This document shows, piece after piece, positions 1-64,000 of a stretch of DNA of 64,000 nucleotides. The notes below the pieces were generated by a model, which had not been told where the DNA came from, ran no database searches, and was given only the letters and a program-made list of their open reading frames with translations. A program made the translations under genes and the position numbers. Source of the stretch: Gilliamella sp. App4-10 (GTDB lineage: Bacteria > Pseudomonadota > Gammaproteobacteria > Enterobacterales > Orbaceae). Every line of letters starts with the position of its first letter. The first letter of the stretch is position 1. Where the stretch lies: positions 62,001 through 126,000 of the forward strand of contig NZ_LZGS01000001.1 in assembly GCF_001690495.1 (NCBI RefSeq), given 5' to 3'.

Positions 1-60
1 AAATCTGGTAGAATTTACCAGTCGATATAACTCTAAATAAAACAAATAGCTATGTTTAGA
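1..60 (+). promoter_or_regulatory. CRISPR leader (3' end)
   Basis: AT-rich sequence directly before the first repeat. Its last nine bases, ATGTTTAGA, match the end of the E. coli K-12 type I-E leader as I recall it, so new spacers should enter here and pre-crRNA should be transcribed rightward. An inverted repeat CTGGTA...TACCAG lies at 5-21. I see no convincing IHF consensus in the 60 visible bases; it may lie off the edge. Confidence 0.75.
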
Positions 61-516
61 GTGTTCCCTGTACCCACAGGGATAAACCGGATATATAACC
101 AAGAGATTTTTACCAAAAAAGGTGTTCCCTGTACCCACAGGGATAAACCGCCAGAATGATTATTGATATAGCAGAAGCGTACGTGTTCCCTGTACCCACA
201 GGGATAAACCGCCATCTAACTGTGCAATTGCACCTCCACCGTTGTGTTCCCTGTACCCACAGGGATAAACCGAATTGATTAGTGATGTTTGTGATAAAAA
301 TGTGGTGTTCCCTGTACCCACAGGGATAAACCGAATGGGTAGAACTGGAGAAAGAAAATGGCAAAGTGTTCCCTGTACCCACAGGGATAAACCGTCCTAA
401 ATTAATTAAATAGTTTTTCATAATCAGTGTTCCCTGTACCCACAGGGATAAACCGGGCGTACATTTGTTCGCCCTGATTTAGTTTGTGTGTTCCCTGTAC
501 CCACAGGGATAAACCG
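61..516 (+). CRISPR. Type I-E CRISPR array, 8 repeats and 7 spacers
   Basis: Eight identical 29-nt repeats start at 61, 122, 183, 244, 305, 366, 427 and 488. Each begins GTGTTCCC and ends GATAAACCG, with the hairpin CCCTGT...ACAGGG inside. All seven spacers are exactly 32 nt, giving a strict 61-nt period, which is the hallmark of subtype I-E (Cascade/Cas3). The repeat differs from that of E. coli only in the central stem and loop. The leader-distal repeat at 488-516 is undegraded, unlike many terminal repeats. No cas gene is visible; cas2/cas1 would be expected beyond the left edge. By eye I found no spacer match elsewhere in the window, but this was not exhaustive. Confidence 0.97.
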
Positions 517-866
517 TCGAACAAATTAAAATGAAAGTGATAAACGAATCTTTTACCTATATGTAAGTCATTAGGTCATTAAATATATATTTTATTTGTC
601 CGTCATATTTTTACTGATACATAATAGATTAATTGATACTAAATATAAAAAATTAAATAAAATCAATGGTATTTCTGACATTTTTTATTAATTATTCTAT
701 TGTTTCATTAAACATTTAAAATGAGGTAGTCATTATCTTAATTGTTTTTTAATAAAGTCTTTATATGAAAACAACGTATAATCAATTAATTAAAACCCTA
801 AAGGCATTTTTTTATTTATTGTAATGTGAAACTGAAAGAAAGCATTAATAATGCTGGCTAAAATAA
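517..866. other. AT-rich intergenic region between CRISPR array and tmk
   Basis: About 350 bases of very AT-rich sequence with no open frame of note and no further repeat unit. It contains long A/T runs and a small inverted repeat AGCATT...AATGCT at 841-855 close to the putative tmk promoter. I see no gene here. Confidence 0.6.
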
Positions 867-895
867 TTGGCAAAAATAGCGTACAATAGTGCAAT
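867..895 (+). promoter_or_regulatory. Putative sigma-70 promoter of tmk-holB
   Basis: TTGGCA at 867-872 and TGCAAT at 890-895 are separated by 17 bases, about 40 bases upstream of the tmk start. The -10 is imperfect, so this is a reading by eye. Confidence 0.35.
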
Positions 896-935
896 ATTTA
901 ACACAGGTTTATCATAAATAGTTTAGGAATTTAGT

Positions 936-1577
936 ATGGCAGGCAAATTTATTGTCATCGAAGGGCTTGAAGGGGCAGGCAAAACAACGGCTATTAATAC
1001 CGTTGCTCGCATTTTAAATCAACACGATATTGGCGATTTGCAATTTACACGTGAGCCGGGTGGAACGCCGATTGCTGAAGCATTACGCCATATTATTAAA
1101 AATGGTTTAGATAACGAGCCTTTGACTGATAAAGCCGAATTGCTGATGTTATATGCTGCACGTATTCAGCTGATTGATAATGTGATTAAACCAGCACTTA
1201 AAGTAGGTAAATGGGTGATTGGCGATCGCCATGACTTATCGACGCAAGCTTATCAAGGTGGTGGACGCCAGTTAGATAAAGCCCTTATGACGACATTAAA
1301 AGAACACGTGTTAGGTCATTTTAAACCTGATCTTACTTTATATTTAGATATCGATCCTGAAATGGGTTTAATGCGTGCACGCTCTCGAGGTGAACTTGAT
1401 CGCATTGAACAGCAATCATTGCCATTTTTTGAACGAGTTCGTCAACGCTATTTAGAGCTTGCCAAGCAAGATAATACCATCATGACTATAAATGCCGCAA
1501 AATCACTCGACAATGTGACTAGACAAATTGAACAAATTTTAACAACATGGTTAACAAAACAGGTTAATATTAAATGA
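936..1577 (+). CDS. tmk: Thymidylate kinase
   Basis: Phosphorylates dTMP to dTDP with ATP in the cytosol, an essential step of dTTP synthesis. The 213-residue protein has the family length. The P-loop GLEGAGKTT is at residues 10-18, followed by the TREPGGT substrate motif. The [15 protein letters not shown] segment around residue 97-111 is nearly identical to E. coli Tmk, and [10 protein letters not shown] forms the lid region. The stop overlaps the holB start by four bases (ATGA), so the two are translationally coupled. In E. coli mltG/yceG precedes tmk; here a CRISPR array does. Confidence 0.98.
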
Positions 1578-2569
1578 TCTTAAATGACTATCCTTGGCTT
1601 TGCTTACCTTATCAGCAACTAGCAGCTGGAATTATGCATAAACGGACTCATCATGCTTTATTAATTAATTATGTTCAAGGCAGTGGTGAAGATGAACTTA
1701 TTTCAAAACTAGCAAATCGGTTATTATGCCAATCTGCCCAACAACTGGAACCGTGCTTAAAATGCCATAGTTGCCAATTGTTTTTATCTCACCATCATCC
1801 TGATTATTATGTGATAACCAATGAACAAGGTAAACAGTCAATAGGTATTGATCAAATACGTCATATATCAAGCAAGGTTTACGAAAAATCCCAGCAAGGT
1901 GGCAATAAAGTCATTTGGATAAAACGCGCAGCTTTAATGACCGAAGCTGCCGCCAATGCATTACTAAAAACGTTAGAAGAACCGCCAGAAAATACCTATT
2001 TTATTTTAAGTGATGAGCATAACAGCCAATTATTAGCAACCATTCATAGCCGTTGTTTTTCTTATTTTTTACCTATTCCTAAATTGGAACAGTCTATTGA
2101 ATGGTTAAAAAAAAAATACAATCAGCAATATAGCGATAATGAGCTTGCCTCGGCGTTATTATTGAGTGAAAATGCGCCGCTAAAAGCGTTTGCACTATTA
2201 GTGCCAGAAAAGTGGCAACAGCGAAAAGCATTTTGTGAGTATCTATTAGAACTGGTACCACAAAATAATTATTGGCAGCTAGCTAAAATTTTTGATAATG
2301 AAGACTTCATTGAACGAATTGTTTGGTTTTGTGCCTTGTTAAGCGATGCGCTAAAAGCGAAGCAAAAAGTCGGGCGTTTTATTGTTAATCGTGATCAGGT
2401 TCCATTAGTTCGGCTACTTGCAACTAAAAGTAATGAAAAGATTTTTGCGCTTTATCATTTATGGTTGCAAGCAAGGCGTCAGCTGTTAACGATTACCGGG
2501 TTGAATAAGGAACTTATTGTTTATAATGTACTTGCTCAATCCGAATTAATTAGTGAAACAAACAGTTAA
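1574..2569 (+). CDS. holB: DNA polymerase III delta' subunit
   Basis: Subunit of the clamp-loader complex that opens and loads the beta sliding clamp. The 331 residues match E. coli HolB (334). A Cys cluster CLKCHSC sits in the zinc module of domain I, and the conserved [12 protein letters not shown] segment is present. The Walker A position reads GSGEDEL rather than a real P-loop, as expected because delta' does not bind ATP. It overlaps tmk by four bases. Downstream, tatD/ycfH of the E. coli order is absent and a decayed region follows. Confidence 0.96.
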
Positions 2570-2583
2570 GTAGTTTATAAAGA

Positions 2584-2622
2584 GTTTTGGAAATAAGCTT
2601 CAGGAAAGTATACGTTAAAGTA
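2584..2622 (+). repeat. Dispersed intergenic repeat, copy 1 (after holB)
   Basis: A 39-base stretch matching 31 of 39 bases of 58040-58078 downstream of mukB, with a related copy in inverse orientation at 48016-48056 downstream of fabR. The shared core reads roughly TTCAGGwAAsTATACGTTwwAGTA. All three copies lie within about 60 bases after a gene's stop codon. Confidence 0.55.
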
Positions 2623-2639
2623 ACAAGGGATGTAGTGGA

Positions 2640-3290
2640 TTCTTTATCTATTGAATTTGGTTTACTGATATATGGGTGATATTTTTTGTTGTCAGCAAGC
2701 GTATCATACCGATTTGTTTAATAATGCGCTTGCGGTTTAAAAAAGCTCAAGAATATGCAATAACACAAAAAACAACTTCCCCCTTGCTTAGCAGATCGAT
2801 ATTGTATTACCTATTACCGCAAATAAAACTTCTAAATTAGTAATAGCCAAACGTGAAGAGATAAAAGAAAATTAAAAGTTGAAACAATAACAAATAAAGA
2901 AGGTTGTGAAATCAGTTCCAATTTATAAAAACCTTTTGACCCTATCACTTACAATAAGCTAGAAATCTAGCCCATACGATATGATGAGCAAAAAAATACA
3001 AAAGGATATAGAGCTACACCATAGGCTAATGCAGTGTATTAACAAGTAATGATAAAGTGTTTTCAGCAAGTGATTCTTTAATACAAAGTGTTGCGCCATA
3101 TGTTAAAAAATGCTATTTAAGCAGTATAAAATAGAAAGCCTTGATTTACGTAAACACAGATCAGTGCTTACTTATCCAAGTACTTTTGACGGGTCAAAAA
3201 TAATGAGTGATAATTTAATTATTGAGCTTTCTATTAAGTTGTTTGTTATTTTTTCTTGGCGCAAAGTTGTTCATCGAAATTAAATTTTTT
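2640..3290 (+). pseudogene. Decayed coding sequence between holB and pyrF
   Basis: No intact gene fits this gap, yet protein-like stretches occur in shifting forward frames. Around 2635 one reads DVVDSLSIEFGLLIYG. Around 2800-2873 one reads IDIVLPITANKTSKLVIAKR. At 3113-3283 an open frame from ATG has SVLTYPSTFDGSKIMSDN followed by LIIEL. Stops and frame changes separate them. This looks like one gene broken by several indels. The order IDIVL... then LxYPSxFD...LIIEL faintly recalls AbiEii-type nucleotidyltransferases, but that resemblance is too weak to assign. It could also be chance open frames. Confidence 0.35.
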
Positions 3291-3352
3291 AATGTAAATG
3301 AATTCTTTAGGAAAAATAACTAAAAATTTTGATTAAAAGGAATAAATGAGTT

Positions 3353-4057
3353 ATGGCATCACCAATTATTGTTGCAGTTGATTTTGCGGATGTTAAATCA
3401 GCATGGAATTTTATTGATCAAGTTGATCCCAAAGATTGCCGTCTTAAAATCGGTAAAGAGCTTTTTACGCATACAGGACCTGATTTTATTAAACAGATTA
3501 TGCAAAAAGGTTTTGATGTTTTTTTAGATCTTAAATTTCATGATATTCCAAATACTGTTGCAAAAGCAGTTGCCGCAGCTGCTGACCTAGGTGTTTGGAT
3601 GACTAATGTTCACGCTAGCGGTGGCTCACGCATGATGACAGCAGCTAAAGATGCACTTTATTCTTATGGTAAAGATGCGCCAATTTTGATCGCTGTGACA
3701 GTATTAACCAGTATGGAATCAACTGATCTTCAAGAAATCGGTATCAACGTATCGCCTTTAGAACAAGCCTCTAGATTAGCAATACTTGCTAAAAACTGCG
3801 GGCTTGATGGCGTGGTATGTTCAGCTAAAGAAGTACAAAGCTTTAGAACACGCTTGGGCAGTGATTTTAAATTGGTGACTCCTGGCATTAGGCCTGCAGG
3901 TGCTAATCCTGATGATCAACGTCGTATTATGACACCTCAACGAGCTCAAGCGGCAGGTTCTGATTATTTAGTTATTGGACGCCCAATTACTCAATCTGAA
4001 GAACCTGCTAGGGCATTACAAGCAATTTTAGCAACACTTAATTTAAGTAAGAGTTAA
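3353..4057 (+). CDS. pyrF: Orotidine 5'-phosphate decarboxylase
   Basis: Catalyses the last step of UMP synthesis, OMP to UMP plus CO2. The 234-residue TIM barrel shows the N-terminal VAVDFAD strand, the catalytic [11 protein letters not shown] motif (Lys and paired Asp residues) at about residues 60-70, and the phosphate-binding TPGIRP and VIGRPIT loops. A Shine-Dalgarno-like AAAAGGA lies about 12 bases upstream of the ATG. yciH follows after seven bases, the same pair as in E. coli; lapB, which precedes pyrF there, is not here. Confidence 0.97.
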
Positions 4058-4064
4058 TTACATT

Positions 4065-4385
4065 ATGTCAGATAATCCACTTGTTTATTCAACCGATAAA
4101 GGTCGAATTAAGCCTACTGAAACAGTTATCTCACGTCCTAAAGGGGATGGTATTATTCGGATTCAACGACAAACATCTGGCCGTAAAGGTAAAGGCGTTT
4201 GTGTTATTACCGGACTTGATATGGATGATGCTCAATTACTACAGTTAGCCGCAGACTTGAAAAAACGCTGTGGTTGTGGTGGTTCGGTTAAAGATGGCAT
4301 CATTGAAATTCAAGGTGATAAACGCGATTTATTAAAGTCATTGCTAGAAGATAAAGGATTTAAAGTAAAATTAGCAGGAGGCTGA
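4065..4385 (+). CDS. yciH: SUI1/eIF1-family translation factor YciH
   Basis: A 106-residue homologue of eukaryotic initiation factor eIF1. The SUI1 fold is recognisable from GKGVCVITGLDMDD, the KKRCGCGGSVKDG turn and the C-terminal IEIQGDKRDLL strand. In E. coli it can influence initiation fidelity in vitro; its physiological role remains unclear. It is co-transcribed with pyrF and ends just before a bidirectional terminator. Confidence 0.93.
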   Translation: MSDNPLVYSTDKGRIKPTETVISRPKGDGIIRIQRQTSGRKGKGVCVITGLDMDDAQLLQLAADLKKRCGCGGSVKDGIIEIQGDKRDLLKSLLEDKGFKVKLAGG

Positions 4386-4402
4386 CTTAGATCTATAAAA
4401 AT

Positions 4403-4427
4403 AGCGTCCACAATAAAAACGGACGCT
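4403..4427. terminator. Bidirectional terminator yciH/tmaR
   Basis: Perfect 7-bp stem AGCGTCC (4403-4409) / GGACGCT (4421-4427) flanked by A- and T-rich sequence on both sides. It sits between the convergent yciH and tmaR stops. Confidence 0.75.
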
Positions 4428-4446
4428 GTTTATAAAATAATCGATG

Positions 4447-4767
4447 TTAATTAGTTCGATAGCTACGCATTTTTTTGCTAATTTCGCGGCGCTCTTTAGA
4501 TATTTCGGCGTTTTTGATAATATAATCATCAACACGGTCATCATAATCGCTTTTCATATTAGCAATAATCGCTTGAAGCTCTTCGTAAGTCATATCTGGT
4601 TTAATATACTCGCTTAAGTTTTCAAGTAGTAACACTCGTTTTTGGTTGTCTCGAATTTTCTTCTCGTTATCTGATATTTCACGTTTTAATTTATTTAAAC
4701 GACGTGATAAACGAATATATTCGAGTACATCTTGAAACGATGGTGCAGTTGCTTTTTCCTTGTCCAT
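4447..4767 (-). CDS. tmaR: PTS system polar localizer TmaR (YeeX, DUF496)
   Basis: The 106-residue protein aligns almost end to end with E. coli YeeX/Tma[16 protein letters not shown], then [20 protein letters not shown], then [13 protein letters not shown]. In E. coli TmaR clusters at cell poles and sequesters PTS enzyme I; Tyr72 is phosphorylated and controls localisation. The matching residue here is Tyr75 in [10 protein letters not shown]. Sequence is mostly helical and highly charged. The gene stands alone and converges on yciH. Assignment is firm; function is by homology. Confidence 0.93.
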
Positions 4768-5075
4768 CTATAACCCCTTATCTCAAAAATGGAAAATAAA
4801 CTTTTACCAATTATATATCAATAATTTGTTAAGATCATATTAATTATATTTTTAAATATAAATGATATTTTTTTAATTAGCTATTTTCATGTTTAGTGTT
4901 TTTAATTTGGGCTTTGATACAGAGTTTATCTTCAAATTGTATATTTAAATATCGTGACTTTTTGGAAAAATTACTTACAAAATAAGATAAAAATAAAAAC
5001 AGCTATTAAGAATTAGTGTAAAGTATTGTACAATAGTAACCAATTTGTAAAAAGTGCCAGAATGCGAGAATCATA
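4768..5075. other. Divergent AT-rich region tmaR/accD
   Basis: About 308 bases without a gene between the divergent tmaR and accD starts, so it must carry both promoters. It has several A/T palindromes, for example around 4845-4865. A TACAAT at 5029-5034 could be the accD -10, but no good -35 pairs with it. Confidence 0.5.
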
Positions 5076-5966
5076 ATGAGCTGGATTGAAAAAATTCTTA
5101 GTAAAAATAATATATCGTCAGAGCATAAAAAGGCGAATATTCCAGGCGGTGTTTGGACAAAATGTAGCCACTGTGATCAAGTCCTTTACCAAGCTGAACT
5201 TGATCTTAATTTAGCGGTTTGTCCAAAATGCGACCACCACATGCATATTCCTGCCCGAGTGCGTTTATACCGATTTTTAGACGAGGGTTCGGATGTTGAA
5301 ATTGGTACAGATCTTATGCCTAAAGATATCTTAAAATTTAAAGATACTAAAAAATACAAAGATCGTTTAACGGCTGCTCAAAAAGAGACTCATGAAAAAG
5401 AAGCAATGGTTGTAATGAAAGGAACACTACTTGGCATTCCTGTAGTTGTAGCTTGTTTTGAGTTTGCGTTTATTGGTGGTTCAATGTCTTCTGTTGTTGG
5501 AGCACTATTCACTCGTGCCGCAGAGCAAGCCATTGCTGATAAATGTCCTTTAATTTGTTTTTCAACAAGCGGGGGCGCACGAATGCAAGAAGCGTTATTT
5601 TCGTTAATGCAAATGGCAAAAACCAGTGCTATCCTTGCTAAAATGCAAGATGAAGGTTTGCCTTATATTTCAGTAATGACTGATCCAACCATGGGGGGGG
5701 TATCAGCAAGTTTAGCAATGCTGGGCGATATTAATATTGCTGAACCTAAAGCATTAATTGGTTTTGCTGGACCACGCGTGATTCAACAAACTGTGCGTGA
5801 AACATTGCCAGAAGGGTTTCAACGTAGTGAGTTTTTACTTGAAAAAGGCGCAATAGATATGATTATTCATCGTAAAGATATGCGTCCTAAGATAGCTAGT
5901 TTAATAACAAAATTAATGAAACTACCTGATCCGTTTAATGATGTGAATCTTAACGAGACAGTTTAA
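5076..5966 (+). CDS. accD: Acetyl-CoA carboxylase carboxyltransferase subunit beta
   Basis: With AccA it transfers CO2 from carboxybiotin to acetyl-CoA, giving malonyl-CoA for fatty acid synthesis. The 296 residues include the N-terminal zinc ribbon with Cys30, Cys33, Cys49 and Cys52. The crotonase-like core follows, with [12 protein letters not shown] and [16 protein letters not shown]. It opens the accD-folC-dedD-cvpA-purF cluster seen in E. coli. Codons 206-209 contain a run of eight G (5693-5700), unusual in this AT-rich genome. Confidence 0.98.
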
Positions 5967-7247
5967 TTGAGTATGCAAAAACAACAACCAAATGCCATGT
6001 CAGATTTAAAGACATGGCTTTGTTATTTAGAGCAATTACATCCTATAACCATCGACTTAGGTTTAGAACGAGTAAAGACTGTTGCTCGGCGTCTTGAGTT
6101 ATTACAACCAGCATCTTATATTTTTACCGTTTCGGGTACCAATGGCAAAGGAACAACGTGCCGAACGCTTGAAATGATATTGCTTGAAGCAGATTTGCAA
6201 GTCGGCGTTTATAGTTCTCCTCATTTATTACGTTTTACTGAACGGGTACGTATTAATAATCAAGAATCGAATGAACAAGATACCGTAAAAGCTTTTGTGG
6301 AAATAGAAAAAGCTAGAGGTGAAATATCGCTTACTTATTTTGAATATGCAACACTTGCTGCACTTTATCAATTTAAACAAGCAAAGTTAGATGTTGTTAT
6401 CTTAGAAGTTGGACTTGGTGGCCGCCTAGATGCAACCAATATCGTTGATGCTGATGTGGCAGTAATTACCAGTATTGGTATTGATCATGTTGATTATTTA
6501 GGTGATACCCGTGAAAGTATAGGGCGTGAAAAAGCAGGTATTTTTAAATCTAAAAGTATTGCTATTGTGGGCGAACCAGAAATACCTGCATCTATTTTAA
6601 ATGTGGCTAAATCTGTTGGCTGTCCTGTTTATGCTGTGAATTTAGATTTTTATTATCAACAAGTTAACAAAGATCTATGGGCGTTCGAATCGACAATAAA
6701 GCAGTATAACAATCTACCTATTGCTAATGTTCCTTTACCTAATGCTGCAACCGCAATTGCAGCCCTAAGTTATTCATCTCTTGAAATAACGCAAGATGAA
6801 ATAACTAAAGGTTTGTCAAAATCCAATTTGGCTGGTCGTTTTCAAATTATTCGAAGATCGCCACTTGTGATCGTTGATGTAGCACATAATTCGCATGCAG
6901 CAGCTTATTTAAAGCAACAATTGGAAAAACTCAAAGCCGAATATTTGAATGTTGGTAAAGTTAGATTTGTCGTTGGGATGCTTAAAGATAAAGATATTAA
7001 AAGTACCTTATCCATCTTAAAGGGGGACAAATGGTATTGTGCTTCACTTTATGGTGAACGAGGTTGTAGTGCAGAAGTATTAAAACAACACTTATTGAAT
7101 GATAATGCAGAGATTGATGTATCTACATTTGATTCAGTTTCTAATGCTTATAATAAAGCAATACAAGATGCTAAAGACGATGATATTATTGTAGTATGTG
7201 GTTCATTCCAGACCGTATCTGCTGTTTTAGCTGAAACTGACTGTTAA
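5967..7247 (+). CDS. folC: Bifunctional dihydrofolate synthase / folylpolyglutamate synthase
   Basis: Adds glutamate to dihydropteroate and then polyglutamylates folates. 426 residues, family length. The Mur-ligase-like P-loop SGTNGKGTTCRT is near residues 56-67. EVGLGGRLDATN, SIGIDHVDYLG and the LAGRFQ motif with DVAHNSHA complete the signature. The frame opens at TTG (5967) immediately after the accD stop; an ATG two codons on (5973) is an alternative start. Coupled translation with accD is likely. Confidence 0.96.
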   Translation: MSMQKQQPNAMSDLKTWLCYLEQLHPITIDLGLERVKTVARRLELLQPASYIFTVSGTNGKGTTCRTLEMILLEADLQVGVYSSPHLLRFTERVRINNQESNEQDTVKAFVEIEKARGEISLTYFEYATLAALYQFKQAKLDVVILEVGLGGRLDATNIVDADVAVITSIGIDHVDYLGDTRESIGREKAGIFKSKSIAIVGEPEIPASILNVAKSVGCPVYAVNLDFYYQQVNKDLWAFESTIKQYNNLPIANVPLPNAATAIAALSYSSLEITQDEITKGLSKSNLAGRFQIIRRSPLVIVDVAHNSHAAAYLKQQLEKLKAEYLNVGKVRFVVGMLKDKDIKSTLSILKGDKWYCASLYGERGCSAEVLKQHLLNDNAEIDVSTFDSVSNAYNKAIQDAKDDDIIVVCGSFQTVSAVLAETDC

Positions 7248-7259
7248 GCGAAATTAAAC

Positions 7260-7844
7260 ATGACGAATAATCAACAAATTAAACCTAAAATTCAAGATAG
7301 AATAAGAAATCGTCTTGTCGGTTTTGCTACCTTATTGCTTATTATCGCAGCAATTGCACCATTAGTCATAACAGATAAGTCTAATTTACGAACATCAACA
7401 ACGCCTATATTGCAACCAGAAGTTGTTACTCAGCAAAATCAGCCAGTATCATCATTGAATAGTGATGAAGACAATTTCACTAATAATATAACAGATTTTC
7501 CTTACATACCTGATTTAGATCAAAATCCAAGTGTATTAGTTTCACCTGATATTATTGATGATGAAGATATCAAAATAACAACATCTAAATCGTCAAATTT
7601 ACAACAAGATTCTAAACTCTATATGATCCAGCTTACAGCATTAAAAAATAGGCAAAAAATAGAAGAGCTAGTTGCATTATTAAGACTAAATAATTATAGC
7701 GTTAGAACAATACCTCAGAATCCCGAACCTAATCAGCTAATTAAGTTACAGGTTGGCCCTTATGCTAAAAAAGAGCAAGCAGAACAAATCATTATTAACT
7801 TAAATAATTTAACAAAATTAAAAGGTATTATTGTTACTAATTAA
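7260..7844 (+). CDS. dedD: Cell-division SPOR-domain protein DedD
   Basis: Inner-membrane protein that binds denuded septal peptidoglycan and promotes division. 194 residues: a short cytoplasmic N-terminus with RIRNRLVGF, one membrane segment at about residues 20-37, a long polar periplasmic linker, and a C-terminal SPOR domain from about residue 118 (MIQLTALKNRQKIEELVALL ... KLQVGPYAKKEQAEQI). Position between folC and cvpA is as in E. coli. Confidence 0.93.
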   Translation: MTNNQQIKPKIQDRIRNRLVGFATLLLIIAAIAPLVITDKSNLRTSTTPILQPEVVTQQNQPVSSLNSDEDNFTNNITDFPYIPDLDQNPSVLVSPDIIDDEDIKITTSKSSNLQQDSKLYMIQLTALKNRQKIEELVALLRLNNYSVRTIPQNPEPNQLIKLQVGPYAKKEQAEQIIINLNNLTKLKGIIVTN

Positions 7845-7918
7845 TTGTTGTTTTATTAGTTTTATGTTGTCAACAGTAAGTAAAATAAAATATTTTCAAT
7901 ATAAAATTGTGAATTATT

Positions 7919-8407
7919 ATGATGAATTGGGTTGATTTTACAATTATTGGAGTGATTGCTTTTTCTGCAATAATTAGTACTGTTCGAGGCTTTATAAAAG
8001 AAGCATTATCACTCATTAGTTGGATTTTAGCTTTTTTTGTATCTAGCCGATTTTATATTTATATTACTGGTTATTTAACTTATTTTGATAGCGAGATGAT
8101 ACGTACTGCAGTAGCAACTGTTATCCTTTTTATTGCTACATTATTAATTTGTGCAATTGAGTCTTATATTATTGGTCAATTAATCGAAAAAGCGGGATTA
8201 TCTGGCGTTGATCGTATATTAGGTATCTGTTTTGGCGTACTGCGAGGAATTTTAGTTGTTGCTGCTGTGCTATTTTTTGTTGATGCGTTTACGCGTTTAT
8301 CACAATCACCATATTGGACTCAATCACAGCTAATTCCACAATTTCATTTTATTATTCGGTGGTTTTTTGATTATATACAACAGTCTTCTTCTTTTTTAGT
8401 ACAATAA
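7919..8407 (+). CDS. cvpA: CvpA family inner-membrane protein
   Basis: 162-residue protein with four predicted membrane segments and the conserved RGFIKEALSL, GLSGVDRILG and IPQFHFIIRWFFDY stretches of E. coli CvpA. In E. coli it is needed for colicin V production and affects envelope stress tolerance; its molecular activity is unknown. It precedes purF as in enterics. I looked for a PurR operator upstream (7845-7918) and saw none. Confidence 0.94.
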   Translation: MMNWVDFTIIGVIAFSAIISTVRGFIKEALSLISWILAFFVSSRFYIYITGYLTYFDSEMIRTAVATVILFIATLLICAIESYIIGQLIEKAGLSGVDRILGICFGVLRGILVVAAVLFFVDAFTRLSQSPYWTQSQLIPQFHFIIRWFFDYIQQSSSFLVQ

Positions 8408-8425
8408 ATTTGAGGTAATCATAGT

Positions 8426-9943
8426 ATGTGTGGTGTTGTTGGTATTGTAGGATGTAGTACTGTTAATCAATCTATTTATGATGCATTGACTGTTTTGCAA
8501 CATCGTGGACAAGATGCAGCAGGTATAGTAACTATCGATAGTCACAATCGCTTTCGTTTGCGTAAAGCGAATGGATTGGTCAAAGATGTGTTTCAAGAAC
8601 ATCACATGCAACGGTTACAAGGTAATTTGGGCATAGGTCATATTCGCTACCCAACAGCCGGTAGTTCCAGTCCTTCCGAAGCGCAACCATTTTATGTCAA
8701 TTCACCTTACGGAATTGCACTTGCCCATAATGGTAATTTAACAAACACTGAGCAGTTGAGTAATAAAGTGTTTGAGCTGGCTAAAAGGCATATCAACACT
8801 AATTCTGATTCAGAAGTACTGCTTAATATTTTTGCCAATGAACTCGACAAATTCCCAACTTATCCACTTACTGCGAATAACATTTTTACAGCAATACACA
8901 ATGTACATAATATAATCAAAGGGGCATATGCTTGTGTTGCGATGATTATTGGTCATGGTCTTGTTGCCTTTCGTGATCCGTATGGAATTCGTCCTTTAGT
9001 TGTAGGTAGACGTGTGCTTGAAAATCAAAAAATTGAATATATGGTTGCATCTGAAAGCGTGGCTTTAGATATTCTTGATTTTGAAATTATGCGTGATGTC
9101 CAACCGGGCGAAGCAATTTATATTACTCAAGAAGGACAATTATATTCTCAGCAGTGTTCCGATAACCCTCAAAATTATCCATGTATTTTTGAGTATGTTT
9201 ATTTTGCAAGACCAGATTCCTTGATGAATGGTGTATCGGTTTATCAATCACGAGTTTTAATGGGGCAAAAACTAGGGAAAAAAATAGCAAGAGAATGGAA
9301 GGATGTTGATATTGATGTTGTCATTCCTATTCCCGAAACATCATGTGATGCTGCGCTTGAAATTGCAAGTATTTTAAATAAACCTTACCGACAGGGATTT
9401 GTTAAAAATCGTTATGTTGGTCGCACCTTTATCATGCCAGGGCAAAGCGCTCGTAAATTGTCAGTAAGAAGAAAACTTAATGCTAACCGTATTGAATTTG
9501 AAGGTAAAAATGTCTTATTAGTTGATGATTCTATTGTGCGAGGCACAACCTCAAAAGAAATTCTTGATATGGTACGTTCAGTTGGTGCCAAAAAAGTTTA
9601 TTTAGCGTCTGCTGCACCAGAAATTAGACACCCAAATGTTTATGGTATTGATATGCCTGTTGCCGGTGAACTTATTGCTTATAATCGAACGGTTGATGAA
9701 ATCGCGAAAGACATTGGTGCTGATAAACTCATTTTTCAAAGCTTATCTGATTTAATTGATTCAATCACAGCACAAAATCCACACATTCATCATTTAGAGT
9801 GTTCTGTTTTTGATGGAAAATATGTTACTGAAGGGATTGATGGTAATTATTTGTCATTATTAGAACAAAAAAGAAGTGAAAGTAAAAAGTCTCCAGCCTG
9901 TAAAGAGTCAGAAAACATAGAGATTTATAACGAAGGTCAATAG
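8426..9943 (+). CDS. purF: Amidophosphoribosyltransferase
   Basis: First committed enzyme of purine synthesis: PRPP plus glutamine to phosphoribosylamine. The start is fixed by MCGVVGIVG, where Cys2 becomes the N-terminal nucleophile of the glutaminase domain. [11 protein letters not shown]-like and [11 protein letters not shown] motifs follow, and the PRPP loop [13 protein letters not shown] is at about residues 361-373. At 505 residues it matches E. coli. Last gene of the cluster, followed by a strong terminator. Confidence 0.98.
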
Positions 9944-9961
9944 ATGACAAAAATATTATAT

Positions 9962-9991
9962 AAAGACCTAAAATTCCAAATTTAGGTCTTT
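9962..9991 (+). terminator. Rho-independent terminator after purF
   Basis: Eleven-bp perfect stem AAAGACCTAAA (9962-9972) / TTTAGGTCTTT (9981-9991), eight-base loop, and a T run on the 3' side. Confidence 0.9.
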
Positions 9992-10431
9992 TTTATTTCA
10001 TTAAAGTATTTTTATTTAGCTCGTTGCATGCAACACTTTCTCATTTATCAATATAAATAGTAATATTATTCAATCTCATTCATATTTATCAAAGCAAAAT
10101 TAAACTTATCATAATAAATAAATTACAATTAACAAAAATTAACAAAAATTAACAAATTAACCAGTTGAGTAATAATGACAAATATCAAATTTACAAAAAA
10201 AAATCAAAAAAAGTAATAAATAATTTTGCTAAATGACTTTTTTGTAATAAAATTGGCAAAGTAAAAGAAAACATTGTAAAGAAATTTAAATTATAAAGAT
10301 AAGCAGTAATATAAAAATATATATACTATAAAAATTAATAATTGCTCAGGTTGATATTTAATAAACTAAATTAATATTAGCTGTAAGTTTTATGTTATAC
10401 GCTTCCTAACTGAAATATAAGGAATATTAAG
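9992..10431. other. AT-rich region upstream of the adhesin gene
   Basis: About 440 bases without a gene. It holds a short tandem repeat, AACAAAAATT twice at 10131-10150 with a partial third unit (AACAAATT), and many A/T runs. It must contain the promoter of the adhesin gene; no single box stands out. The long AT-rich leader is typical of genes silenced by H-NS-like proteins (inference). Confidence 0.45.
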
Positions 10432-13110
10432 ATGAAAAAGAATCTTAATTTAACAGTTATCTCTGCATTTGTAATTGCCACATTAGGATGGCAATCTGCT
10501 TTTGCGGTTAATGCTCAGGTATCGCAAGGTTCTGTTGATAGTAATAAGGTAATTGAATTAAAAGATGGCTCGAAAGCTCGCGAGATGATAAATAATCAAC
10601 AGCGCAGTCTTTATCAAATTGCACTTTTAAGCAGTATCTCTATTTTAGAATTACGCGCCATGAATGCAGGGCACTTTGATAAAAGAGATGTAGTTGAGGT
10701 TGGTGAGCGTATAGTTCTGCCTGAAAATTCACCATTATTGCCTGCAATTAAATTAAAAGATGATGAAAAAGATAACTATTCCAATTTACCTAAATTGGGT
10801 TCAGATGATAAATACGATGTAAAAAAAGATAAAGAAGCTCTTTCAACTCAAGTTGCTTCAACATTACAAACCTTAGCTAGTCAAGACTGGAAACAAATAA
10901 CATCGTCAGAAAATGGTGGTCTATCTGGACATTTAAAAAATAGAGGTAAAGATTATACAGAGAATTATTTGCGTAATAGTGTCAAAAACCAAGTTGTTGA
11001 TCCTGTTCGCAGCGCTGTGCAAGACTTTTTAGGTCGTTTTGGTACTGCTCAATTACAATTTGATTTGAGTAATAAAGGGGAATTTAATAACGTTAACCTA
11101 AAGTTATTTAGCCCATGGTATGATACAGAGAATACATTAATATTTAGCCAAATGTCGTTTCAAGAATATGAACATAATCGTCGAATAGGTAACATTGGTA
11201 TTGGTCAACGTTGGGATGTGGCCGATAAAAAATGGTTACTCGGCTATAACGTGTTTTTTGACCATGATTTTCAACGTGATCACAATCGTTTAGGTATTGG
11301 TGCCGAAGCATGGACTGATTACATGAAATTCGCTGCAAACTATTATCATCCTTTATCTGATTGGAAAGAATCTAAAGATTTTGATGATTACTTGGAACGC
11401 GCAGCAAAAGGTTTTGATATTCGATTCCAAGGCTATTTACCGCAATATCCGCATTTAGGTGGATCACTTATGTACGAACAATACTATGGTGATAAAGTTG
11501 CCCTATTTGGAAAAGATAATTTACAAAAAGATCCAAGAGCAATTACTGTTGGTCTTGATTATACTCCTGTTCCTCTGTTTACTGTGAAGGCCGATCATAA
11601 ACGAGGTCAAGATAACAAAAAGGCAACTAAAGCTGAATTAACGATGAACTATCGCATAGGAACCCCATTAAAGGACCAGCTGGATCCAGATATGGTTCAA
11701 TCTGCTCGTTCTTTAAAAGGTAGCCGTTATGATTTAGTTGATCGTAATAACTATATCGTACTTGAATATAAAGAAAAGAAAATGTCTGTCGATTTAGGGC
11801 TTGAACAAACTCAGTTAATCGAAGGACAATCTTATCCGTTAAGTATTAGTGTCCATAATGCTAAAAATTTATCAAGCATAGCATGGTCTGGTGATATGTT
11901 AGAAATTGATGCTGGTGGTGGTTTCTTATGTGCGGCAACAGGGGTATGTACTGCTTCATCGTGGCTTAATCCACCAGTCGATACAAATAACTGGCAAATT
12001 GTTGCGCCTAGCTATGTTGACCAAAATGGTCAGCGCCACCCAGCAAGTTCCAATGGTAAATATTCTTTATCGTTAACGGTAACGGATGGCAGAGGTAAAA
12101 CAGCGACATCTAATGCCGTTCTTTTTGAAGTTTTACCAAATCCTATTATGCGTAAGATTGGTGTATGGGCAGTAGACAAAAATGGAAATAAAACAACCAT
12201 GGCGGAGAATATAGCCGATGGTGTAAGTTCAATGACAGTATTGGCTACTTTGGTAAAACCTAAGGTACAAAATGGCTCGATTACGTCAATGCAAGATGTT
12301 GAGGGCTTTAGTGATGAAGATCTGATGAATCGTATACCCGATACTTTTGAGTCAGTATTAAAAGGTTGGACAGCAACCAGTAATGGTAAAAAATTAGTAT
12401 TGATTGATGGTACTTCCGGTAATGTGAATGATTGCCCAGCTCAACAGCCTTGTGTCATTGTTAAGTCTTTTGAAAAAGTTAAGATGGGACAAAAAGTGTC
12501 TAATAAGGCATCTACTGCTGCAGGTTTTGAAGTAATCGGTGATAGTTATATTTTAGATGTTGCCTCAAACATTAATGGTGTCGTTGATTTTTCTGTCGAA
12601 ATTGATCAATTTGGACCATCATTTAACAAAGCAACGATAAATTTTTCCGGTGGTAAAGCTGGAGCAGTAAAAGTTTATAGAGCTGATGGCACGTTAGTTG
12701 CTAAACAAGTAGGTAATTCGCTTGTATTTGATTCTTCAGGTCCACAAGAATGGAAAGTCGATAATGAGTATTATGTTAAGGCATATACTACTGATGGAGC
12801 AGAAATTGTGAATCCTTTCATCATCTGGTCATTGGTAGGCTCAAATGAAGAGGCTTGTCCTGGACAGGCGGCAACGGCTAAATTGCCTGATGCATCATCA
12901 GATGCTAATGGTCCATGGTTTAACGTTGCGATGGGTGTTGATGCTCGCTACAAAATAAGAAGTTTGAAAACAAATAGTTATGCATCATCGGGTACAAGTA
13001 TTGCGGGTGTTGCAGGTGCCCCAGCGCATTTAGATCTAAGCCAAATAAGTGCATTGCCACCAGCATGTGCAGGCGATCAAGGATTTAAACTACAAGTAGT
13101 TATTAACTAA
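10432..13110 (+). CDS. Inverse autotransporter adhesin (intimin/invasin, SinH/ZirT-like)
   Basis: 892 residues. A signal peptide ends at Ala25 (SAFA). A LysM-like segment at about 50-105 contains LPENSPLLP. The outer-membrane inverse-autotransporter barrel spans about 198-410, with DFLGRFGTAQLQFDL, FSPWYD, GIGQRWDVADKKWLLGYNVF and GLDYTPVPLFTVKADHK. Then come bacterial Ig-like domains (about 455-700) and a C-terminal domain (about 700-892) that should sit outside the cell. The C-terminal domain shares IIWSLVGSNEE and AGDQGFKLQVVIN with the end of the next gene product. Likely folded by the Bam/SurA/Skp machinery encoded nearby. Role in adhesion, or export of the partner, is inferred. Confidence 0.93.
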   Translation: MKKNLNLTVISAFVIATLGWQSAFAVNAQVSQGSVDSNKVIELKDGSKAREMINNQQRSLYQIALLSSISILELRAMNAGHFDKRDVVEVGERIVLPENSPLLPAIKLKDDEKDNYSNLPKLGSDDKYDVKKDKEALSTQVASTLQTLASQDWKQITSSENGGLSGHLKNRGKDYTENYLRNSVKNQVVDPVRSAVQDFLGRFGTAQLQFDLSNKGEFNNVNLKLFSPWYDTENTLIFSQMSFQEYEHNRRIGNIGIGQRWDVADKKWLLGYNVFFDHDFQRDHNRLGIGAEAWTDYMKFAANYYHPLSDWKESKDFDDYLERAAKGFDIRFQGYLPQYPHLGGSLMYEQYYGDKVALFGKDNLQKDPRAITVGLDYTPVPLFTVKADHKRGQDNKKATKAELTMNYRIGTPLKDQLDPDMVQSARSLKGSRYDLVDRNNYIVLEYKEKKMSVDLGLEQTQLIEGQSYPLSISVHNAKNLSSIAWSGDMLEIDAGGGFLCAATGVCTASSWLNPPVDTNNWQIVAPSYVDQNGQRHPASSNGKYSLSLTVTDGRGKTATSNAVLFEVLPNPIMRKIGVWAVDKNGNKTTMAENIADGVSSMTVLATLVKPKVQNGSITSMQDVEGFSDEDLMNRIPDTFESVLKGWTATSNGKKLVLIDGTSGNVNDCPAQQPCVIVKSFEKVKMGQKVSNKASTAAGFEVIGDSYILDVASNINGVVDFSVEIDQFGPSFNKATINFSGGKAGAVKVYRADGTLVAKQVGNSLVFDSSGPQEWKVDNEYYVKAYTTDGAEIVNPFIIWSLVGSNEEACPGQAATAKLPDASSDANGPWFNVAMGVDARYKIRSLKTNSYASSGTSIAGVAGAPAHLDLSQISALPPACAGDQGFKLQVVIN

Positions 13111-13141
13111 TAGATAGTAAAAATATCATTGTAATAGGTTC

Positions 13142-13169
13142 TAGACTAACGAATACTTTCGGTAGTCTA
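13142..13169 (+). promoter_or_regulatory. Intercistronic hairpin between adhesin and its partner
   Basis: Twelve-base arms TAGACTAACGAA (13142-13153) and TTCGGTAGTCTA (13158-13169) pair with one mismatch around a TACT loop. No T run follows, so it is more likely an mRNA-stabilising or attenuating structure than a full terminator. Confidence 0.5.
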
Positions 13170-13247
13170 TGATAGTGGACATCAACAGAAGTGTTGTATT
13201 TATATAAATATAACGTGTTAATTTATAAATAAAATAGGAAGTTAAAC

Positions 13248-14282
13248 ATGAAAAATTTAACAATAAAAAAAGTAGCATTAGGCTTATTTTTAGCTGGTTA
13301 TGCAGCAAGTAGTGCATTTGCATTAGATGCAACTACTGCAGCTATCAATGGTAATGCACCAGTATTGAAATCTGCAGCCGGTGCAGCTGACCATACTGTG
13401 GCTGTTCGAGTAGCTACAGATGCGGAAGGTAATAACTTAATCGGTAATCGTGCAGCTAAAGTAAATGACTATGTGGTTATTAAATTTAATGTAGACGATA
13501 AAGATGGCGATCTTGACACGGGCAAAATCAAAGACACATTAAAAGTTTATATAAAAAGAGATGTAAATGATCCTTGGACTGAGATCGCAAATCTTAGCGA
13601 CTTAGTTGCAACCAATAATGATGAAAATGGTCAAATATCTTTTAAATTAGATAATCAATTCAGAGGCGCACAAAAAATTGGTTTTAAACTTTTAGAAAGA
13701 ACTGACTTTGGTCTTCCTTATGCTGGTAAATGGTTACAAGTAAACGATATTTGGGCGCAAAACTCTAGTCCAATGGTTGAAGAACCAGCAGACCCTAATG
13801 CTCCAGAAAGTACTGGTCCTGCTGATCCAGGTTCAACTACAGAGCTTCATGGTCCTGGCGATACTACTGTTGATAATGGTTACGGTCCAGTTGCGTCTGG
13901 TGTTGAAACAGTTGGTATCTTCAAGGTTGTAAATGGTGTACCAGATAAGTCAGTAAACTATGCTAATGCGGGCGCTCCAGCTCCAGTGTATGGCGAGACT
14001 TTCGCGGCTATCGCATGGGATGATGCTGACCAAAATAATGCATTAGATTCAGGTGAAACAGAGATAACAACAAATTATACTTTTGCATGGCATCTAGCTG
14101 GAAGTTATGAAGGCGTAGATGCTGATGTTGAAGAGATCACTCAGGGTGTAACAAATGGTGAAGCAACCAACAGTGTTATTACTCTAGGTTCAGCAGATGG
14201 TGCGGCTAAACATAATGCTCTGTACTCATCAGCCTATAAAGCTGGTGCACAAGGCTATAAGCTTAAAGTTATTACTAACTAA
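13248..14282 (+). CDS. SinI/ZirS-like autotransporter-associated secreted protein
   Basis: 344 residues with a signal peptide ending at Ala25 (SSAFA). An N-terminal beta-rich domain (about 30-175) is followed by a Pro/Gly/Glu-rich linker at about 178-222 (EEPADPNAPESTGPADPG). A C-terminal domain then carries FAWHLAGSYEG and ends AGAQGYKLKVITN. That ending and the WxLxGS motif match the end of the upstream inverse autotransporter. The arrangement mirrors Salmonella SinH-SinI / ZirT-ZirS, where an intimin-like barrel exports a small Ig-like protein. Family naming rests on context and general resemblance. It could instead be a stand-alone periplasmic partner. Confidence 0.65.
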   Translation: MKNLTIKKVALGLFLAGYAASSAFALDATTAAINGNAPVLKSAAGAADHTVAVRVATDAEGNNLIGNRAAKVNDYVVIKFNVDDKDGDLDTGKIKDTLKVYIKRDVNDPWTEIANLSDLVATNNDENGQISFKLDNQFRGAQKIGFKLLERTDFGLPYAGKWLQVNDIWAQNSSPMVEEPADPNAPESTGPADPGSTTELHGPGDTTVDNGYGPVASGVETVGIFKVVNGVPDKSVNYANAGAPAPVYGETFAAIAWDDADQNNALDSGETEITTNYTFAWHLAGSYEGVDADVEEITQGVTNGEATNSVITLGSADGAAKHNALYSSAYKAGAQGYKLKVITN

Positions 14283-14308
14283 TTTTAAATTTAGTTATAT
14301 GCAATGTA

Positions 14309-14334
14309 AAACCACTCTCTGGAGTGGTTTTTTT
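14309..14334 (+). terminator. Terminator after the SinI-like gene
   Basis: Nine-bp stem AAACCACTC (14309-14317) / GAGTGGTTT (14322-14330), loop TCTG, then a T tract. Confidence 0.9.
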
Positions 14335-14422
14335 ATTAAATATGAAGCATGACTGGTTCAGCTTCATATTGTTTAAGCTTTGTTATAAAATAATAACAAC
14401 TTTTAATTCATCGTCATAAATT

Positions 14423-14629
14423 ATGATTATTCCTTGGCAAAATCTTGATCCACAAACATTAAATAACCTAATTGAATATTTTGTATTACGTGAAGGTACT
14501 GACTACGGTTTACAAGAAAAATCTCTACAAGAAAAGGTTGATGATGTTAAACTTCAATTAGCAAATGGTTCAGCAACAATCTTTTGGTCGCAATTACATG
14601 AAACAATTGATATTAAGCTAACCAAATAA
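14423..14629 (+). CDS. yheU: UPF0270 family protein YheU
   Basis: 68-residue soluble protein. [20 protein letters not shown] and the following VLREGTDYG align closely with E. coli YheU, as does the C-terminal [10 protein letters not shown]. Function is unknown in any organism. In E. coli yheU lies two genes before crp (prkB and yhfA between); here it is next to crp. No signal or membrane segment. Confidence 0.9.
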
Positions 14630-14718
14630 TGGTTATAATGGTTGTTTGTTAGTATATGATTTATTGTGTAACTTTGTTATAGTGTCATAGTTGTAAATTA
14701 AATGGAGAGGTAGGAGTA

Positions 14719-15348
14719 ATGATTGGTAAACAGCAATCGGATACAACGTTAGAATGGTTTTTATCTCATTGCCATATTCACAAATATCCAGCTAAGAGTA
14801 CCCTTATACATCAAGGCGAAAAAGCAGAAACTCTCTATTATATTTTAAAAGGTTCTGTAGCAGTATTGATTAAGGATGATGAAGGTAATGAAATGATTTT
14901 GTCTTATTTAAATCAAAATCAATTTTTAGGTGAATTAGGTCTTTTTGAAGAAGGTACCGAGCGAAGTGCTTGGGTTAAAGCTAAAACAAGTTGTGAGGTT
15001 GCTGAAATTTCATACAAAAAATTTAAGCAACTCGTTCAAGTTAATCCTGATATTTTAATGCATCTTGCAAGCCAAATGGCAAGCCGATTACAAGTAACAT
15101 CTGAAAAAGTCAGTAATTTAGCATTTTTAGATGTTGCTGGGCGTATTGCGCAAACACTTTTAAACCTTGCTAAACAACCCGATGCAATGACACATCCCGA
15201 TGGCATGCAAATCAAAATTACGCGTCAAGAAATCGGTCAAATTGTGGGATGTTCACGTGAAACAGTTGGTCGAATCTTAAAAATGCTTGAAGACCAGCAT
15301 TTGATTTCAGCTCATGGTAAAACTATCGTAGTTTATGGTACACGTTAA
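14719..15348 (+). CDS. crp: cAMP receptor protein (CRP/CAP)
   Basis: Global cAMP-dependent transcription regulator. 209 residues, near-identical to E. coli CRP in long blocks such as [20 protein letters not shown]. The cAMP pocket [19 protein letters not shown] keeps Arg82 and Ser83. The helix-turn-helix [19 protein letters not shown] keeps the recognition-helix Arg, Glu and Arg, so it should read the usual TGTGA-N6-TCACA sites. GGAGAGGTAGGAG upstream gives a strong ribosome site. I did not find a clear CRP box in its own upstream region. Confidence 0.99.
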
Positions 15349-15400
15349 TTGGTCAAAATAATATTATTAACAAAATGATTGATACAATACGAGATATTAC

Positions 15401-16132
15401 ATGACTCAAGAAAGAAGTATTCCAAGTCATGTGGCTATAATTATGGATGGTAATGGTCGCTGGGCTCAGCAACGTAATCAATTACGTGCTATTGGTCACC
15501 GTGCGGGTTTAAAAGTTGCACGAAAAATTGTTACTTATGCGGCAAGGTTAAAAGTAAAAGTTCTTACTTTATATGCCTTTAGTAGTGAAAATTGGAAGCG
15601 CCCACCGAATGAAGTCTCGGCGTTAATTTCTCTTTTTATTTATGCATTAAATAGAGAGATAAAAAACTTGAATAAAAATAATGTTCGCTTGAATATTATT
15701 GGTGATATTTCGCGTTTTAGTGAGCATTTGCAAAATATGATTATCAACGCACAAAATTTAACTAAAAATAATTCAGGACTAGTGTTGAATATTGCCGCAA
15801 ATTATGGTGGCCGTTGGGATATTTTGCAATCTGCAAAAAAAATGGCTATGCAAGTTACAAAGGGCGAAATCACTTTAGATGAAGTGACAGAAGATCGTTT
15901 TGGTTCAACCATGAGTATGAGCGAATTTCCAGAGGTTGATTTAGTTATTCGTACTGGTGGTGAATATCGAATCAGTAATTTTTTGTTATGGCAAATTGCT
16001 TATTCTGAACTTTACTTTACCGATACCTTGTGGCCCGATTTTAACCAAAATTTATTTGATGAAGCAATCAAGGCATTTAATGCTAGAGAACGTCGATTTG
16101 GCGGAATTCATAATAAGGAAAATTCATGTTAA
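15401..16132 (+). CDS. uppS: Undecaprenyl diphosphate synthase
   Basis: Adds eight isoprene units to farnesyl diphosphate, making the lipid carrier for peptidoglycan and O-antigen. 243 residues. The cis-prenyltransferase signature is present: HVAIIMDGNGRWAQ with the catalytic Asp, FSSENWKRP, and VIRTGGEYRISNFLLWQIAY near the C-terminus. It overlaps cdsA by seven bases and starts the uppS-cdsA-rseP-bamA-skp-lpxD order known from E. coli. Confidence 0.97.
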   Translation: MTQERSIPSHVAIIMDGNGRWAQQRNQLRAIGHRAGLKVARKIVTYAARLKVKVLTLYAFSSENWKRPPNEVSALISLFIYALNREIKNLNKNNVRLNIIGDISRFSEHLQNMIINAQNLTKNNSGLVLNIAANYGGRWDILQSAKKMAMQVTKGEITLDEVTEDRFGSTMSMSEFPEVDLVIRTGGEYRISNFLLWQIAYSELYFTDTLWPDFNQNLFDEAIKAFNARERRFGGIHNKENSC

Positions 16133-16968
16133 TCCATCGTATACTTACTGCAATTGTGCTTATTCCACTTGTAATTATTGTATTTTTTTGGGTACCACTA
16201 CCGATATTTGCCAGCATTATGATTATTATTGGCGGTTTAATAGCGTGGGAATGGGCTCAGTTTTTACTTATTACTAGAACTGCGTCACGATTGATGTTTG
16301 CAGTTTTTGTTGCTGTTTTATTTAGCTTGCTTTACTTTATGCCAATTTCAATGGAGTTAAGATCAAAATTATATACTATTATATTTTCACTATCGATTAT
16401 CTGGTGGTTAGTTGCATTATATTTGGTGCTAAGTTATCCTAAAACCAAGCATTATTGGTCTAATTCAATGGTTGTAAAGTTGTTATTTGCTTTTCTTACT
16501 TTAGTCCCATTTTTTGTTAGTATGATTGAATTAAGAGCTATTAACTATAATGCAAATACTTGTACTGGTGCAATTTGGTTACTTTATGTCTTTGTGCTAG
16601 TATGGGCAACGGATTCAGGTGCTTATTTTGCAGGACGAGCTTTTGGTAAACATAAGCTGGCACCTCAAGTATCGCCGGGTAAAACAGTAGAAGGTTTTAT
16701 TGGTGGCGTCAGTGTGGCAATTGGGATTAGTATAATTACCTATTTTTACAATTTTTTTAACATGTCCTTTGCGATGTTTTTAATTAGCTCTTTGTTAGCT
16801 ATATTGGCATCGGTGTTAGGCGATTTAACAGAAAGCATGTTCAAACGAGAGGCAGGTATTAAAGATAGTGGTCATCTGATTCCTGGGCATGGTGGTATTT
16901 TAGATCGTGTAGATAGTTTAACTGCTGCAGTTCCTGTTTTTATGGCATTCTCTTTTCATTTATTATAA
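16126..16968 (+). CDS. cdsA: Phosphatidate cytidylyltransferase
   Basis: Inner-membrane enzyme making CDP-diacylglycerol from CTP and phosphatidate, the precursor of all phospholipids. 280 residues with several hydrophobic segments. The family signature near residues 243-265 is intact: MFKREAGIKDSGHLIPGHGG then ILDRVDS. It overlaps uppS by seven bases. Confidence 0.97.
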   Translation: MLIHRILTAIVLIPLVIIVFFWVPLPIFASIMIIIGGLIAWEWAQFLLITRTASRLMFAVFVAVLFSLLYFMPISMELRSKLYTIIFSLSIIWWLVALYLVLSYPKTKHYWSNSMVVKLLFAFLTLVPFFVSMIELRAINYNANTCTGAIWLLYVFVLVWATDSGAYFAGRAFGKHKLAPQVSPGKTVEGFIGGVSVAIGISIITYFYNFFNMSFAMFLISSLLAILASVLGDLTESMFKREAGIKDSGHLIPGHGGILDRVDSLTAAVPVFMAFSFHLL

Positions 16969-16981
16969 AAGGCTATAGATT

Positions 16982-18301
16982 TTGCTTTGGTCGTTGTTAT
17001 TATTTATCATTACTATAAGTATATTAGTCATTGTACATGAGTCTGGACATTTTTTTGTTGCCCTTCTATGTAAGGTTCGTGTTGAATGTTTTTCGATTGG
17101 TTTTGGTAAAAAATTGTGGTCACATAAATTTTCAAATGGAACAGAATTGGCAATTGCTATGATTCCACTTGGAGGATATGTTAAAATGCTACATGCTGGG
17201 GCACAAAAATTATCAACTGATGATGAAAAGTTTGCTTTCAGTAGCAAAAAAATTTGGCAAAGGGCATTGATTATATTTGCTGGGCCTTGTGCTAATTTTG
17301 TATTGGCTATGATTATTTATTGGATTATCTTTTTGAACGGTGTGGTAATTTATCCCATAAAAGTGCAAGAAACCATTCCCAATACACCTGCTTCTACGAT
17401 AAATATTCCAGCGGATGTAGAGTTAAAAACAATTAACAATATCAAAATTGAAAGTTGGAATGATGTAAATTTAGCGTTGATATCCGCTATGGGGAAAAAT
17501 AACCTATCTTTATCATATTTAGATTCAACGGGTAATAATAATCCACAAAAAGTTGAAAAAGTTGTTGATATTAATCATTGGCATTTTGATATAGAAAATG
17601 AATCAGCTATTACTGCTTTTGGTTTTGTTCCTAAAGCACAAGAAATTTATCCAATTGTAAGTAAAATCGTACCACAATCGGCTGCTGAAAAAGCAGGATT
17701 ACAAGTGGGTGATGAAATCATCTGTTATAATAATAAGTCTTACACAAATTGGAATGAATTTTCTGCTGAAATTAAAAAAGCAGCTCCGATAACATTAAAA
17801 GTTAAAAGAGAAAATAATGATATTTATCTTAACCTTAATCCAACTATTCAAAAAAATGGTGAAGGGGTCGCAGGTTTATACCCCACATCTAATGCAATAA
17901 TTAAGCAATATGGGTTTATAGAAGGATTTGGTAAAGGTATAGCACAAACAGCATTAACTACACAAGTAACTGTTCGTTCGCTTTATCAGTTAGTGTCAGG
18001 TGTTATTGGCATAAAACATTTATCGGGACCAATAACAATAGCAAAAAGCGCAGGGCAAACAGCAAGGTATGGTTTTACTCCTTACTTATATTTTCTAGCC
18101 TTTATTAGTATAAGTTTGGGAGTTATCAATCTTGTCCCATTGCCAATGTTAGATGGCGGACACCTTGTCATTTTATTATTTGAAAAGATAAGAGGAAAAG
18201 CCTTATCAGATAAAACACAACAGCATCTTTTTCGTATTGGTTTTGTTTTATTAATGATAATAATGGGAACTGCACTATTTAATGATATTTTACGATTGTA
18301 A
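16982..18301 (+). CDS. rseP: Site-2 intramembrane zinc protease RseP
   Basis: Cleaves the anti-sigma factor RseA after DegS and clears signal peptides. 439 residues. The zinc motif HESGH is in the first membrane helix (about residues 20-24), PDZ domains occupy the centre (IVSKIVPQSAAEKAGLQVGD), and the LDG motif MLDGGHLVILL lies in the third helix. The frame opens at TTG (16982), giving MLWSLLLF, which aligns with the E. coli N-terminus; no upstream ATG fits. The product would link the neighbouring BamA/Skp pathway to sigma-E signalling. Confidence 0.95.
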   Translation: MLWSLLLFIITISILVIVHESGHFFVALLCKVRVECFSIGFGKKLWSHKFSNGTELAIAMIPLGGYVKMLHAGAQKLSTDDEKFAFSSKKIWQRALIIFAGPCANFVLAMIIYWIIFLNGVVIYPIKVQETIPNTPASTINIPADVELKTINNIKIESWNDVNLALISAMGKNNLSLSYLDSTGNNNPQKVEKVVDINHWHFDIENESAITAFGFVPKAQEIYPIVSKIVPQSAAEKAGLQVGDEIICYNNKSYTNWNEFSAEIKKAAPITLKVKRENNDIYLNLNPTIQKNGEGVAGLYPTSNAIIKQYGFIEGFGKGIAQTALTTQVTVRSLYQLVSGVIGIKHLSGPITIAKSAGQTARYGFTPYLYFLAFISISLGVINLVPLPMLDGGHLVILLFEKIRGKALSDKTQQHLFRIGFVLLMIIMGTALFNDILRL

Positions 18302-18326
18302 TGGGATGAGGTTATAAACATTTACG

Positions 18327-20750
18327 ATGAAAATAAATAAATTACTTATAGCATCTTTGCTGTTTAGCACTACAGCGGTCTATAGTTCCAATGCATTTTG
18401 TGTTGAAGATTTTGTGGTAAAAGATATCAAATTCGAAGGTTTACAGCGTGTTACTCTTGGGGCTGCACTACTTGAAATGCCAATCCAAGTTGGTGACTAT
18501 GTTAATGAAGCTGATTTAGGACGAATCATCAAATCACTTTATTCTAGTGGTAACTTTGATAATATTACCGTCTCTCGTGATGGTGATAGGCTAATTGTTC
18601 ATGTGCAAGAGCGCCCCACTATTTCTAGCATAACTTTTTCTGGTAATAAATCTGTTAAAGATGACATGCTAAAGAAAAATCTGGATAGCTCTGGTATTCG
18701 TGAAGGCGAAGCATTGGATCGAACTATGCTTTCAGCTATAGAAAAGGGTTTAGAAGATTTTTATTACAGTGTCGGTAAATATAACGCTCAAATTAAAGCG
18801 GTTGTAACTCCTCTGTCTCGTAATCGAGTTAATTTAAAAATAGTTGTTGCTGAGGGTAAGTCGGCATTAATTGATCAGATCAATATTGTTGGTGCTAAAG
18901 CTTTTTCATCAGAAGAGCTTATTTCTCGTTTTACTTTACGTGATGAAGTGCCTTGGTGGAACATGCTTAGTGATCGTAAGTATCAAAAACAAAAATTGGC
19001 TTCGGATTTAGATGAGTTGCAAAGTTTTTATTTAAATCGAGGTTATGCTCGTTTTAATATTGAGTCAACGCAAGTTAGTTTAACGCCAGACAAAAAAGGC
19101 ATTTACGTAACAATTAATATTCATGAAGGTGAACAGTATAAGTTATCACAACTTGAATTTATAGGTAATTTTGCTGGGCACAAAGAGGCTATTGCCAAAA
19201 TTGCTAATGAAAAAGTAACAGTTGGTGAGCTGTATAATGGTAAAAAAATTACTGAAATTGAAGATAATGTTAAGCGTTTACTTGCTAATTTTGGTTATGC
19301 CTACCCTAGAGTTTCAATTCAACCTGAAATGGATGATGTAGCTCATACTGTGAAATTAGCTGTTCTTGTTGATGTAGGTGAGCGTTTCTATGTTCGCAAT
19401 ATTAAAATAGTAGGCAATACAGTAACCAGCGAAAGCGTAATTCGTCGTGAATTTCGACAAATGGAAGGCGCTTGGTTAAGCAATGGATTAGTCGAATTAG
19501 GTAAAGAACGTTTAAATCGTCTAGGTTTTTTTGATACTGTTGAAGTAAATACCGAACGAGTGTCAGGAGTAGATGATCAAGTTGATATTATTTATAAGGT
19601 CGCTGAGCGTAATACAGGTAGTATCAAATTTGGTGTTGGTATCGGTTCTGATAGTGGTCTTAGCTTTAATGCTGGTATTTCTCAAGATAACTGGTTAGGT
19701 ACCGGTAATAGCGTCTCATTTGACGTTAATACTACAGATACTGATAAAACTGCGTCTGTTTCTATCGTTAATCCTTATTTTACCGTTGATGGTGTGAGTT
19801 TAGGTGGTAGTATTTACTATAACACCTATAAAAATGACGATAAAGATGATGAGTCAGAATACTCCAGTAAGACGTGGGGGGCATCAGCGAATTTAGGTTT
19901 TCCAATTAGTGAAAATAATTTTATTCGATTTGGTTCCGAATTTGCTAACCATAAGTTATCTGACATGCAACCTCAGTATGGTATGTGGCGTTATTTTGAT
20001 TCGATGGGCAAAAATGTAAAAAATAGAAATTCTATTTCTTTCGATACTAATGATTTATTATTAAATGCTTATTGGATATATAATTCTTTAGATCGTGGAT
20101 TCTTTCCAACTGATGGCTTAAAAGTGACTGCTAGTGCTAAAGTCACAGCGCCTGTATTTGATAATCGATTCTATAAATTAGTTTCAGATGTGTCTTACTA
20201 TTATCCAATTGACAATGATCATAATTGGATCTTCTTAACTCGTGCTCGATTAGGTTATGGTGGAGGTTTAGGAGGTAAAGAGTTGCCATTCTACGAAAAC
20301 TTCTATGCTGGTGGAGCGTCAGTGCTGCGTGGTTTTAAATCAAATACTGTGGGTCCTAAAGCAGTATATCTGAATAAAAGTGGGGTCTGTGATAACTTAG
20401 ATAATACATCTGGATGCACAAAATCAAAAGATGCAGTAGGGGGTAACGCTATAACTTTTGTTAGTACAGAATTGATTGTTCCTACTCCATTTGCTGGCGA
20501 AAAATATGCCGATAATATTAGAACCTCACTATTTTTTGATGCAGGTACTGTATGGGATACCAAATGGGACTTAAAAGGGAATAATATTCCAGATTATAGT
20601 TCTTCATCGGATATTAGAATGTCAGCAGGGCTTGCTGTACAGTGGATGTCGCCCTTGGGTCCTTTGGTCTTTTCTTATGCTCAACCATTTAAGAAATATG
20701 ACGGTGACTCATCACAACAGTTCCAATTTAATATAGGCTCTACATGGTAA
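18327..20750 (+). CDS. bamA: Outer-membrane assembly factor BamA
   Basis: Central Omp85 protein that inserts beta-barrels into the outer membrane. 807 residues: a signal peptide ending near FCVEDFVV, five POTRA repeats to about residue 425, then a 16-strand barrel. The loop-6 motif reads VLRGFKSNT, as in the family's (V/L)RGF, and the C-terminal beta-signal ends in Trp (QFNIGSTW). It follows rseP and precedes skp. It is needed for LptD (42 kb) and probably the inverse autotransporter (10 kb). Confidence 0.98.
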
Positions 20751-20787
20751 TTCCATGTTATACATTAAAAACACATAGGTGATTAAA

Positions 20788-21276
20788 GTGAAAAAAATTA
20801 TATCTATTCTTGGTATCAGTGTTGCATTGCTCTTTGCAGGTTTTGCAAACGCTGAAGTTAAAATTGGTGTGGTTGATGTTATGTCAGTACTACAACGTAT
20901 GCCTCAACGTGAATCAGTAGGTAAAGCATTAGATAATGAATTTGAAGCAAGAGCTAAATCATTACAGGCAGAAGAAAAGAGAGCAAGTGAAGCAGCTGCT
21001 CGCCTAAAGAAAGATGGTTTAACCTTGTCTTCTTCTGAAAAAAGTAAATTAAATAAGATAATTTCTGATTTTGAAAATAAAGCTAAGGCATTTTCTGATG
21101 ATTATCGTAAACGTGAAACTGAAGAAGCTGGTAAATTATTAACTAAAATTCAAGAAGCTGTGAAAGATATTGTTACAACAGAAAAATACGATATTATCTT
21201 AAAGGCTGAAGCGACATTATCATCTTCAGATGCTGTTGATATTTCAGATAAAGTGCTAGAAAAGGTAAAAAAATAA
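20788..21276 (+). CDS. skp: Periplasmic chaperone Skp
   Basis: Trimeric chaperone holding unfolded outer-membrane proteins on the way to BamA. I place the start at GTG 20788 (MKKIISILG..., 162 residues, against 161 in E. coli). An in-frame GTG at 20779 lies inside the AGGTGA ribosome site and would give an odd N-terminus. The signal peptide ends at ANA before [10 protein letters not shown] long charged helical hairpin fills the middle. The stop overlaps the lpxD ATG by one base (TAATG). Confidence 0.94.
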
Positions 21277-22304
21277 TGTTTGCTTTCCGTTTAGAGCAAC
21301 TAGCTAAGCAACTTAATGCTAAGTTATATGGTGATGGTGGTTTGATTATCACCGGCATAGCATCAATGAAAAGTGCAAAATCAGGTCAAATTACATTTTT
21401 GTCTGATAAAAAATTACAAAATAATTTATTAGAATGTAAAGCTTCTGTTGTCGTAATGACAGAAGAGTGCCTTCAATATTGGAATGGCGCGGCGCTCATT
21501 GTAAAAAATCCATATCTTGCATACGCAAAATTAGCACAAATCCTTGATACTACGCCAACGCCAGCAAAAGATATTGCACCAACAGCAGTCATTGATTCAA
21601 CTGTTCAGTTAGGTAGCAATATTTCGATAGGAGCTAATGCAGTTATCGAAAGTGGTGTTGTATTAGGTGATAATTGTATTATTGGTGCTGGTTGCTTTAT
21701 TGGTAAAAATACAACAATAGGTGCAGGCACAAAATTGTGGGCTAATGTTTCTGTTTATCATAATTGCGTTATAGGCGAAAATTGCTTAGTTCAATCAAGC
21801 ACTGTAATTGGTGCAGATGGATTTGGTTATGCAAATGATAAAGGGAAATGGATTAAAATTCCCCAATTAGGTCGTGTTATTATTGGTAATAATGTTGAAA
21901 TTGGTGCCTCAACAACAATCGATCGAGGTGCGTTAGATGATACTGTTATAGGGAATGGTGTAATTATTGATAATCAATGCCAAATAGCGCATAACGATAT
22001 TATTGGTGATCATACAGCGGTAGCGGGTGGTGTTATTATGGCTGGAAGCCTAACCATTGGACGTCATTGCTTAATTGGTGGTGCTAGTGTTATTAATGGG
22101 CATATGGAGATATGTGATCAAGTTACAGTAACCGGTATGGGAATGGTGATGCGTCCAATAACTGAGCCGGGTGTTTATTCATCAGGTATCCCACTACAAA
22201 AAAATAAAGCATGGCGAAAAACGGCATCATTGGTCTTACATATTAACGAAATGCATAAACGCTTGAAAGCGCTTGAGAAGAAACTGTTAAATGTCTCGAC
22301 GTAG
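21276..22304 (+). CDS. lpxD: UDP-3-O-(3-hydroxymyristoyl)glucosamine N-acyltransferase
   Basis: Third step of lipid A synthesis. 342 residues: an N-terminal uridine-binding domain, then a left-handed beta-helix of hexapeptide repeats ([20 protein letters not shown] and onwards), and a C-terminal helix. The catalytic His is in [16 protein letters not shown]. Coupled to skp. In most gammaproteobacteria fabZ-lpxA-lpxB follow at once; here tig follows, so the rest of the pathway must be elsewhere. Confidence 0.97.
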
Positions 22305-22410
22305 ACGATTACGGTCGGTATAATGCATGCCTATTTTTTAAATTTTTTAGCTCAGTTATCGTTTTATATAATTATGGGCAGATAATATTCAATAATTTCG
22401 AGGTATAAAG

Positions 22411-23715
22411 ATGCAAGTTTCGGTAGAAACAACACAAGGTTTAGGTCGACGTTTATCAATTACAATTAAAGCTGAAGATATTACAAAAGCGGTTGATAAA
22501 GAACTTATTAATACAGCCAAAAAAGTACGTATTGATGGTTTCCGAAAGGGAAAAGTGCCTTTAAAAATTGTTGAACAACGTTATGGAGCTTCTATTTTAC
22601 AAGATGCATTGAGTGACTTAATGCAACGAAATTTTGTTGAAGCAATTATTCAAGAAAAACTAAATCCAGCTGGAGCCCCAACTTATACTCCACCACAAGA
22701 ATATAAAAAAGGTGAAGATTATACTTTTACTGTTGAATTTGAAGTTTACCCAGAAATCAAAGTTGAAAATTTAGATAAGATTGAAGTTGAAAAACCAGTA
22801 GCGGAAGTTGCAGATGCTGATATCGAAACAATGATTGAAACATTACGCAAACAACAAGGTGCTTGGAAAGAAGTTAAAAAAGCAGCTAAAGAGCAATATC
22901 GTGTTACTTTGGATTTTGTTGGTCAAGTTGATGGTGTTGAATTCGAAGGTGGTAAGGCTAATGATTTTGCATTGGTATTGGGTCAAGGTCGTATGATTCC
23001 TGGTTTTGAAGATGCAATTATTGGTCATCAAAAAGGTGATCAATTTGATATTAATGTGACTTTCCCAGAAGATTATCATGCTGAAAATTTAAAAGGTAAA
23101 CCAGCTGTATTTACGGCAACACTTAAAAAAGTAGAAGAACTTGAATTACCAGAACTTACAGAGGATGTTATTAAACGATTTGGTATTGCTGATGGTAGTG
23201 TTGAAAGCCTGCGAGCTGAAGTTCGTAAGAACATGACACGTGAGCTCAATGCAACAATCCGTAATAAAGTCAAAGTACAAGCTATTGATGGTTTAGTTAA
23301 AAATAATGAAATTGATGTACCAGTGGCATTAATTGATCGTGAAGTTGATGTATTACGTCAACAAGCGTTATCTCGTCTTGGCGGTAATGTAAAACAAGGT
23401 ATGGAACTACCTAAAGAACTATTTGAAGCTGAGGCCAAAAAACGAGTTGCTACTGGTTTATTATTTAGTGAAATCATTGAAAGTAATAAACTAACTGCGG
23501 ATGAGGCGCGTGTTCAGGCATTAATTGATGAAATTGCAACTGCATATGAAGATCCAAAAGAAGTTTTAGAATATTATCGCAAAGATAAGAAAGCGATGGA
23601 AAATATTCGAGCTGTAGCATTAGAAGATCAAGTGGTTGATCTATTATTAGCTAGTGCAAAAGTAACAGAAAAGAATTATTCGTTTTCTGAATTAATGAAC
23701 CAGCAAATTGCTTAA
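22411..23715 (+). CDS. tig: Trigger factor
   Basis: Ribosome-bound chaperone and peptidyl-prolyl isomerase acting on nascent chains. 434 residues. The N-terminal ribosome-docking loop reads [12 protein letters not shown], matching the family's GFRxGKxP signature. The FKBP domain (about 155-245) has [14 protein letters not shown] and [13 protein letters not shown], and an alpha-helical arm domain ends the protein. It heads the tig-clpP-clpX-lon order of E. coli. Confidence 0.98.
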
Positions 23716-23751
23716 TCTATTAGCTTTTTCATTTAATTTAAAAATCATCAA

Positions 23752-23780
23752 AGCCCAAATAAGGATCGTCTGTTTGGGCT
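23752..23780 (+). terminator. Terminator/attenuator between tig and clpP
   Basis: Eight-bp stem AGCCCAAA (23752-23759) / TTTGGGCT (23773-23780) followed by ATTTTGTTT. Confidence 0.7.
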
Positions 23781-23804
23781 ATTTTGTTTAATTAGGAGAT
23801 AAAA

Positions 23805-24407
23805 ATGCCTTTAGAACCATATATGGGTGTGATTCCAATGGTTGTTGAGCAAAGCTCTCGTGGTGAGCGAGCTTACGATATTTACTCACGATTGTTAAAA
23901 GAGCGAGTTATATTTTTGACTGGGCAAGTTGAAGATAATATGGCAAATCTTATTATCGCTCAAATGTTATTTCTAGAAGCTGAAAATCCTGATAAAGATA
24001 TCTATTTGTACATTAATTCGCCAGGCGGTGTTGTTACAGCTGGCTTGGCTATTTATGACACAATGCAATTTATAAAACCAGATGTCAGTACTATTTGTTT
24101 AGGACAGGCGTGTTCAATGGGATCATTACTTTTAACTGCTGGCACTAAAGGTAAACGCTATTGTCTACCTAATGCTCGCGTAATGATCCATCAACCATTA
24201 GGTGGTTTTCAAGGACAAGCTTCAGATATTCAAATACATGCGCAAGAAATTTTACAGGTAAAAAATCGCTTAAATAATATTTTAGCAATGCACACAGGCC
24301 AAGATATTAGTGTGATTGAAAAAGATACTGATCGTGATAATTTCATGTCTGCCGATAAGGCTGTTGAATATGGCCTAGTTGATGCCATATATAGTAAACG
24401 CTCTTAA
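23805..24407 (+). CDS. clpP: ATP-dependent Clp protease proteolytic subunit
   Basis: Serine protease forming a double heptamer that works with ClpX or ClpA. 200 residues. The catalytic triad is visible: Ser104 in [10 protein letters not shown], His129 in VMIHQPLGG, and the Asp in KDTDRDNF (about 178). A GGAG ribosome site precedes the ATG. clpX follows after 19 bases, so the pair is an operon. Confidence 0.98.
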
Positions 24408-24426
24408 TATTAGGTAGGTAGAAAAA

Positions 24427-25692
24427 GTGAATAAAGAAAATTCAGAAAAATTACTCTATTGTACTTTTTGTGGTAAAAGTGAGCATGAAGTCCGTAAACT
24501 CATTGCTGGACCATCATCTATTTATATTTGTAATGAATGTATAGGATTATGCAATGATATTTTAAAAGAAGAGACAAAAAGCTTTTTTTCACATGAAGAG
24601 TTTATTAGTAAACCATTACCAACACCGCATGAAATTAGACAACATCTTGATGAATATGTAATTGGTCAAGAACGAGCAAAAAAAGTTTTATCTGTTGCTG
24701 TTTATAATCATTATAAACGATTACGTAATTATACGAGTCACAATGATGTTGAATTAGGCAAAAGTAATATTTTGCTCATAGGACCTACTGGTAGTGGTAA
24801 AACGTTATTAGCTGAAACATTAGCTCGTTTTTTAGATGTGCCTTTTGCAATGGCTGATGCAACAACGTTAACTGAAGCTGGTTATGTTGGCGAAGATGTA
24901 GAAAATATTATCCAAAAATTATTACAGAATTGTGATTATGATGTCGAAAAAGCGCAGCATGGCATTATTTACGTTGATGAAATAGATAAAATTTCACGAA
25001 AATCGGATAATCCCTCTATTACTCGAGATGTATCAGGCGAAGGGGTTCAACAGGCCTTATTGAAAATTATTGAAGGTACTATTGCTTCAGTTCCACCAAA
25101 AGGTGGGCGTAAACACCCTCAGCAGGAATTCTTACAAGTTGATACTTCAAAGATTCTGTTTATTTGTGGTGGTGCATTTAGTGGCTTGGATAAAGTTATT
25201 GAAAATCGAGTGTCAATTAATACTGGAATAGGTTTTGGTGCTGATGTAAAAAGTACTAAAAATAAAGTTTCTGAGTCAGAATTATTAACACAAATTGAAG
25301 CTGAAGATTTAGTTAAGTTTGGCTTAATTCCAGAGTTTATTGGAAGGTTACCCGTTATTGGTACATTATCTGAATTGGATAAAAATGCTTTAATTAATAT
25401 TTTAACTGAGCCGAAAAATGCCTTAACTAAACAATTTCAAACTTTGATTGAATTAGATGGTGTTGAACTTGAGTTTACTAAAGAAGCTCTGGATGCTATT
25501 GCTATAAAAGCGATGCAACGAAAAACAGGAGCGAGAGGTTTGCGTTCAATTGTGGAAAATATACTATTAGATACAATGTACGATTTACCATCAATGAATA
25601 CTATTAAAAAAGTGATTGTAGAAAAAGAAACTGTTGAGTGTTCCCAAGCACCGAAATTAGTGCTTTGTGAAGATGCTGAATTATCTGCTTGA
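24427..25692 (+). CDS. clpX: ATP-dependent Clp protease ATP-binding subunit ClpX
   Basis: AAA+ unfoldase that feeds substrates to ClpP. 421 residues. The N-terminal zinc-binding domain has CTFC and CNEC pairs, with the Walker A motif GPTGSGKT near residue 119. Walker B is [10 protein letters not shown], and GFGADV is the ClpP-contact (IGF-type) loop region. The C-terminal sensor region has [10 protein letters not shown]. The frame opens at GTG (24427), preceded by GGTAGGTAG. Confidence 0.98.
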
Positions 25693-25700
25693 AATACAAA

Positions 25701-25726
25701 CTTGCCATCATAAATATGATGGCAAG
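25701..25726 (+). terminator. Hairpin after clpX
   Basis: Eleven-bp perfect stem CTTGCCATCAT (25701-25711) / ATGATGGCAAG (25716-25726), loop AAAT. No T run follows, so termination efficiency is uncertain; it may be an mRNA 3'-end stabiliser. Confidence 0.6.
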
Positions 25727-25822
25727 AAGAACTATAATTTCGAATTAATACTAAAGTAAAATTTCTATAAATACTGTCAAGATGATCCAGAAATAGTGTA
25801 TGTTTAAATCAAAAAAGATAGG

Positions 25823-25850
25823 CTTGAATATCTAAAAACAATCCCAATAT
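25823..25850 (+). promoter_or_regulatory. Sigma-32 (heat-shock) promoter of lon
   Basis: CTTGAAT at 25823-25829 and CCCAATAT at 25843-25850 are separated by 13 bases, very close to the sigma-32 consensus CTTGAAA-N13-CCCATNT. It lies about 35 bases before the lon start. lon is a classical heat-shock gene in E. coli. Confidence 0.8.
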
Positions 25851-25885
25851 CTATCTAATGGGGTTGTACTACTAGAGATAATAAA

Positions 25886-28321
25886 ATGAAAATAAAACGA
25901 ACTAAACACATGATTATGCCTATTTTACCATTGCGTGACGTTGTTGTATTTCCACATATGGTAATCCCTCTTTTTGTTGGTCGAAGTAAATCAATACGTT
26001 GCTTAGAAGGTGCAATGGAAATGGATAAGCAAGTCTTTCTTGTAACCCAAAAAAATCCTTCACAAGATGATCCAGCTATAGATGATTTATATGAAGTTGG
26101 AACTGTGGCTAATGTTTTACAGTTACTTCAATTACCTGATGGGACAGTAAAGGTTCTTGTTGAAGGTGTTGAACGAGCTAAAATGATTGATGTGGTTGAA
26201 CATGAAGGCAATGAATTTTTTATTGCAGAAGTTAAGCCATTAAGTGAAGTAAAAAAGGCTGCTGATATAAGTGAAGCTATGATTCGCTTGACTTTATCTA
26301 ACTTCGATGAATATTCAAAGCTTAACAAAAAGATAACTCAGGAAGTTGTTGATTCTATCCGTTTACTTAAAGAGCCATCTCGTTTAGCTGATTCTATTGC
26401 AGCTACTCTATTTTTAAAAGTCGATCAGAAACAAGAGATTTTAGTAACAGCGAATCTTGTAAAGCGATTTGAATTGCTTATTTCTTTGATGGAATCAGAA
26501 ATTGAATTACTACAAGTCGAAAAAAATATTCGACAACGTGTTAAACAGCAAATGGAAAAGGCTCAAAAAGAGTATTACCTCAATGAGCAAATTAAAGCTA
26601 TTCATAAAGAGTTAGGCGATATAGATAATAAGCCAGATGAATACGAAGAGTTAAAAGAAAAAATCATTAAAGCTAGAATGCCAAAAGAAGCGACAGACAA
26701 AGCATTATCTGAACTTAATAAGCTAAAGATGATGCCAGCAATGTCTGCAGAAGCAACAGTTGTTCGAGGCTATATTGATTGGATGATTCAAGTTCCTTGG
26801 TATAAGCGTAGTAAAGTTAAAAAAGATATTGAAGGTGCACAAAAAGTTTTAAATAAAGATCACTATGGGCTTGAACGTGTAAAAGATAGAATTTTAGAAT
26901 ATTTAGCAGTTCAAGGTCGTGTTAATAAAGTTAAAGGCCCTATTTTATGTTTGGTTGGACCTCCTGGCGTGGGTAAAACGTCACTGGGTCAATCGATAGC
27001 TAAAGCAACAGGACGTCAATATATTCGCATGGCACTAGGTGGAGTGCGAGATGAGGCTGAGATTCGTGGGCATAGACGCACTTATATTGGTTCAATGCCA
27101 GGTAAATTAATTCAACGTATGGCAAAAGTAGGGGTCAAGAATCCATTATTTTTATTAGATGAAATTGATAAGATGGCATCCGATATGCGTGGTGATCCTG
27201 CATCAGCATTATTAGAAGTACTTGATCCAGAGCAAAATAATGCCTTTAGCGACCATTATTTAGAAGTCGACTATGATTTATCTGATGTGATGTTTGTGGC
27301 AACAGCTAATTCTATGAATATCCCTGCACCATTGTTGGATAGAATGGAAGTTATTCGTCTTTCTGGTTATACGGAAGATGAAAAATTAAATATAGCTAAA
27401 CAACATTTACTTACTAAGCAAATAGAAAATAATGGCTTAAAACCAAAAGAAATTAGTATTGATGATTCTGCTATTATCGGCATTATTCGTTATTATACAA
27501 GGGAAGCTGGTGTAAGAAACCTAGAAAGAGAGATCGCAAAAATTTGCCGTAAAATTGTTAAACAATTAGCATTAAATAGCAAATTGAAAAAAGTAACGGT
27601 AAAACAAGATAACTTAAAAGATTTCCTAGGGATACAACGTTTTGATTATGGAAAAACAGATAATCAAAACCGCATCGGTCAAGTTATTGGACTGGCGTGG
27701 ACAGAAGTGGGGGGAGATTTACTCACTATTGAATCCGTAAGTGTAATAGGTAAAGGGAAATTAACTTATACAGGTTCATTAGGTGATGTAATGCAAGAGT
27801 CAATTCAAACGGCATTGACAGTTGTTCGATCTCGTGCAGAAAAATTGGGTATTAATAATGATTTTTATGAAAAACGCGATATCCATGTTCATGTGCCTGA
27901 TGGTGCAACGCCAAAAGATGGACCAAGCGCAGGTATTGCAATGTGTACTTCACTTATTTCCACATTAACCGGTAATCCTGTTCGTTCTGATGTTGCTATG
28001 ACGGGTGAAATAACATTACGTGGCGAAGTTTTACCTATTGGTGGGCTAAAAGAAAAGTTATTAGCTGCGCACCGCGGTGGAATTAAAACTGTATTGATTC
28101 CAATGGATAATGTTAAAGACTTGGAAGATATCCCCGATAATGTGAAATCTGAAATTGATATACATCCAGTAAAATGGATTGATGAGGTGTTAACAATTGC
28201 ACTGCAAAATAATCCATTTGGTATAGAATCAATAGATAAAAAAGAAACATTAAAACAACCCGCTAAAAAGGCTATTAAGAAATTAAAAAATAGATCTGGG
28301 AGTCCTGCCAGATTAAATTAA
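25886..28321 (+). CDS. lon: Lon ATP-dependent protease
   Basis: AAA+ serine protease degrading misfolded and regulatory proteins. 811 residues against 784 in E. coli. The N-terminal substrate domain starts MPILPLRDVVVFPHMV. Walker A is GPPGVGKTSLG, and the protease domain holds the Ser-Lys dyad in PKDGPSAGIAM with GGLKEKLLAAHRGG. The C-terminus carries about 25-30 extra, mostly basic residues after NPFGIE (KKETLKQPAKKAIKKLKNRS...). Heat-shock promoter and terminator are both visible, so lon is its own unit. Confidence 0.98.
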   Translation: MKIKRTKHMIMPILPLRDVVVFPHMVIPLFVGRSKSIRCLEGAMEMDKQVFLVTQKNPSQDDPAIDDLYEVGTVANVLQLLQLPDGTVKVLVEGVERAKMIDVVEHEGNEFFIAEVKPLSEVKKAADISEAMIRLTLSNFDEYSKLNKKITQEVVDSIRLLKEPSRLADSIAATLFLKVDQKQEILVTANLVKRFELLISLMESEIELLQVEKNIRQRVKQQMEKAQKEYYLNEQIKAIHKELGDIDNKPDEYEELKEKIIKARMPKEATDKALSELNKLKMMPAMSAEATVVRGYIDWMIQVPWYKRSKVKKDIEGAQKVLNKDHYGLERVKDRILEYLAVQGRVNKVKGPILCLVGPPGVGKTSLGQSIAKATGRQYIRMALGGVRDEAEIRGHRRTYIGSMPGKLIQRMAKVGVKNPLFLLDEIDKMASDMRGDPASALLEVLDPEQNNAFSDHYLEVDYDLSDVMFVATANSMNIPAPLLDRMEVIRLSGYTEDEKLNIAKQHLLTKQIENNGLKPKEISIDDSAIIGIIRYYTREAGVRNLEREIAKICRKIVKQLALNSKLKKVTVKQDNLKDFLGIQRFDYGKTDNQNRIGQVIGLAWTEVGGDLLTIESVSVIGKGKLTYTGSLGDVMQESIQTALTVVRSRAEKLGINNDFYEKRDIHVHVPDGATPKDGPSAGIAMCTSLISTLTGNPVRSDVAMTGEITLRGEVLPIGGLKEKLLAAHRGGIKTVLIPMDNVKDLEDIPDNVKSEIDIHPVKWIDEVLTIALQNNPFGIESIDKKETLKQPAKKAIKKLKNRSGSPARLN

Positions 28322-28335
28322 ATATTTTTTAATTT

Positions 28336-28368
28336 AAAAAAGATCAACTTAAAGTTGATCTTTTTTTT
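28336..28368 (+). terminator. Terminator after lon
   Basis: Near-perfect palindrome AAAGATCAACTT / AAGTTGATCTTT with a run of T to 28368. Confidence 0.9.
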
Positions 28369-28454
28369 AGGCTTAATATTCTGACAATAGCCAATTTAGT
28401 TAAATATGTTATACTTTTAAAATGCAACATTAGGTATATGGAGAATCGCAAGAT

Positions 28455-30317
28455 ATGATGGAAACAATCCGAACAGCAGCAAATAATATTGTTGTTAAAA
28501 TTATTTTTGCAATAATTATTGTATGTTTTATTTTCACTGGAGTCGGATTTTTAGGCTTTACTAGTGGTGGTCACAGCGCACGTGATCAGCAACAATACAT
28601 TGCAAAAGTTGATGGTAATGGTATCAGTCGAGCTGAATTTGAAGCCCAAGCTAGAACAGTAACAGCTAATGCTGGAGGTGATAGCTCTTTTATTAAACAG
28701 CTACGTCGTAATGTATTATCTTATCAAATTGATAATTATTTAGCTTATAAATTTTCGCAAAAGATTGGCGTAGCTATTAGTAATGATCAGATTAAAAAGT
28801 TTATCAAGAAACAGAAAGATTTTTTCAAAAATGGTAAATTTGATAATCAAACATACTTAAACCTTCTTGCTGAAAATAATTTTACTCCAGATAGTTATGC
28901 CGAAATTATAAGAACTGTATTACAACAACAACAGGTTATTAGTGCGCTAACAAATAGTAATTTTGTTTTGCCAATTGATTTAGAAATATCTTCACTCAAA
29001 AATCAAACTAGAAATATATATGCTGCCACTGTCAATACCTCGATAAGTGATATTGATGAGGCGAATATAACATTAGAAGACGAACAAAAATATTATAACG
29101 AACATTCAAAAGAGTTTTTCAAAAATGAGCGAGTGAAGGTTAAATATATTGTTATTTCTCAAGATATATTGGCAAAAAATATTAACGTTACTACAGACGA
29201 GGTTAAAAATGAGTATAATAAAAATATTAGAGCTTATTCATATCCTGCCAAGAAAGCTTATAGTGTAATTTTTGTTACTGATAAAGACCAAGCTTATGAT
29301 ATTGCCAAAGATATTTCTTCCGGAGCTGATTTCGAAGATATTGTTAAAACTGTTAACAAAAATAATGATATTTCGCCATATGGTAAGAATGGTTCATTGG
29401 GGTGGTTTGCTGATGATGAATCTTTACCTCAGGTTTTTAAAGATGCTCAGTTGAAAAAAGTAGGAAAAATTTCATCACCAATCACTGTTGATGGTGGTTA
29501 TGTGATAGTAAAATTAGATGGTATACAACCTAAAAAATTTATGAATTTTGATTATGCTAAGCATCAAATTGAGTCAAAACTCACTAAACAAAAAATACAA
29601 CAAGTTTTAGAAAGTGAAGAAAATAAAATTAGAACTGCATTGAGTAATTCCCCTAAGAATATCGAAGAGCTTGCTAACAAAGTTGGACGTGAGGTAATTA
29701 GCACTGATTGGGTATCTTTCAATGATAAGTTTTCAATTGCTACTCATCCTGAAGTTAGAGATGTAATTTTTAGTGAAGAAATGATAGTTGACGGTAAGGT
29801 AACTGATAAAATTTCTGATTTAATACCTGTAGACAGAAATTATGGAAAATATGATTTTGTTGTACAAACAGTTGATTATCGTCCTGAAGGTATAGCGCCA
29901 TTTGATGAAGTTAAAGATGAAATCCATAAAAAGCTTTTTACAAAAATGGCTAATAGCCAATTTAAATCGAGTGTCGATAATATATTGACTCAATTAAATG
30001 AAACTGGAAATGCTAAAAATGTGCAATTTGCAAAAAGATATACTTTGAATCGAAATTCAACAGAATTAGATCAAAAAGTTGTTAATATGGTATTTAATTT
30101 AAATCTTTCAGCAGCAGGCAAACCTATTTATGGTGCGGAATTTTTAGATGATAAAAATGCTTATATTGTTGCACTAACTAAGGTTGATACACCAAAAGAA
30201 TATGAAGATATTTCTTCTGAGTTGTTACCTTTATTCATTAATGATACGCATTATTATCTTGCTACAGATATACGTTCTAAGGCTAAGATTGAAATTATGC
30301 CTGATTCTAATTTGTGA
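28455..30317 (+). CDS. ppiD: Periplasmic folding chaperone PpiD
   Basis: Inner-membrane-anchored SurA-like chaperone at the Sec translocon exit. 620 residues. One membrane helix lies at about 17-36 (FAIIIVCFIFTGVGFLGF), then a SurA-N-like region, and a parvulin domain at about 260-355 with GSLGWFADDESLPQVF and GGYVIVKLDG. E. coli PpiD has 623 residues. In E. coli hupB separates lon and ppiD; here it is absent. Confidence 0.95.
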   Translation: MMETIRTAANNIVVKIIFAIIIVCFIFTGVGFLGFTSGGHSARDQQQYIAKVDGNGISRAEFEAQARTVTANAGGDSSFIKQLRRNVLSYQIDNYLAYKFSQKIGVAISNDQIKKFIKKQKDFFKNGKFDNQTYLNLLAENNFTPDSYAEIIRTVLQQQQVISALTNSNFVLPIDLEISSLKNQTRNIYAATVNTSISDIDEANITLEDEQKYYNEHSKEFFKNERVKVKYIVISQDILAKNINVTTDEVKNEYNKNIRAYSYPAKKAYSVIFVTDKDQAYDIAKDISSGADFEDIVKTVNKNNDISPYGKNGSLGWFADDESLPQVFKDAQLKKVGKISSPITVDGGYVIVKLDGIQPKKFMNFDYAKHQIESKLTKQKIQQVLESEENKIRTALSNSPKNIEELANKVGREVISTDWVSFNDKFSIATHPEVRDVIFSEEMIVDGKVTDKISDLIPVDRNYGKYDFVVQTVDYRPEGIAPFDEVKDEIHKKLFTKMANSQFKSSVDNILTQLNETGNAKNVQFAKRYTLNRNSTELDQKVVNMVFNLNLSAAGKPIYGAEFLDDKNAYIVALTKVDTPKEYEDISSELLPLFINDTHYYLATDIRSKAKIEIMPDSNL

Positions 30318-30352
30318 GTTAACTCCCAAAATAGTGGTAATAATTGAAAAAA

Positions 30353-30378
30353 AGAAAAGTCACTTGAGTGACTTTTCT
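30353..30378 (+). terminator. Terminator after ppiD
   Basis: Twelve-bp stem AGAAAAGTCACT (30353-30364) / AGTGACTTTTCT (30367-30378), then CATTTTTATT. Confidence 0.8.
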
Positions 30379-30470
30379 CATTTTTATTATTCATGAAATT
30401 TTTTTATTTGATTAGGTGAGATAGTTATAAAGCAAATTTACTTGCGTAACTATTTTTAGAGGTTGATCAA

Positions 30471-30782
30471 ATGAAAGTATTTTCACTATTATGTATTTTG
30501 TTATCAAGTTTTATTTTTTCCAACACGAGCTTTGCCGATTCGGCTCCTGCAACGTCAACACCAATTAAACAAGAACAAAAACACATTGTTCAAGTAAATA
30601 TCAATACTGCAACAGCAGAAGAATTATCAAAAATGTTGACTGGGATTGGATCGAATAAAGCTCAGAAGATTATTGATTACCGAGAAAAATTTGGACCCTT
30701 TGTTTCCATCGAGCAGTTAAAAGAAGTTTCAGGTATTGGACAGGCAACACTAGCTAAAAATGCTGGTAAAATAATATTATAA
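30471..30782 (+). CDS. ybaV: ComEA/YbaV family helix-hairpin-helix protein
   Basis: 103 residues. A signal peptide ends near TSFADSAPA, a short polar linker follows, and then come two helix-hairpin-helix motifs: VNINTATAEELSKMLTGIGS and the later VSGIGQATLAKN. This is the ComEA-type DNA-binding fold expected in the periplasm. In naturally competent relatives ComEA pulls in DNA; in E. coli YbaV has no defined role. Follows ppiD as in E. coli. Confidence 0.9.
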   Translation: MKVFSLLCILLSSFIFSNTSFADSAPATSTPIKQEQKHIVQVNINTATAEELSKMLTGIGSNKAQKIIDYREKFGPFVSIEQLKEVSGIGQATLAKNAGKIIL

Positions 30783-30785
30783 TTT

Positions 30786-30819
30786 ATTATTTCCACCAAT
30801 TAATATTGGTGGAAATAAT
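30786..30819. terminator. Bidirectional terminator ybaV/priA
   Basis: Fifteen-bp perfect stem ATTATTTCCACCAAT (30786-30800) / ATTGGTGGAAATAAT (30805-30819), loop TAAT, lying between the convergent ends of ybaV and priA. Confidence 0.85.
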
Positions 30820-30825
30820 ATCGCT

Positions 30826-32994
30826 TTAATTATCAATAGGATCTACATCAATACTCCATCTCACTTTAGACGTTTCACTCCAATTATCGATTGTTATTAA
30901 TAGTTGATCCAATATCTGTTGTAACTGTTGCCTATTTGTATGTTGAAGGAGTAATTGCCAACGATAATATCCTGCTTTCTTTGGTTGATTTGCAGGCATT
31001 GGTCCAAGTTGCCATAAAGCATGATCACAATGCACTTTTAGCCAATCATGTATATGTTTTAAAAATATTGGAGCGTGATGATTATTACGATCTGCAGCAC
31101 GAATTAATGTTTGGTAACTAAATGGTGGTAATTGTGTTTGTTGCCGTTCTTGTAACGTTAGCTTGGCAAAATTTTGATAGCCTTTAGTTAGTAACACATT
31201 AAGTAAAGGGTGATCGGGATGATACGTTTGTAAAATCACTTGCCCTGCTTTAGTTTCACGTCCTGCTCTACCTGATACTTGAGTATAAATTTGAGCAAAT
31301 CGCTCAGTTGCTCGAAAATCACTTGAAAATAGAGCACCATCAACATCGACAATTCCAACTAAAGTTACATCAGGAAAATGATGCCCCTTAGCTAAAATTT
31401 GTGTACCAACTAAAATGTGTGCTCCACCTTGTTGGATACTTTGTAAATAGTTATCTAATGCACCTTTTTTACTCACTGTATCTCGATCAATACGACTAAT
31501 CTTGATATTAGGAAAAAGGTTCTCAAGCTGTTGTTCGAGTTGTTCAGTTCCAAATCCAATTGGCATTAAATGAGTTGAACCACATTTTGGACATTGTTTG
31601 GGAACAGTTCTTGGTGTATCACAATAATGGCAAATTAGTTTGTGTTTTTTTTGATGTAATGTATAAGGTCTATCACAACGAGGGCATTCAGCAATCCAAC
31701 CACAATCATGGCATATTAATAACGGTGAAAAACCTCGACGATTTAAAAATAACATTACCTGATTATTATTGGATAAATGCTTTTTTACTTGTTGAATCAA
31801 TGGTTGAGATAAACCTGCAGTAAGTGCCAATCCTCGCAGATCCAATATCGACTGTTTGGCAAGTCTTGCTTTACCGGCTCTTTCGGTTAATTGTAATAAA
31901 TGGTACTTGTGATTTTGTGCATTATTGAGTGTTTCAAGTGAAGGCGTCGCAGAGCCTAAAACAATAGGAATATTGTCAAATTTAGCTCGAATAATTGCTA
32001 AATCTCGAGCATGATAACGCCAACCTTCTTGTTGTTTATAGGAACTATCATGTTCTTCATCAACAATAATCCCTCCTAAGTCTTTAAATGGAGTAAAAAG
32101 TGATGAGCGAGTGCCAACAACAATAGCATTCTCTCCATTTTTACTTCTTAGCCAAACAGATAGTCTTTCTTTATCAGTTAATCCTGAGTGTAAAATATCA
32201 ATTGGCGCATTAAAACGTTGTTGAAAACGTTTAATTGTTTGTGGTGTTAATCCAATTTCTGGAACTAGCACTAATGCTTGTTTACCAGTAGCTAAAATAT
32301 TAGATAGTATATTTAAGTAAACTTCTGTTTTACCCGAGCCAGTTACTCCTTCCAATAAAAACACCTCAAATTGGTGATTTTTTTTATTGACTGTTTCTAT
32401 GGCATAGGTCTGCTCTTTATTTAACTGAATTGAACTAGTGTTAGTCGAAAAGTTTGTTTGCCATTGAATATTATCTGGTTGGCAGCTTACTTGTTCTATA
32501 AGATTTTTTTTCTGTAATCCGTGATAGGTGGCACTACTTCCATTAGATTCAGAAATAGTATTATTTCTAAATGATGATAATAATAATTTTTGTTTCGGAG
32601 CACGTGATAGCGATTTCAAATCAATATTTTTACCCAGCTCGGTTAATTGCCATTGTTTGAGTTCTTTTTTGACTGCTTCTCTCCCTTGCCGTAATAAAAC
32701 AGGGATAGAATGAAATAAAACTTCACCAATGGGATAATGGTAATAACCAGCAGCCCAGTTTAATAACTGCCAAATAGAAGGGGTAAAAACAGGTTCTGTA
32801 TCAATAATTGTAGTAATAGTTTTTAAATTTTGAATATCAAATTTAGTTTTTTCATCAATACTAACAATAATTCCTATTGTGTGACGTTTGCCGAAAGGAA
32901 CTTTAACTCGCATTCCAATTTGGGCTGGCTTTGTTAATTGATAATCAAATATTTGGTAAAGTGGTACAGGTAAGGCTATATGAGCGATAAGCAT
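30826..32994 (-). CDS. priA: Primosomal replication protein N' (PriA helicase)
   Basis: 3'-5' DNA helicase that recognises stalled forks and reloads DnaB. 722 residues. The N-terminal 3'BD starts with IALPVPLYQIFDYQL. Walker A is GVTGSGKTEVYL and the Walker B/DEAH box is VDEEHDSSYKQ. Eight zinc-binding cysteines occupy about residues 440-485 (CHDCGWIAECPRC ... CHYCDTP ... CPKCG). Helicase motifs V-VI include QVSGRAGR. It is a single gene, divergent from moaC. Confidence 0.97.
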   Translation of the reverse strand: MLIAHIALPVPLYQIFDYQLTKPAQIGMRVKVPFGKRHTIGIIVSIDEKTKFDIQNLKTITTIIDTEPVFTPSIWQLLNWAAGYYHYPIGEVLFHSIPVLLRQGREAVKKELKQWQLTELGKNIDLKSLSRAPKQKLLLSSFRNNTISESNGSSATYHGLQKKNLIEQVSCQPDNIQWQTNFSTNTSSIQLNKEQTYAIETVNKKNHQFEVFLLEGVTGSGKTEVYLNILSNILATGKQALVLVPEIGLTPQTIKRFQQRFNAPIDILHSGLTDKERLSVWLRSKNGENAIVVGTRSSLFTPFKDLGGIIVDEEHDSSYKQQEGWRYHARDLAIIRAKFDNIPIVLGSATPSLETLNNAQNHKYHLLQLTERAGKARLAKQSILDLRGLALTAGLSQPLIQQVKKHLSNNNQVMLFLNRRGFSPLLICHDCGWIAECPRCDRPYTLHQKKHKLICHYCDTPRTVPKQCPKCGSTHLMPIGFGTEQLEQQLENLFPNIKISRIDRDTVSKKGALDNYLQSIQQGGAHILVGTQILAKGHHFPDVTLVGIVDVDGALFSSDFRATERFAQIYTQVSGRAGRETKAGQVILQTYHPDHPLLNVLLTKGYQNFAKLTLQERQQTQLPPFSYQTLIRAADRNNHHAPIFLKHIHDWLKVHCDHALWQLGPMPANQPKKAGYYRWQLLLQHTNRQQLQQILDQLLITIDNWSETSKVRWSIDVDPIDN

Positions 32995-33249
32995 TAAAAA
33001 ATCACAAATATTATAATTAATATAAAGCTATATTGTACGCAGTTTTTACTTAACCTGCAAAAACTATGAATAATAATCTCCTTTTTTCAAAAGGATTACG
33101 GTCTAGTATGTTTTTATTGTTATTAAAAAGTTTTAATTATTGGTCGGTATTTATTACTTTAATAAATTAAACTGAATAGTGGTAACTATTGGTAAAATTT
33201 GCTATCTTGGCTATAAGTTGATAATTTATAAATTGCTAAGGATTAAAAG

Positions 33250-33735
33250 ATGTTTGAGTCATTTTCGCATATTAATCAGCGCGGTGATGCTCATATGATT
33301 GATATTTCAGATAAACAGATAACAACGCGACAAGCAAGTGCTGAATCAATAGTCTTAATGAATGCTAAAACACTGAATATGATTATTGAAGGTAAACATC
33401 ATAAAGGTGATGTTTTTGCAACAGCAAGAATTGCAGGTATTCAAGCTGCTAAGAAAACTTGGGAGCTTATTCCACTTTGTCATCCCCTTTTTTTGAGTAA
33501 AATTGAAATTAACATCGAAACGGATCGAATAAAAAATTGTGTTAGAATTCAATCTTTTTGTCGATTAAACGGGCAAACCGGTGTAGAAATGGAGGCGATG
33601 GTTGCCGCATCGATTGCAGCCTTAACAATCTATGACATGTGCAAAGCCGTTCAAAGAGATATTATAATATCTCAAGTAAGATTATTGTCTAAGAGTGGTG
33701 GTAAGTCAGGTAACTTTGTAGCCGAAAAAGTTTAA
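33250..33735 (+). CDS. moaC: Cyclic pyranopterin monophosphate synthase
   Basis: Second enzyme of molybdenum-cofactor synthesis, rearranging the MoaA product into cPMP. 161 residues. [46 protein letters not shown] and the catalytic [11 protein letters not shown] segment are all conserved. It is followed by moaD and moaE as in E. coli, but moaA and moaB are not upstream; the next gene to the left is priA in the opposite direction. Confidence 0.97.
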
Positions 33736-33745
33736 TAGAGATAAG

Positions 33746-33991
33746 ATGAATAAAGTTATTTTTTTTGCTCAAATTAGAGAATTAGTGGGGACTGAGTATA
33801 TTATGTTAGATGCTAATCAACTTTCAGTTTCTTATCTTATTGAACAGTTAAGAGATCGTGGTGATCTATGGTTATTGGCTTTCAAAGAAAGTTCTGTTTT
33901 ATGTGCTGTAAATCAAACATTAGTTGATTTTGATTATATTGTTCAAGATGGCGATGAAATTGCATTTTTCCCTCCTGTGACAGGTGGGTAA
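33746..33991 (+). CDS. moaD: Molybdopterin synthase sulfur-carrier subunit
   Basis: 81-residue ubiquitin-fold protein. It ends in the Gly-Gly tail (PPVTGG) that is thiocarboxylated by MoeB and delivers sulfur to cPMP. The conserved QDGDEIAFFPPVTGG end is unmistakable; the N-terminal part is divergent. It lies 10 bases after moaC and overlaps the ribosome site of moaE. Confidence 0.95.
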   Translation: MNKVIFFAQIRELVGTEYIMLDANQLSVSYLIEQLRDRGDLWLLAFKESSVLCAVNQTLVDFDYIVQDGDEIAFFPPVTGG

Positions 33992-33995
33992 TATT

Positions 33996-34439
33996 ATGGA
34001 GATTATCAAAATCAGCAAAGAGCCTATTAATGTTAATAAGCTAAACGATTGGCTTTCACAATTACCACAAGATGGTGCTGTTGTCTCTTTCATGGGTAAA
34101 GTACGTAGTAATGAAAAACAAACGATAAGCCTCTTTTTAGAACATTATGCTGGAATGACTGAAAAGGTATTAGCCAATATTGTAATCCGAGCTAGAGAGC
34201 GATGGCAATTAAGTCGAGTTGTGTTAATCCATCGGGTAGGAGAAATTAATGCAAATGAACAAATTGTCTTTGTAGGAGTAAGTAGCGCACATCGTTCAGA
34301 TGCGTTTGCAGCTACAGAGTTTATTATGGATATATTAAAGAGCGAAGCACCTTTTTGGAAGAAAGAACGAACGTCTCAAGGAGAAAATTGGGTTCAGGCA
34401 AAAAAAACGGATAAAGAAGCATTGAAAAAATGGTATTAG
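33996..34439 (+). CDS. moaE: Molybdopterin synthase catalytic subunit
   Basis: Large subunit of molybdopterin synthase (MoaD2-MoaE2). 147 residues from ATG 33996, which has AGGTGG (33982-33987) at the right distance; a GTG at 33984 is less likely. GAVVSFMGKVR, LEHYAGMTEKVLA, VLIHRVGEI, VGVSSAHRSDAF and the catalytic Lys region APFWKKE are all present. The gene starts within moaD's end region, so translation is coupled. Confidence 0.96.
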   Translation: MEIIKISKEPINVNKLNDWLSQLPQDGAVVSFMGKVRSNEKQTISLFLEHYAGMTEKVLANIVIRARERWQLSRVVLIHRVGEINANEQIVFVGVSSAHRSDAFAATEFIMDILKSEAPFWKKERTSQGENWVQAKKTDKEALKKWY

Positions 34440-34499
34440 TATTTATTTAGGATATAATAATACCAAGTTATATCATTCTTTTTTAATGAGAGGTAATTA

Positions 34500-35231
34500 A
34501 TGAAAAATTATTCACCTAATGGTTCAATTATTGAACAAACAGGTAGTCGAATTCAAACGTATATGAGCCATGTTTATGGTTGGATGACTGTCGGTTTAGT
34601 CTTAACAGGGATTGTTGCTTGGTTTGCCTCGTCTAGCCCTGCAATGATTCAATTATTGTTTACTTTCAATCCAAGAGGTTATATTTCTCTTAGTGTATTT
34701 TCTTGGATTTTAATTGTAGCCGAATTAGGTTTAGTTTTTTTCTTGTCTGGTATGATCGGGCGTTTGTCAGGTAGTACTGCAACAACATTATTTATGCTTT
34801 ATTCAGCTGTCAGTGGATTAACATTAACTTCTATTTTTATTGTATATTCTCATTCGTCTATTGTTAGTGTATTTTTTATCACGGCAGGCATGTTTGCCGC
34901 ATTAGCTTGTTATGGTTATACTACTAAACGTGATTTGTCTGGTTTTGGTCGTTTTTTATTTATGGGATTAGTGGGTATTGTAATCGCTTCACTAGTTAAT
35001 ATCTTTATGCAAAGTCAACCATTAATGTGGGCAATTACTTATATTGGAGTATTTGTTTTTGCTGGGTTAACAGCTTATGATACGCAAAAACTGAAAGAAT
35101 TAGGTAATCAATTATCACAAGATGATCCTAATATGTTTAGACGATTTGTTATTTTAGGTGCATTAACCCTTTATCTTGATTTTATTAACTTATTTTTAAT
35201 GTTATTAAGAGTTCTTGCAGACCGTCGATAA
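34500..35231 (+). CDS. ybhL: Bax inhibitor-1/YccA family membrane protein (YbhL-like)
   Basis: 243 residues with seven hydrophobic segments. MSHVYGWMTVGLVLTGIVAW, GYTTKRDLSGFGRFLFMGL, YIGVFVFAGLTAYDTQKLKE and LTLYLDFINLFLMLLRVL match E. coli YbhL rather than YccA. ybhL follows moaE in E. coli, so synteny supports the name. The family includes calcium-leak channels and FtsH-linked membrane proteins; the role of YbhL itself is not settled. Confidence 0.92.
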   Translation: MKNYSPNGSIIEQTGSRIQTYMSHVYGWMTVGLVLTGIVAWFASSSPAMIQLLFTFNPRGYISLSVFSWILIVAELGLVFFLSGMIGRLSGSTATTLFMLYSAVSGLTLTSIFIVYSHSSIVSVFFITAGMFAALACYGYTTKRDLSGFGRFLFMGLVGIVIASLVNIFMQSQPLMWAITYIGVFVFAGLTAYDTQKLKELGNQLSQDDPNMFRRFVILGALTLYLDFINLFLMLLRVLADRR

Positions 35232-35252
35232 TTTTATTTAAACTAAGATAAG

Positions 35253-35276
35253 AGGGCTCTAAATTGGGCCCTTTTT
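35253..35276 (+). terminator. Terminator after the YbhL-like gene
   Basis: AGGGCTC (35253-35259) pairs with GGGCCCT (35266-35272), one G-U pair, followed by TTTTG. Confidence 0.75.
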
Positions 35277-35405
35277 GTTAAGATATTATTAGTAATTTAT
35301 TTCCGTAGTGCTAGTTTGTTAAAAAATTTGAGGAAAGCGCTAGGGTTAAGTATAAAATGCTGTAAGATTCTTATATGTAGAGTCAATTATTTAATAGCAG
35401 ATACT

Positions 35406-37238
35406 ATGAAAAAATTATACCTCTTTGTTCTAATTAATATCTTGATTTCATCAGTAATAGCAATTCGTTTCTTCCTTGTCCCTGGAATTGCATTTTATTG
35501 GGTTGGGGTAACATTTTCTGTGCTTGCTGTTTTGGGGCATTTTTTCTCAGCCTATCTATTACTTTTAATTGTTTGTATCCCTTTGCTGTGGTTACAACAA
35601 TCTGTGCGTACTATTATTCTTGCTATACTCTTCAGTTTTTTTCAAATTGGGTTATATGTTGATACTATTGTTTTCCAGCAATACCGTTTCCACATCAATC
35701 AATCTGTTTTATCAATGGTTTTTTCTGGGCAGGTTGTTGACTTTTCGATGTTTACTTACTTTTTAATGTTTGTTCTTATTGTTGCTTCATTTTGTCTTGA
35801 GTATTTTCTTCTTTACTTAATCAACAATAAATTGATTTTACCACATAAAAAATCCAGAATTGTATTGCTATCAACAATCTTTCTTTTTAGCTCATTTTTA
35901 ATTAGTCATATTATGCATATGATTGCCTTTTATTATGCTTATTCGCCTATTATGGTCGTGAAAGAATATATTCCACTTTATCGACCATTTACTTCGAAAA
36001 AAATTATGACTTTTTTTGATGAAAAAGGGCAACGAAAAGTTGTGTATAGTAAGGAGAATAGCAATGCTAGCGTTGATTATCCGAAAAATCCATTGGTAAT
36101 TAATCCAGAAAATAATAAACTTAAAAATATTATGTTTATTGTCTTAGATTCTTGGCGATATGATACGTTTAGTAAAGACGTTTCGCCTAATACATTTCGT
36201 TTTGTTAAGCAAAATAATGGGGTAATTTTTGATAACCATTACTCAACTGGTAATGCAACGCGTACTGGTATTTTTGGGTTGTTTTATGGTATTCCTGGCA
36301 CGTATTGGGATTCATTTTTACGAAATAGTATTCCTTCACTCTTTATCACAACGTTACAGAAAGAAAACTATAATATCGGCATCTTTACTTCAGCTAAAGT
36401 TACCGCTCCAGAATTTGACCGAACAGCATTTGTCACTATCAAAAATTTAAGAATCAGTAGTAAAGATAGTTCAGCATCTAATCGAGATAAACAAATTACG
36501 GATGATTGGCTAGCATGGTATAAAATACGTGATAATTCTAGACCAACATTTTCCTTTTTATTTTATGATGCGCCTCATGCTTATGACTTTCCTGCCGATT
36601 TTGCAGTGAAATTCAAACCTATTGGTGAGCTTAATTATATGACATTGAATAATGATACCGATCCTTTACCAATTTTTAATCGTTACAAACAGAGTGTTTA
36701 TTATGATGATTATTTATTACAAAATGTCTATGATGAACTGACTAAATTAGGTTCGTTAGATGATACAATATTAATTATTACTGGTGATCATGCTCAAGAG
36801 ATGAATGATAATAAACTAGGTTTTTGGGGGCATAATGGTAATTATACGGATGCGCAAACAAAGGTGCCTTTTATTATTATTGGTGGCAGAGAGCTAGAAG
36901 CTCTTAAAAATAATAGTGCAAAAATGACCAGCCATGAAGATGTCATTCCTACTTTAATGAAACATTATTTATATGTGAAAAATGATATAAGCGATTATTC
37001 GACAGGGTATGACTTATTTAATCCTATAACTAATCGTAACTGGCTTTTAATGTCAAATTATAGCTCTTATGCGATTAGGACATCTGATAATATTTATCTT
37101 GTGAATCGATTAGGTATTAGTCATTATATGGATTTACATAATCGTGAGACTGATGAAACACCAAATTATCAATACATTCAAGAAGCGATGAATCATATGC
37201 GTTATTTTTCCCAATCAGGGCAAAAGCTTAAAAAATAG
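35406..37238 (+). CDS. Inner-membrane DUF3413/sulfatase-like protein (LapC/YejM/PbgA family)
   Basis: 610 residues from ATG 35406; a longer frame from TTG 35316 adds 30 residues and cannot be excluded. Five hydrophobic segments occupy about residues 5-180 (DUF3413), followed by a periplasmic alkaline-phosphatase-fold domain. E. coli LapC/YejM senses LPS and restrains LapB-FtsH degradation of LpxC. Matches include YSTGNATRTGIFGLFYGIPG and SDYSTGYDLFNP. Unlike E. coli YejM, this protein keeps a full set of likely metal ligands (VLDSW, NATRT, TGDHAQE, WGHNGNY). Catalytic activity is therefore possible. Assigned by architecture and sequence; exact orthology is not proven. Confidence 0.85.
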   Translation: MKKLYLFVLINILISSVIAIRFFLVPGIAFYWVGVTFSVLAVLGHFFSAYLLLLIVCIPLLWLQQSVRTIILAILFSFFQIGLYVDTIVFQQYRFHINQSVLSMVFSGQVVDFSMFTYFLMFVLIVASFCLEYFLLYLINNKLILPHKKSRIVLLSTIFLFSSFLISHIMHMIAFYYAYSPIMVVKEYIPLYRPFTSKKIMTFFDEKGQRKVVYSKENSNASVDYPKNPLVINPENNKLKNIMFIVLDSWRYDTFSKDVSPNTFRFVKQNNGVIFDNHYSTGNATRTGIFGLFYGIPGTYWDSFLRNSIPSLFITTLQKENYNIGIFTSAKVTAPEFDRTAFVTIKNLRISSKDSSASNRDKQITDDWLAWYKIRDNSRPTFSFLFYDAPHAYDFPADFAVKFKPIGELNYMTLNNDTDPLPIFNRYKQSVYYDDYLLQNVYDELTKLGSLDDTILIITGDHAQEMNDNKLGFWGHNGNYTDAQTKVPFIIIGGRELEALKNNSAKMTSHEDVIPTLMKHYLYVKNDISDYSTGYDLFNPITNRNWLLMSNYSSYAIRTSDNIYLVNRLGISHYMDLHNRETDETPNYQYIQEAMNHMRYFSQSGQKLKK

Positions 37239-37313
37239 AATCAATAAGTTATAAAATTGTTAGGAAAGGAGAATCATTATCTACCCACAAATAGTAGATA
37301 ATGATCAAAGTAT

Positions 37314-39149
37314 TTAATGCACATCAGCACAATTTAGGCAGTAAATATAGCGATTTTGAGGATCGTGAAATTTATTCCATAAAGAAACATGTTGTTGAAG
37401 CTGTTTGGCTTCTGGCAATTGTTCAAAAAATATTTCTGCAGTTGATTTAGGTAACATCGCTATCACATCTGAATAAAATGCATTAAACCAATTTCCCTGT
37501 GGTTTTTGCCAATCAATTTCATAATCTGCTACATTAGCTAATGTGGCAGCAATTTCAATGGCATCATCAAAATCACCTAACTTATCAACGAGTCCAATTT
37601 TGCTGGCTTCTGAACCTAACCAAACTTGCCCTTGTCCTATTTTATCCACTTGTTCGATTGTCATATTTCGAGCTTTAGCTACTAACGAAATAAATGTTTG
37701 ATAGCCATTATCAATGCTAGTTTGAATCAATTGGTTCATTTCGATAGGTAGATTTTGCGTCGAGGTATTATTAGCTAATGGTGATGTTGTTACACCATCG
37801 CTATAAACACCAATATGAGATAAAGAGTTCTCGAATGTTGGAATAATACCGAAGATACCGATAGACCCTGTAATGGTATTTGGACTTGCAACTATATAAT
37901 CAGATGCGGTTGATATCCAATATCCCCCCGATGCAGCCATTCCTCCCATCGAGATAACAATAGGAATTTGATAACTACGTAAGGCTTCTAGTTCACTACG
38001 AATTGCTTCTGATGCATCTACGCTACCCCCAGGGCTATTTACTCGTAATACGACTGCTTGTATATTATGTACGTTTAAGTTCTTACGGATTTTTCTGAGC
38101 TGTTCAACAATATCTTGGCTACCAGCGACATTACTACTATTTTCACCATCGGTAATAGTGCCATTGACAAATACAACGGCAATCAGTGGTTTGTTGCCCT
38201 CGTTGTCATCACTATCTAAATTTTTATTTTTTGACTTAAGTTGATAATCATAAATGCTGATATGATGTTGATGAGTAAACTCCGATTCAAATTGGTAATT
38301 AGATGCAATGACATCGACTAACCCATTAGATATAGCATATTGAGCCATATTGCCATTAGTCGCTTTTAAATTTGCCAACATAGTATCTGGTGCCGGAACT
38401 AATTGTGTATCGGCTTTTTTTCGTTGTGATGAAATGTCATTAAGATAGTTGTTCCACATAAGTGTTAACCAACGTGTTGTATTGCTTTTTGCTTCTTCTG
38501 ACATATCATCCCGAATAAATGGTTCAATGGCTGACTTGTAGGTTCCCACTCTAAAAACGTGTGTATTAATTTTTAAATTATCAAGTAAGGTTTTATAGTA
38601 TAGGTTGTTCGCTGCTAATCCATATACATTAACAGCCCCAAGTGGTGTTAAATAGATTTTATTAGCATAGCTGGCTAAATAATATTGGCTTTGATTGAAA
38701 TTCGATCCATATGCATAAATTGGTTTATTTGCCTCACTAAATTTAGTTAAATATTTACCGATATATTGCAGCGAACTCATATCTGCACCAACAAAATTAT
38801 CTAATTTTAGAACTATGCTTGTAATCTTTGGGTCTGCAGCTGCTTGAGCTATTTTCTGAGTTAATTCAAACAAACTATTTTCGCGTGAGGTATTTACTTT
38901 TTTACCATAAATTTTATTCTGTAAAGCATAGATTTCATCACTGTAAAGAGTAGTGTCAACAATAACCCCTTCAATATCTAAAACCAATGCACCATATTGT
39001 GGAATAATTTCTTTTTTTTGTGCTTCTTTGACTAATGTAATACCACTAAAAATTAAAATAATAATAATTAAGAAAATTAGGTTAAGAAATATTTCTCTAA
39101 TAAAGTTAATCACTTTCCATATTGATTTAATGGCAGATAAAGCAGACAT
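37314..39149 (-). CDS. sppA: Signal peptide peptidase SppA (protease IV)
   Basis: Membrane-bound serine protease that digests cleaved signal peptides. 611 residues from ATG 39149. That start gives MSALSAIKSIWKVINFIREI, aligning with the E. coli N-terminus, and AAAGGATC lies just upstream. Longer in-frame starts run into apaH and are unlikely. The catalytic Lys is in VGTYKSAIEPFIRDDMS and the Ser in GGMAASGGYWIS, as in E. coli (Lys209/Ser409). One N-terminal membrane anchor. Confidence 0.95.
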   Translation of the reverse strand: MSALSAIKSIWKVINFIREIFLNLIFLIIIILIFSGITLVKEAQKKEIIPQYGALVLDIEGVIVDTTLYSDEIYALQNKIYGKKVNTSRENSLFELTQKIAQAAADPKITSIVLKLDNFVGADMSSLQYIGKYLTKFSEANKPIYAYGSNFNQSQYYLASYANKIYLTPLGAVNVYGLAANNLYYKTLLDNLKINTHVFRVGTYKSAIEPFIRDDMSEEAKSNTTRWLTLMWNNYLNDISSQRKKADTQLVPAPDTMLANLKATNGNMAQYAISNGLVDVIASNYQFESEFTHQHHISIYDYQLKSKNKNLDSDDNEGNKPLIAVVFVNGTITDGENSSNVAGSQDIVEQLRKIRKNLNVHNIQAVVLRVNSPGGSVDASEAIRSELEALRSYQIPIVISMGGMAASGGYWISTASDYIVASPNTITGSIGIFGIIPTFENSLSHIGVYSDGVTTSPLANNTSTQNLPIEMNQLIQTSIDNGYQTFISLVAKARNMTIEQVDKIGQGQVWLGSEASKIGLVDKLGDFDDAIEIAATLANVADYEIDWQKPQGNWFNAFYSDVIAMLPKSTAEIFFEQLPEAKQLQQHVSLWNKFHDPQNRYIYCLNCADVH

Positions 39150-39177
39150 AATAAATGATCCTTTCATAGTAGTTGAG

Positions 39178-39996
39178 CTAATTTTTTGCTTCAATATTTT
39201 TCTTTTTAAAATATTTTTTATCTTCAAATCGTAAGCATGTTAATTTTCCACCCCAACAACATCCTGTATCAAGTGCATAAATGTTTTCTGGTGTACCTTT
39301 TCCTTTTAATGCTGCCCAATGTCCAAAAGCGATGCTATATTCGTTTGGAATTTTACTAGGTAATAAAAACCAAGGTTTAAGTTTAGAAGGTGTTTGCTCA
39401 GGCGATTTTTTATAATAAAAATCTAACCGACCATTTTCATAGCAAAAGCGCATACGAGTTAATGCATTAGCAATATAGCGTAACCTATCTAAACCTTGTA
39501 AGTTAGGCAACCATTCATCAGGAAAGTTACCATACATTTTATCAAGGAATAGGAGATAGGAACCGCTAGATAACATAACATGCAGATCGTCAGCACATTT
39601 TTTTAGTGTTTCAAGATCCCATTGTGGTGGGATACCAGCATGGGTCATAATTAACTTGAGTGATTCGTCAATTTGAACCAATGGCTGTTTACGGAGCCAA
39701 TTCATTAATTCATCAAAATCTGCTGCATGAATGATATCATCTAGATTATCCTTCTTTTTGGAAGGTGTGACATTGGCATAAATCGATAATAAATGTAGGT
39801 CATGATTACCTAATACCAATCGAATTTGCTTGGCATTATATTTAACAAATCTTAGGACTTCTAATGATTTTGGACCTCTAGCAACGAGATCACCTGTTAG
39901 CCATAAAGTGTCCGATGACGAGAATTTTGCTTTTTCAAGCAATCGCATAAATTCATCATAACAACCATGAATATCACCAATCAGTAAATTTGCCAT
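39178..39996 (-). CDS. apaH: Symmetrical bis(5'-nucleosyl)-tetraphosphatase
   Basis: Hydrolyses Ap4A to ADP and removes Np4 caps from RNA. I set the start at ATG 39996 ([16 protein letters not shown], 272 residues), preceded by TATGGGGTTAAC. The longer in-frame start at 40020 overlaps the rsmA end. Metallophosphatase motifs GDIHG, GDLVARG and GNHDLHLL are intact. In E. coli apaG lies between rsmA and apaH; here the two are only four bases apart. Confidence 0.95.
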
Positions 39997-40000
39997 ACTG

Positions 40001-40798
40001 TTAACCCCATAAGTTTGCAAGTTGACAATATTGTTGTACTGTTAAGTTTTCAGCACGTAAATTGGGGTCAATATTTAATTCTGTTAATTGTTCAACAGTA
40101 AACATATTACTTAAACTATTACGAATAGTTTTACGTCGTTGATTAAATGCTTCTGTCGTCACACGAGAAAGTATTTTTATATCATTAACAAGATAAGGCT
40201 TCTCTTTATAAGGTATTAATCTAACGACTGCCGAATCAACTTTTGGTGCAGGTTTAAATGATGTTGGGGGGACTTCGAGAACCGGAATAATCTGACAATA
40301 GTATTGAGCCATAACGCTCAATCTACCATAATCTTTACTGTTAGGCGCTGCAACTAAACGGGTTACCACCTCTTTTTGTAACATAAAATGCATATCAGTA
40401 ATGATATTTGCATGTTCAAATAAGTGGAACATCAAAGGTGTTGAGATATTATAGGGTAAGTTACCAAATACTCTTAATGGTTTACCTAATTGATTTGCTA
40501 ATTGATTAAAGTTAAAGGTCAGCGCATCTTGTTCAATAACAGTTAATTTATTGTTTAAAAATGGATTTTTAATTAATCTACTGGCTAGATCTCTGTCGAT
40601 CTCTATGACTGTTAAATGATCAATATGTTTACTTATAGGTACTGTTAAAGCTGCAAGCCCAGGACCAATTTCAACCAATGCTTGATCTGTTTTAGGCTGT
40701 ATCGCCGCGACAATACTTTCGATAATATAATCATCATGTAAAAAGTTTTGTCCGAATCTTTTACGAGCAAAATGCCCTTGGTGAATACGACTATTCAT
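40001..40798 (-). CDS. rsmA: 16S rRNA dimethyladenosine transferase RsmA (KsgA)
   Basis: Dimethylates A1518 and A1519 of 16S rRNA during late small-subunit assembly. 265 residues from ATG 40798 ([20 protein letters not shown], the family N-terminus). The SAM site [10 protein letters not shown] and the catalytic GNLPYNIST motif are present. The start overlaps the surA stop by eight bases, so pdxA, which separates them in E. coli, is missing. Confidence 0.97.
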
Positions 40799-42104
40799 CT
40801 TTATCGTCACCTGTAATTTTTATATAAGCATCACCTTTTATTTCTTGAACCCATACCTGAGCTTCTTCGGAAAATTTACGATTAAAAATAAGCCGATAAG
40901 CGTGATCTTTATTTATAGCATTTGTTCCATCTGCTTGTCTTGAATCAATTAATTGAATTAAATGCCAGCCATAAGATGACTTTATGGGCTGGCTAATTTC
41001 GCCTTTTTTTAGCTGAGTTAGAGCTGTTTTAAAACCATTATCATAAACTTCAGGACGATTCCAACCTAAGTTGCCTCCTTTACTTGCTGAACCAGTATCT
41101 TCAGAATTAGCCTTAGCTGCAGCTTCAAAGGTTGTTGCGCCACTGGTAATGGATTTGCGAATATCGGTTAATTTTTGTTTAGCTATTTGGTCAGTGATTA
41201 ATACATTTGTTTTAATCAAAATATGGCGTGCATTTACTTCTTGAATTTTGACAGTTTTTTGGGCTTCTGAACGTGTATCATCAACTTTTAGAATATGTAG
41301 GCCAACTCCAGAACGGATAGGACCAATAATACTACCTTTTGGTGCACGAACTAAACGTTCTTCAAAGATAGTTGGTAATTCATTAAGTTTATGCCAACCC
41401 ATATTACCACCTTTTAAAGCAAGATCGTCATTTGAATATGTAGTGGCTAATTTGGCAAAATTCTCACCTTTTTGTGCTCGATTAATAATATTTTGTGCTT
41501 TATTTGTCGCATTGTCGATTTGCTGTTTAGAAGCTTTTTCTGGAATGGAAATCAAAATATGACTGATTTTTACTTCAACATTGTTGGTAGGTTGGCGAGC
41601 AATACTTTGAGCTAAATTTTCCACTTCTTTTTCTGAAACCCTGACTCTAGATCTAACTTCATGCATTCGAGTTTTATCAATCAACATGTCATTATGGATT
41701 CTTTCTCGATAGGCTTCATAACTAATGCCCATTATCGATAGCCTGCTTCGAAGTTGATCGATAGTCATATCATTTTCAGCAGCGATTCTATCAATGGCAC
41801 TGGTTACCTCATCATCACTTATAGTGATTTGAGCTTTAGCTGCTTTTTGTAAAATTAGATTTTCAATAATTAAACGATCAATAATTTGTTTTCTTAGTAC
41901 TTTATCCGTAGGTAAATTTTGTGGATCAGTACTCGCTTTAATCGTTTTTAACATATCATTAACATCACTTTCTAAAATGACATTGTTATTAACAATTGCA
42001 GCAACTTGTTCTACAACTTTAGGTGCGGCATTTGCAGATAATGAAGTTATCATTCCTAAAGTTAAACTTAGGTTTAAAACGATAAATAGTTTTAATAATT
42101 TCAT
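40791..42104 (-). CDS. surA: Periplasmic chaperone SurA
   Basis: Main periplasmic chaperone delivering outer-membrane proteins, notably LptD, to BamA. 437 residues from ATG 42104; a GTG at 42110 lies two codons upstream, within the AAGTG-like ribosome site. The signal peptide ends at ANA before [10 protein letters not shown]. The N-terminal domain is followed by two parvulin repeats, each with [13 protein letters not shown]- or [13 protein letters not shown]-type signatures. Directly downstream of lptD, the conserved order. Confidence 0.96.
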
Positions 42105-42180
42105 ATTCACTTAACTCATTTTGTTGTGCAGCATTGATAGCATGCAATAAATTTATCGGTAATATATTTGCAGAAATATT

Positions 42181-44550
42181 TTACTCAAATGTTGTGGTAT
42201 ATGGTAGCTTGCCGAAGTTTAGCATTTTAGCTTTGGCGTCTTTGTTGTTGCCTAATCCTTGCAATTCGAAATTAATCGACAGTTTATTTTCATATTTACT
42301 TTTGAGAGAAATATTGTCCCAATCTGTTAGTTTTCTTCCATATTGTACTGTTGTTCCCCAACAACAGTCACTATAATGTAATCCGACAAAACTATCAGTG
42401 GTTTGTCCTAATTTAACGTCATAGTAATATGAACCAACAGCACTAACAGTTTGTGACAATGGCCAAGCAGTCATCATGCCTGCTTGAGAAATATCTTGCC
42501 GATAACCTCTATAAAAAGGATTTTTATCAACAGTGTCAATATAGTTACGATTTGCATAACGATAAGATAATTGTATTAACTTATCACTCGATGCGCGATA
42601 CTCGAATACTACATTGGCTAATGAAATTGTATCAATTCGAGTATCATATTGGACGCCACTTCTAAAGATCATATCATTATTTATGCGCCAAAAATTATCT
42701 GATGCCCAAGTAATACTGCCTGTATCAGAATTTTCGTCTAGATCATTATTGTGTTCACTCGTTTTTGATTTAGTAAAATAAGTGATTTGTCCAATTGATA
42801 GGTTAAATTTTTCAACCTTGCTATTATCATAAAACCGTGTGGTTACTCCTGTTGATATTTTATTGGTTGAAGCAATTCTATCTAGGCCACTATATGGCTG
42901 ATCTCTAAACAGACCAATATAATCTGATTGTAATATAGTAGAATCATAGGCACCAATATTCGATTGTTTTCGGTATGGAATATAGATGTATTTTACTCGT
43001 GGCTCTAAGGTTTGTGTATAGCCATCAATAAAAGGCATATTACGCTCAAAGATGACTTTACCATCAATACTAAATTTTGGTAAAAAACGATTTACGTTTT
43101 TATCTAAATCTTTATATTGATCAATGTTTTTTCTAATATTATCTTGATTATAATGAGTTGCCATAAACCCCATTTCAGTGGCTAATGATGACCAAGAATT
43201 GGTTAAGGTATAATTAAGTGTAGGTTCAAAATGTGCTCGCCATGCTTTAGGTTTATTTTGCCCAGATGTCAAAAAGCGAGACACTTGAGAAAATGCTCTA
43301 AATTTGAAAGGACCCAAATCATTATTATAATAACTCATATCCAACTGTGGTTCGGTTTGGTAAAGTGAATTTTTTAATTCTGAGTGAAATGGCTGAAAGT
43401 GTTTATAGCCTAACGTGATATCCCAATGCTCGTCATTATAAGCAATTTTATAAAACTGCGTTAAATACCCAGCAGTTTGGGAAGCATATTTAGAGCTTAG
43501 ATTTGTCAGATATTGATTGTCACTAACTCGAGTTGTATCAGCATAAAAACGCCAATTATAGTTTATTAATTCTTCATTTTTCCAATGAAATAACCAACGG
43601 TGACGATTGTCATCATAATTATTGCCATTTAAATGAGTGGTTCTATCTTTATCATATTTACTATCATGTTGTAGCCAGTCAAACGCAAGTGTGCCTAAGC
43701 CTATTTCATTTAAATAGCGAAATTCTGTTTGTAGTTGTACACCACGCTCTTGCAAGAATCTTGGCGTAAAGGTGGCATCATAATTTGGTGCAATATTCCA
43801 ATAAATTGGTATTGAAAAATCAATACCATCAACACTATCATAGCCTAAATTAGGCATTAACAATCCTGAACGACGTTTATCACCGGTTGGTAATTGTAAA
43901 TAAGGTGAGTATAGAACGGGTATTTTGCCAATACTAAATATGGCATTCCAAACTTCTAGTAACTGTTCTTCGTTATCATGAATAACTGTTGATCCCTTAA
44001 TATCCCATGTGCTGTCATTAACAGGACAAGATGTAAAGCTGCCATTTTTTAAAATAACATATCTATTTTTTTTTAGTTTCATCTGATCAGCATTGCCACG
44101 TCCAAGTCTATTGACAAGTTGATACTGACTTGGAGTCATGTTTGCATCATTATTATTTAGATTCATTGATGCATGATCGCCTTTCATTTTTATTAAATTA
44201 TCTTGATAAGTAATATCACCTTCTAATGTTACTACTCGATTATTATTATCTTCAGTATTAATTGTTACTTTATCTGCTTGAACTGTACGGTTACCTTGTT
44301 TTATTAATACTTCACCTTTATATATGGTAATGCTTGGATAGATTGCCTCAAATTGATTGGCTTCAGTATTTATAGGTAAGGTACTTATATCTCCATTGAC
44401 TAAAGGGCGATCAAACCTAGGAACGTCTATAAGACATTGCGGATTATTGCTAATAGCTGCTTTAGGTAAATCTATAGCATAACTCGAGTTGTTATACAAA
44501 GAAAATGTGACGGCAATTGCAATAAGAGTGGGCGCTAATTTTTTCATCAA
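42181..44550 (-). CDS. lptD: LPS-assembly outer-membrane protein LptD
   Basis: With LptE inserts lipopolysaccharide into the outer leaflet. 789 residues: a signal peptide to about residue 25, an OstA/jellyroll domain (EAIYPSITIYKGEVLIKQGN), and a large C-terminal barrel. The four cysteines needed for the two interdomain disulfides are present: Cys39, one in SFTSCPVNDSTWDI, and the adjacent pair in HYSDCCWGTTVQYGR. It is a client of the SurA encoded next to it and of BamA at 18 kb. Confidence 0.97.
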   Translation of the reverse strand: MMKKLAPTLIAIAVTFSLYNNSSYAIDLPKAAISNNPQCLIDVPRFDRPLVNGDISTLPINTEANQFEAIYPSITIYKGEVLIKQGNRTVQADKVTINTEDNNNRVVTLEGDITYQDNLIKMKGDHASMNLNNNDANMTPSQYQLVNRLGRGNADQMKLKKNRYVILKNGSFTSCPVNDSTWDIKGSTVIHDNEEQLLEVWNAIFSIGKIPVLYSPYLQLPTGDKRRSGLLMPNLGYDSVDGIDFSIPIYWNIAPNYDATFTPRFLQERGVQLQTEFRYLNEIGLGTLAFDWLQHDSKYDKDRTTHLNGNNYDDNRHRWLFHWKNEELINYNWRFYADTTRVSDNQYLTNLSSKYASQTAGYLTQFYKIAYNDEHWDITLGYKHFQPFHSELKNSLYQTEPQLDMSYYNNDLGPFKFRAFSQVSRFLTSGQNKPKAWRAHFEPTLNYTLTNSWSSLATEMGFMATHYNQDNIRKNIDQYKDLDKNVNRFLPKFSIDGKVIFERNMPFIDGYTQTLEPRVKYIYIPYRKQSNIGAYDSTILQSDYIGLFRDQPYSGLDRIASTNKISTGVTTRFYDNSKVEKFNLSIGQITYFTKSKTSEHNNDLDENSDTGSITWASDNFWRINNDMIFRSGVQYDTRIDTISLANVVFEYRASSDKLIQLSYRYANRNYIDTVDKNPFYRGYRQDISQAGMMTAWPLSQTVSAVGSYYYDVKLGQTTDSFVGLHYSDCCWGTTVQYGRKLTDWDNISLKSKYENKLSINFELQGLGNNKDAKAKMLNFGKLPYTTTFE

Positions 44551-44586
44551 TGATTAAAAAGTTATTATGATTATTTTAATTGCAGC

Positions 44587-44615
44587 ATTATAGCGGTTAT
44601 TTACAAAAGTGCGAA
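44587..44615 (-). promoter_or_regulatory. Putative promoter of lptD-surA-rsmA-apaH
   Basis: On the minus strand a perfect TATAAT (44592-44587) lies 17 bases after TTCGCA (44615-44610), about 37 bases before the lptD start. I do not see a clear sigma-E promoter, though E. coli has one here. Confidence 0.5.
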
Positions 44616-44622
44616 TTAAAAA

Positions 44623-45957
44623 TTAACGTTTCACTTTGCGTTTATTCATTTTATTAAGTTGTTTTACCATCGCTATTCTTTTTTCGACTGAAGAGTATTG
44701 AAACTCATCCCACCATTTAGCTAATTCCAAAAGTTCTCCCTTTTCAATCGAGGCTCTCATTTCTAAAAGGTCATAAGCAGCTCGAAATTTAGGGTGTTCT
44801 AAAATAACGAATGCACGTTTACCATCTCGTTTTTTCATACGTAGCTGCAAACGCCAAATATCGCCCATTATGGTGGTTAATCGTCTAGGTATGGCAATAT
44901 TTTTACATTGTTCAGTTAGCACTTCGTTAATTGCCATGGAAAAAGAATCATGAAATGGCAATCCACTTTCGATACATGTTGTCTGTGTTTGTTCAATAAT
45001 TGGGTACCAAAAAAAGGCTGCAAATAAAAATGCAGGATTGACTCGTTTGTTGTTAGTAATACGATAATCAGTATTTTTTAAGACTTGCTCAATGATTTTT
45101 TCTAAATAACCATTTTGATTGTTGACAAACAAACGCTCAATAACAGGAAACAATTGTTCAAAAAGACAATATTCTCTTAGTAACGTGTAAGTTTTATATC
45201 CATTTCCTGTTTGTAACAGTTTAAGCGACTCATCAAAAAGTCGAGCAGAAGGTACATTTTTTAATAATGGGGCAAGGTGTTTAATTGGTGCAGCAGTAGC
45301 TGGTTCAATTTTCATATTCAATTTTGCGGCAAAACGAATAGTCCTTAGCATTCTAACAGGATCTTCTCGGTAACGTGTTTGTGGATCGCCAATTAATCGA
45401 ATAATACCTTTTTGTAAATCTTTTAATCCTCCGCAATAGTCACGTAATGTAAAATTATTTACATTATAATAAAGCGCATTCATTGTGAAATCGCGACGAA
45501 TAGCATCTTGTTCAATGGATCCATAAACATTATCGCGTAATAACATACCTGTCTGTGAACGTTTAGAAATATTGGTTTGTCCTTCTTGCGAACCGTGGTC
45601 GCCACGGAAAGTCGCGACTTCAATAATTTCTTTACCAAACATAATATGAGCAAGACGAAATCGTTTTCCCACTAAGCGACAGTTACGGAAAATTTTCTGA
45701 ATTTGTTCTGGGGTTGCATTGGTTGTGATATCAAAGTCCTTTGGCGTTTTGCCTAAGATGAGATCTCTGATACATCCACCAACCAAATAAGCTTCGTATC
45801 CCTGTTTGTTTAATCGGTGAAGGACTTTTAATGCATTTTCACTAATCTCTTTACGGGATATATTGTGCTCATTACGTGGGATAGTAACATAGCCAACTTT
45901 TTGTTTTTTTTCATGACGAAAAAACTTTCGATAAAAGTTTGAAACTTGATTAAAAAT
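44623..45957 (-). CDS. pcnB: Poly(A) polymerase I, probable AUU start
   Basis: Adds poly(A) tails that speed RNA decay. I place the start at ATT (45957-45955), giving 444 residues beginning (M)[12 protein letters not shown], which lines up with E. coli PcnB (MFTRVANFCRKVL). GAGGTG at 45967-45962 is four bases before this ATT. The nearest in-frame ATG (45984) has no ribosome site and adds nine residues foreign to the family. E. coli pcnB is a known natural AUU start. The tRNA-nucleotidyltransferase core shows [32 protein letters not shown] and a basic C-terminus. dksA-gluQ, its usual upstream neighbours, are absent. Confidence 0.93.
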
Positions 45958-45984
45958 AGCGCACCTCAAAAGTGTTTTTGGCAT

Positions 45985-46392
45985 AATAACAATATAGCGC
46001 GCGATTATAGCGTAATTGCTAATAAGTTTCCATGTTTCTTAGAATTGGCAATTTTTCGCTCAATAAAATTATATTTTCCAAGTTGGCTTAAATATTATAT
46101 TTGATTTTTTTAACATAATTATCAACAATAGTAGTTTCTATAGTAATATTAGCAATATCTAATAAAAGTAATAAACTTTGTTTTGCTCTGGTTAGTATAT
46201 TTTAACTAGCTGATTAAGATGAAATAAAACTATATTCAGAACTTCTTTTTGCTTATTTGTTTCACAGAATATAATTTATAAAGCATGATAATTTAATAAA
46301 TTATGAAGAGCTTTTTAATGTTATTTGTTATAACGTTACATATAGAAGTTGTTTGAGTATATATCATTAACTAATAACTTATTGGGGACATT
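45985..46392. other. Divergent regulatory region pcnB/oxyR
   Basis: About 400 AT-rich bases without an open frame. On the minus strand TATAAT (46009-46004) is a likely -10 for pcnB, giving a short leader. Toward oxyR there is an ATAG/CTAT-type array at 46128-46162. I cannot tell whether a small RNA such as OxyS is encoded. Confidence 0.45.
46128..46162. promoter_or_regulatory. Candidate OxyR-type tetrad site
   Basis: ATAG-N6-CTAT-N7-TTAG-N6-CTAA resembles the OxyR four-box motif (ATAG-N7-CTAT repeated), but with 6/7/6 instead of 7/7/7 spacing. AT-rich background makes chance plausible. Confidence 0.25.
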
Positions 46393-47319
46393 ATGAATAT
46401 TCGTGATTTGGAATATTTTGTTTCGTTAGCTGAATTTCGCCATTTTCGTAAAGCTGCTGATGCTTGCAATGTGAGTCAACCAACTCTTAGTGGTCAAATT
46501 AGAAAATTAGAAGATGAATTAGGCGTAATGTTATTAGAGCGTACTAGCCGAAAAGTATTATTTACACAAACGGGTATGATGTTAGTTGAGCAATCCAAAG
46601 AGATTTTACGTAATATTCAAATTTTAAAAGAGATGGCAAGCCGTCAAGGTGAAGAAATGTCAGGACCAATGCATATAGGATTGATTCCTACCATAGCACC
46701 TTACCTTTTACCACATGTTATTACAGTGTTACATGAATCTTTTCCTCAATTAGAGCTTTATTTACATGAAGCACAGACTGCTAGTGTTGTTGCTCAGCTC
46801 GAAAGTGGAAAACTTGATTGTGCTATTGTTGCACAAGTTAAAGAGACGGCACAATTTATTGAATTGCCATTATTTGATGAACCTATGTTTTTAGCTGTTC
46901 GAGCTGATAACGAGTTAGCTAGCAAAAAGACAGTTAAATTATCTGGTTTAAAAGGACATAAATTCTTAATGTTAGAAGATGGTCATTGTTTGCGTGATCA
47001 TGCAATGGGGTATTGTTTCCAAGTCGGTATTGATGAAGATAAACAGTTCAAAGCAACCAGTCTTGAAACGCTTAGGAGTATGATTTCTGCTGGTCGTGGT
47101 ATCACTTTATTTCCAGAGCTAGCTGCACCAAATGAGCGAATTCGTGATAATATTTGCTATATCCCGTGTACTGATCCAGTACCATCACGTAGTATTACTT
47201 TGATTTATCGCCCCGGTTCACCATTACGTTCTCGTTATGAAACAATAGCTAAAACTATCCGTGAACATATGCCTAAAGTATTTGCTGAAAAAGAGCGATT
47301 ATTAAAAACAGCAAATTAA
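46393..47319 (+). CDS. oxyR: Hydrogen peroxide sensor OxyR
   Basis: LysR-family regulator of the peroxide response. 308 residues. The N-terminal helix-turn-helix reads FRKAADACNVSQPTLSGQIR. The redox cysteines Cys199 (DGHCLRDHAMG) and Cys208 (YCFQVG) keep the E. coli numbering, so disulfide switching should work. The C-terminal PGSPLRSRYE is conserved. fabR follows after 39 bases; sthA, next to them in E. coli, is not here. Confidence 0.98.
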   Translation: MNIRDLEYFVSLAEFRHFRKAADACNVSQPTLSGQIRKLEDELGVMLLERTSRKVLFTQTGMMLVEQSKEILRNIQILKEMASRQGEEMSGPMHIGLIPTIAPYLLPHVITVLHESFPQLELYLHEAQTASVVAQLESGKLDCAIVAQVKETAQFIELPLFDEPMFLAVRADNELASKKTVKLSGLKGHKFLMLEDGHCLRDHAMGYCFQVGIDEDKQFKATSLETLRSMISAGRGITLFPELAAPNERIRDNICYIPCTDPVPSRSITLIYRPGSPLRSRYETIAKTIREHMPKVFAEKERLLKTAN

Positions 47320-47358
47320 TGGTAGATTACGTATAAAATATTCAAACTAAACTATCAA

Positions 47359-47997
47359 ATGAAAAACATCAAGGCAGGCGGAATTCGAGCTCAACAGAAA
47401 GAAAGAACCCGCCGTACTTTAATTGAAACAGCATTTAATCAACTCAATGCTGAACAAGGTTTTGCTAGTTTAAGCCTGCGAGAAGTTACGCGTGAGGCTG
47501 GAATAGCAGCTACTTCATTTTATCGCCATTTTCGTGATATGGATGAGTTGGGTTTAGCCATGGTTGATGAAAGTGGTTTAACTCTTCGTCAATTATTACG
47601 TCAAGCACGTAAACGTATCGAAAAAGGTGGTAGCGTATTACAAACGTCAGTAACTACATTTATTGAGTTTATCGATAAAAATCCAAAAGTCTTTTTATTA
47701 CTTCTTCGCGAAAAAGCTGGGACGTCCTCAGCTTTTCGAGCTGCTATTGCGCGCGAAATTCAACACTTTATTGTCGAGCTTGTTGATTATCTCGATAATG
47801 CTAATCAAATGCCTCACCATTATAATGAAGCTCAAGCTGAAGCGATGGTTACTATTGCATTTAATGCTGGCGCTGAAGCGATTGACTTTGACACAGTACA
47901 GCGCCAAAAATTAATTGAAGATCTTATTTTTCAACTGAAAATGGTATCTCGAGGTGCTTATTATCTCTATCATAAAGAACAAATTAAAAAAAGATAA
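47359..47997 (+). CDS. fabR: Unsaturated fatty acid synthesis repressor FabR
   Basis: TetR-family repressor of fabA and fabB that senses the ratio of unsaturated to saturated acyl-ACP. 212 residues. The N-terminal DNA-binding domain has [20 protein letters not shown] then RDMDELGL, nearly identical to E. coli FabR. The long block [15 protein letters not shown] continues the match. The start at ATG 47359 adds a few residues to the usual MGVRAQQKE beginning. Confidence 0.96.
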
Positions 47998-48015
47998 TCA
48001 TTAATATAACGACAA

Positions 48016-48056
48016 TTTTATACTAAAACACCGACTTTCCTGAAAGTTTTGAAAAA
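48016..48056 (-). repeat. Dispersed intergenic repeat, copy 3 (after fabR)
   Basis: Read on the minus strand it contains TTTCAGGAAAGT and GTTTTAGTATAAAA, which match 24 of 30 bases of the copy after mukB. It lies about 20 bases beyond the fabR stop, in the opposite orientation to the other two copies. Confidence 0.5.
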
Positions 48057-48184
48057 ATAAACAGTTGTTTCGTTAGTATTAAATAGATGAGATTGATATT
48101 ATTTGGTGGGCATATTTATTACAAGTAATATGTATTTTTATTATTAAAGTTTATAAATAGGTGATGAAGACATATTTTTGATTA

Positions 48185-48210
48185 ATTACTGCGGCAAAAG
48201 CCGCAGTAAT
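48185..48210. terminator. Terminator hairpin between fabR and pntB
   Basis: Eleven-bp perfect stem ATTACTGCGGC (48185-48195) / GCCGCAGTAAT (48200-48210), loop AAAA, 15 bases beyond the pntB stop. Likely serves pntAB. Confidence 0.75.
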
Positions 48211-48225
48211 ATTTGTAGCGATTAA

Positions 48226-49620
48226 TTAAAGATTTTGTAATACTTTTTCAACACTATCTTTCGCGTCACCGAATAACATATAGCTGTTTTCTTTAAAGAA
48301 TAGTGGGTTTTGTACACCTGCATAACCGGTATTCATTGATCGTTTAGAAATAATTACTGTTTTTGCTTTCCAAACTTCAAGAACAGGCATGCCAGCAATT
48401 GGACTATTTGGGTCTTCTTCTGCAGCTGGGTTTACTGTATCATTTGCACCAATAACCCAAACAACATCCGTATCAGGGAAGTCATCATTGATTTCATCCA
48501 TTTCAAGAACGATATCATAAGGCACTTTGGCTTCTGCGAGCAATACGTTCATATGACCAGGTAAACGTCCAGCAACAGGATGAATACCAAATCTTACTTC
48601 GATATCCATTGCGCGTAGTTTTTCGGTAATATTACTTACGGCACCTTGTGCTTGTGCAACAGCCATACCATAGCCAGGAACAATGATAACAGAACGCGCC
48701 TCTTTTAATGTTTGTGCAACTTCGGCTGGTTGCATTTCACGGTACTCACCTTGTTCTTCATCAGATGAACTAGCTGCGCTACCATCACTACCAAATCCAC
48801 CCGCAATAACGCTGATAAATGAACGGTTCATTGCTTTACACATAATATATGACAAAATTGCGCCTGATGAACCAACTAATGCACCAGTTACAATGAGAAG
48901 ATCATTACCTAGCATAAAGCCTGCCGCTGCTGCAGCCCAACCCGAATAAGAGTTTAACATTGAAATAACCACAGGCATGTCAGCCCCACCAATTGAAGCA
49001 ACAAGATGGAAACCGAACACAAAAGCAATAATCGCCATGATTAACAAGCTAATTGTTGCACCAGCACCACTTTCTACATCAACGAAAGTAAACATTAAAA
49101 TGATTGAAACAATAATTGCCGCCAGGTTCCAATAATGTTTATTTGGAATTGATAATGGTTTTGAACTAATTCGTCCATTTAATTTACCGAAAGCGACAAC
49201 AGAGCCTGAGAAGGTTACTGCGCCGATAAAGACACCAACAAAAATCTCTACTAAATGTACAGTTAGTTCGCCGCCATGAAACTCTTGAATGTGAGGATCT
49301 AAAAAGCTGTTTAAGCCAACAAGGACCGCTGCCATTCCCACAAAACTATGAAGTAGCGCAACAAGTTCTGGCATTTGTGTCATTTCAACTTTTTTAGCAA
49401 GATATAAGCCAATAGTTGCACCAATAATCATTGCTATAACTATCCAGTGTAATCCGCCTTTAATACTAGCAACTGCTGCGATAAGAGCGATTGCCATACC
49501 AATCATACCATAGATATTTCCTGATTTGGCTGATTCTTGGTTAGAAAGGCCACGTAAACTAAAGATAAAAAGTAATGCAGCAATTACATAAGCTGCCTGA
49601 ATAATTCCATTACTTAACAT
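48226..49620 (-). CDS. pntB: NAD(P) transhydrogenase subunit beta
   Basis: Membrane subunit of the proton-translocating transhydrogenase that makes NADPH from NADH at the expense of proton motive force. 464 residues: nine or so membrane helices, then the NADP-binding domain III with [35 protein letters not shown] and [14 protein letters not shown]. pntA lies directly upstream (15 bases). Confidence 0.98.
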
Positions 49621-49635
49621 AATTTATGCTCTCCC

Positions 49636-51168
49636 TTACTTGCCACGTTGGAACATTTTCAGCATTCTTTGGGTAACAAAGAATCCACCAAAAATATTGA
49701 TACTAGCAATCAAAATAGCAACAAAGGCAATTGCCGTAGTTAAGCCATTATCATCACCGACTTGTAATATTGCACCGACTAATATAATCCCAGAAATTGC
49801 ATTAGTGACCGACATCAGTGGTGTATGTAAAGAGTGTGTGACATTCCATACTACGTAGTAACCAACAACACAAGATAATGCAAATACGGTAAAATGTCCT
49901 AAAAAGCTTTCTGGAACCGAGTTAGCAAGCCAAAAGAAAGCAATGAGAGCCAATGCTAAAATACCATATTTTTTTCGAGGTTCCATTGGTTTCGGTTCAG
50001 GCTTAACAATTGGCTCAGCTGCTTTTTTCTGCGGTTGAGCAGATACTTGAATTGGGGGGGCAGGCCAAGTGATTTCTTTATTTTTGACCACCGTTACACC
50101 ACGAATTACAACATCTTCAAAATTGATATCAACATTCCCGTCTTTTTCTTTTGCAAGTAGTTTTAATAGGTTAACAATGTTCGTACCATAAAGTTGTGAT
50201 GCTTGTGCTGGCATACGATTAGCTAAATCAGTATAACCAACAATCTTTACATTGTTATCTGTTTCGAAAACTTCTCCTGGTTTAGTCAATTCACAGTTAC
50301 CGCCAGTTAATGCCGCTAAATCAACAATAACACTACCTGGTTTCATGGATTCAACCATCTCTTTAGAAATAAGCTTTGGTGCAGGTTTTCCCGGAATTAA
50401 GGCCGTGGTAATAATGATATCAACATCTTTCGCTTGCTCAGCAAACAGGGCCATTTCAGCTTCGATAAAGGCGGCTGACATCTGTTTAGCGTAGCCGTCG
50501 CCAGAACCGGCTTCTTCTTCAAAATCTAGCTCTAAAAAGTCGGCTCCCATGCTGTTAATTTGTTCAGCAACTTCAGGGCGGGTGTCAAAAGCACGAACAA
50601 TCGCACCTAAACTCACCGCTGCGCCAATAGCAGCTAGTCCAGCAACACCAGCTCCAATAACTAATACTTTAGCCGGTGGGACTTTACCAGCAGCAGTAAC
50701 TTGACCGGTAAAGAATCGACCAAATTGATTTGCTGCTTCGATAACTGAACGGTAACCAGCAATATTAGACATTGAACTCAATGCGTCTAAAGATTGTGCT
50801 CGTGAAATACGTGGCACACAGTCCATTGCCATAACAGTAATATTTTTAGCTGCTAATTTTTCTAATAATTCTTTATGCTGAGCTGGATAAATATAACTGA
50901 TAAGGGTTGCTCCCTCTTTCATTAAAGCAATTTCATCGTCGGTTGGTGCATGAAATTTCAATATTAAATCACTTTGCCAAATATCTTGTGTATTTTGAAT
51001 TGTGGCTCCAGCATCAATAAAAGCTTGGTCTTCAAAATGAGCTGCATGACCTGCGCCTTGTTCTACGGAAACTGTAAAGCCCAATTTTAACAGTTGTCCA
51101 ACAGTCAGGGGAGTTGCAGCAACTCGAGCTTCATTGGTTAACCGTTCTTTAGGTATACCGATATGCAT
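49636..51168 (-). CDS. pntA: NAD(P) transhydrogenase subunit alpha
   Basis: NAD(H)-binding subunit of the same enzyme. 510 residues. Domain I begins [10 protein letters not shown] and carries [17 protein letters not shown] (Rossmann fold) and [11 protein letters not shown] Pro/Lys linker at about 370-400 is followed by four membrane helices at the C-terminus. Forms an operon with pntB; the soluble transhydrogenase gene sthA is not in the window. Confidence 0.98.
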
Positions 51169-51487
51169 TTCGTTACGTCCTTATGTTAGTTTATAAAATG
51201 TATATTGATTTTAGCATAAATAGGTTTCTGTGCGAGTAGGGAATCTATTTTTTATTCAAGAAATAAGATTTTTAAATTATTTGAGTGATATTTATTAATT
51301 AATATTATTATAAGGCTGTAACTAAATAGCCCTAATTTAAATAATACAGTTTGAACTCTTTCCTCGAATTCCATTACAAATTTACTGTATATTGTTATAT
51401 AATTGGTGGCATTTTTATTCATACCGCACAGAGATAAAACCTCTGAGGTATGTTTCGATTTTGTTCTCCTTGAATTAAGGATTCTTT
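51169..51487. other. Divergent region pntA/mukF
   Basis: About 320 AT-rich bases with no gene. The only distinct structure is the hairpin at 51421-51451 in what should be the mukF leader. Confidence 0.5.
51421..51451 (+). promoter_or_regulatory. Stem-loop in the mukF leader
   Basis: ATACC (51421-51425) pairs with GGTAT (51447-51451), and CAGAG (51429-51433) with CTCTG (51441-51445). A three-base bulge and a single-base bulge separate the helices, with loop ATAAAAC. It ends 36 bases before the mukF ATG, so it could modulate translation or be a weak attenuator. Not a riboswitch class I recognise. Confidence 0.4.
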
Positions 51488-52810
51488 ATGATTGATTTTT
51501 CCCAATCAGTGCCAGAATTGGTTGCTTGGGCAAAAAATAATGATTTTTCGATCTCATTACCAGTTGAACGGCTTGCTTTTTTATTAGCAATAGCAGTATT
51601 AAATAGTGAACGGTTTGATGGTGAAATGACGGAATCTGAATTAGTTGATGCCTTCCGCCATGTATCGCAAATTTTCGAACAGAGTGAAGAAACGATAACG
51701 GTTAGAGCGAACAATGCGATAAATGATCTCGTTCGCCAACGTTTTATTACTCGATTTACGAGTGAAATGACTGATGGGTTTTCTATCTATCGTTTGACAC
51801 CATTGGGAATAGGTATTACTGATTATTATATTCGTCAGCGAGAGTTTTCCACCTTACGTTTATCTCTCCAACTTTCTATTGTTGCACAAGAGTTAAAACG
51901 AGCTGCCGATGCTGCGCTTGAAGGCGGTGATGATCTGCATTGGCATCGAAATGTTTTTGCGCCGTTAAAATATTCCGTTGCTGAGATTTTTGACAGTATT
52001 GATATCACGCAACGTGTTATGGATGAGCAGCAGGCAGATGTGAAGCAAAATATTTCAGCCTTATTAAGCCAAGATTGGCAAGCTGCAATTAGCAGTTGTG
52101 AAGGTTTACTTACCGAAACATCGCAGACATTGCGTGAGTTACAAGATACTTTAGCTGCTGCAGGGGATAAGCTACAAGCTAGTCTTCTTTTGATCCAAGA
52201 TGCAATATTGGACAATCCTGATCTTGATAAGATTAACAATGTGATTATAGATTTACAGGGCAAACTTGACCGGATTATTGGTTGGGGGCAAAAGGCGATA
52301 GATCTTTGGATAGGTTATGATCGCCACGTGCATAAGTTTATTCGTACCGCAATTGATTTAGATAAGAATCGCGTTTTTTCGCAGCGTTTACGTAAATCAA
52401 TTCAAAATTACTTTGATTTGCCTTGGTCACTGACTTTTGCTAATGCTGATCGTTTGCTTGATATGCGTGATGAAGAATTAGTCTTACACGAAGCAGAAGT
52501 AACCGGCGAATTACCAGCAGAGCTCGAATTTGAAATGATTGAAGAACTTCAAGAGCATATTATTGCGCATATTGAACAAAATCTACTGATCTTTAAGCAA
52601 GAAAATAAACCACTTGATATGGGTATTGCCATTCGCAGTTATTTAGCGCAGTTCCCACGCGAACAACATTTTGATATTGCAAGGTTATTTATCGATCACG
52701 CTATTCGTTTAGGTATTGCCGAAGACGATTTGCTAGGTATCCCTGCCGAATGGAAACTGATTAACGATTATGGAGCTAAGGTACAAGCACATGTCATCAA
52801 TAAATACTAA
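51488..52810 (+). CDS. mukF: Condensin kleisin subunit MukF
   Basis: Bridges the two heads of the MukB dimer in the MukBEF chromosome-organising complex. 440 residues, as in E. coli. [20 protein letters not shown] starts the winged-helix dimerisation domain. The central helical region has [17 protein letters not shown] and the C-terminal winged helix ends [17 protein letters not shown]. The last 20 bases overlap mukE. No smtA homologue is upstream. Confidence 0.96.
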
Positions 52811-53582
52811 AAATTTAGAAATAGAATCAACCGCTCATCACCTTGATAAAGTTATGGGGCGTATTGCAGCCAGTTCTCAAGCATTAATCGATAAATATAT
52901 GCCTGTAAAATTAGCGCAGGCGATTGCTAATCCAATTTTTCCAGAACTTGATAGCTTACTACGATCAGGGCGCCATATTGGTATTGATGAGCTTGATCAT
53001 CATGCTTTTTTAATGGATTTCCAACTTGAGCTTGAGCAATTTTATCAACGTTATAATGTTGAATTGATTCGAGCGCCAGAAGGCTTTTTCTACTTGCGTC
53101 CACGCTCTACAACATTAATTCCTCGTTCAGTATTATCGGAATTTGATATGCTTGTTGGTAAAGTACTTTGTTATCTATATTTGAGCCCAGAACGATTGGC
53201 TCATGAAGGCATTTTTACCTTACAAGAGCTATTTGATGAACTGGTTTCGTTAGCTAACGAAAATAAATTACTGAAATTAGTTAACCAGCGTTCAACCGGT
53301 TCAGATTTAGATCGCCAAAAACTCTTTGATAAAGTAAAAACAGCTTTAAATCGCTTACGTCGGCTTGGTATGATTTTTTTTATTGTTGGAAACGACAGCT
53401 CACGCTTTCGTATTAACGAAGCTATCTTCCGCTTTGGGGCAGATGTTCGTAGTAGCGATGATGCGCAAGAAGCGCAACTGCGCTTAATCCGAGATGGTGA
53501 AGCAATTAAAATTGAATCATCACTGACTTTAGATAATGATAACAGCGAAGAACAAGAAGAAGTTAATGAGGAGACAGAATAA
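52791..53582 (+). CDS. mukE: Condensin subunit MukE
   Basis: Binds MukF and regulates MukB ATPase and DNA entrapment. 263 residues from ATG 52791 (MSSINTKN...), the E. coli-like start; an upstream in-frame codon at 52770 lies deep in mukF. Conserved block: [20 protein letters not shown] ... [19 protein letters not shown] ... [18 protein letters not shown]. The N-terminus is about 30 residues longer than E. coli before MPVKLAQA. The acidic tail is typical. Confidence 0.96.
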
Positions 53583-53584
53583 AC

Positions 53585-56500
53585 ATGATTGGACACGGTA
53601 AATTTCACTCATTAACGTTAATTAACTGGAATGGTTTTTTTGCGCGAACTTTTGAGCTAGACCAATTAGTCACAACGCTATCGGGTGGTAATGGGGCTGG
53701 TAAATCAACCACAATGGCAGCATTTGTAACCGCATTAATTCCTGACTTAACCTTATTACACTTTAGAAATACAACGGAAGCCGGGGCGACTTCAGGTTCA
53801 CGAGACAAAGGCTTGCATGGTAAATTAAAACCGGGTGTTTGTTATTCTATGCTTGATGTGATTAATTCTCGTAACCAACGTATTATTTGTGGTGTCCGCT
53901 TACAACAAGTTGCAGGTCGCGATAAAAAAGTCGATATCAAACCATTCTTATTGCAAGGTTTACCTATTGGTATAAGCCCAACAGAATTGGTAACAGAACG
54001 ACTCAATGATAAACAAGCTCGCATTTTATCGTTACTAGAGCTAAAAGATAAAGTTGAATTGATGGATGGTATTATCTTCAAACAATTTAACTCGATTACT
54101 GATTATCATTCAGTTATGTTTGATTTTGGCATTTTACCAAAACGCTTACGTTCACCATCAGATAGAAGTAAATATTACCGATTGATCGAAGCCTCACTTT
54201 ATGGCGGTATCTCAAGTGCTATTACACGTTCACTACGCGACTATTTATTACCTGAAAATGGTGGGGTGCGTAAAGCTTTCCAAGATATGGAAGCGGCACT
54301 GCGTGAAAACCGAATGACATTAGAAGCGATTCGAGTTACACAATCCGATCGGGATTTATTCAAACATCTTATTACTGAATCGACCAATTATGTCGCGGCC
54401 GATTATATGCGTCATGCTAACGCACGCCGAGTGCATATTGAATCGGTACTTGGCTTGCGTCGTGATATGTTTAAAACGCAAGATCAGCTTATTAGTAATC
54501 AATACCGCCAAGTAGAAACGGCGAAAGAACTTAAAGAGTATCAAGAAGCGCAAAGCGATTTGGAAACTGATTTACAAGCCGCTAATGATCACCTCAATTT
54601 AGCACAAACAGCGCTACGCCAACAAGAAAAAATCGACCGCTATCAAGCAGATTTAGATGACTTAAATTTAAAGCTTGAAGAACAAAACGAAGTGGTACTT
54701 GAAGCGAATGAACAGTACCAAGTTTATCGCGATCAGGTTAACGAAACAGAGCAAGAAGTCGATGAAATCAAAACACAGTTGGCGGATTATCAGCAAGCAC
54801 TTGATGTTCAACAAACACGAGCAATTCAATACCAACAGGCTTTACAGGCACTAAAAAATGCGCAGTCATTATGTCAGCTACCAAAACTAGATATTAGCAA
54901 TATCGAAGATCACTTTGCCGTGTTTGATGAAAAGCAAAAAGAGATCACCGAACAAGTTCTTGAACTTGAACAAAAATTAAGTGTATCTGATGCAGCCATG
55001 AATCAATTTGATCGAGCTTATCAATTGGTGATTAAATTAGTTGGTGATGTGACACGTAGTGATGCCTTTGTTGCAGCGAAAGAAGCATTAAGAAAATGGC
55101 CATCACAATGTTATCAAGCTGAACAAGCGGAACATTTACAGCTACAACTTGATGAACTAGAACAGCGCTTTTTTGAGCAAAAAGAAGCAGAATCATTACT
55201 AACACAGTTTTGTAAACGTATTGGACGACAAATTAATTATGATGAGCTTGACGAATTAAAACAAGAGATCGAATCCCAACTAGATGAGAATGCGGAGCGG
55301 GCTAACGAATCAAGCGAAAAGCGTATTGAATTTAGGCAAGAACTTGAACAGATTCAATCGAAAATTACTGATTATCACCAAAAAGCACCATTATGGTTAA
55401 AAGCCCAAGATGCGTTAATTGCTTTGCAAGAACAAACCGGTGAAACGTTTAATAACAGTCAAGCCGTGACTCAACATATGCAAAAGTTGCTTGAAAGAGA
55501 GCGAATATTAGTTACTGAACGAGATCAAATTAGCTTTAGACGTAATCAATTAGATGTCCAAATTGAGCAACTTAACCAACCTAGTGGTGTTGATGATGGT
55601 CGTTTATCTGCATTGTCTGAACGCTTCAACGGTGTATTACTTTCTGAAATTTATGAAGACGTAACCATTGATGATGCGCCTTACTTTTCAGCGCTCTATG
55701 GTCCAGCAAGGCAAGCTATCGTTGTGCCAGACTTATCATTAGTTAAACAGCAATTAGAAAGCCTTACCGAAAGTGATGAAGACTATCCTGAAGATATCTA
55801 CTTTATTGAAGGTGATCCTTCATCATTTGATGATAGCGTTTTTGATTGCGAAGAGATGAATAAATCCGTACTAGTCAAAACAGGCGATCGCCAATGGCGA
55901 TTTTCAAGTTTTCCAAGTGTACCACTATTTGGTCGAGCAGCGCGTGAAGTTCATCTTGAAAAACTATCGATTGAACGTGATGAATTACATGAACGTTATG
56001 CAACAATTTCATTTGATTTACAAAAATTACAACGCATTGAGCAAAATGTTGGACAGTTTATAGGTCAATATCTTGCGGTTGCTTTTGATATCGACCCTGA
56101 AGCGGAAGCGCAAAAATTAGCGACAAGACGCACCGAAATTGAACGTCAATTATCATCTCAAGAAAGCATTGATCAACAAAACCAACAACAAGTTATTAAT
56201 TGCAAAGAGCAATTAGCTACCGTTAATAAGCTTGTTGCTCAGATGCACTTGCTTGCAGATGAAGATTTAGCGGATCGGGTTGATGAATTACGTGAACAAT
56301 TAGCTGAAGCGCAAGAATCTGTGCAGTATGTTAGCCGTAATCGCAATACTGTTTCAGAACTTGAACCGATTGTGGCACTATTACAAAGTGATCCTGAACA
56401 AAATGAATCGCTTCGTGAACATTACAACACGGTTAAAGCACAGCAACACACGATTCGCCAACAAGTTTTTGCGTTAACTGAAGTCATACAACGCCGAGCT

Positions 56501-58003
56501 CACTTTAGTTATGAAGATTCGGCTGGCATGTTGAGCGAAAATAGTGATTTAAATGAAAAATTGCGGTCTCGATTAGAAGTGGTTGAAGCGCAAAGAGCTG
56601 AAGCGCGTAGTCAGATGCAACAGTATCAAGATAAATACAATCAATATAACCAAACGTTTGCCTCGCTTAAAAGCGCATTTGAAACTAAGCGTGATATGTT
56701 GCATGAACTACAAAAAGAGATCGAACAAATTGGCGTAAAAGCGGACGCGATCACAGAAGAACGAGCGCGATTGCGCCGTGATGAAATCCATCAAAAATTA
56801 AATAATAACCGTCAACATTGTACATCGCTTGAAAAACAACTGATTATGTGTGAAAGCGAAATGACACAGATGCAAAAACGCTTAACTCAGACACTGCGTG
56901 ATTATAAACAACTTCGCGAACAGATAGTACAAGCGAAAGCAGGATGGTGTTTAGTATTAAGGTTGGTTAAAGAAAACAGTGTTGAACGTCGACTACATCG
57001 CCGAGAACTGGCTTACTTAAGTGCTGATGAGCTACGTTCTATGTCGGATAAGGCATTGGGTTCGTTACGCTTGGCAGTTAATGACAATGAACATCTACGG
57101 GATGTTTTAAGATTATCAGAAGATCCAAAACGTCCAGAACGTAAAATTCAATTCTACATCGCAGTTTATGCACATTTACGCGAGCGAATTCGCCAAGATA
57201 TTGTGAAAACAGATGACCCTATTGAAGCGATCGAACAGATGGAAATTGAATTGTCACGTTTAACGGAAGAACTCACATCACGTGAACAGCAGCTGGCAAT
57301 TAGTTCAAAGAGTGTGTCCAATATTATCCGTAAAACCATACAGCGAGAGCAAAATCGTATACGTATGCTTAACCAAGGCTTACAAGCGGTAGCATTCGGT
57401 CAAGTCAATGGCGTACGCTTAAATGTTAGCGTTCGAGAAGCACACTCTACTCTGTTATCAGCATTAGCTGATGAGCAAAACGAACATCAAGATCTGTTTA
57501 GTAATAATCGTATTACATTTTCAGAAGCTTTAGCAAAACTTTATCAGCGTTTAAACCCACATATTGATATGGGACAACGAACGGCACAAAATATTGGTGA
57601 AGAACTGCTTGATTATCGGAATTATCTTGAAATGGATGTTGAAGTGAACCGTGGTGCGGATGGTTGGCTACGTGCTGAAAGTGGTGCGCTATCAACCGGT
57701 GAGGCAATTGGTACGGGTATGTCAATTTTACTCATGGTTATTCAAAGTTGGGAAGAAGAATCCAAGCGACTACGTAATAAAGACATTTTACCATGCCGTT
57801 TATTATTCTTGGACGAAGCCGCTCGACTAGATGCCAAATCCATTGCAACACTATTTGAGCTTTGCGAACGGCTAGAAATGCAATTAATCATTGCCGCTCC
57901 AGAAAACATCAGCCCAGAAAAAGGCACAACGTATAAACTTGTACGTAAAGTGATAAACAACCAAGAGCATGTGCATGTGGTTGGTTTAAAGGGCTTCGCT
58001 TAA
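53585..58003 (+). CDS. mukB: Chromosome partition protein MukB (SMC-like ATPase)
   Basis: SMC-type ATPase that extrudes and organises chromosomal DNA with MukEF and topoisomerase IV. 1472 residues against 1486 in E. coli. Walker [10 protein letters not shown] is at residues 34-42. Two long coiled-coil arms (about 290-660 and 790-1150) flank the hinge ([20 protein letters not shown] then [14 protein letters not shown]). The C-terminal head has the ABC signature [13 protein letters not shown] and Walker [12 protein letters not shown]. It ends at GLKGFA, lacking the last E. coli residues. Starts two bases after mukE. Confidence 0.98.
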
Positions 58004-58005
58004 TT

Positions 58006-58032
58006 TGTTTTGTCGACATTGTCGGCAAAACA
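58006..58032 (+). terminator. Hairpin just after mukB
   Basis: Thirteen-base arms TGTTTTGTCGACA (58006-58018) and TGTCGGCAAAACA (58020-58032) pair with one G-U. Few T follow, so this is a probable but not ideal terminator. Confidence 0.6.
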
Positions 58033-58039
58033 TTGGCGT

Positions 58040-58078
58040 ATTTTGTAAAAAAGTTTCAGGTAACTATACGTTTTAGTA
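58040..58078 (+). repeat. Dispersed intergenic repeat, copy 2 (after mukB)
   Basis: Matches 31 of 39 bases of 2584-2622 after holB and shares GTTTTAGTATAAAA with the copy after fabR. A further stem-loop GCTCAATA...TATTGAGC lies at 58096-58122. Confidence 0.55.
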
Positions 58079-58426
58079 TAAAAATATGGTTATAAGCTCA
58101 ATAGCAATATGAGGTATTGAGCCAAATTAAGCCATTTTATAAAGGCGTACTCTGTCTAATCTTTGGCAGGATCACTTCCACCATCAAATAAAAACAGCAG
58201 TCCTTGCCTCTTAGCATGGCAGTTTGAGTATCTTATTAATGGGTGAATTTTTCTTGCCATAATAATTTTAGTATATAGTTTCGTATAACTAACCATATAA
58301 CTAAAAATTTTGGTTGTAAATGTACCTTACTGATACTTAATGGGCAATAAAATAGACTTTAAGGCTTGTTATTACTGGTTTTGGTGTGCTTTGTTGGGGT
58401 TAAAAGAATATTACTGTTTATTGATT
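58079..58426. other. Gene-poor stretch between mukB and the element
   Basis: Contains a stem-loop at 58096-58122 and, on the minus strand, a 34-codon open frame from ATG 58260 to TAG 58156 (MARKIHPLIRY ... DGGSDPAKD). It has no ribosome site. I see no convincing gene. Confidence 0.4.
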
Positions 58427-58448
58427 TGGTGCGTGGGCGGGACTTGAA
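58427..58448 (-). other. Candidate attachment site (tRNA 3'-end-like)
   Basis: On the minus strand this reads TTCAAGTCCCGC then CCACGCACCA, resembling a tRNA-Leu T-loop, T-stem, acceptor and CCA end. It is one base short of a regular tRNA and no tRNA body precedes it. A partial tRNA 3' end is what a P4-type integrase leaves at the far end of an element; its orientation fits an intact minus-strand tRNA beyond the right edge. Could be coincidence. Confidence 0.4.
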
Positions 58449-58503
58449 AAGCGCTGTTTAAATCATTTTTCATAAAGCATTGTGTTTGTTTCTTCTGTTT
58501 GCC

Positions 58504-58542
58504 GTACCCCCATTTGTACCCCCAAAATAAAAACTGACCCCC
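58504..58542 (+). repeat. GTACCCCC direct repeats near the element end
   Basis: GTACCCCC at 58504-58511 and 58516-58523 (12-base period), with TGACCCCC at 58535-58542. Short tandem sites like this beside attachment sites are often integrase arm-binding or excisionase sites (inference). Confidence 0.5.
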
Positions 58543-58696
58543 AATATTAGGTATTTTAATCTTGCCAAATTGAAAGGTTAAAAATTGGTTTTAGAATTTT
58601 GACGGTGTAAAAATTTATCTAGGTGAGCGGTATCCGTTAATTATGTTTTAGATTTTTTATACCTCCCCCCCCATAAAAATAAAATTTTATAAAAAA

Positions 58697-58801
58697 GTGT
58701 TCACGGTGTTCACTACTTGCTTGAAGCCTTATTCTAAAAGGGTTTGAGCGGTGAACACTTAATGATTTACTATTCACAAGTGTACACTTTAGGTGTTCAC
58801 C
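58697..58801. other. Candidate replication origin with GTGTTCAC iterons
   Basis: GTGTTCAC occurs at 58697-58704, 58706-58713 and 58793-58800, and its inverse GTGAACAC at 58751-58758. A palindrome AGTGTACACT is at 58779-58788. The core GGTGAACA (58750-58757, and inverted at 58794-58801) is the kind of iteron that phage P4 alpha protein binds at ori and crr, as I recall. A very AT-rich stretch and a C8 run (58665-58672) lie to the left. The primase-helicase gene is close by. Confidence 0.6.
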
Positions 58802-58833
58802 ACAAGATAAATAATGGATTAATTTAGATCTAG

Positions 58834-59406
58834 CTATATATGTTTAGCTAAATATTCCACCATTTCTTTATTATTTAAAAAAGAATAAAATCTTTTTGCT
58901 AAGGCTTTTATTCTTGTATATCGTTTTGCTTCACTAAGTTGTTTTTCGGCACAATAACAATTAAGACCATCATACATATCAAAGTAATCATAATAGATAA
59001 AAAGCCAATAGTGCTTTATTCTATGAAAATATCTGTTTCCAAATTCTATATATTTGAATACAAAACTATGAAGAAGATCGCCAATATCTTCTAAACTATT
59101 ACATATCATAATTTTTTGGCTAAAAAGTCTCATGAAAACTAAACAGCTATAATTAATGCTTGGTATAGAAATATTTTTTTCGGAAAGATATCTTTTTAAG
59201 TACGTCATAACCTCATCGCTATCTATTTTTTTATCAAGTCCCAAAGAAGCAATAATCAATAGTATTTCTGAATCATCACCTTGCATAACTTGTTTTTCAG
59301 CCCAATCAATTATTAGGCCACTAGAATAAAAATATTCTGATGGTGAACCATAATATTGATTAAATCTATAAAGCGATAAAATTTCATCGAGAGATAAATT
59401 ACTCAA
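58834..59406 (-). CDS. Uncharacterised 190-residue protein, probable element cargo
   Basis: I do not recognise this protein. It has no signal peptide or clear membrane helix, is rich in Tyr, Phe, Ser and Leu, and looks mostly helical (SLDEILSLYRFNQYYGSPSE ... KRYTRIKALAKRFYSFLNNK). It lies between the iteron region and the primase gene, on the same strand as the primase but beyond that gene's terminator, so it probably has its own promoter. Base composition is even more AT-rich than its neighbours. The position suggests accessory cargo, such as an immunity, anti-phage or host-takeover factor, but nothing in the sequence proves a role. Confidence 0.7.
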   Translation of the reverse strand: MSNLSLDEILSLYRFNQYYGSPSEYFYSSGLIIDWAEKQVMQGDDSEILLIIASLGLDKKIDSDEVMTYLKRYLSEKNISIPSINYSCLVFMRLFSQKIMICNSLEDIGDLLHSFVFKYIEFGNRYFHRIKHYWLFIYYDYFDMYDGLNCYCAEKQLSEAKRYTRIKALAKRFYSFLNNKEMVEYLAKHI

Positions 59407-59472
59407 TTTTAAAACCTTTTATTTATAAGAAAATACCCATTTAATGTATCTTATCTTACATAAGCGAACAAC

Positions 59473-59497
59473 AAAAAACCGCCCAAATTAGGCGGTT
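59473..59497 (-). terminator. Terminator of the primase operon
   Basis: On the minus strand AACCGCC (59497-59491), loop, GGCGGTT (59483-59477), then TTTTTTG; it lies about 20 bases after the primase stop. Confidence 0.85.
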
Positions 59498-59513
59498 CAT
59501 AGGTTAACAAATA

Positions 59514-61889
59514 TTAACTACGAGCTAGTTCTTCGGCTTTGGGCAGCCAATCTTGACTAGTGTTAATATTAAGCTCTACGTTGGTTCTCATCCCTTTATT
59601 TGCTCTTTTACGCATGTAGTCTTTACCGTTTTCTTTCATTGCGTAATTAAGCGATGTGCCAAATTGCGTCAGTGATAACGGATTGTTTAAACCTGTATTG
59701 CGGATGTATTCAATATAAGCATGATATAAATATTTTCGGGGGTTAAAGGGCATTATTCCCATATTGCCAATAAACATACCATTGGGATAATCAAGCGCAT
59801 CAAGATAACTACAAAAATCTACCAAGTGGTCGGATTCGCGTTTAATCGCCGTCGCTTCATCTGATTGTTGTTGCTGGTGTAGTCTTTCTTTAGCTTCTGC
59901 TGGACTGGTAAACTCATTTAATAGCAACCTCACAATTGAGGGGAGCTCTTGCTCTATTTTGCTAACCAAGTTTAAATCTCGCTCTTTTTCAGGGATGACT
60001 TCGCCAAAGTGAAAGATAACCCTACGCCGTGATATACCGCCGTTACGCTCGTTAAATCTCATTGCCTCGTTATTGATAACCAAGACTACCGCAGGGATTT
60101 TACAAGAATAGGGTTGCTTGTGTTTTGGGTCTATTGCGACTTCATCACCGCCAGTAATTGCTTTTAATCCTGCGCCACTGCCCATATAACGCGGTTGGTC
60201 GGGTAAGATGACTAATGAGTAACCCACGATTAAGGCTCTGTCCCTTGCCTTTTCTAAGGCGTCCATAGTGCCTATTACAGTATTGTTTTTACCTGACAAC
60301 ATCGTCGCAATTTCAGCAAAAACACTTTTACCGCTACCACCTGCGCCTGTAACCTCTAAGAATAATTGCCAGTCATGACGATTAGCCAATATCATATATA
60401 GCGCAGCTAAGATATTTTTAGCCTTATCTTGATTGCCTGATGCTCTTTTTAGCCATTTAGCGAAGTTTGGCGCGTGAGTATCAAAAGATTCCTTTTCTTT
60501 GGCAGGGTAGTAATCAATATCATTACTGACTAATAGCCAATCTTGCTTATTGTGAGGTCTAAAGGTTTGGCTTTTTAGCTCATATACGCCATTTTTAAAG
60601 CAGATTAAATCTTTCTGAGGTGTTCCCATTATCGGTAGGGACAATCTGAGCGATTCAACCGCTGAGCTAATTCTTAATGGGTTAAATGGCTCGCCTGATT
60701 GAGTAAATAAATCGGCTAAGGTTCGCATTAGCATTTTATCGCTGATGGGTTGCCATGCGTTATCTTTATAGTAATAGATTTCATCGGTAGTAAGATTAAT
60801 TGCAAGGTTATTGTCATAATATTGATTGAGCAGTTCAGCCCGTTGACTTGATGCCATTTGCGATAGGTTCATACTTGATAACTCGTTTTGCATGTTATGT
60901 TTTGTCATGGTGGATAACTCTGGTTTTATGAGGTTTTTATTAAAATGAGCCGAAGCGTTATCGCTTCCAAATTGTTGCCTATAATCATCCCAATCACATT
61001 TATAATCTGTATCAGGAACGGAGTAATAACCATTTACCGCTTGAGCTGCCTCTATTGCTTTAGCTAAGCCCGTATTAGGGCTTTGACCAATATCGTTATC
61101 ACCTGCAATAATGATTTTAGCGGTAGGGTTTAACTCACGAATGTCTTTAGCTACATGAATAAGATTACCTGCGTCAATAGCGGATATAACAATAGACTGT
61201 TGGCGGAATTCCGCTATCGATATCCCTGTGGCTAAACCCTCACAGATAATAATTTCATTATGTGCGAGCAAATTTGCGCACACCTCGGCAGGTCTGCTCA
61301 AAACTGAGCGCACTAATATAAAAGCACTTTTCTTATTTGAGTCTTTCATTAAGTGCTTACTGCCATCAGGTTCGATAAATTGACCACCTGCGTATTCATT
61401 ATGAAGATTCAGCATAGGCACAAAAATGCGCCCGTTATCTAACAAGGGTAAATCAAAGGTTAACCCTTTCTTGGTCAGGTATTGAGATTGCCCTAATGTT
61501 GCTTTAGATAGCAAATACTCGACCTTTTTACATACGGGATTATCTGGTATGTTATCATTATGTAATTGTTCAGAATCTATTTTTCTAAATACGAGATTTT
61601 CCCGTATTTTGTTATTCTGATTAGACAGATTTAAACATTCCGCTACTTTATTTGATGCTTCTTTAGCGTCACATTGACAATAGTTTTTGATAAGCTCTAA
61701 GCCATCACCACTACCGCACTGGTTACAGATGTACGTACCTCTACCATTTTGATTATCAAATCTAAATCTATCCTTACCCCCACAGACAGGACAAGGGCAA
61801 TGTTTGCCATTACCCACTTCAATACCTAATGATTGAAAGACATAATCCCATTTACCTACGGCTTGGGCTGTAATTTCATTGATTTTCAT
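59514..61889 (-). CDS. P4 alpha-like primase-helicase of a satellite element
   Basis: Replication protein combining primase, helicase and probably origin binding. 791 residues (P4 alpha has 777). The N-terminal zinc ribbon has CPVCGGKDRFRF and CNQCGSGDG (about 31-58). The primase motif EGLATG at 217-222 matches P4's EGYATG in sequence and position. The SF3/D5-type helicase has VTGAGGSGKSVF (about 508-520), ITGGDEVAIDPKHKQPY and VVLVINNEAMRF. The C-terminal 150 residues would contain the origin-binding part. Iterons lie about 0.7 kb downstream. Last gene of the small operon. Confidence 0.92.
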   Translation of the reverse strand: MKINEITAQAVGKWDYVFQSLGIEVGNGKHCPCPVCGGKDRFRFDNQNGRGTYICNQCGSGDGLELIKNYCQCDAKEASNKVAECLNLSNQNNKIRENLVFRKIDSEQLHNDNIPDNPVCKKVEYLLSKATLGQSQYLTKKGLTFDLPLLDNGRIFVPMLNLHNEYAGGQFIEPDGSKHLMKDSNKKSAFILVRSVLSRPAEVCANLLAHNEIIICEGLATGISIAEFRQQSIVISAIDAGNLIHVAKDIRELNPTAKIIIAGDNDIGQSPNTGLAKAIEAAQAVNGYYSVPDTDYKCDWDDYRQQFGSDNASAHFNKNLIKPELSTMTKHNMQNELSSMNLSQMASSQRAELLNQYYDNNLAINLTTDEIYYYKDNAWQPISDKMLMRTLADLFTQSGEPFNPLRISSAVESLRLSLPIMGTPQKDLICFKNGVYELKSQTFRPHNKQDWLLVSNDIDYYPAKEKESFDTHAPNFAKWLKRASGNQDKAKNILAALYMILANRHDWQLFLEVTGAGGSGKSVFAEIATMLSGKNNTVIGTMDALEKARDRALIVGYSLVILPDQPRYMGSGAGLKAITGGDEVAIDPKHKQPYSCKIPAVVLVINNEAMRFNERNGGISRRRVIFHFGEVIPEKERDLNLVSKIEQELPSIVRLLLNEFTSPAEAKERLHQQQQSDEATAIKRESDHLVDFCSYLDALDYPNGMFIGNMGIMPFNPRKYLYHAYIEYIRNTGLNNPLSLTQFGTSLNYAMKENGKDYMRKRANKGMRTNVELNINTSQDWLPKAEELARS

Positions 61890-61899
61890 TACATCCCCC

Positions 61900-62274
61900 T
61901 TAATGAATTATCGCGCTAGATTCAGCTTTGATATCTTCGGCTAAATCAATAAATAACGTTGCAAGCATTTCTTGCCCGAATTGCGTTAGTGCCATAGGTT
62001 TATCATCACTTTCGGCGTACATCTTTTTTAATAGTCCATAGGTACGATTTAACCCCTCACTTTCGCCAAAGTCTTCAATCAAGCATTCTTCAAGACTAAC
62101 TTTTAACCCTAAAACAATTAAATCTTTATCAATATCAATCTTGATATCCTCATGAATAAACACCTTGGCGCCGTTTTTATTAATCTGCTCAATTAAAAAT
62201 AAACCTGCTATTATCGCCATGGTAGAATCAACGATACTATGGTGAATTACTGTCACTTCTTGCTGATTATTCAT
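61900..62274 (-). CDS. Uncharacterised satellite protein, 124 residues
   Basis: Not recognised. Begins MNNQQEVTVIHHSIVDSTMA, with a mildly hydrophobic stretch (IIAGLFLIEQI), and ends with an acidic helical part containing ALTQFGQEMLATLFIDLAED. It overlaps the upstream 62-residue gene by four bases (ATGA) and ends 10 bases before the primase gene, so it is a co-translated part of the operon. A role in replication control or in host-phage interaction is possible; nothing shows it. Confidence 0.75.
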   Translation of the reverse strand: MNNQQEVTVIHHSIVDSTMAIIAGLFLIEQINKNGAKVFIHEDIKIDIDKDLIVLGLKVSLEECLIEDFGESEGLNRTYGLLKKMYAESDDKPMALTQFGQEMLATLFIDLAEDIKAESSAIIH

Positions 62275-62459
62275 GATTTACCCCCCTTAATTTGTGTCAT
62301 GTATCGCCTAACTTCGGGCGGTAGTCGCTTGGTGACATCGGCGAGTAAGTTAGGGATTTCATCCTTGCCAAAAGAAAGTAGTGCTACATATTTGCCATTT
62401 TTAAGCCTTAATGCGGTAATAATGCCGTCATCGTTATGGGCAAAATCAAACTCTTTCAT
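62271..62459 (-). CDS. Small uncharacterised satellite protein, 62 residues
   Basis: Not recognised. MKEFDFAHNDDGIITALRLK is followed by GKYVALLSFGKDEIPNLLAD, so it looks like a compact beta-then-helix protein. It overlaps the genes on both sides (14 bases upstream, four downstream), which supports its being translated. AAAGAATG-type sequence at the start is a poor ribosome site; coupling is likely. Confidence 0.6.
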   Translation of the reverse strand: MKEFDFAHNDDGIITALRLKNGKYVALLSFGKDEIPNLLADVTKRLPPEVRRYMTQIKGGKS

Positions 62460-62667
62460 TCTTTGCCTCCTTGCACTCGGTTTCGCTTCTAAATAGCTTT
62501 TTAGAATCGTTAATTAAGTCTGATACAGCATCAAGGGCGTAGGCGCGTAACTCATCATTAATTGGTGTATTAGAATCACAATCCACCATTAAAAGCGTGG
62601 TGATAGCGTTGGCTTGTCCTAGTTTTGTATTGATAGTATTTATTGCGTCCAGTGAGATATTAGCCAT
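62446..62667 (-). CDS. Small uncharacterised satellite protein, 73 residues
   Basis: Not recognised. MANISLDAINTINTKLGQAN ... LRAYALDAVSDLINDSKKLF suggests two or three helices with a charged C-terminus. A GGAGGATAAGAAT-like ribosome site precedes the ATG. Overlaps the genes on both sides by 8 and 14 bases. Similar helical layout to the next upstream gene (MGNNNFQIINN...), so the two may be related. Confidence 0.65.
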   Translation of the reverse strand: MANISLDAINTINTKLGQANAITTLLMVDCDSNTPINDELRAYALDAVSDLINDSKKLFRSETECKEAKNERV

Positions 62668-62893
62668 TATTCTTATCCTCCGTTAACCCGTACTCTTGTA
62701 ACTCATCAAAAGCTTGCTCTACTAAATCAACGATAACCCACAGTAAATTACTCATATCGGCTTGTTCGATAAAAGGCTCATCATATCCTGCGCACTTATA
62801 ATTAGTGTTATCCAAAGCGATTTTAGCCATGCTCCGAACTTGAATAAGTTTTGCTTCGATGTTATTTATTATCTGAAAGTTATTATTGCCCAT
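62660..62893 (-). CDS. Small uncharacterised satellite protein, 77 residues
   Basis: Not recognised. I start it at ATG 62893 (MGNNNFQIINNIEAKLIQVR), because GGAGG lies at the right distance; a longer frame to 62953 runs through the preceding gene. Helical, with CAGYDEPFIEQADMSNLLWV and an acidic end. Overlaps neighbours by 11 and 8 bases. Confidence 0.65.
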   Translation of the reverse strand: MGNNNFQIINNIEAKLIQVRSMAKIALDNTNYKCAGYDEPFIEQADMSNLLWVIVDLVEQAFDELQEYGLTEDKNNG

Positions 62894-63101
62894 AGTGATA
62901 ACCTCCAAAGCTTCTAGTGTCTTCAATGACTGGATATAAGCGAATTCTGGCAATAAAGATAAGGGAGGATTTGCCTAGACTTTTTCTAGCTTGTTGTTCT
63001 GTAGGAGCTAATGCCTCAAATACTTTGGCAGTAGTAAGGTCATAGAATTTAAATAGTTTAGTTTCACGATTACTTTTTTCTTGATAATTCGTTTTCAACA
63101 T
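62883..63101 (-). CDS. Ash/Icd-like small satellite protein, 72 residues
   Basis: Starts at ATG 63101 after a strong GGGAGGT. After a short polar N-terminus, FYDLTTAKVFEALAPTEQQA then RKSLGKSSLIFIARIRL resembles the conserved end of phage Ash / host division-inhibitor Icd-like proteins (x-A-x-T-E-x-x-A-R ... F-x-x-R-I). Those are short proteins encoded near the immunity region of P4 and P1-type phages. The resemblance is moderate; the function in P4 is itself unclear. Confidence 0.5.
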   Translation of the reverse strand: MLKTNYQEKSNRETKLFKFYDLTTAKVFEALAPTEQQARKSLGKSSLIFIARIRLYPVIEDTRSFGGYHYGQ

Positions 63102-63102
63102 A

Positions 63103-63444
63103 CTATTTACCTCCCTTACGGTTTTGTGTAGCATCAAGTAGGTTAATTTGATTTGAAGCGAAACAAGCGACATCCCTTAATTGTGCTAGTAAATAGCCAA
63201 TATCGCGCATATCACTTTTAAGGTTCTGCTCGGAATAACTTTCATTTTCACTAGCCCAAAACATCAGGTTACCAATCGCACCTATTCCATATAGAATAGA
63301 TTGCTGTAGTTCTTCAAAATGATTTTCAGCTTGTAGTAAATGGTGTGTTGGAATATCTGCTTGATAGAGATTTAAAACAGAAATTAAATTAGATAGGTCA
63401 GGTTGCCCATTTTTAGGGCGTAGGGTATCATTACTATTAGCCAT
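63103..63444 (-). CDS. Uncharacterised satellite protein, 113 residues (first gene of operon)
   Basis: Not recognised. From ATG 63444, preceded by TGGAG. Helical protein with PDLSNLISVLNLYQADIPTH, HFEELQQSILYGIGAIGNLM and LKSDMRDIGYLLAQLRDVA. It is the promoter-proximal gene, opposite the ribbon-helix-helix gene, where P4-like elements often carry regulators. One base separates its stop from the next gene's start. Confidence 0.7.
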   Translation of the reverse strand: MANSNDTLRPKNGQPDLSNLISVLNLYQADIPTHHLLQAENHFEELQQSILYGIGAIGNLMFWASENESYSEQNLKSDMRDIGYLLAQLRDVACFASNQINLLDATQNRKGGK

Positions 63445-63521
63445 AGCATTACTCCATTTAATGTTTGTGGTTAGATAGCTCATTGAGGTGTGAACTCTTT
63501 GGGCTATTGTTTTTTGGGGCG

Positions 63522-63539
63522 CGACCATTATAATGGTCG
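63522..63539. promoter_or_regulatory. Palindromic operator over divergent promoters
   Basis: Perfect 18-bp palindrome CGACCATTATAATGGTCG. Its centre contains TATAAT on both strands, so one protein bound here could block both the leftward operon and the rightward ribbon-helix-helix gene. A direct repeat GTAATTA (63547, 63566) lies between it and the rightward start. Confidence 0.65.
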
Positions 63540-63574
63540 TTACCGTGTAATTATAATAATATCGGGTAATTACC

Positions 63575-63748
63575 ATGTCAACACCAAAAGAAAAAAGATC
63601 ACCACAATACCAAATGCGATTAACCGAAGAATTTCGGCAACAGTTAGAAGAAGAAGCTATGAAAGATGGCGATACTAGCTTGGCTACTTGGATTAAAAGA
63701 GTTTTAAGAAAAGAATTACAATCACGAGGAATTATACCTAAAGCATAA
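63575..63748 (+). CDS. Arc-like ribbon-helix-helix DNA-binding protein, 57 residues
   Basis: ATG 63575 to TAA 63746-63748. SPQYQMRLTEEFRQQLEEEA gives the N-terminal beta strand (QYQMRL) and first helix of the Arc/MetJ fold. A second helix follows in SLATWIKRVLRKEL. It is divergent from the satellite operon, across a perfect palindrome, and is likely the element's repressor or activator. No strong ribosome site is visible. Confidence 0.75.
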   Translation: MSTPKEKRSPQYQMRLTEEFRQQLEEEAMKDGDTSLATWIKRVLRKELQSRGIIPKA

Positions 63749-64000
63749 TAATTAAGTTTCTTGTGGTTTCTTTTTATGGACTCAATAAACCTACTTTTAA
63801 AATTCAACCCCATGCAATGATTAGTACGCATTAAAAAAACGGTTTTCACTGCGTACTTAGTGCGTACTTTTACACTGGTTTCCACTGAAATAGGCTTTTT
63901 TGACTGAAAACTAGAATTATTGCCAACCAAGAAGAATGATTTCACCTTTTGGATGGCGTTAATTCCGTTAAAATAGCAATTTAAGCGATTATTTGGGGCT
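63749..64000. other. Right-edge region with GCGTACT repeats
   Basis: GCGTACT occurs at 63851-63857 and 63862-63868 (11-base period), with an inverted AGTACGC near 63823-63829. No open frame is visible in the remaining bases. The layout suggests integrase-arm or regulator sites just before an integrase gene beyond the window. Confidence 0.45.

Follow-up and report, generated by a model that had tools for sequence, protein, structure and literature searches.

Accessory cargo occupies a slot between psu and int in phage P4 and a slot between A and Q in phage P2 (Rousset et al. 2022, PMC9122126). In PICIs, an immune-gene region lies downstream of pri, and the same study described Tai, for tail assembly inhibition, which blocks the assembly of phage tails (He et al. 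2024, PMC11364771). Tab, the tail assembly blocker of Pseudomonas phage JBD26, is a protein of 83 residues encoded between the terminase genes (PMC10884400). Here, we analyzed a window of 64,000 nucleotides (bases 62001 to 126000 of the 127,616-base contig NZ_LZGS01000001.1) from the 2.43-Mb genome of Gilliamella sp. App4-10 (GCF_001690495.1) and compared a small cargo gene within it with these systems.

A mobile single-gene cassette 3' of a satellite primase

The carrier element combines a satellite-type primase-helicase with an att site at a tRNA gene and is P4/PICI-like. Beyond the end of mukB (58003), the order is att core, GTGAACAC-type repeats, cargo ORF, primase terminator and primase. 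Its features in window coordinates are as follows.

58432 to 58448, minus strand: att core of 17 bp that exactly matches a stretch of the tRNA-Leu(GAG) 3' end
58694 to 58801: clustered GTGAACAC/GTGTTCAC-type repeats that bound the slot on its left and are a candidate replication origin
58801 to 59468: cassette of ∼668 bp, comprising the gene and 62 bp upstream, which sister satellites lack at this junction
58834 to 59406, minus strand: cargo gene, 190 aa, TTG start, for a predicted all-helical soluble protein of a family without a name
59476 to 59498, minus strand: intrinsic primase terminator that bounds the slot on its right, with a hairpin common to the empty sites
59514 to 61889, minus strand: primase-helicase gene (phrog_2249, E 1e-124) with Zn ribbon, Toprim and D5 domains
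61900 to 63945, minus strand: small early satellite ORFs upstream of the primase, conserved in sister satellites

The first-pass annotation had placed the gene between the origin and the attachment site. Since the gene lies between the primase and the repeats, with the iteron cluster separating it from the att core, this placement was inaccurate. Two other statements held, namely that the gene is located beyond the primase terminator and that it is more AT-rich than its surroundings (GC content: gene, 26.5%; cassette, 25.9%; primase, 39.3%; window, 34.7%). We take the repeats to be a possible origin from their likeness to P4 iterons; they differ in sequence from those of five sister loci (L088, L089, L094, L095, and L036) and might track primase specificity.

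The cassette is absent from six sister satellites, leaving 2 bp between the aligned blocks in four of them (L088, L089, L094, and L095) and short joins in the other two (L091 and L092), and the primase slot of genome G025 (L036) lacks it too. In genome G008, the slot (L090:8011-9345) holds a 444-aa Fic-like protein instead (PADLOC SoFic, E 1e-46). The cassette core (58819 to 59440) is kept at 78 to 79% at a different site in G032 and G025, where its neighbors include a PDC-S34 HAD protein and a DUF2726-containing SF1 helicase; the G025 copy is a broken pseudogene. In G013 (L004 and L045, one genome), the cargo gene sits inside an element with the att core at both ends, and no primase match was found in this genome. 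Together with the occurrence of the family in prophages, another satellite and plasmids, the slot comparison bore out the earlier suggestion that the gene is swappable cargo: it is not invariant among related elements, and no housekeeping or structural family was matched. We conclude that an accessory slot 3' of the primase of a P4/PICI-like satellite carries the cargo gene as a mobile single-gene cassette, and that the primase-side slot known from PICIs is in use in bee-gut Gilliamella too.

Of the 35 genomes examined from the genus, 27 contain the primase. The integrase end of the element falls off the contig, which ends at 127616 with an IS-like ORF; integrase-like ORFs were seen by eye in two sister elements (L202 and L203). 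The capsid-size genes psu, delta and sid were not noticed by eye among the sister elements inspected. In L097, L098, L099, L100, and L102, related primases (59 to 69% identical) are followed by what look by eye like capsid, portal and terminase-like ORFs, suggesting that Gilliamella has capsid-forming PICI-like satellites. The integrase-side region is also variable (L204:4200-6661 and L005:894-1889), and L005 contains a 331-aa ORF with an AbiD/F-type look by eye.

The cargo protein is under purifying selection and predicted to be all-helical

The cargo ORF comprises 190 codons, with AAAAGG 8 nt upstream of its start. Intact relatives exist, and dN/dS between them was 0.16 to 0.35 in several pairs, indicating purifying selection; the ORF is therefore not a chance one. 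No positive selection was seen in the family by pairwise dN/dS. Sites returned by a promoter scan did not exceed those in shuffled sequence, and none was located immediately upstream of the gene.

In agreement with the earlier description of a protein outside known families, no significant match was obtained in Pfam, NCBIfam, PHROGs or PADLOC, and the PADLOC-DB 2.0.0 profiles gave no match up to E 10. Weak matches to TPR_ESP1 (Pfam, E 0.05) and phrog_33444 (E 0.09) were rejected as noise. A sequence profile search of the PDB returned nothing. Two independent AlphaFold2 models (pLDDT 87.5 and 87.1) both consist of about ten helices, and no transmembrane segment was evident. Fold searches, with both models against the PDB and also against BFVD, yielded no match above noise (best PDB scores: Foldseek E of ∼1.2; VIA-align Z of 6.7 and 6.1, within the noise range for helical proteins), so that the fold can be called neither new nor known. 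In the wide family alignment, W35, A36, E37, A53, and S54 are invariant, and G43, S46, L50, I51, L55, L57, Y69, and P82 nearly so. Invariant polar residues are few, and none falls within a recognized catalytic motif. Most family members are acidic (pI 4.5 to 5.7); the pI of the window protein is 6.1.

Relatives occur in satellites, prophages, plasmids and chromosomes

Relatives were present in 5 of 35 Gilliamella genomes, one of them as a pseudogene. Profile searches detected the family in 25 of 392 Enterobacteriaceae species (∼6%; 18 genera) and in 12 of 394 Enterobacterales genomes. A narrower profile found only the genome of origin among 369 Gammaproteobacteria, and the wide profile found 3 of 269 genomes in a phylum sample. 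At the cut-offs used, a search of 50,697 phage records detected no copy, and a DNA search with two relatives found none in E. coli, so that no reservoir was found there.

The genomic settings of these copies are varied. In G151, a relative with 30% identity comes right after the 3' end of a P4-like primase (39% identity with the window primase), convergent rather than co-directional with it; this orientation, opposite to that in the window satellite, suggests a separate capture. Other relatives adjoin P2-like integrases, commonly with an int 3' fragment alongside. In lambda-like prophages, the relative is located between gpI (phrog_32) and gpJ (phrog_31), co-directional with the late tail genes (eight contigs inspected), and has a GC content of 38 to 40% compared to ∼45 to 54% in the flanks. 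The same I-J place is held by phi80 morF; kinship with it was rejected, as morF is a lipoprotein by its record and no likeness is visible. Plasmid copies were found in Leclercia, Serratia, Pantoea, and Rahnella, and solitary copies in chromosomes, including a fixed place in five species of one genus (g400). These copies would define a family, unnamed in the libraries searched, whose single gene is passed among satellites, temperate phages and plasmids.

Two further observations concern the P2-like setting. An ORF of 145 to 146 aa without a Pfam match repeatedly comes right after the relative in P2-like prophages (L040:8695-9132, L052:2677-3114, and L169) and may be a second unnamed cargo gene. 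The int 3' fragments beside the cargo (L053, L139, L176, L179, and L197) suggest that the P2-like int-side hot spot grew stepwise by repeated insertion.

Candidate functions of the cargo protein

On the most likely reading, the product of the satellite cassette, predicted to be soluble and all-helical, would shield its host from a competitor. It would do so by attaching to a protein of that competitor and inhibiting it, and this target would more probably belong to an incoming phage than be a bacterial toxin. We assign a probability of roughly 0.48 to this reading of the gene as a protective cassette encoding a protein-binding inhibitor with a phage target rather than a toxin target. Protection, binding rather than catalysis, and a phage as target are all points that we infer. 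A protective gene is favored because the primase-side slot corresponds to the published immune region of PICIs and because a sister slot contains the Fic-like defense homologue; direct binding is favored because recognized catalytic motifs are lacking and the fold is helical. No consistent partner gene was seen across the cargo-family loci, suggesting that the protein probably acts alone. A tail or virion-assembly target of the kind known for Tai and Tab is only a guess.

Known defense genes lie within a few kilobases of several relatives: PARIS AriAB in two cases (L048 and L136), PD-T7-1 (L050), AbiEi/AbiEii (L047), retron RT-Toprim I-C (L040), ThsB (L037), PDC-S34 (L035), and an AriA/OLD-like ATPase (L197), in a raw, uncontrolled tally. 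Such neighbors say little about function, because hot spots gather cargo of many kinds. Also counting against the anti-phage reading are the fixed chromosomal copies in g400, the negative searches of phage records and E. coli given above, and the copies in toxin-immunity arrays or near Hcp-Tlde1-like modules described below. A role in defense or immunity fits both the slot and the neighbors, and sequence alone cannot separate anti-phage from anti-toxin action.

We ranked anti-phage action ahead of the idea that the protein is an orphan immunity protein, which would bind and neutralize a toxin that competing bacteria deliver by contact (of the CdiA, Rhs or PAAR type) without its own toxin being carried. 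This second explanation is possible but less probable. Two copies lie in toxin-immunity arrays (L018 and L139). The copy on Serratia pAM01 is embedded in a CdiA-CT array that also contains DUF637, DUF596, a deaminase toxin and Imm31; however, the toxin there already has a different ORF directly behind it, and recombinase-like fragments (by eye) flank the relative. The copy in G868 follows a PAAR-type ORF (by eye), DUF6392 and Imm15, but is split from Imm15 by an integrase 3' fragment (by eye). The island in Gilliamella G032 contains DUF7079, Hcp-Tlde1-like modules were seen by eye near three copies (L044, L140, and L197), and bee-gut bacteria are known for T6SS antagonism (PMC5727410, PMC8125069). 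The proteins are also small, helical and mostly acidic and have no recognized catalytic motif, as would suit an immunity protein; the window protein, with its higher pI, suits it less. Against toxin immunity, no inspected locus has a relative directly after a toxin gene, including those within the arrays, and 17 members and 5 distant ones gave no match above cut-off to an Imm family in Pfam.

An accessory or regulatory role for the satellite or prophage itself, for example in helper-phage interference or in tuning late expression, would account for the position of the gene between primase terminator and origin-like repeats and for its co-directional insertion among late tail genes in lambda-like prophages. 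Nevertheless, sister satellites do without the gene and many copies reside on plasmids or alone in chromosomes, making this role unlikely. Less likely again, and our least favored explanation, is a selfish or neutral passenger that brings the host no benefit and spreads via integrase-linked cassettes. Short tyrosine recombinase ORFs (by eye) accompany several copies (L020, L134, L138, and L139), and two copies, one in Gilliamella and one in G398, are broken, as a passenger would allow; yet the dN/dS values given above indicate selection on the protein. Within the preferred reading, that of a protective inhibitor, a bolder claim is that the family constitutes a widespread, previously undescribed anti-phage system of enterobacteria that consists of one protein, is present in three kinds of phage-related element, has an all-helical fold unmatched in PDB searches and acts by direct binding; on this view, the copies directly before tail gene J would hint at virion assembly as the process targeted. 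We regard this claim as doubtful. If the gene is protective, it would offer a simple test case for single-gene defense and for how far anti-phage and anti-toxin cargo overlap.

Comparison with known systems

The cargo protein resembles orphan Imm proteins in that family members are small, acidic and helical, lack a partner toxin, have spread horizontally and include two copies in arrays. Unlike those proteins, it has no Imm match and no cognate toxin was found, and its relatives occupy mostly phage-related places. Membership in Tai was rejected: hhalign of the family against TaiEcA (phi80 Orf63) gave a probability of 0.1% (E 0.46), and the cargo family lacks the RNDLAH motif of TaiEcA (HEPN-like, by eye). 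Like Tai, which is found as a phage moron as well as in P4-like satellites and, in PICIs, in the slot adjacent to pri, the cargo gene is single, small and phage-linked, and it lies directly 3' of a satellite primase, a shared position that is no proof of kinship. Tab, a prophage moron giving phage defense, is likewise a single small protein; it differs in its size (83 versus 190 residues) and in the location of its gene. The slot 3' of the primase differs from the P4 and P2 hot spots, and the P2-like copies are beside int. Like the cargo of those hot spots, however, the gene is swappable and short, occurs in both satellites and P2-like phages, and is found beside systems such as PARIS.
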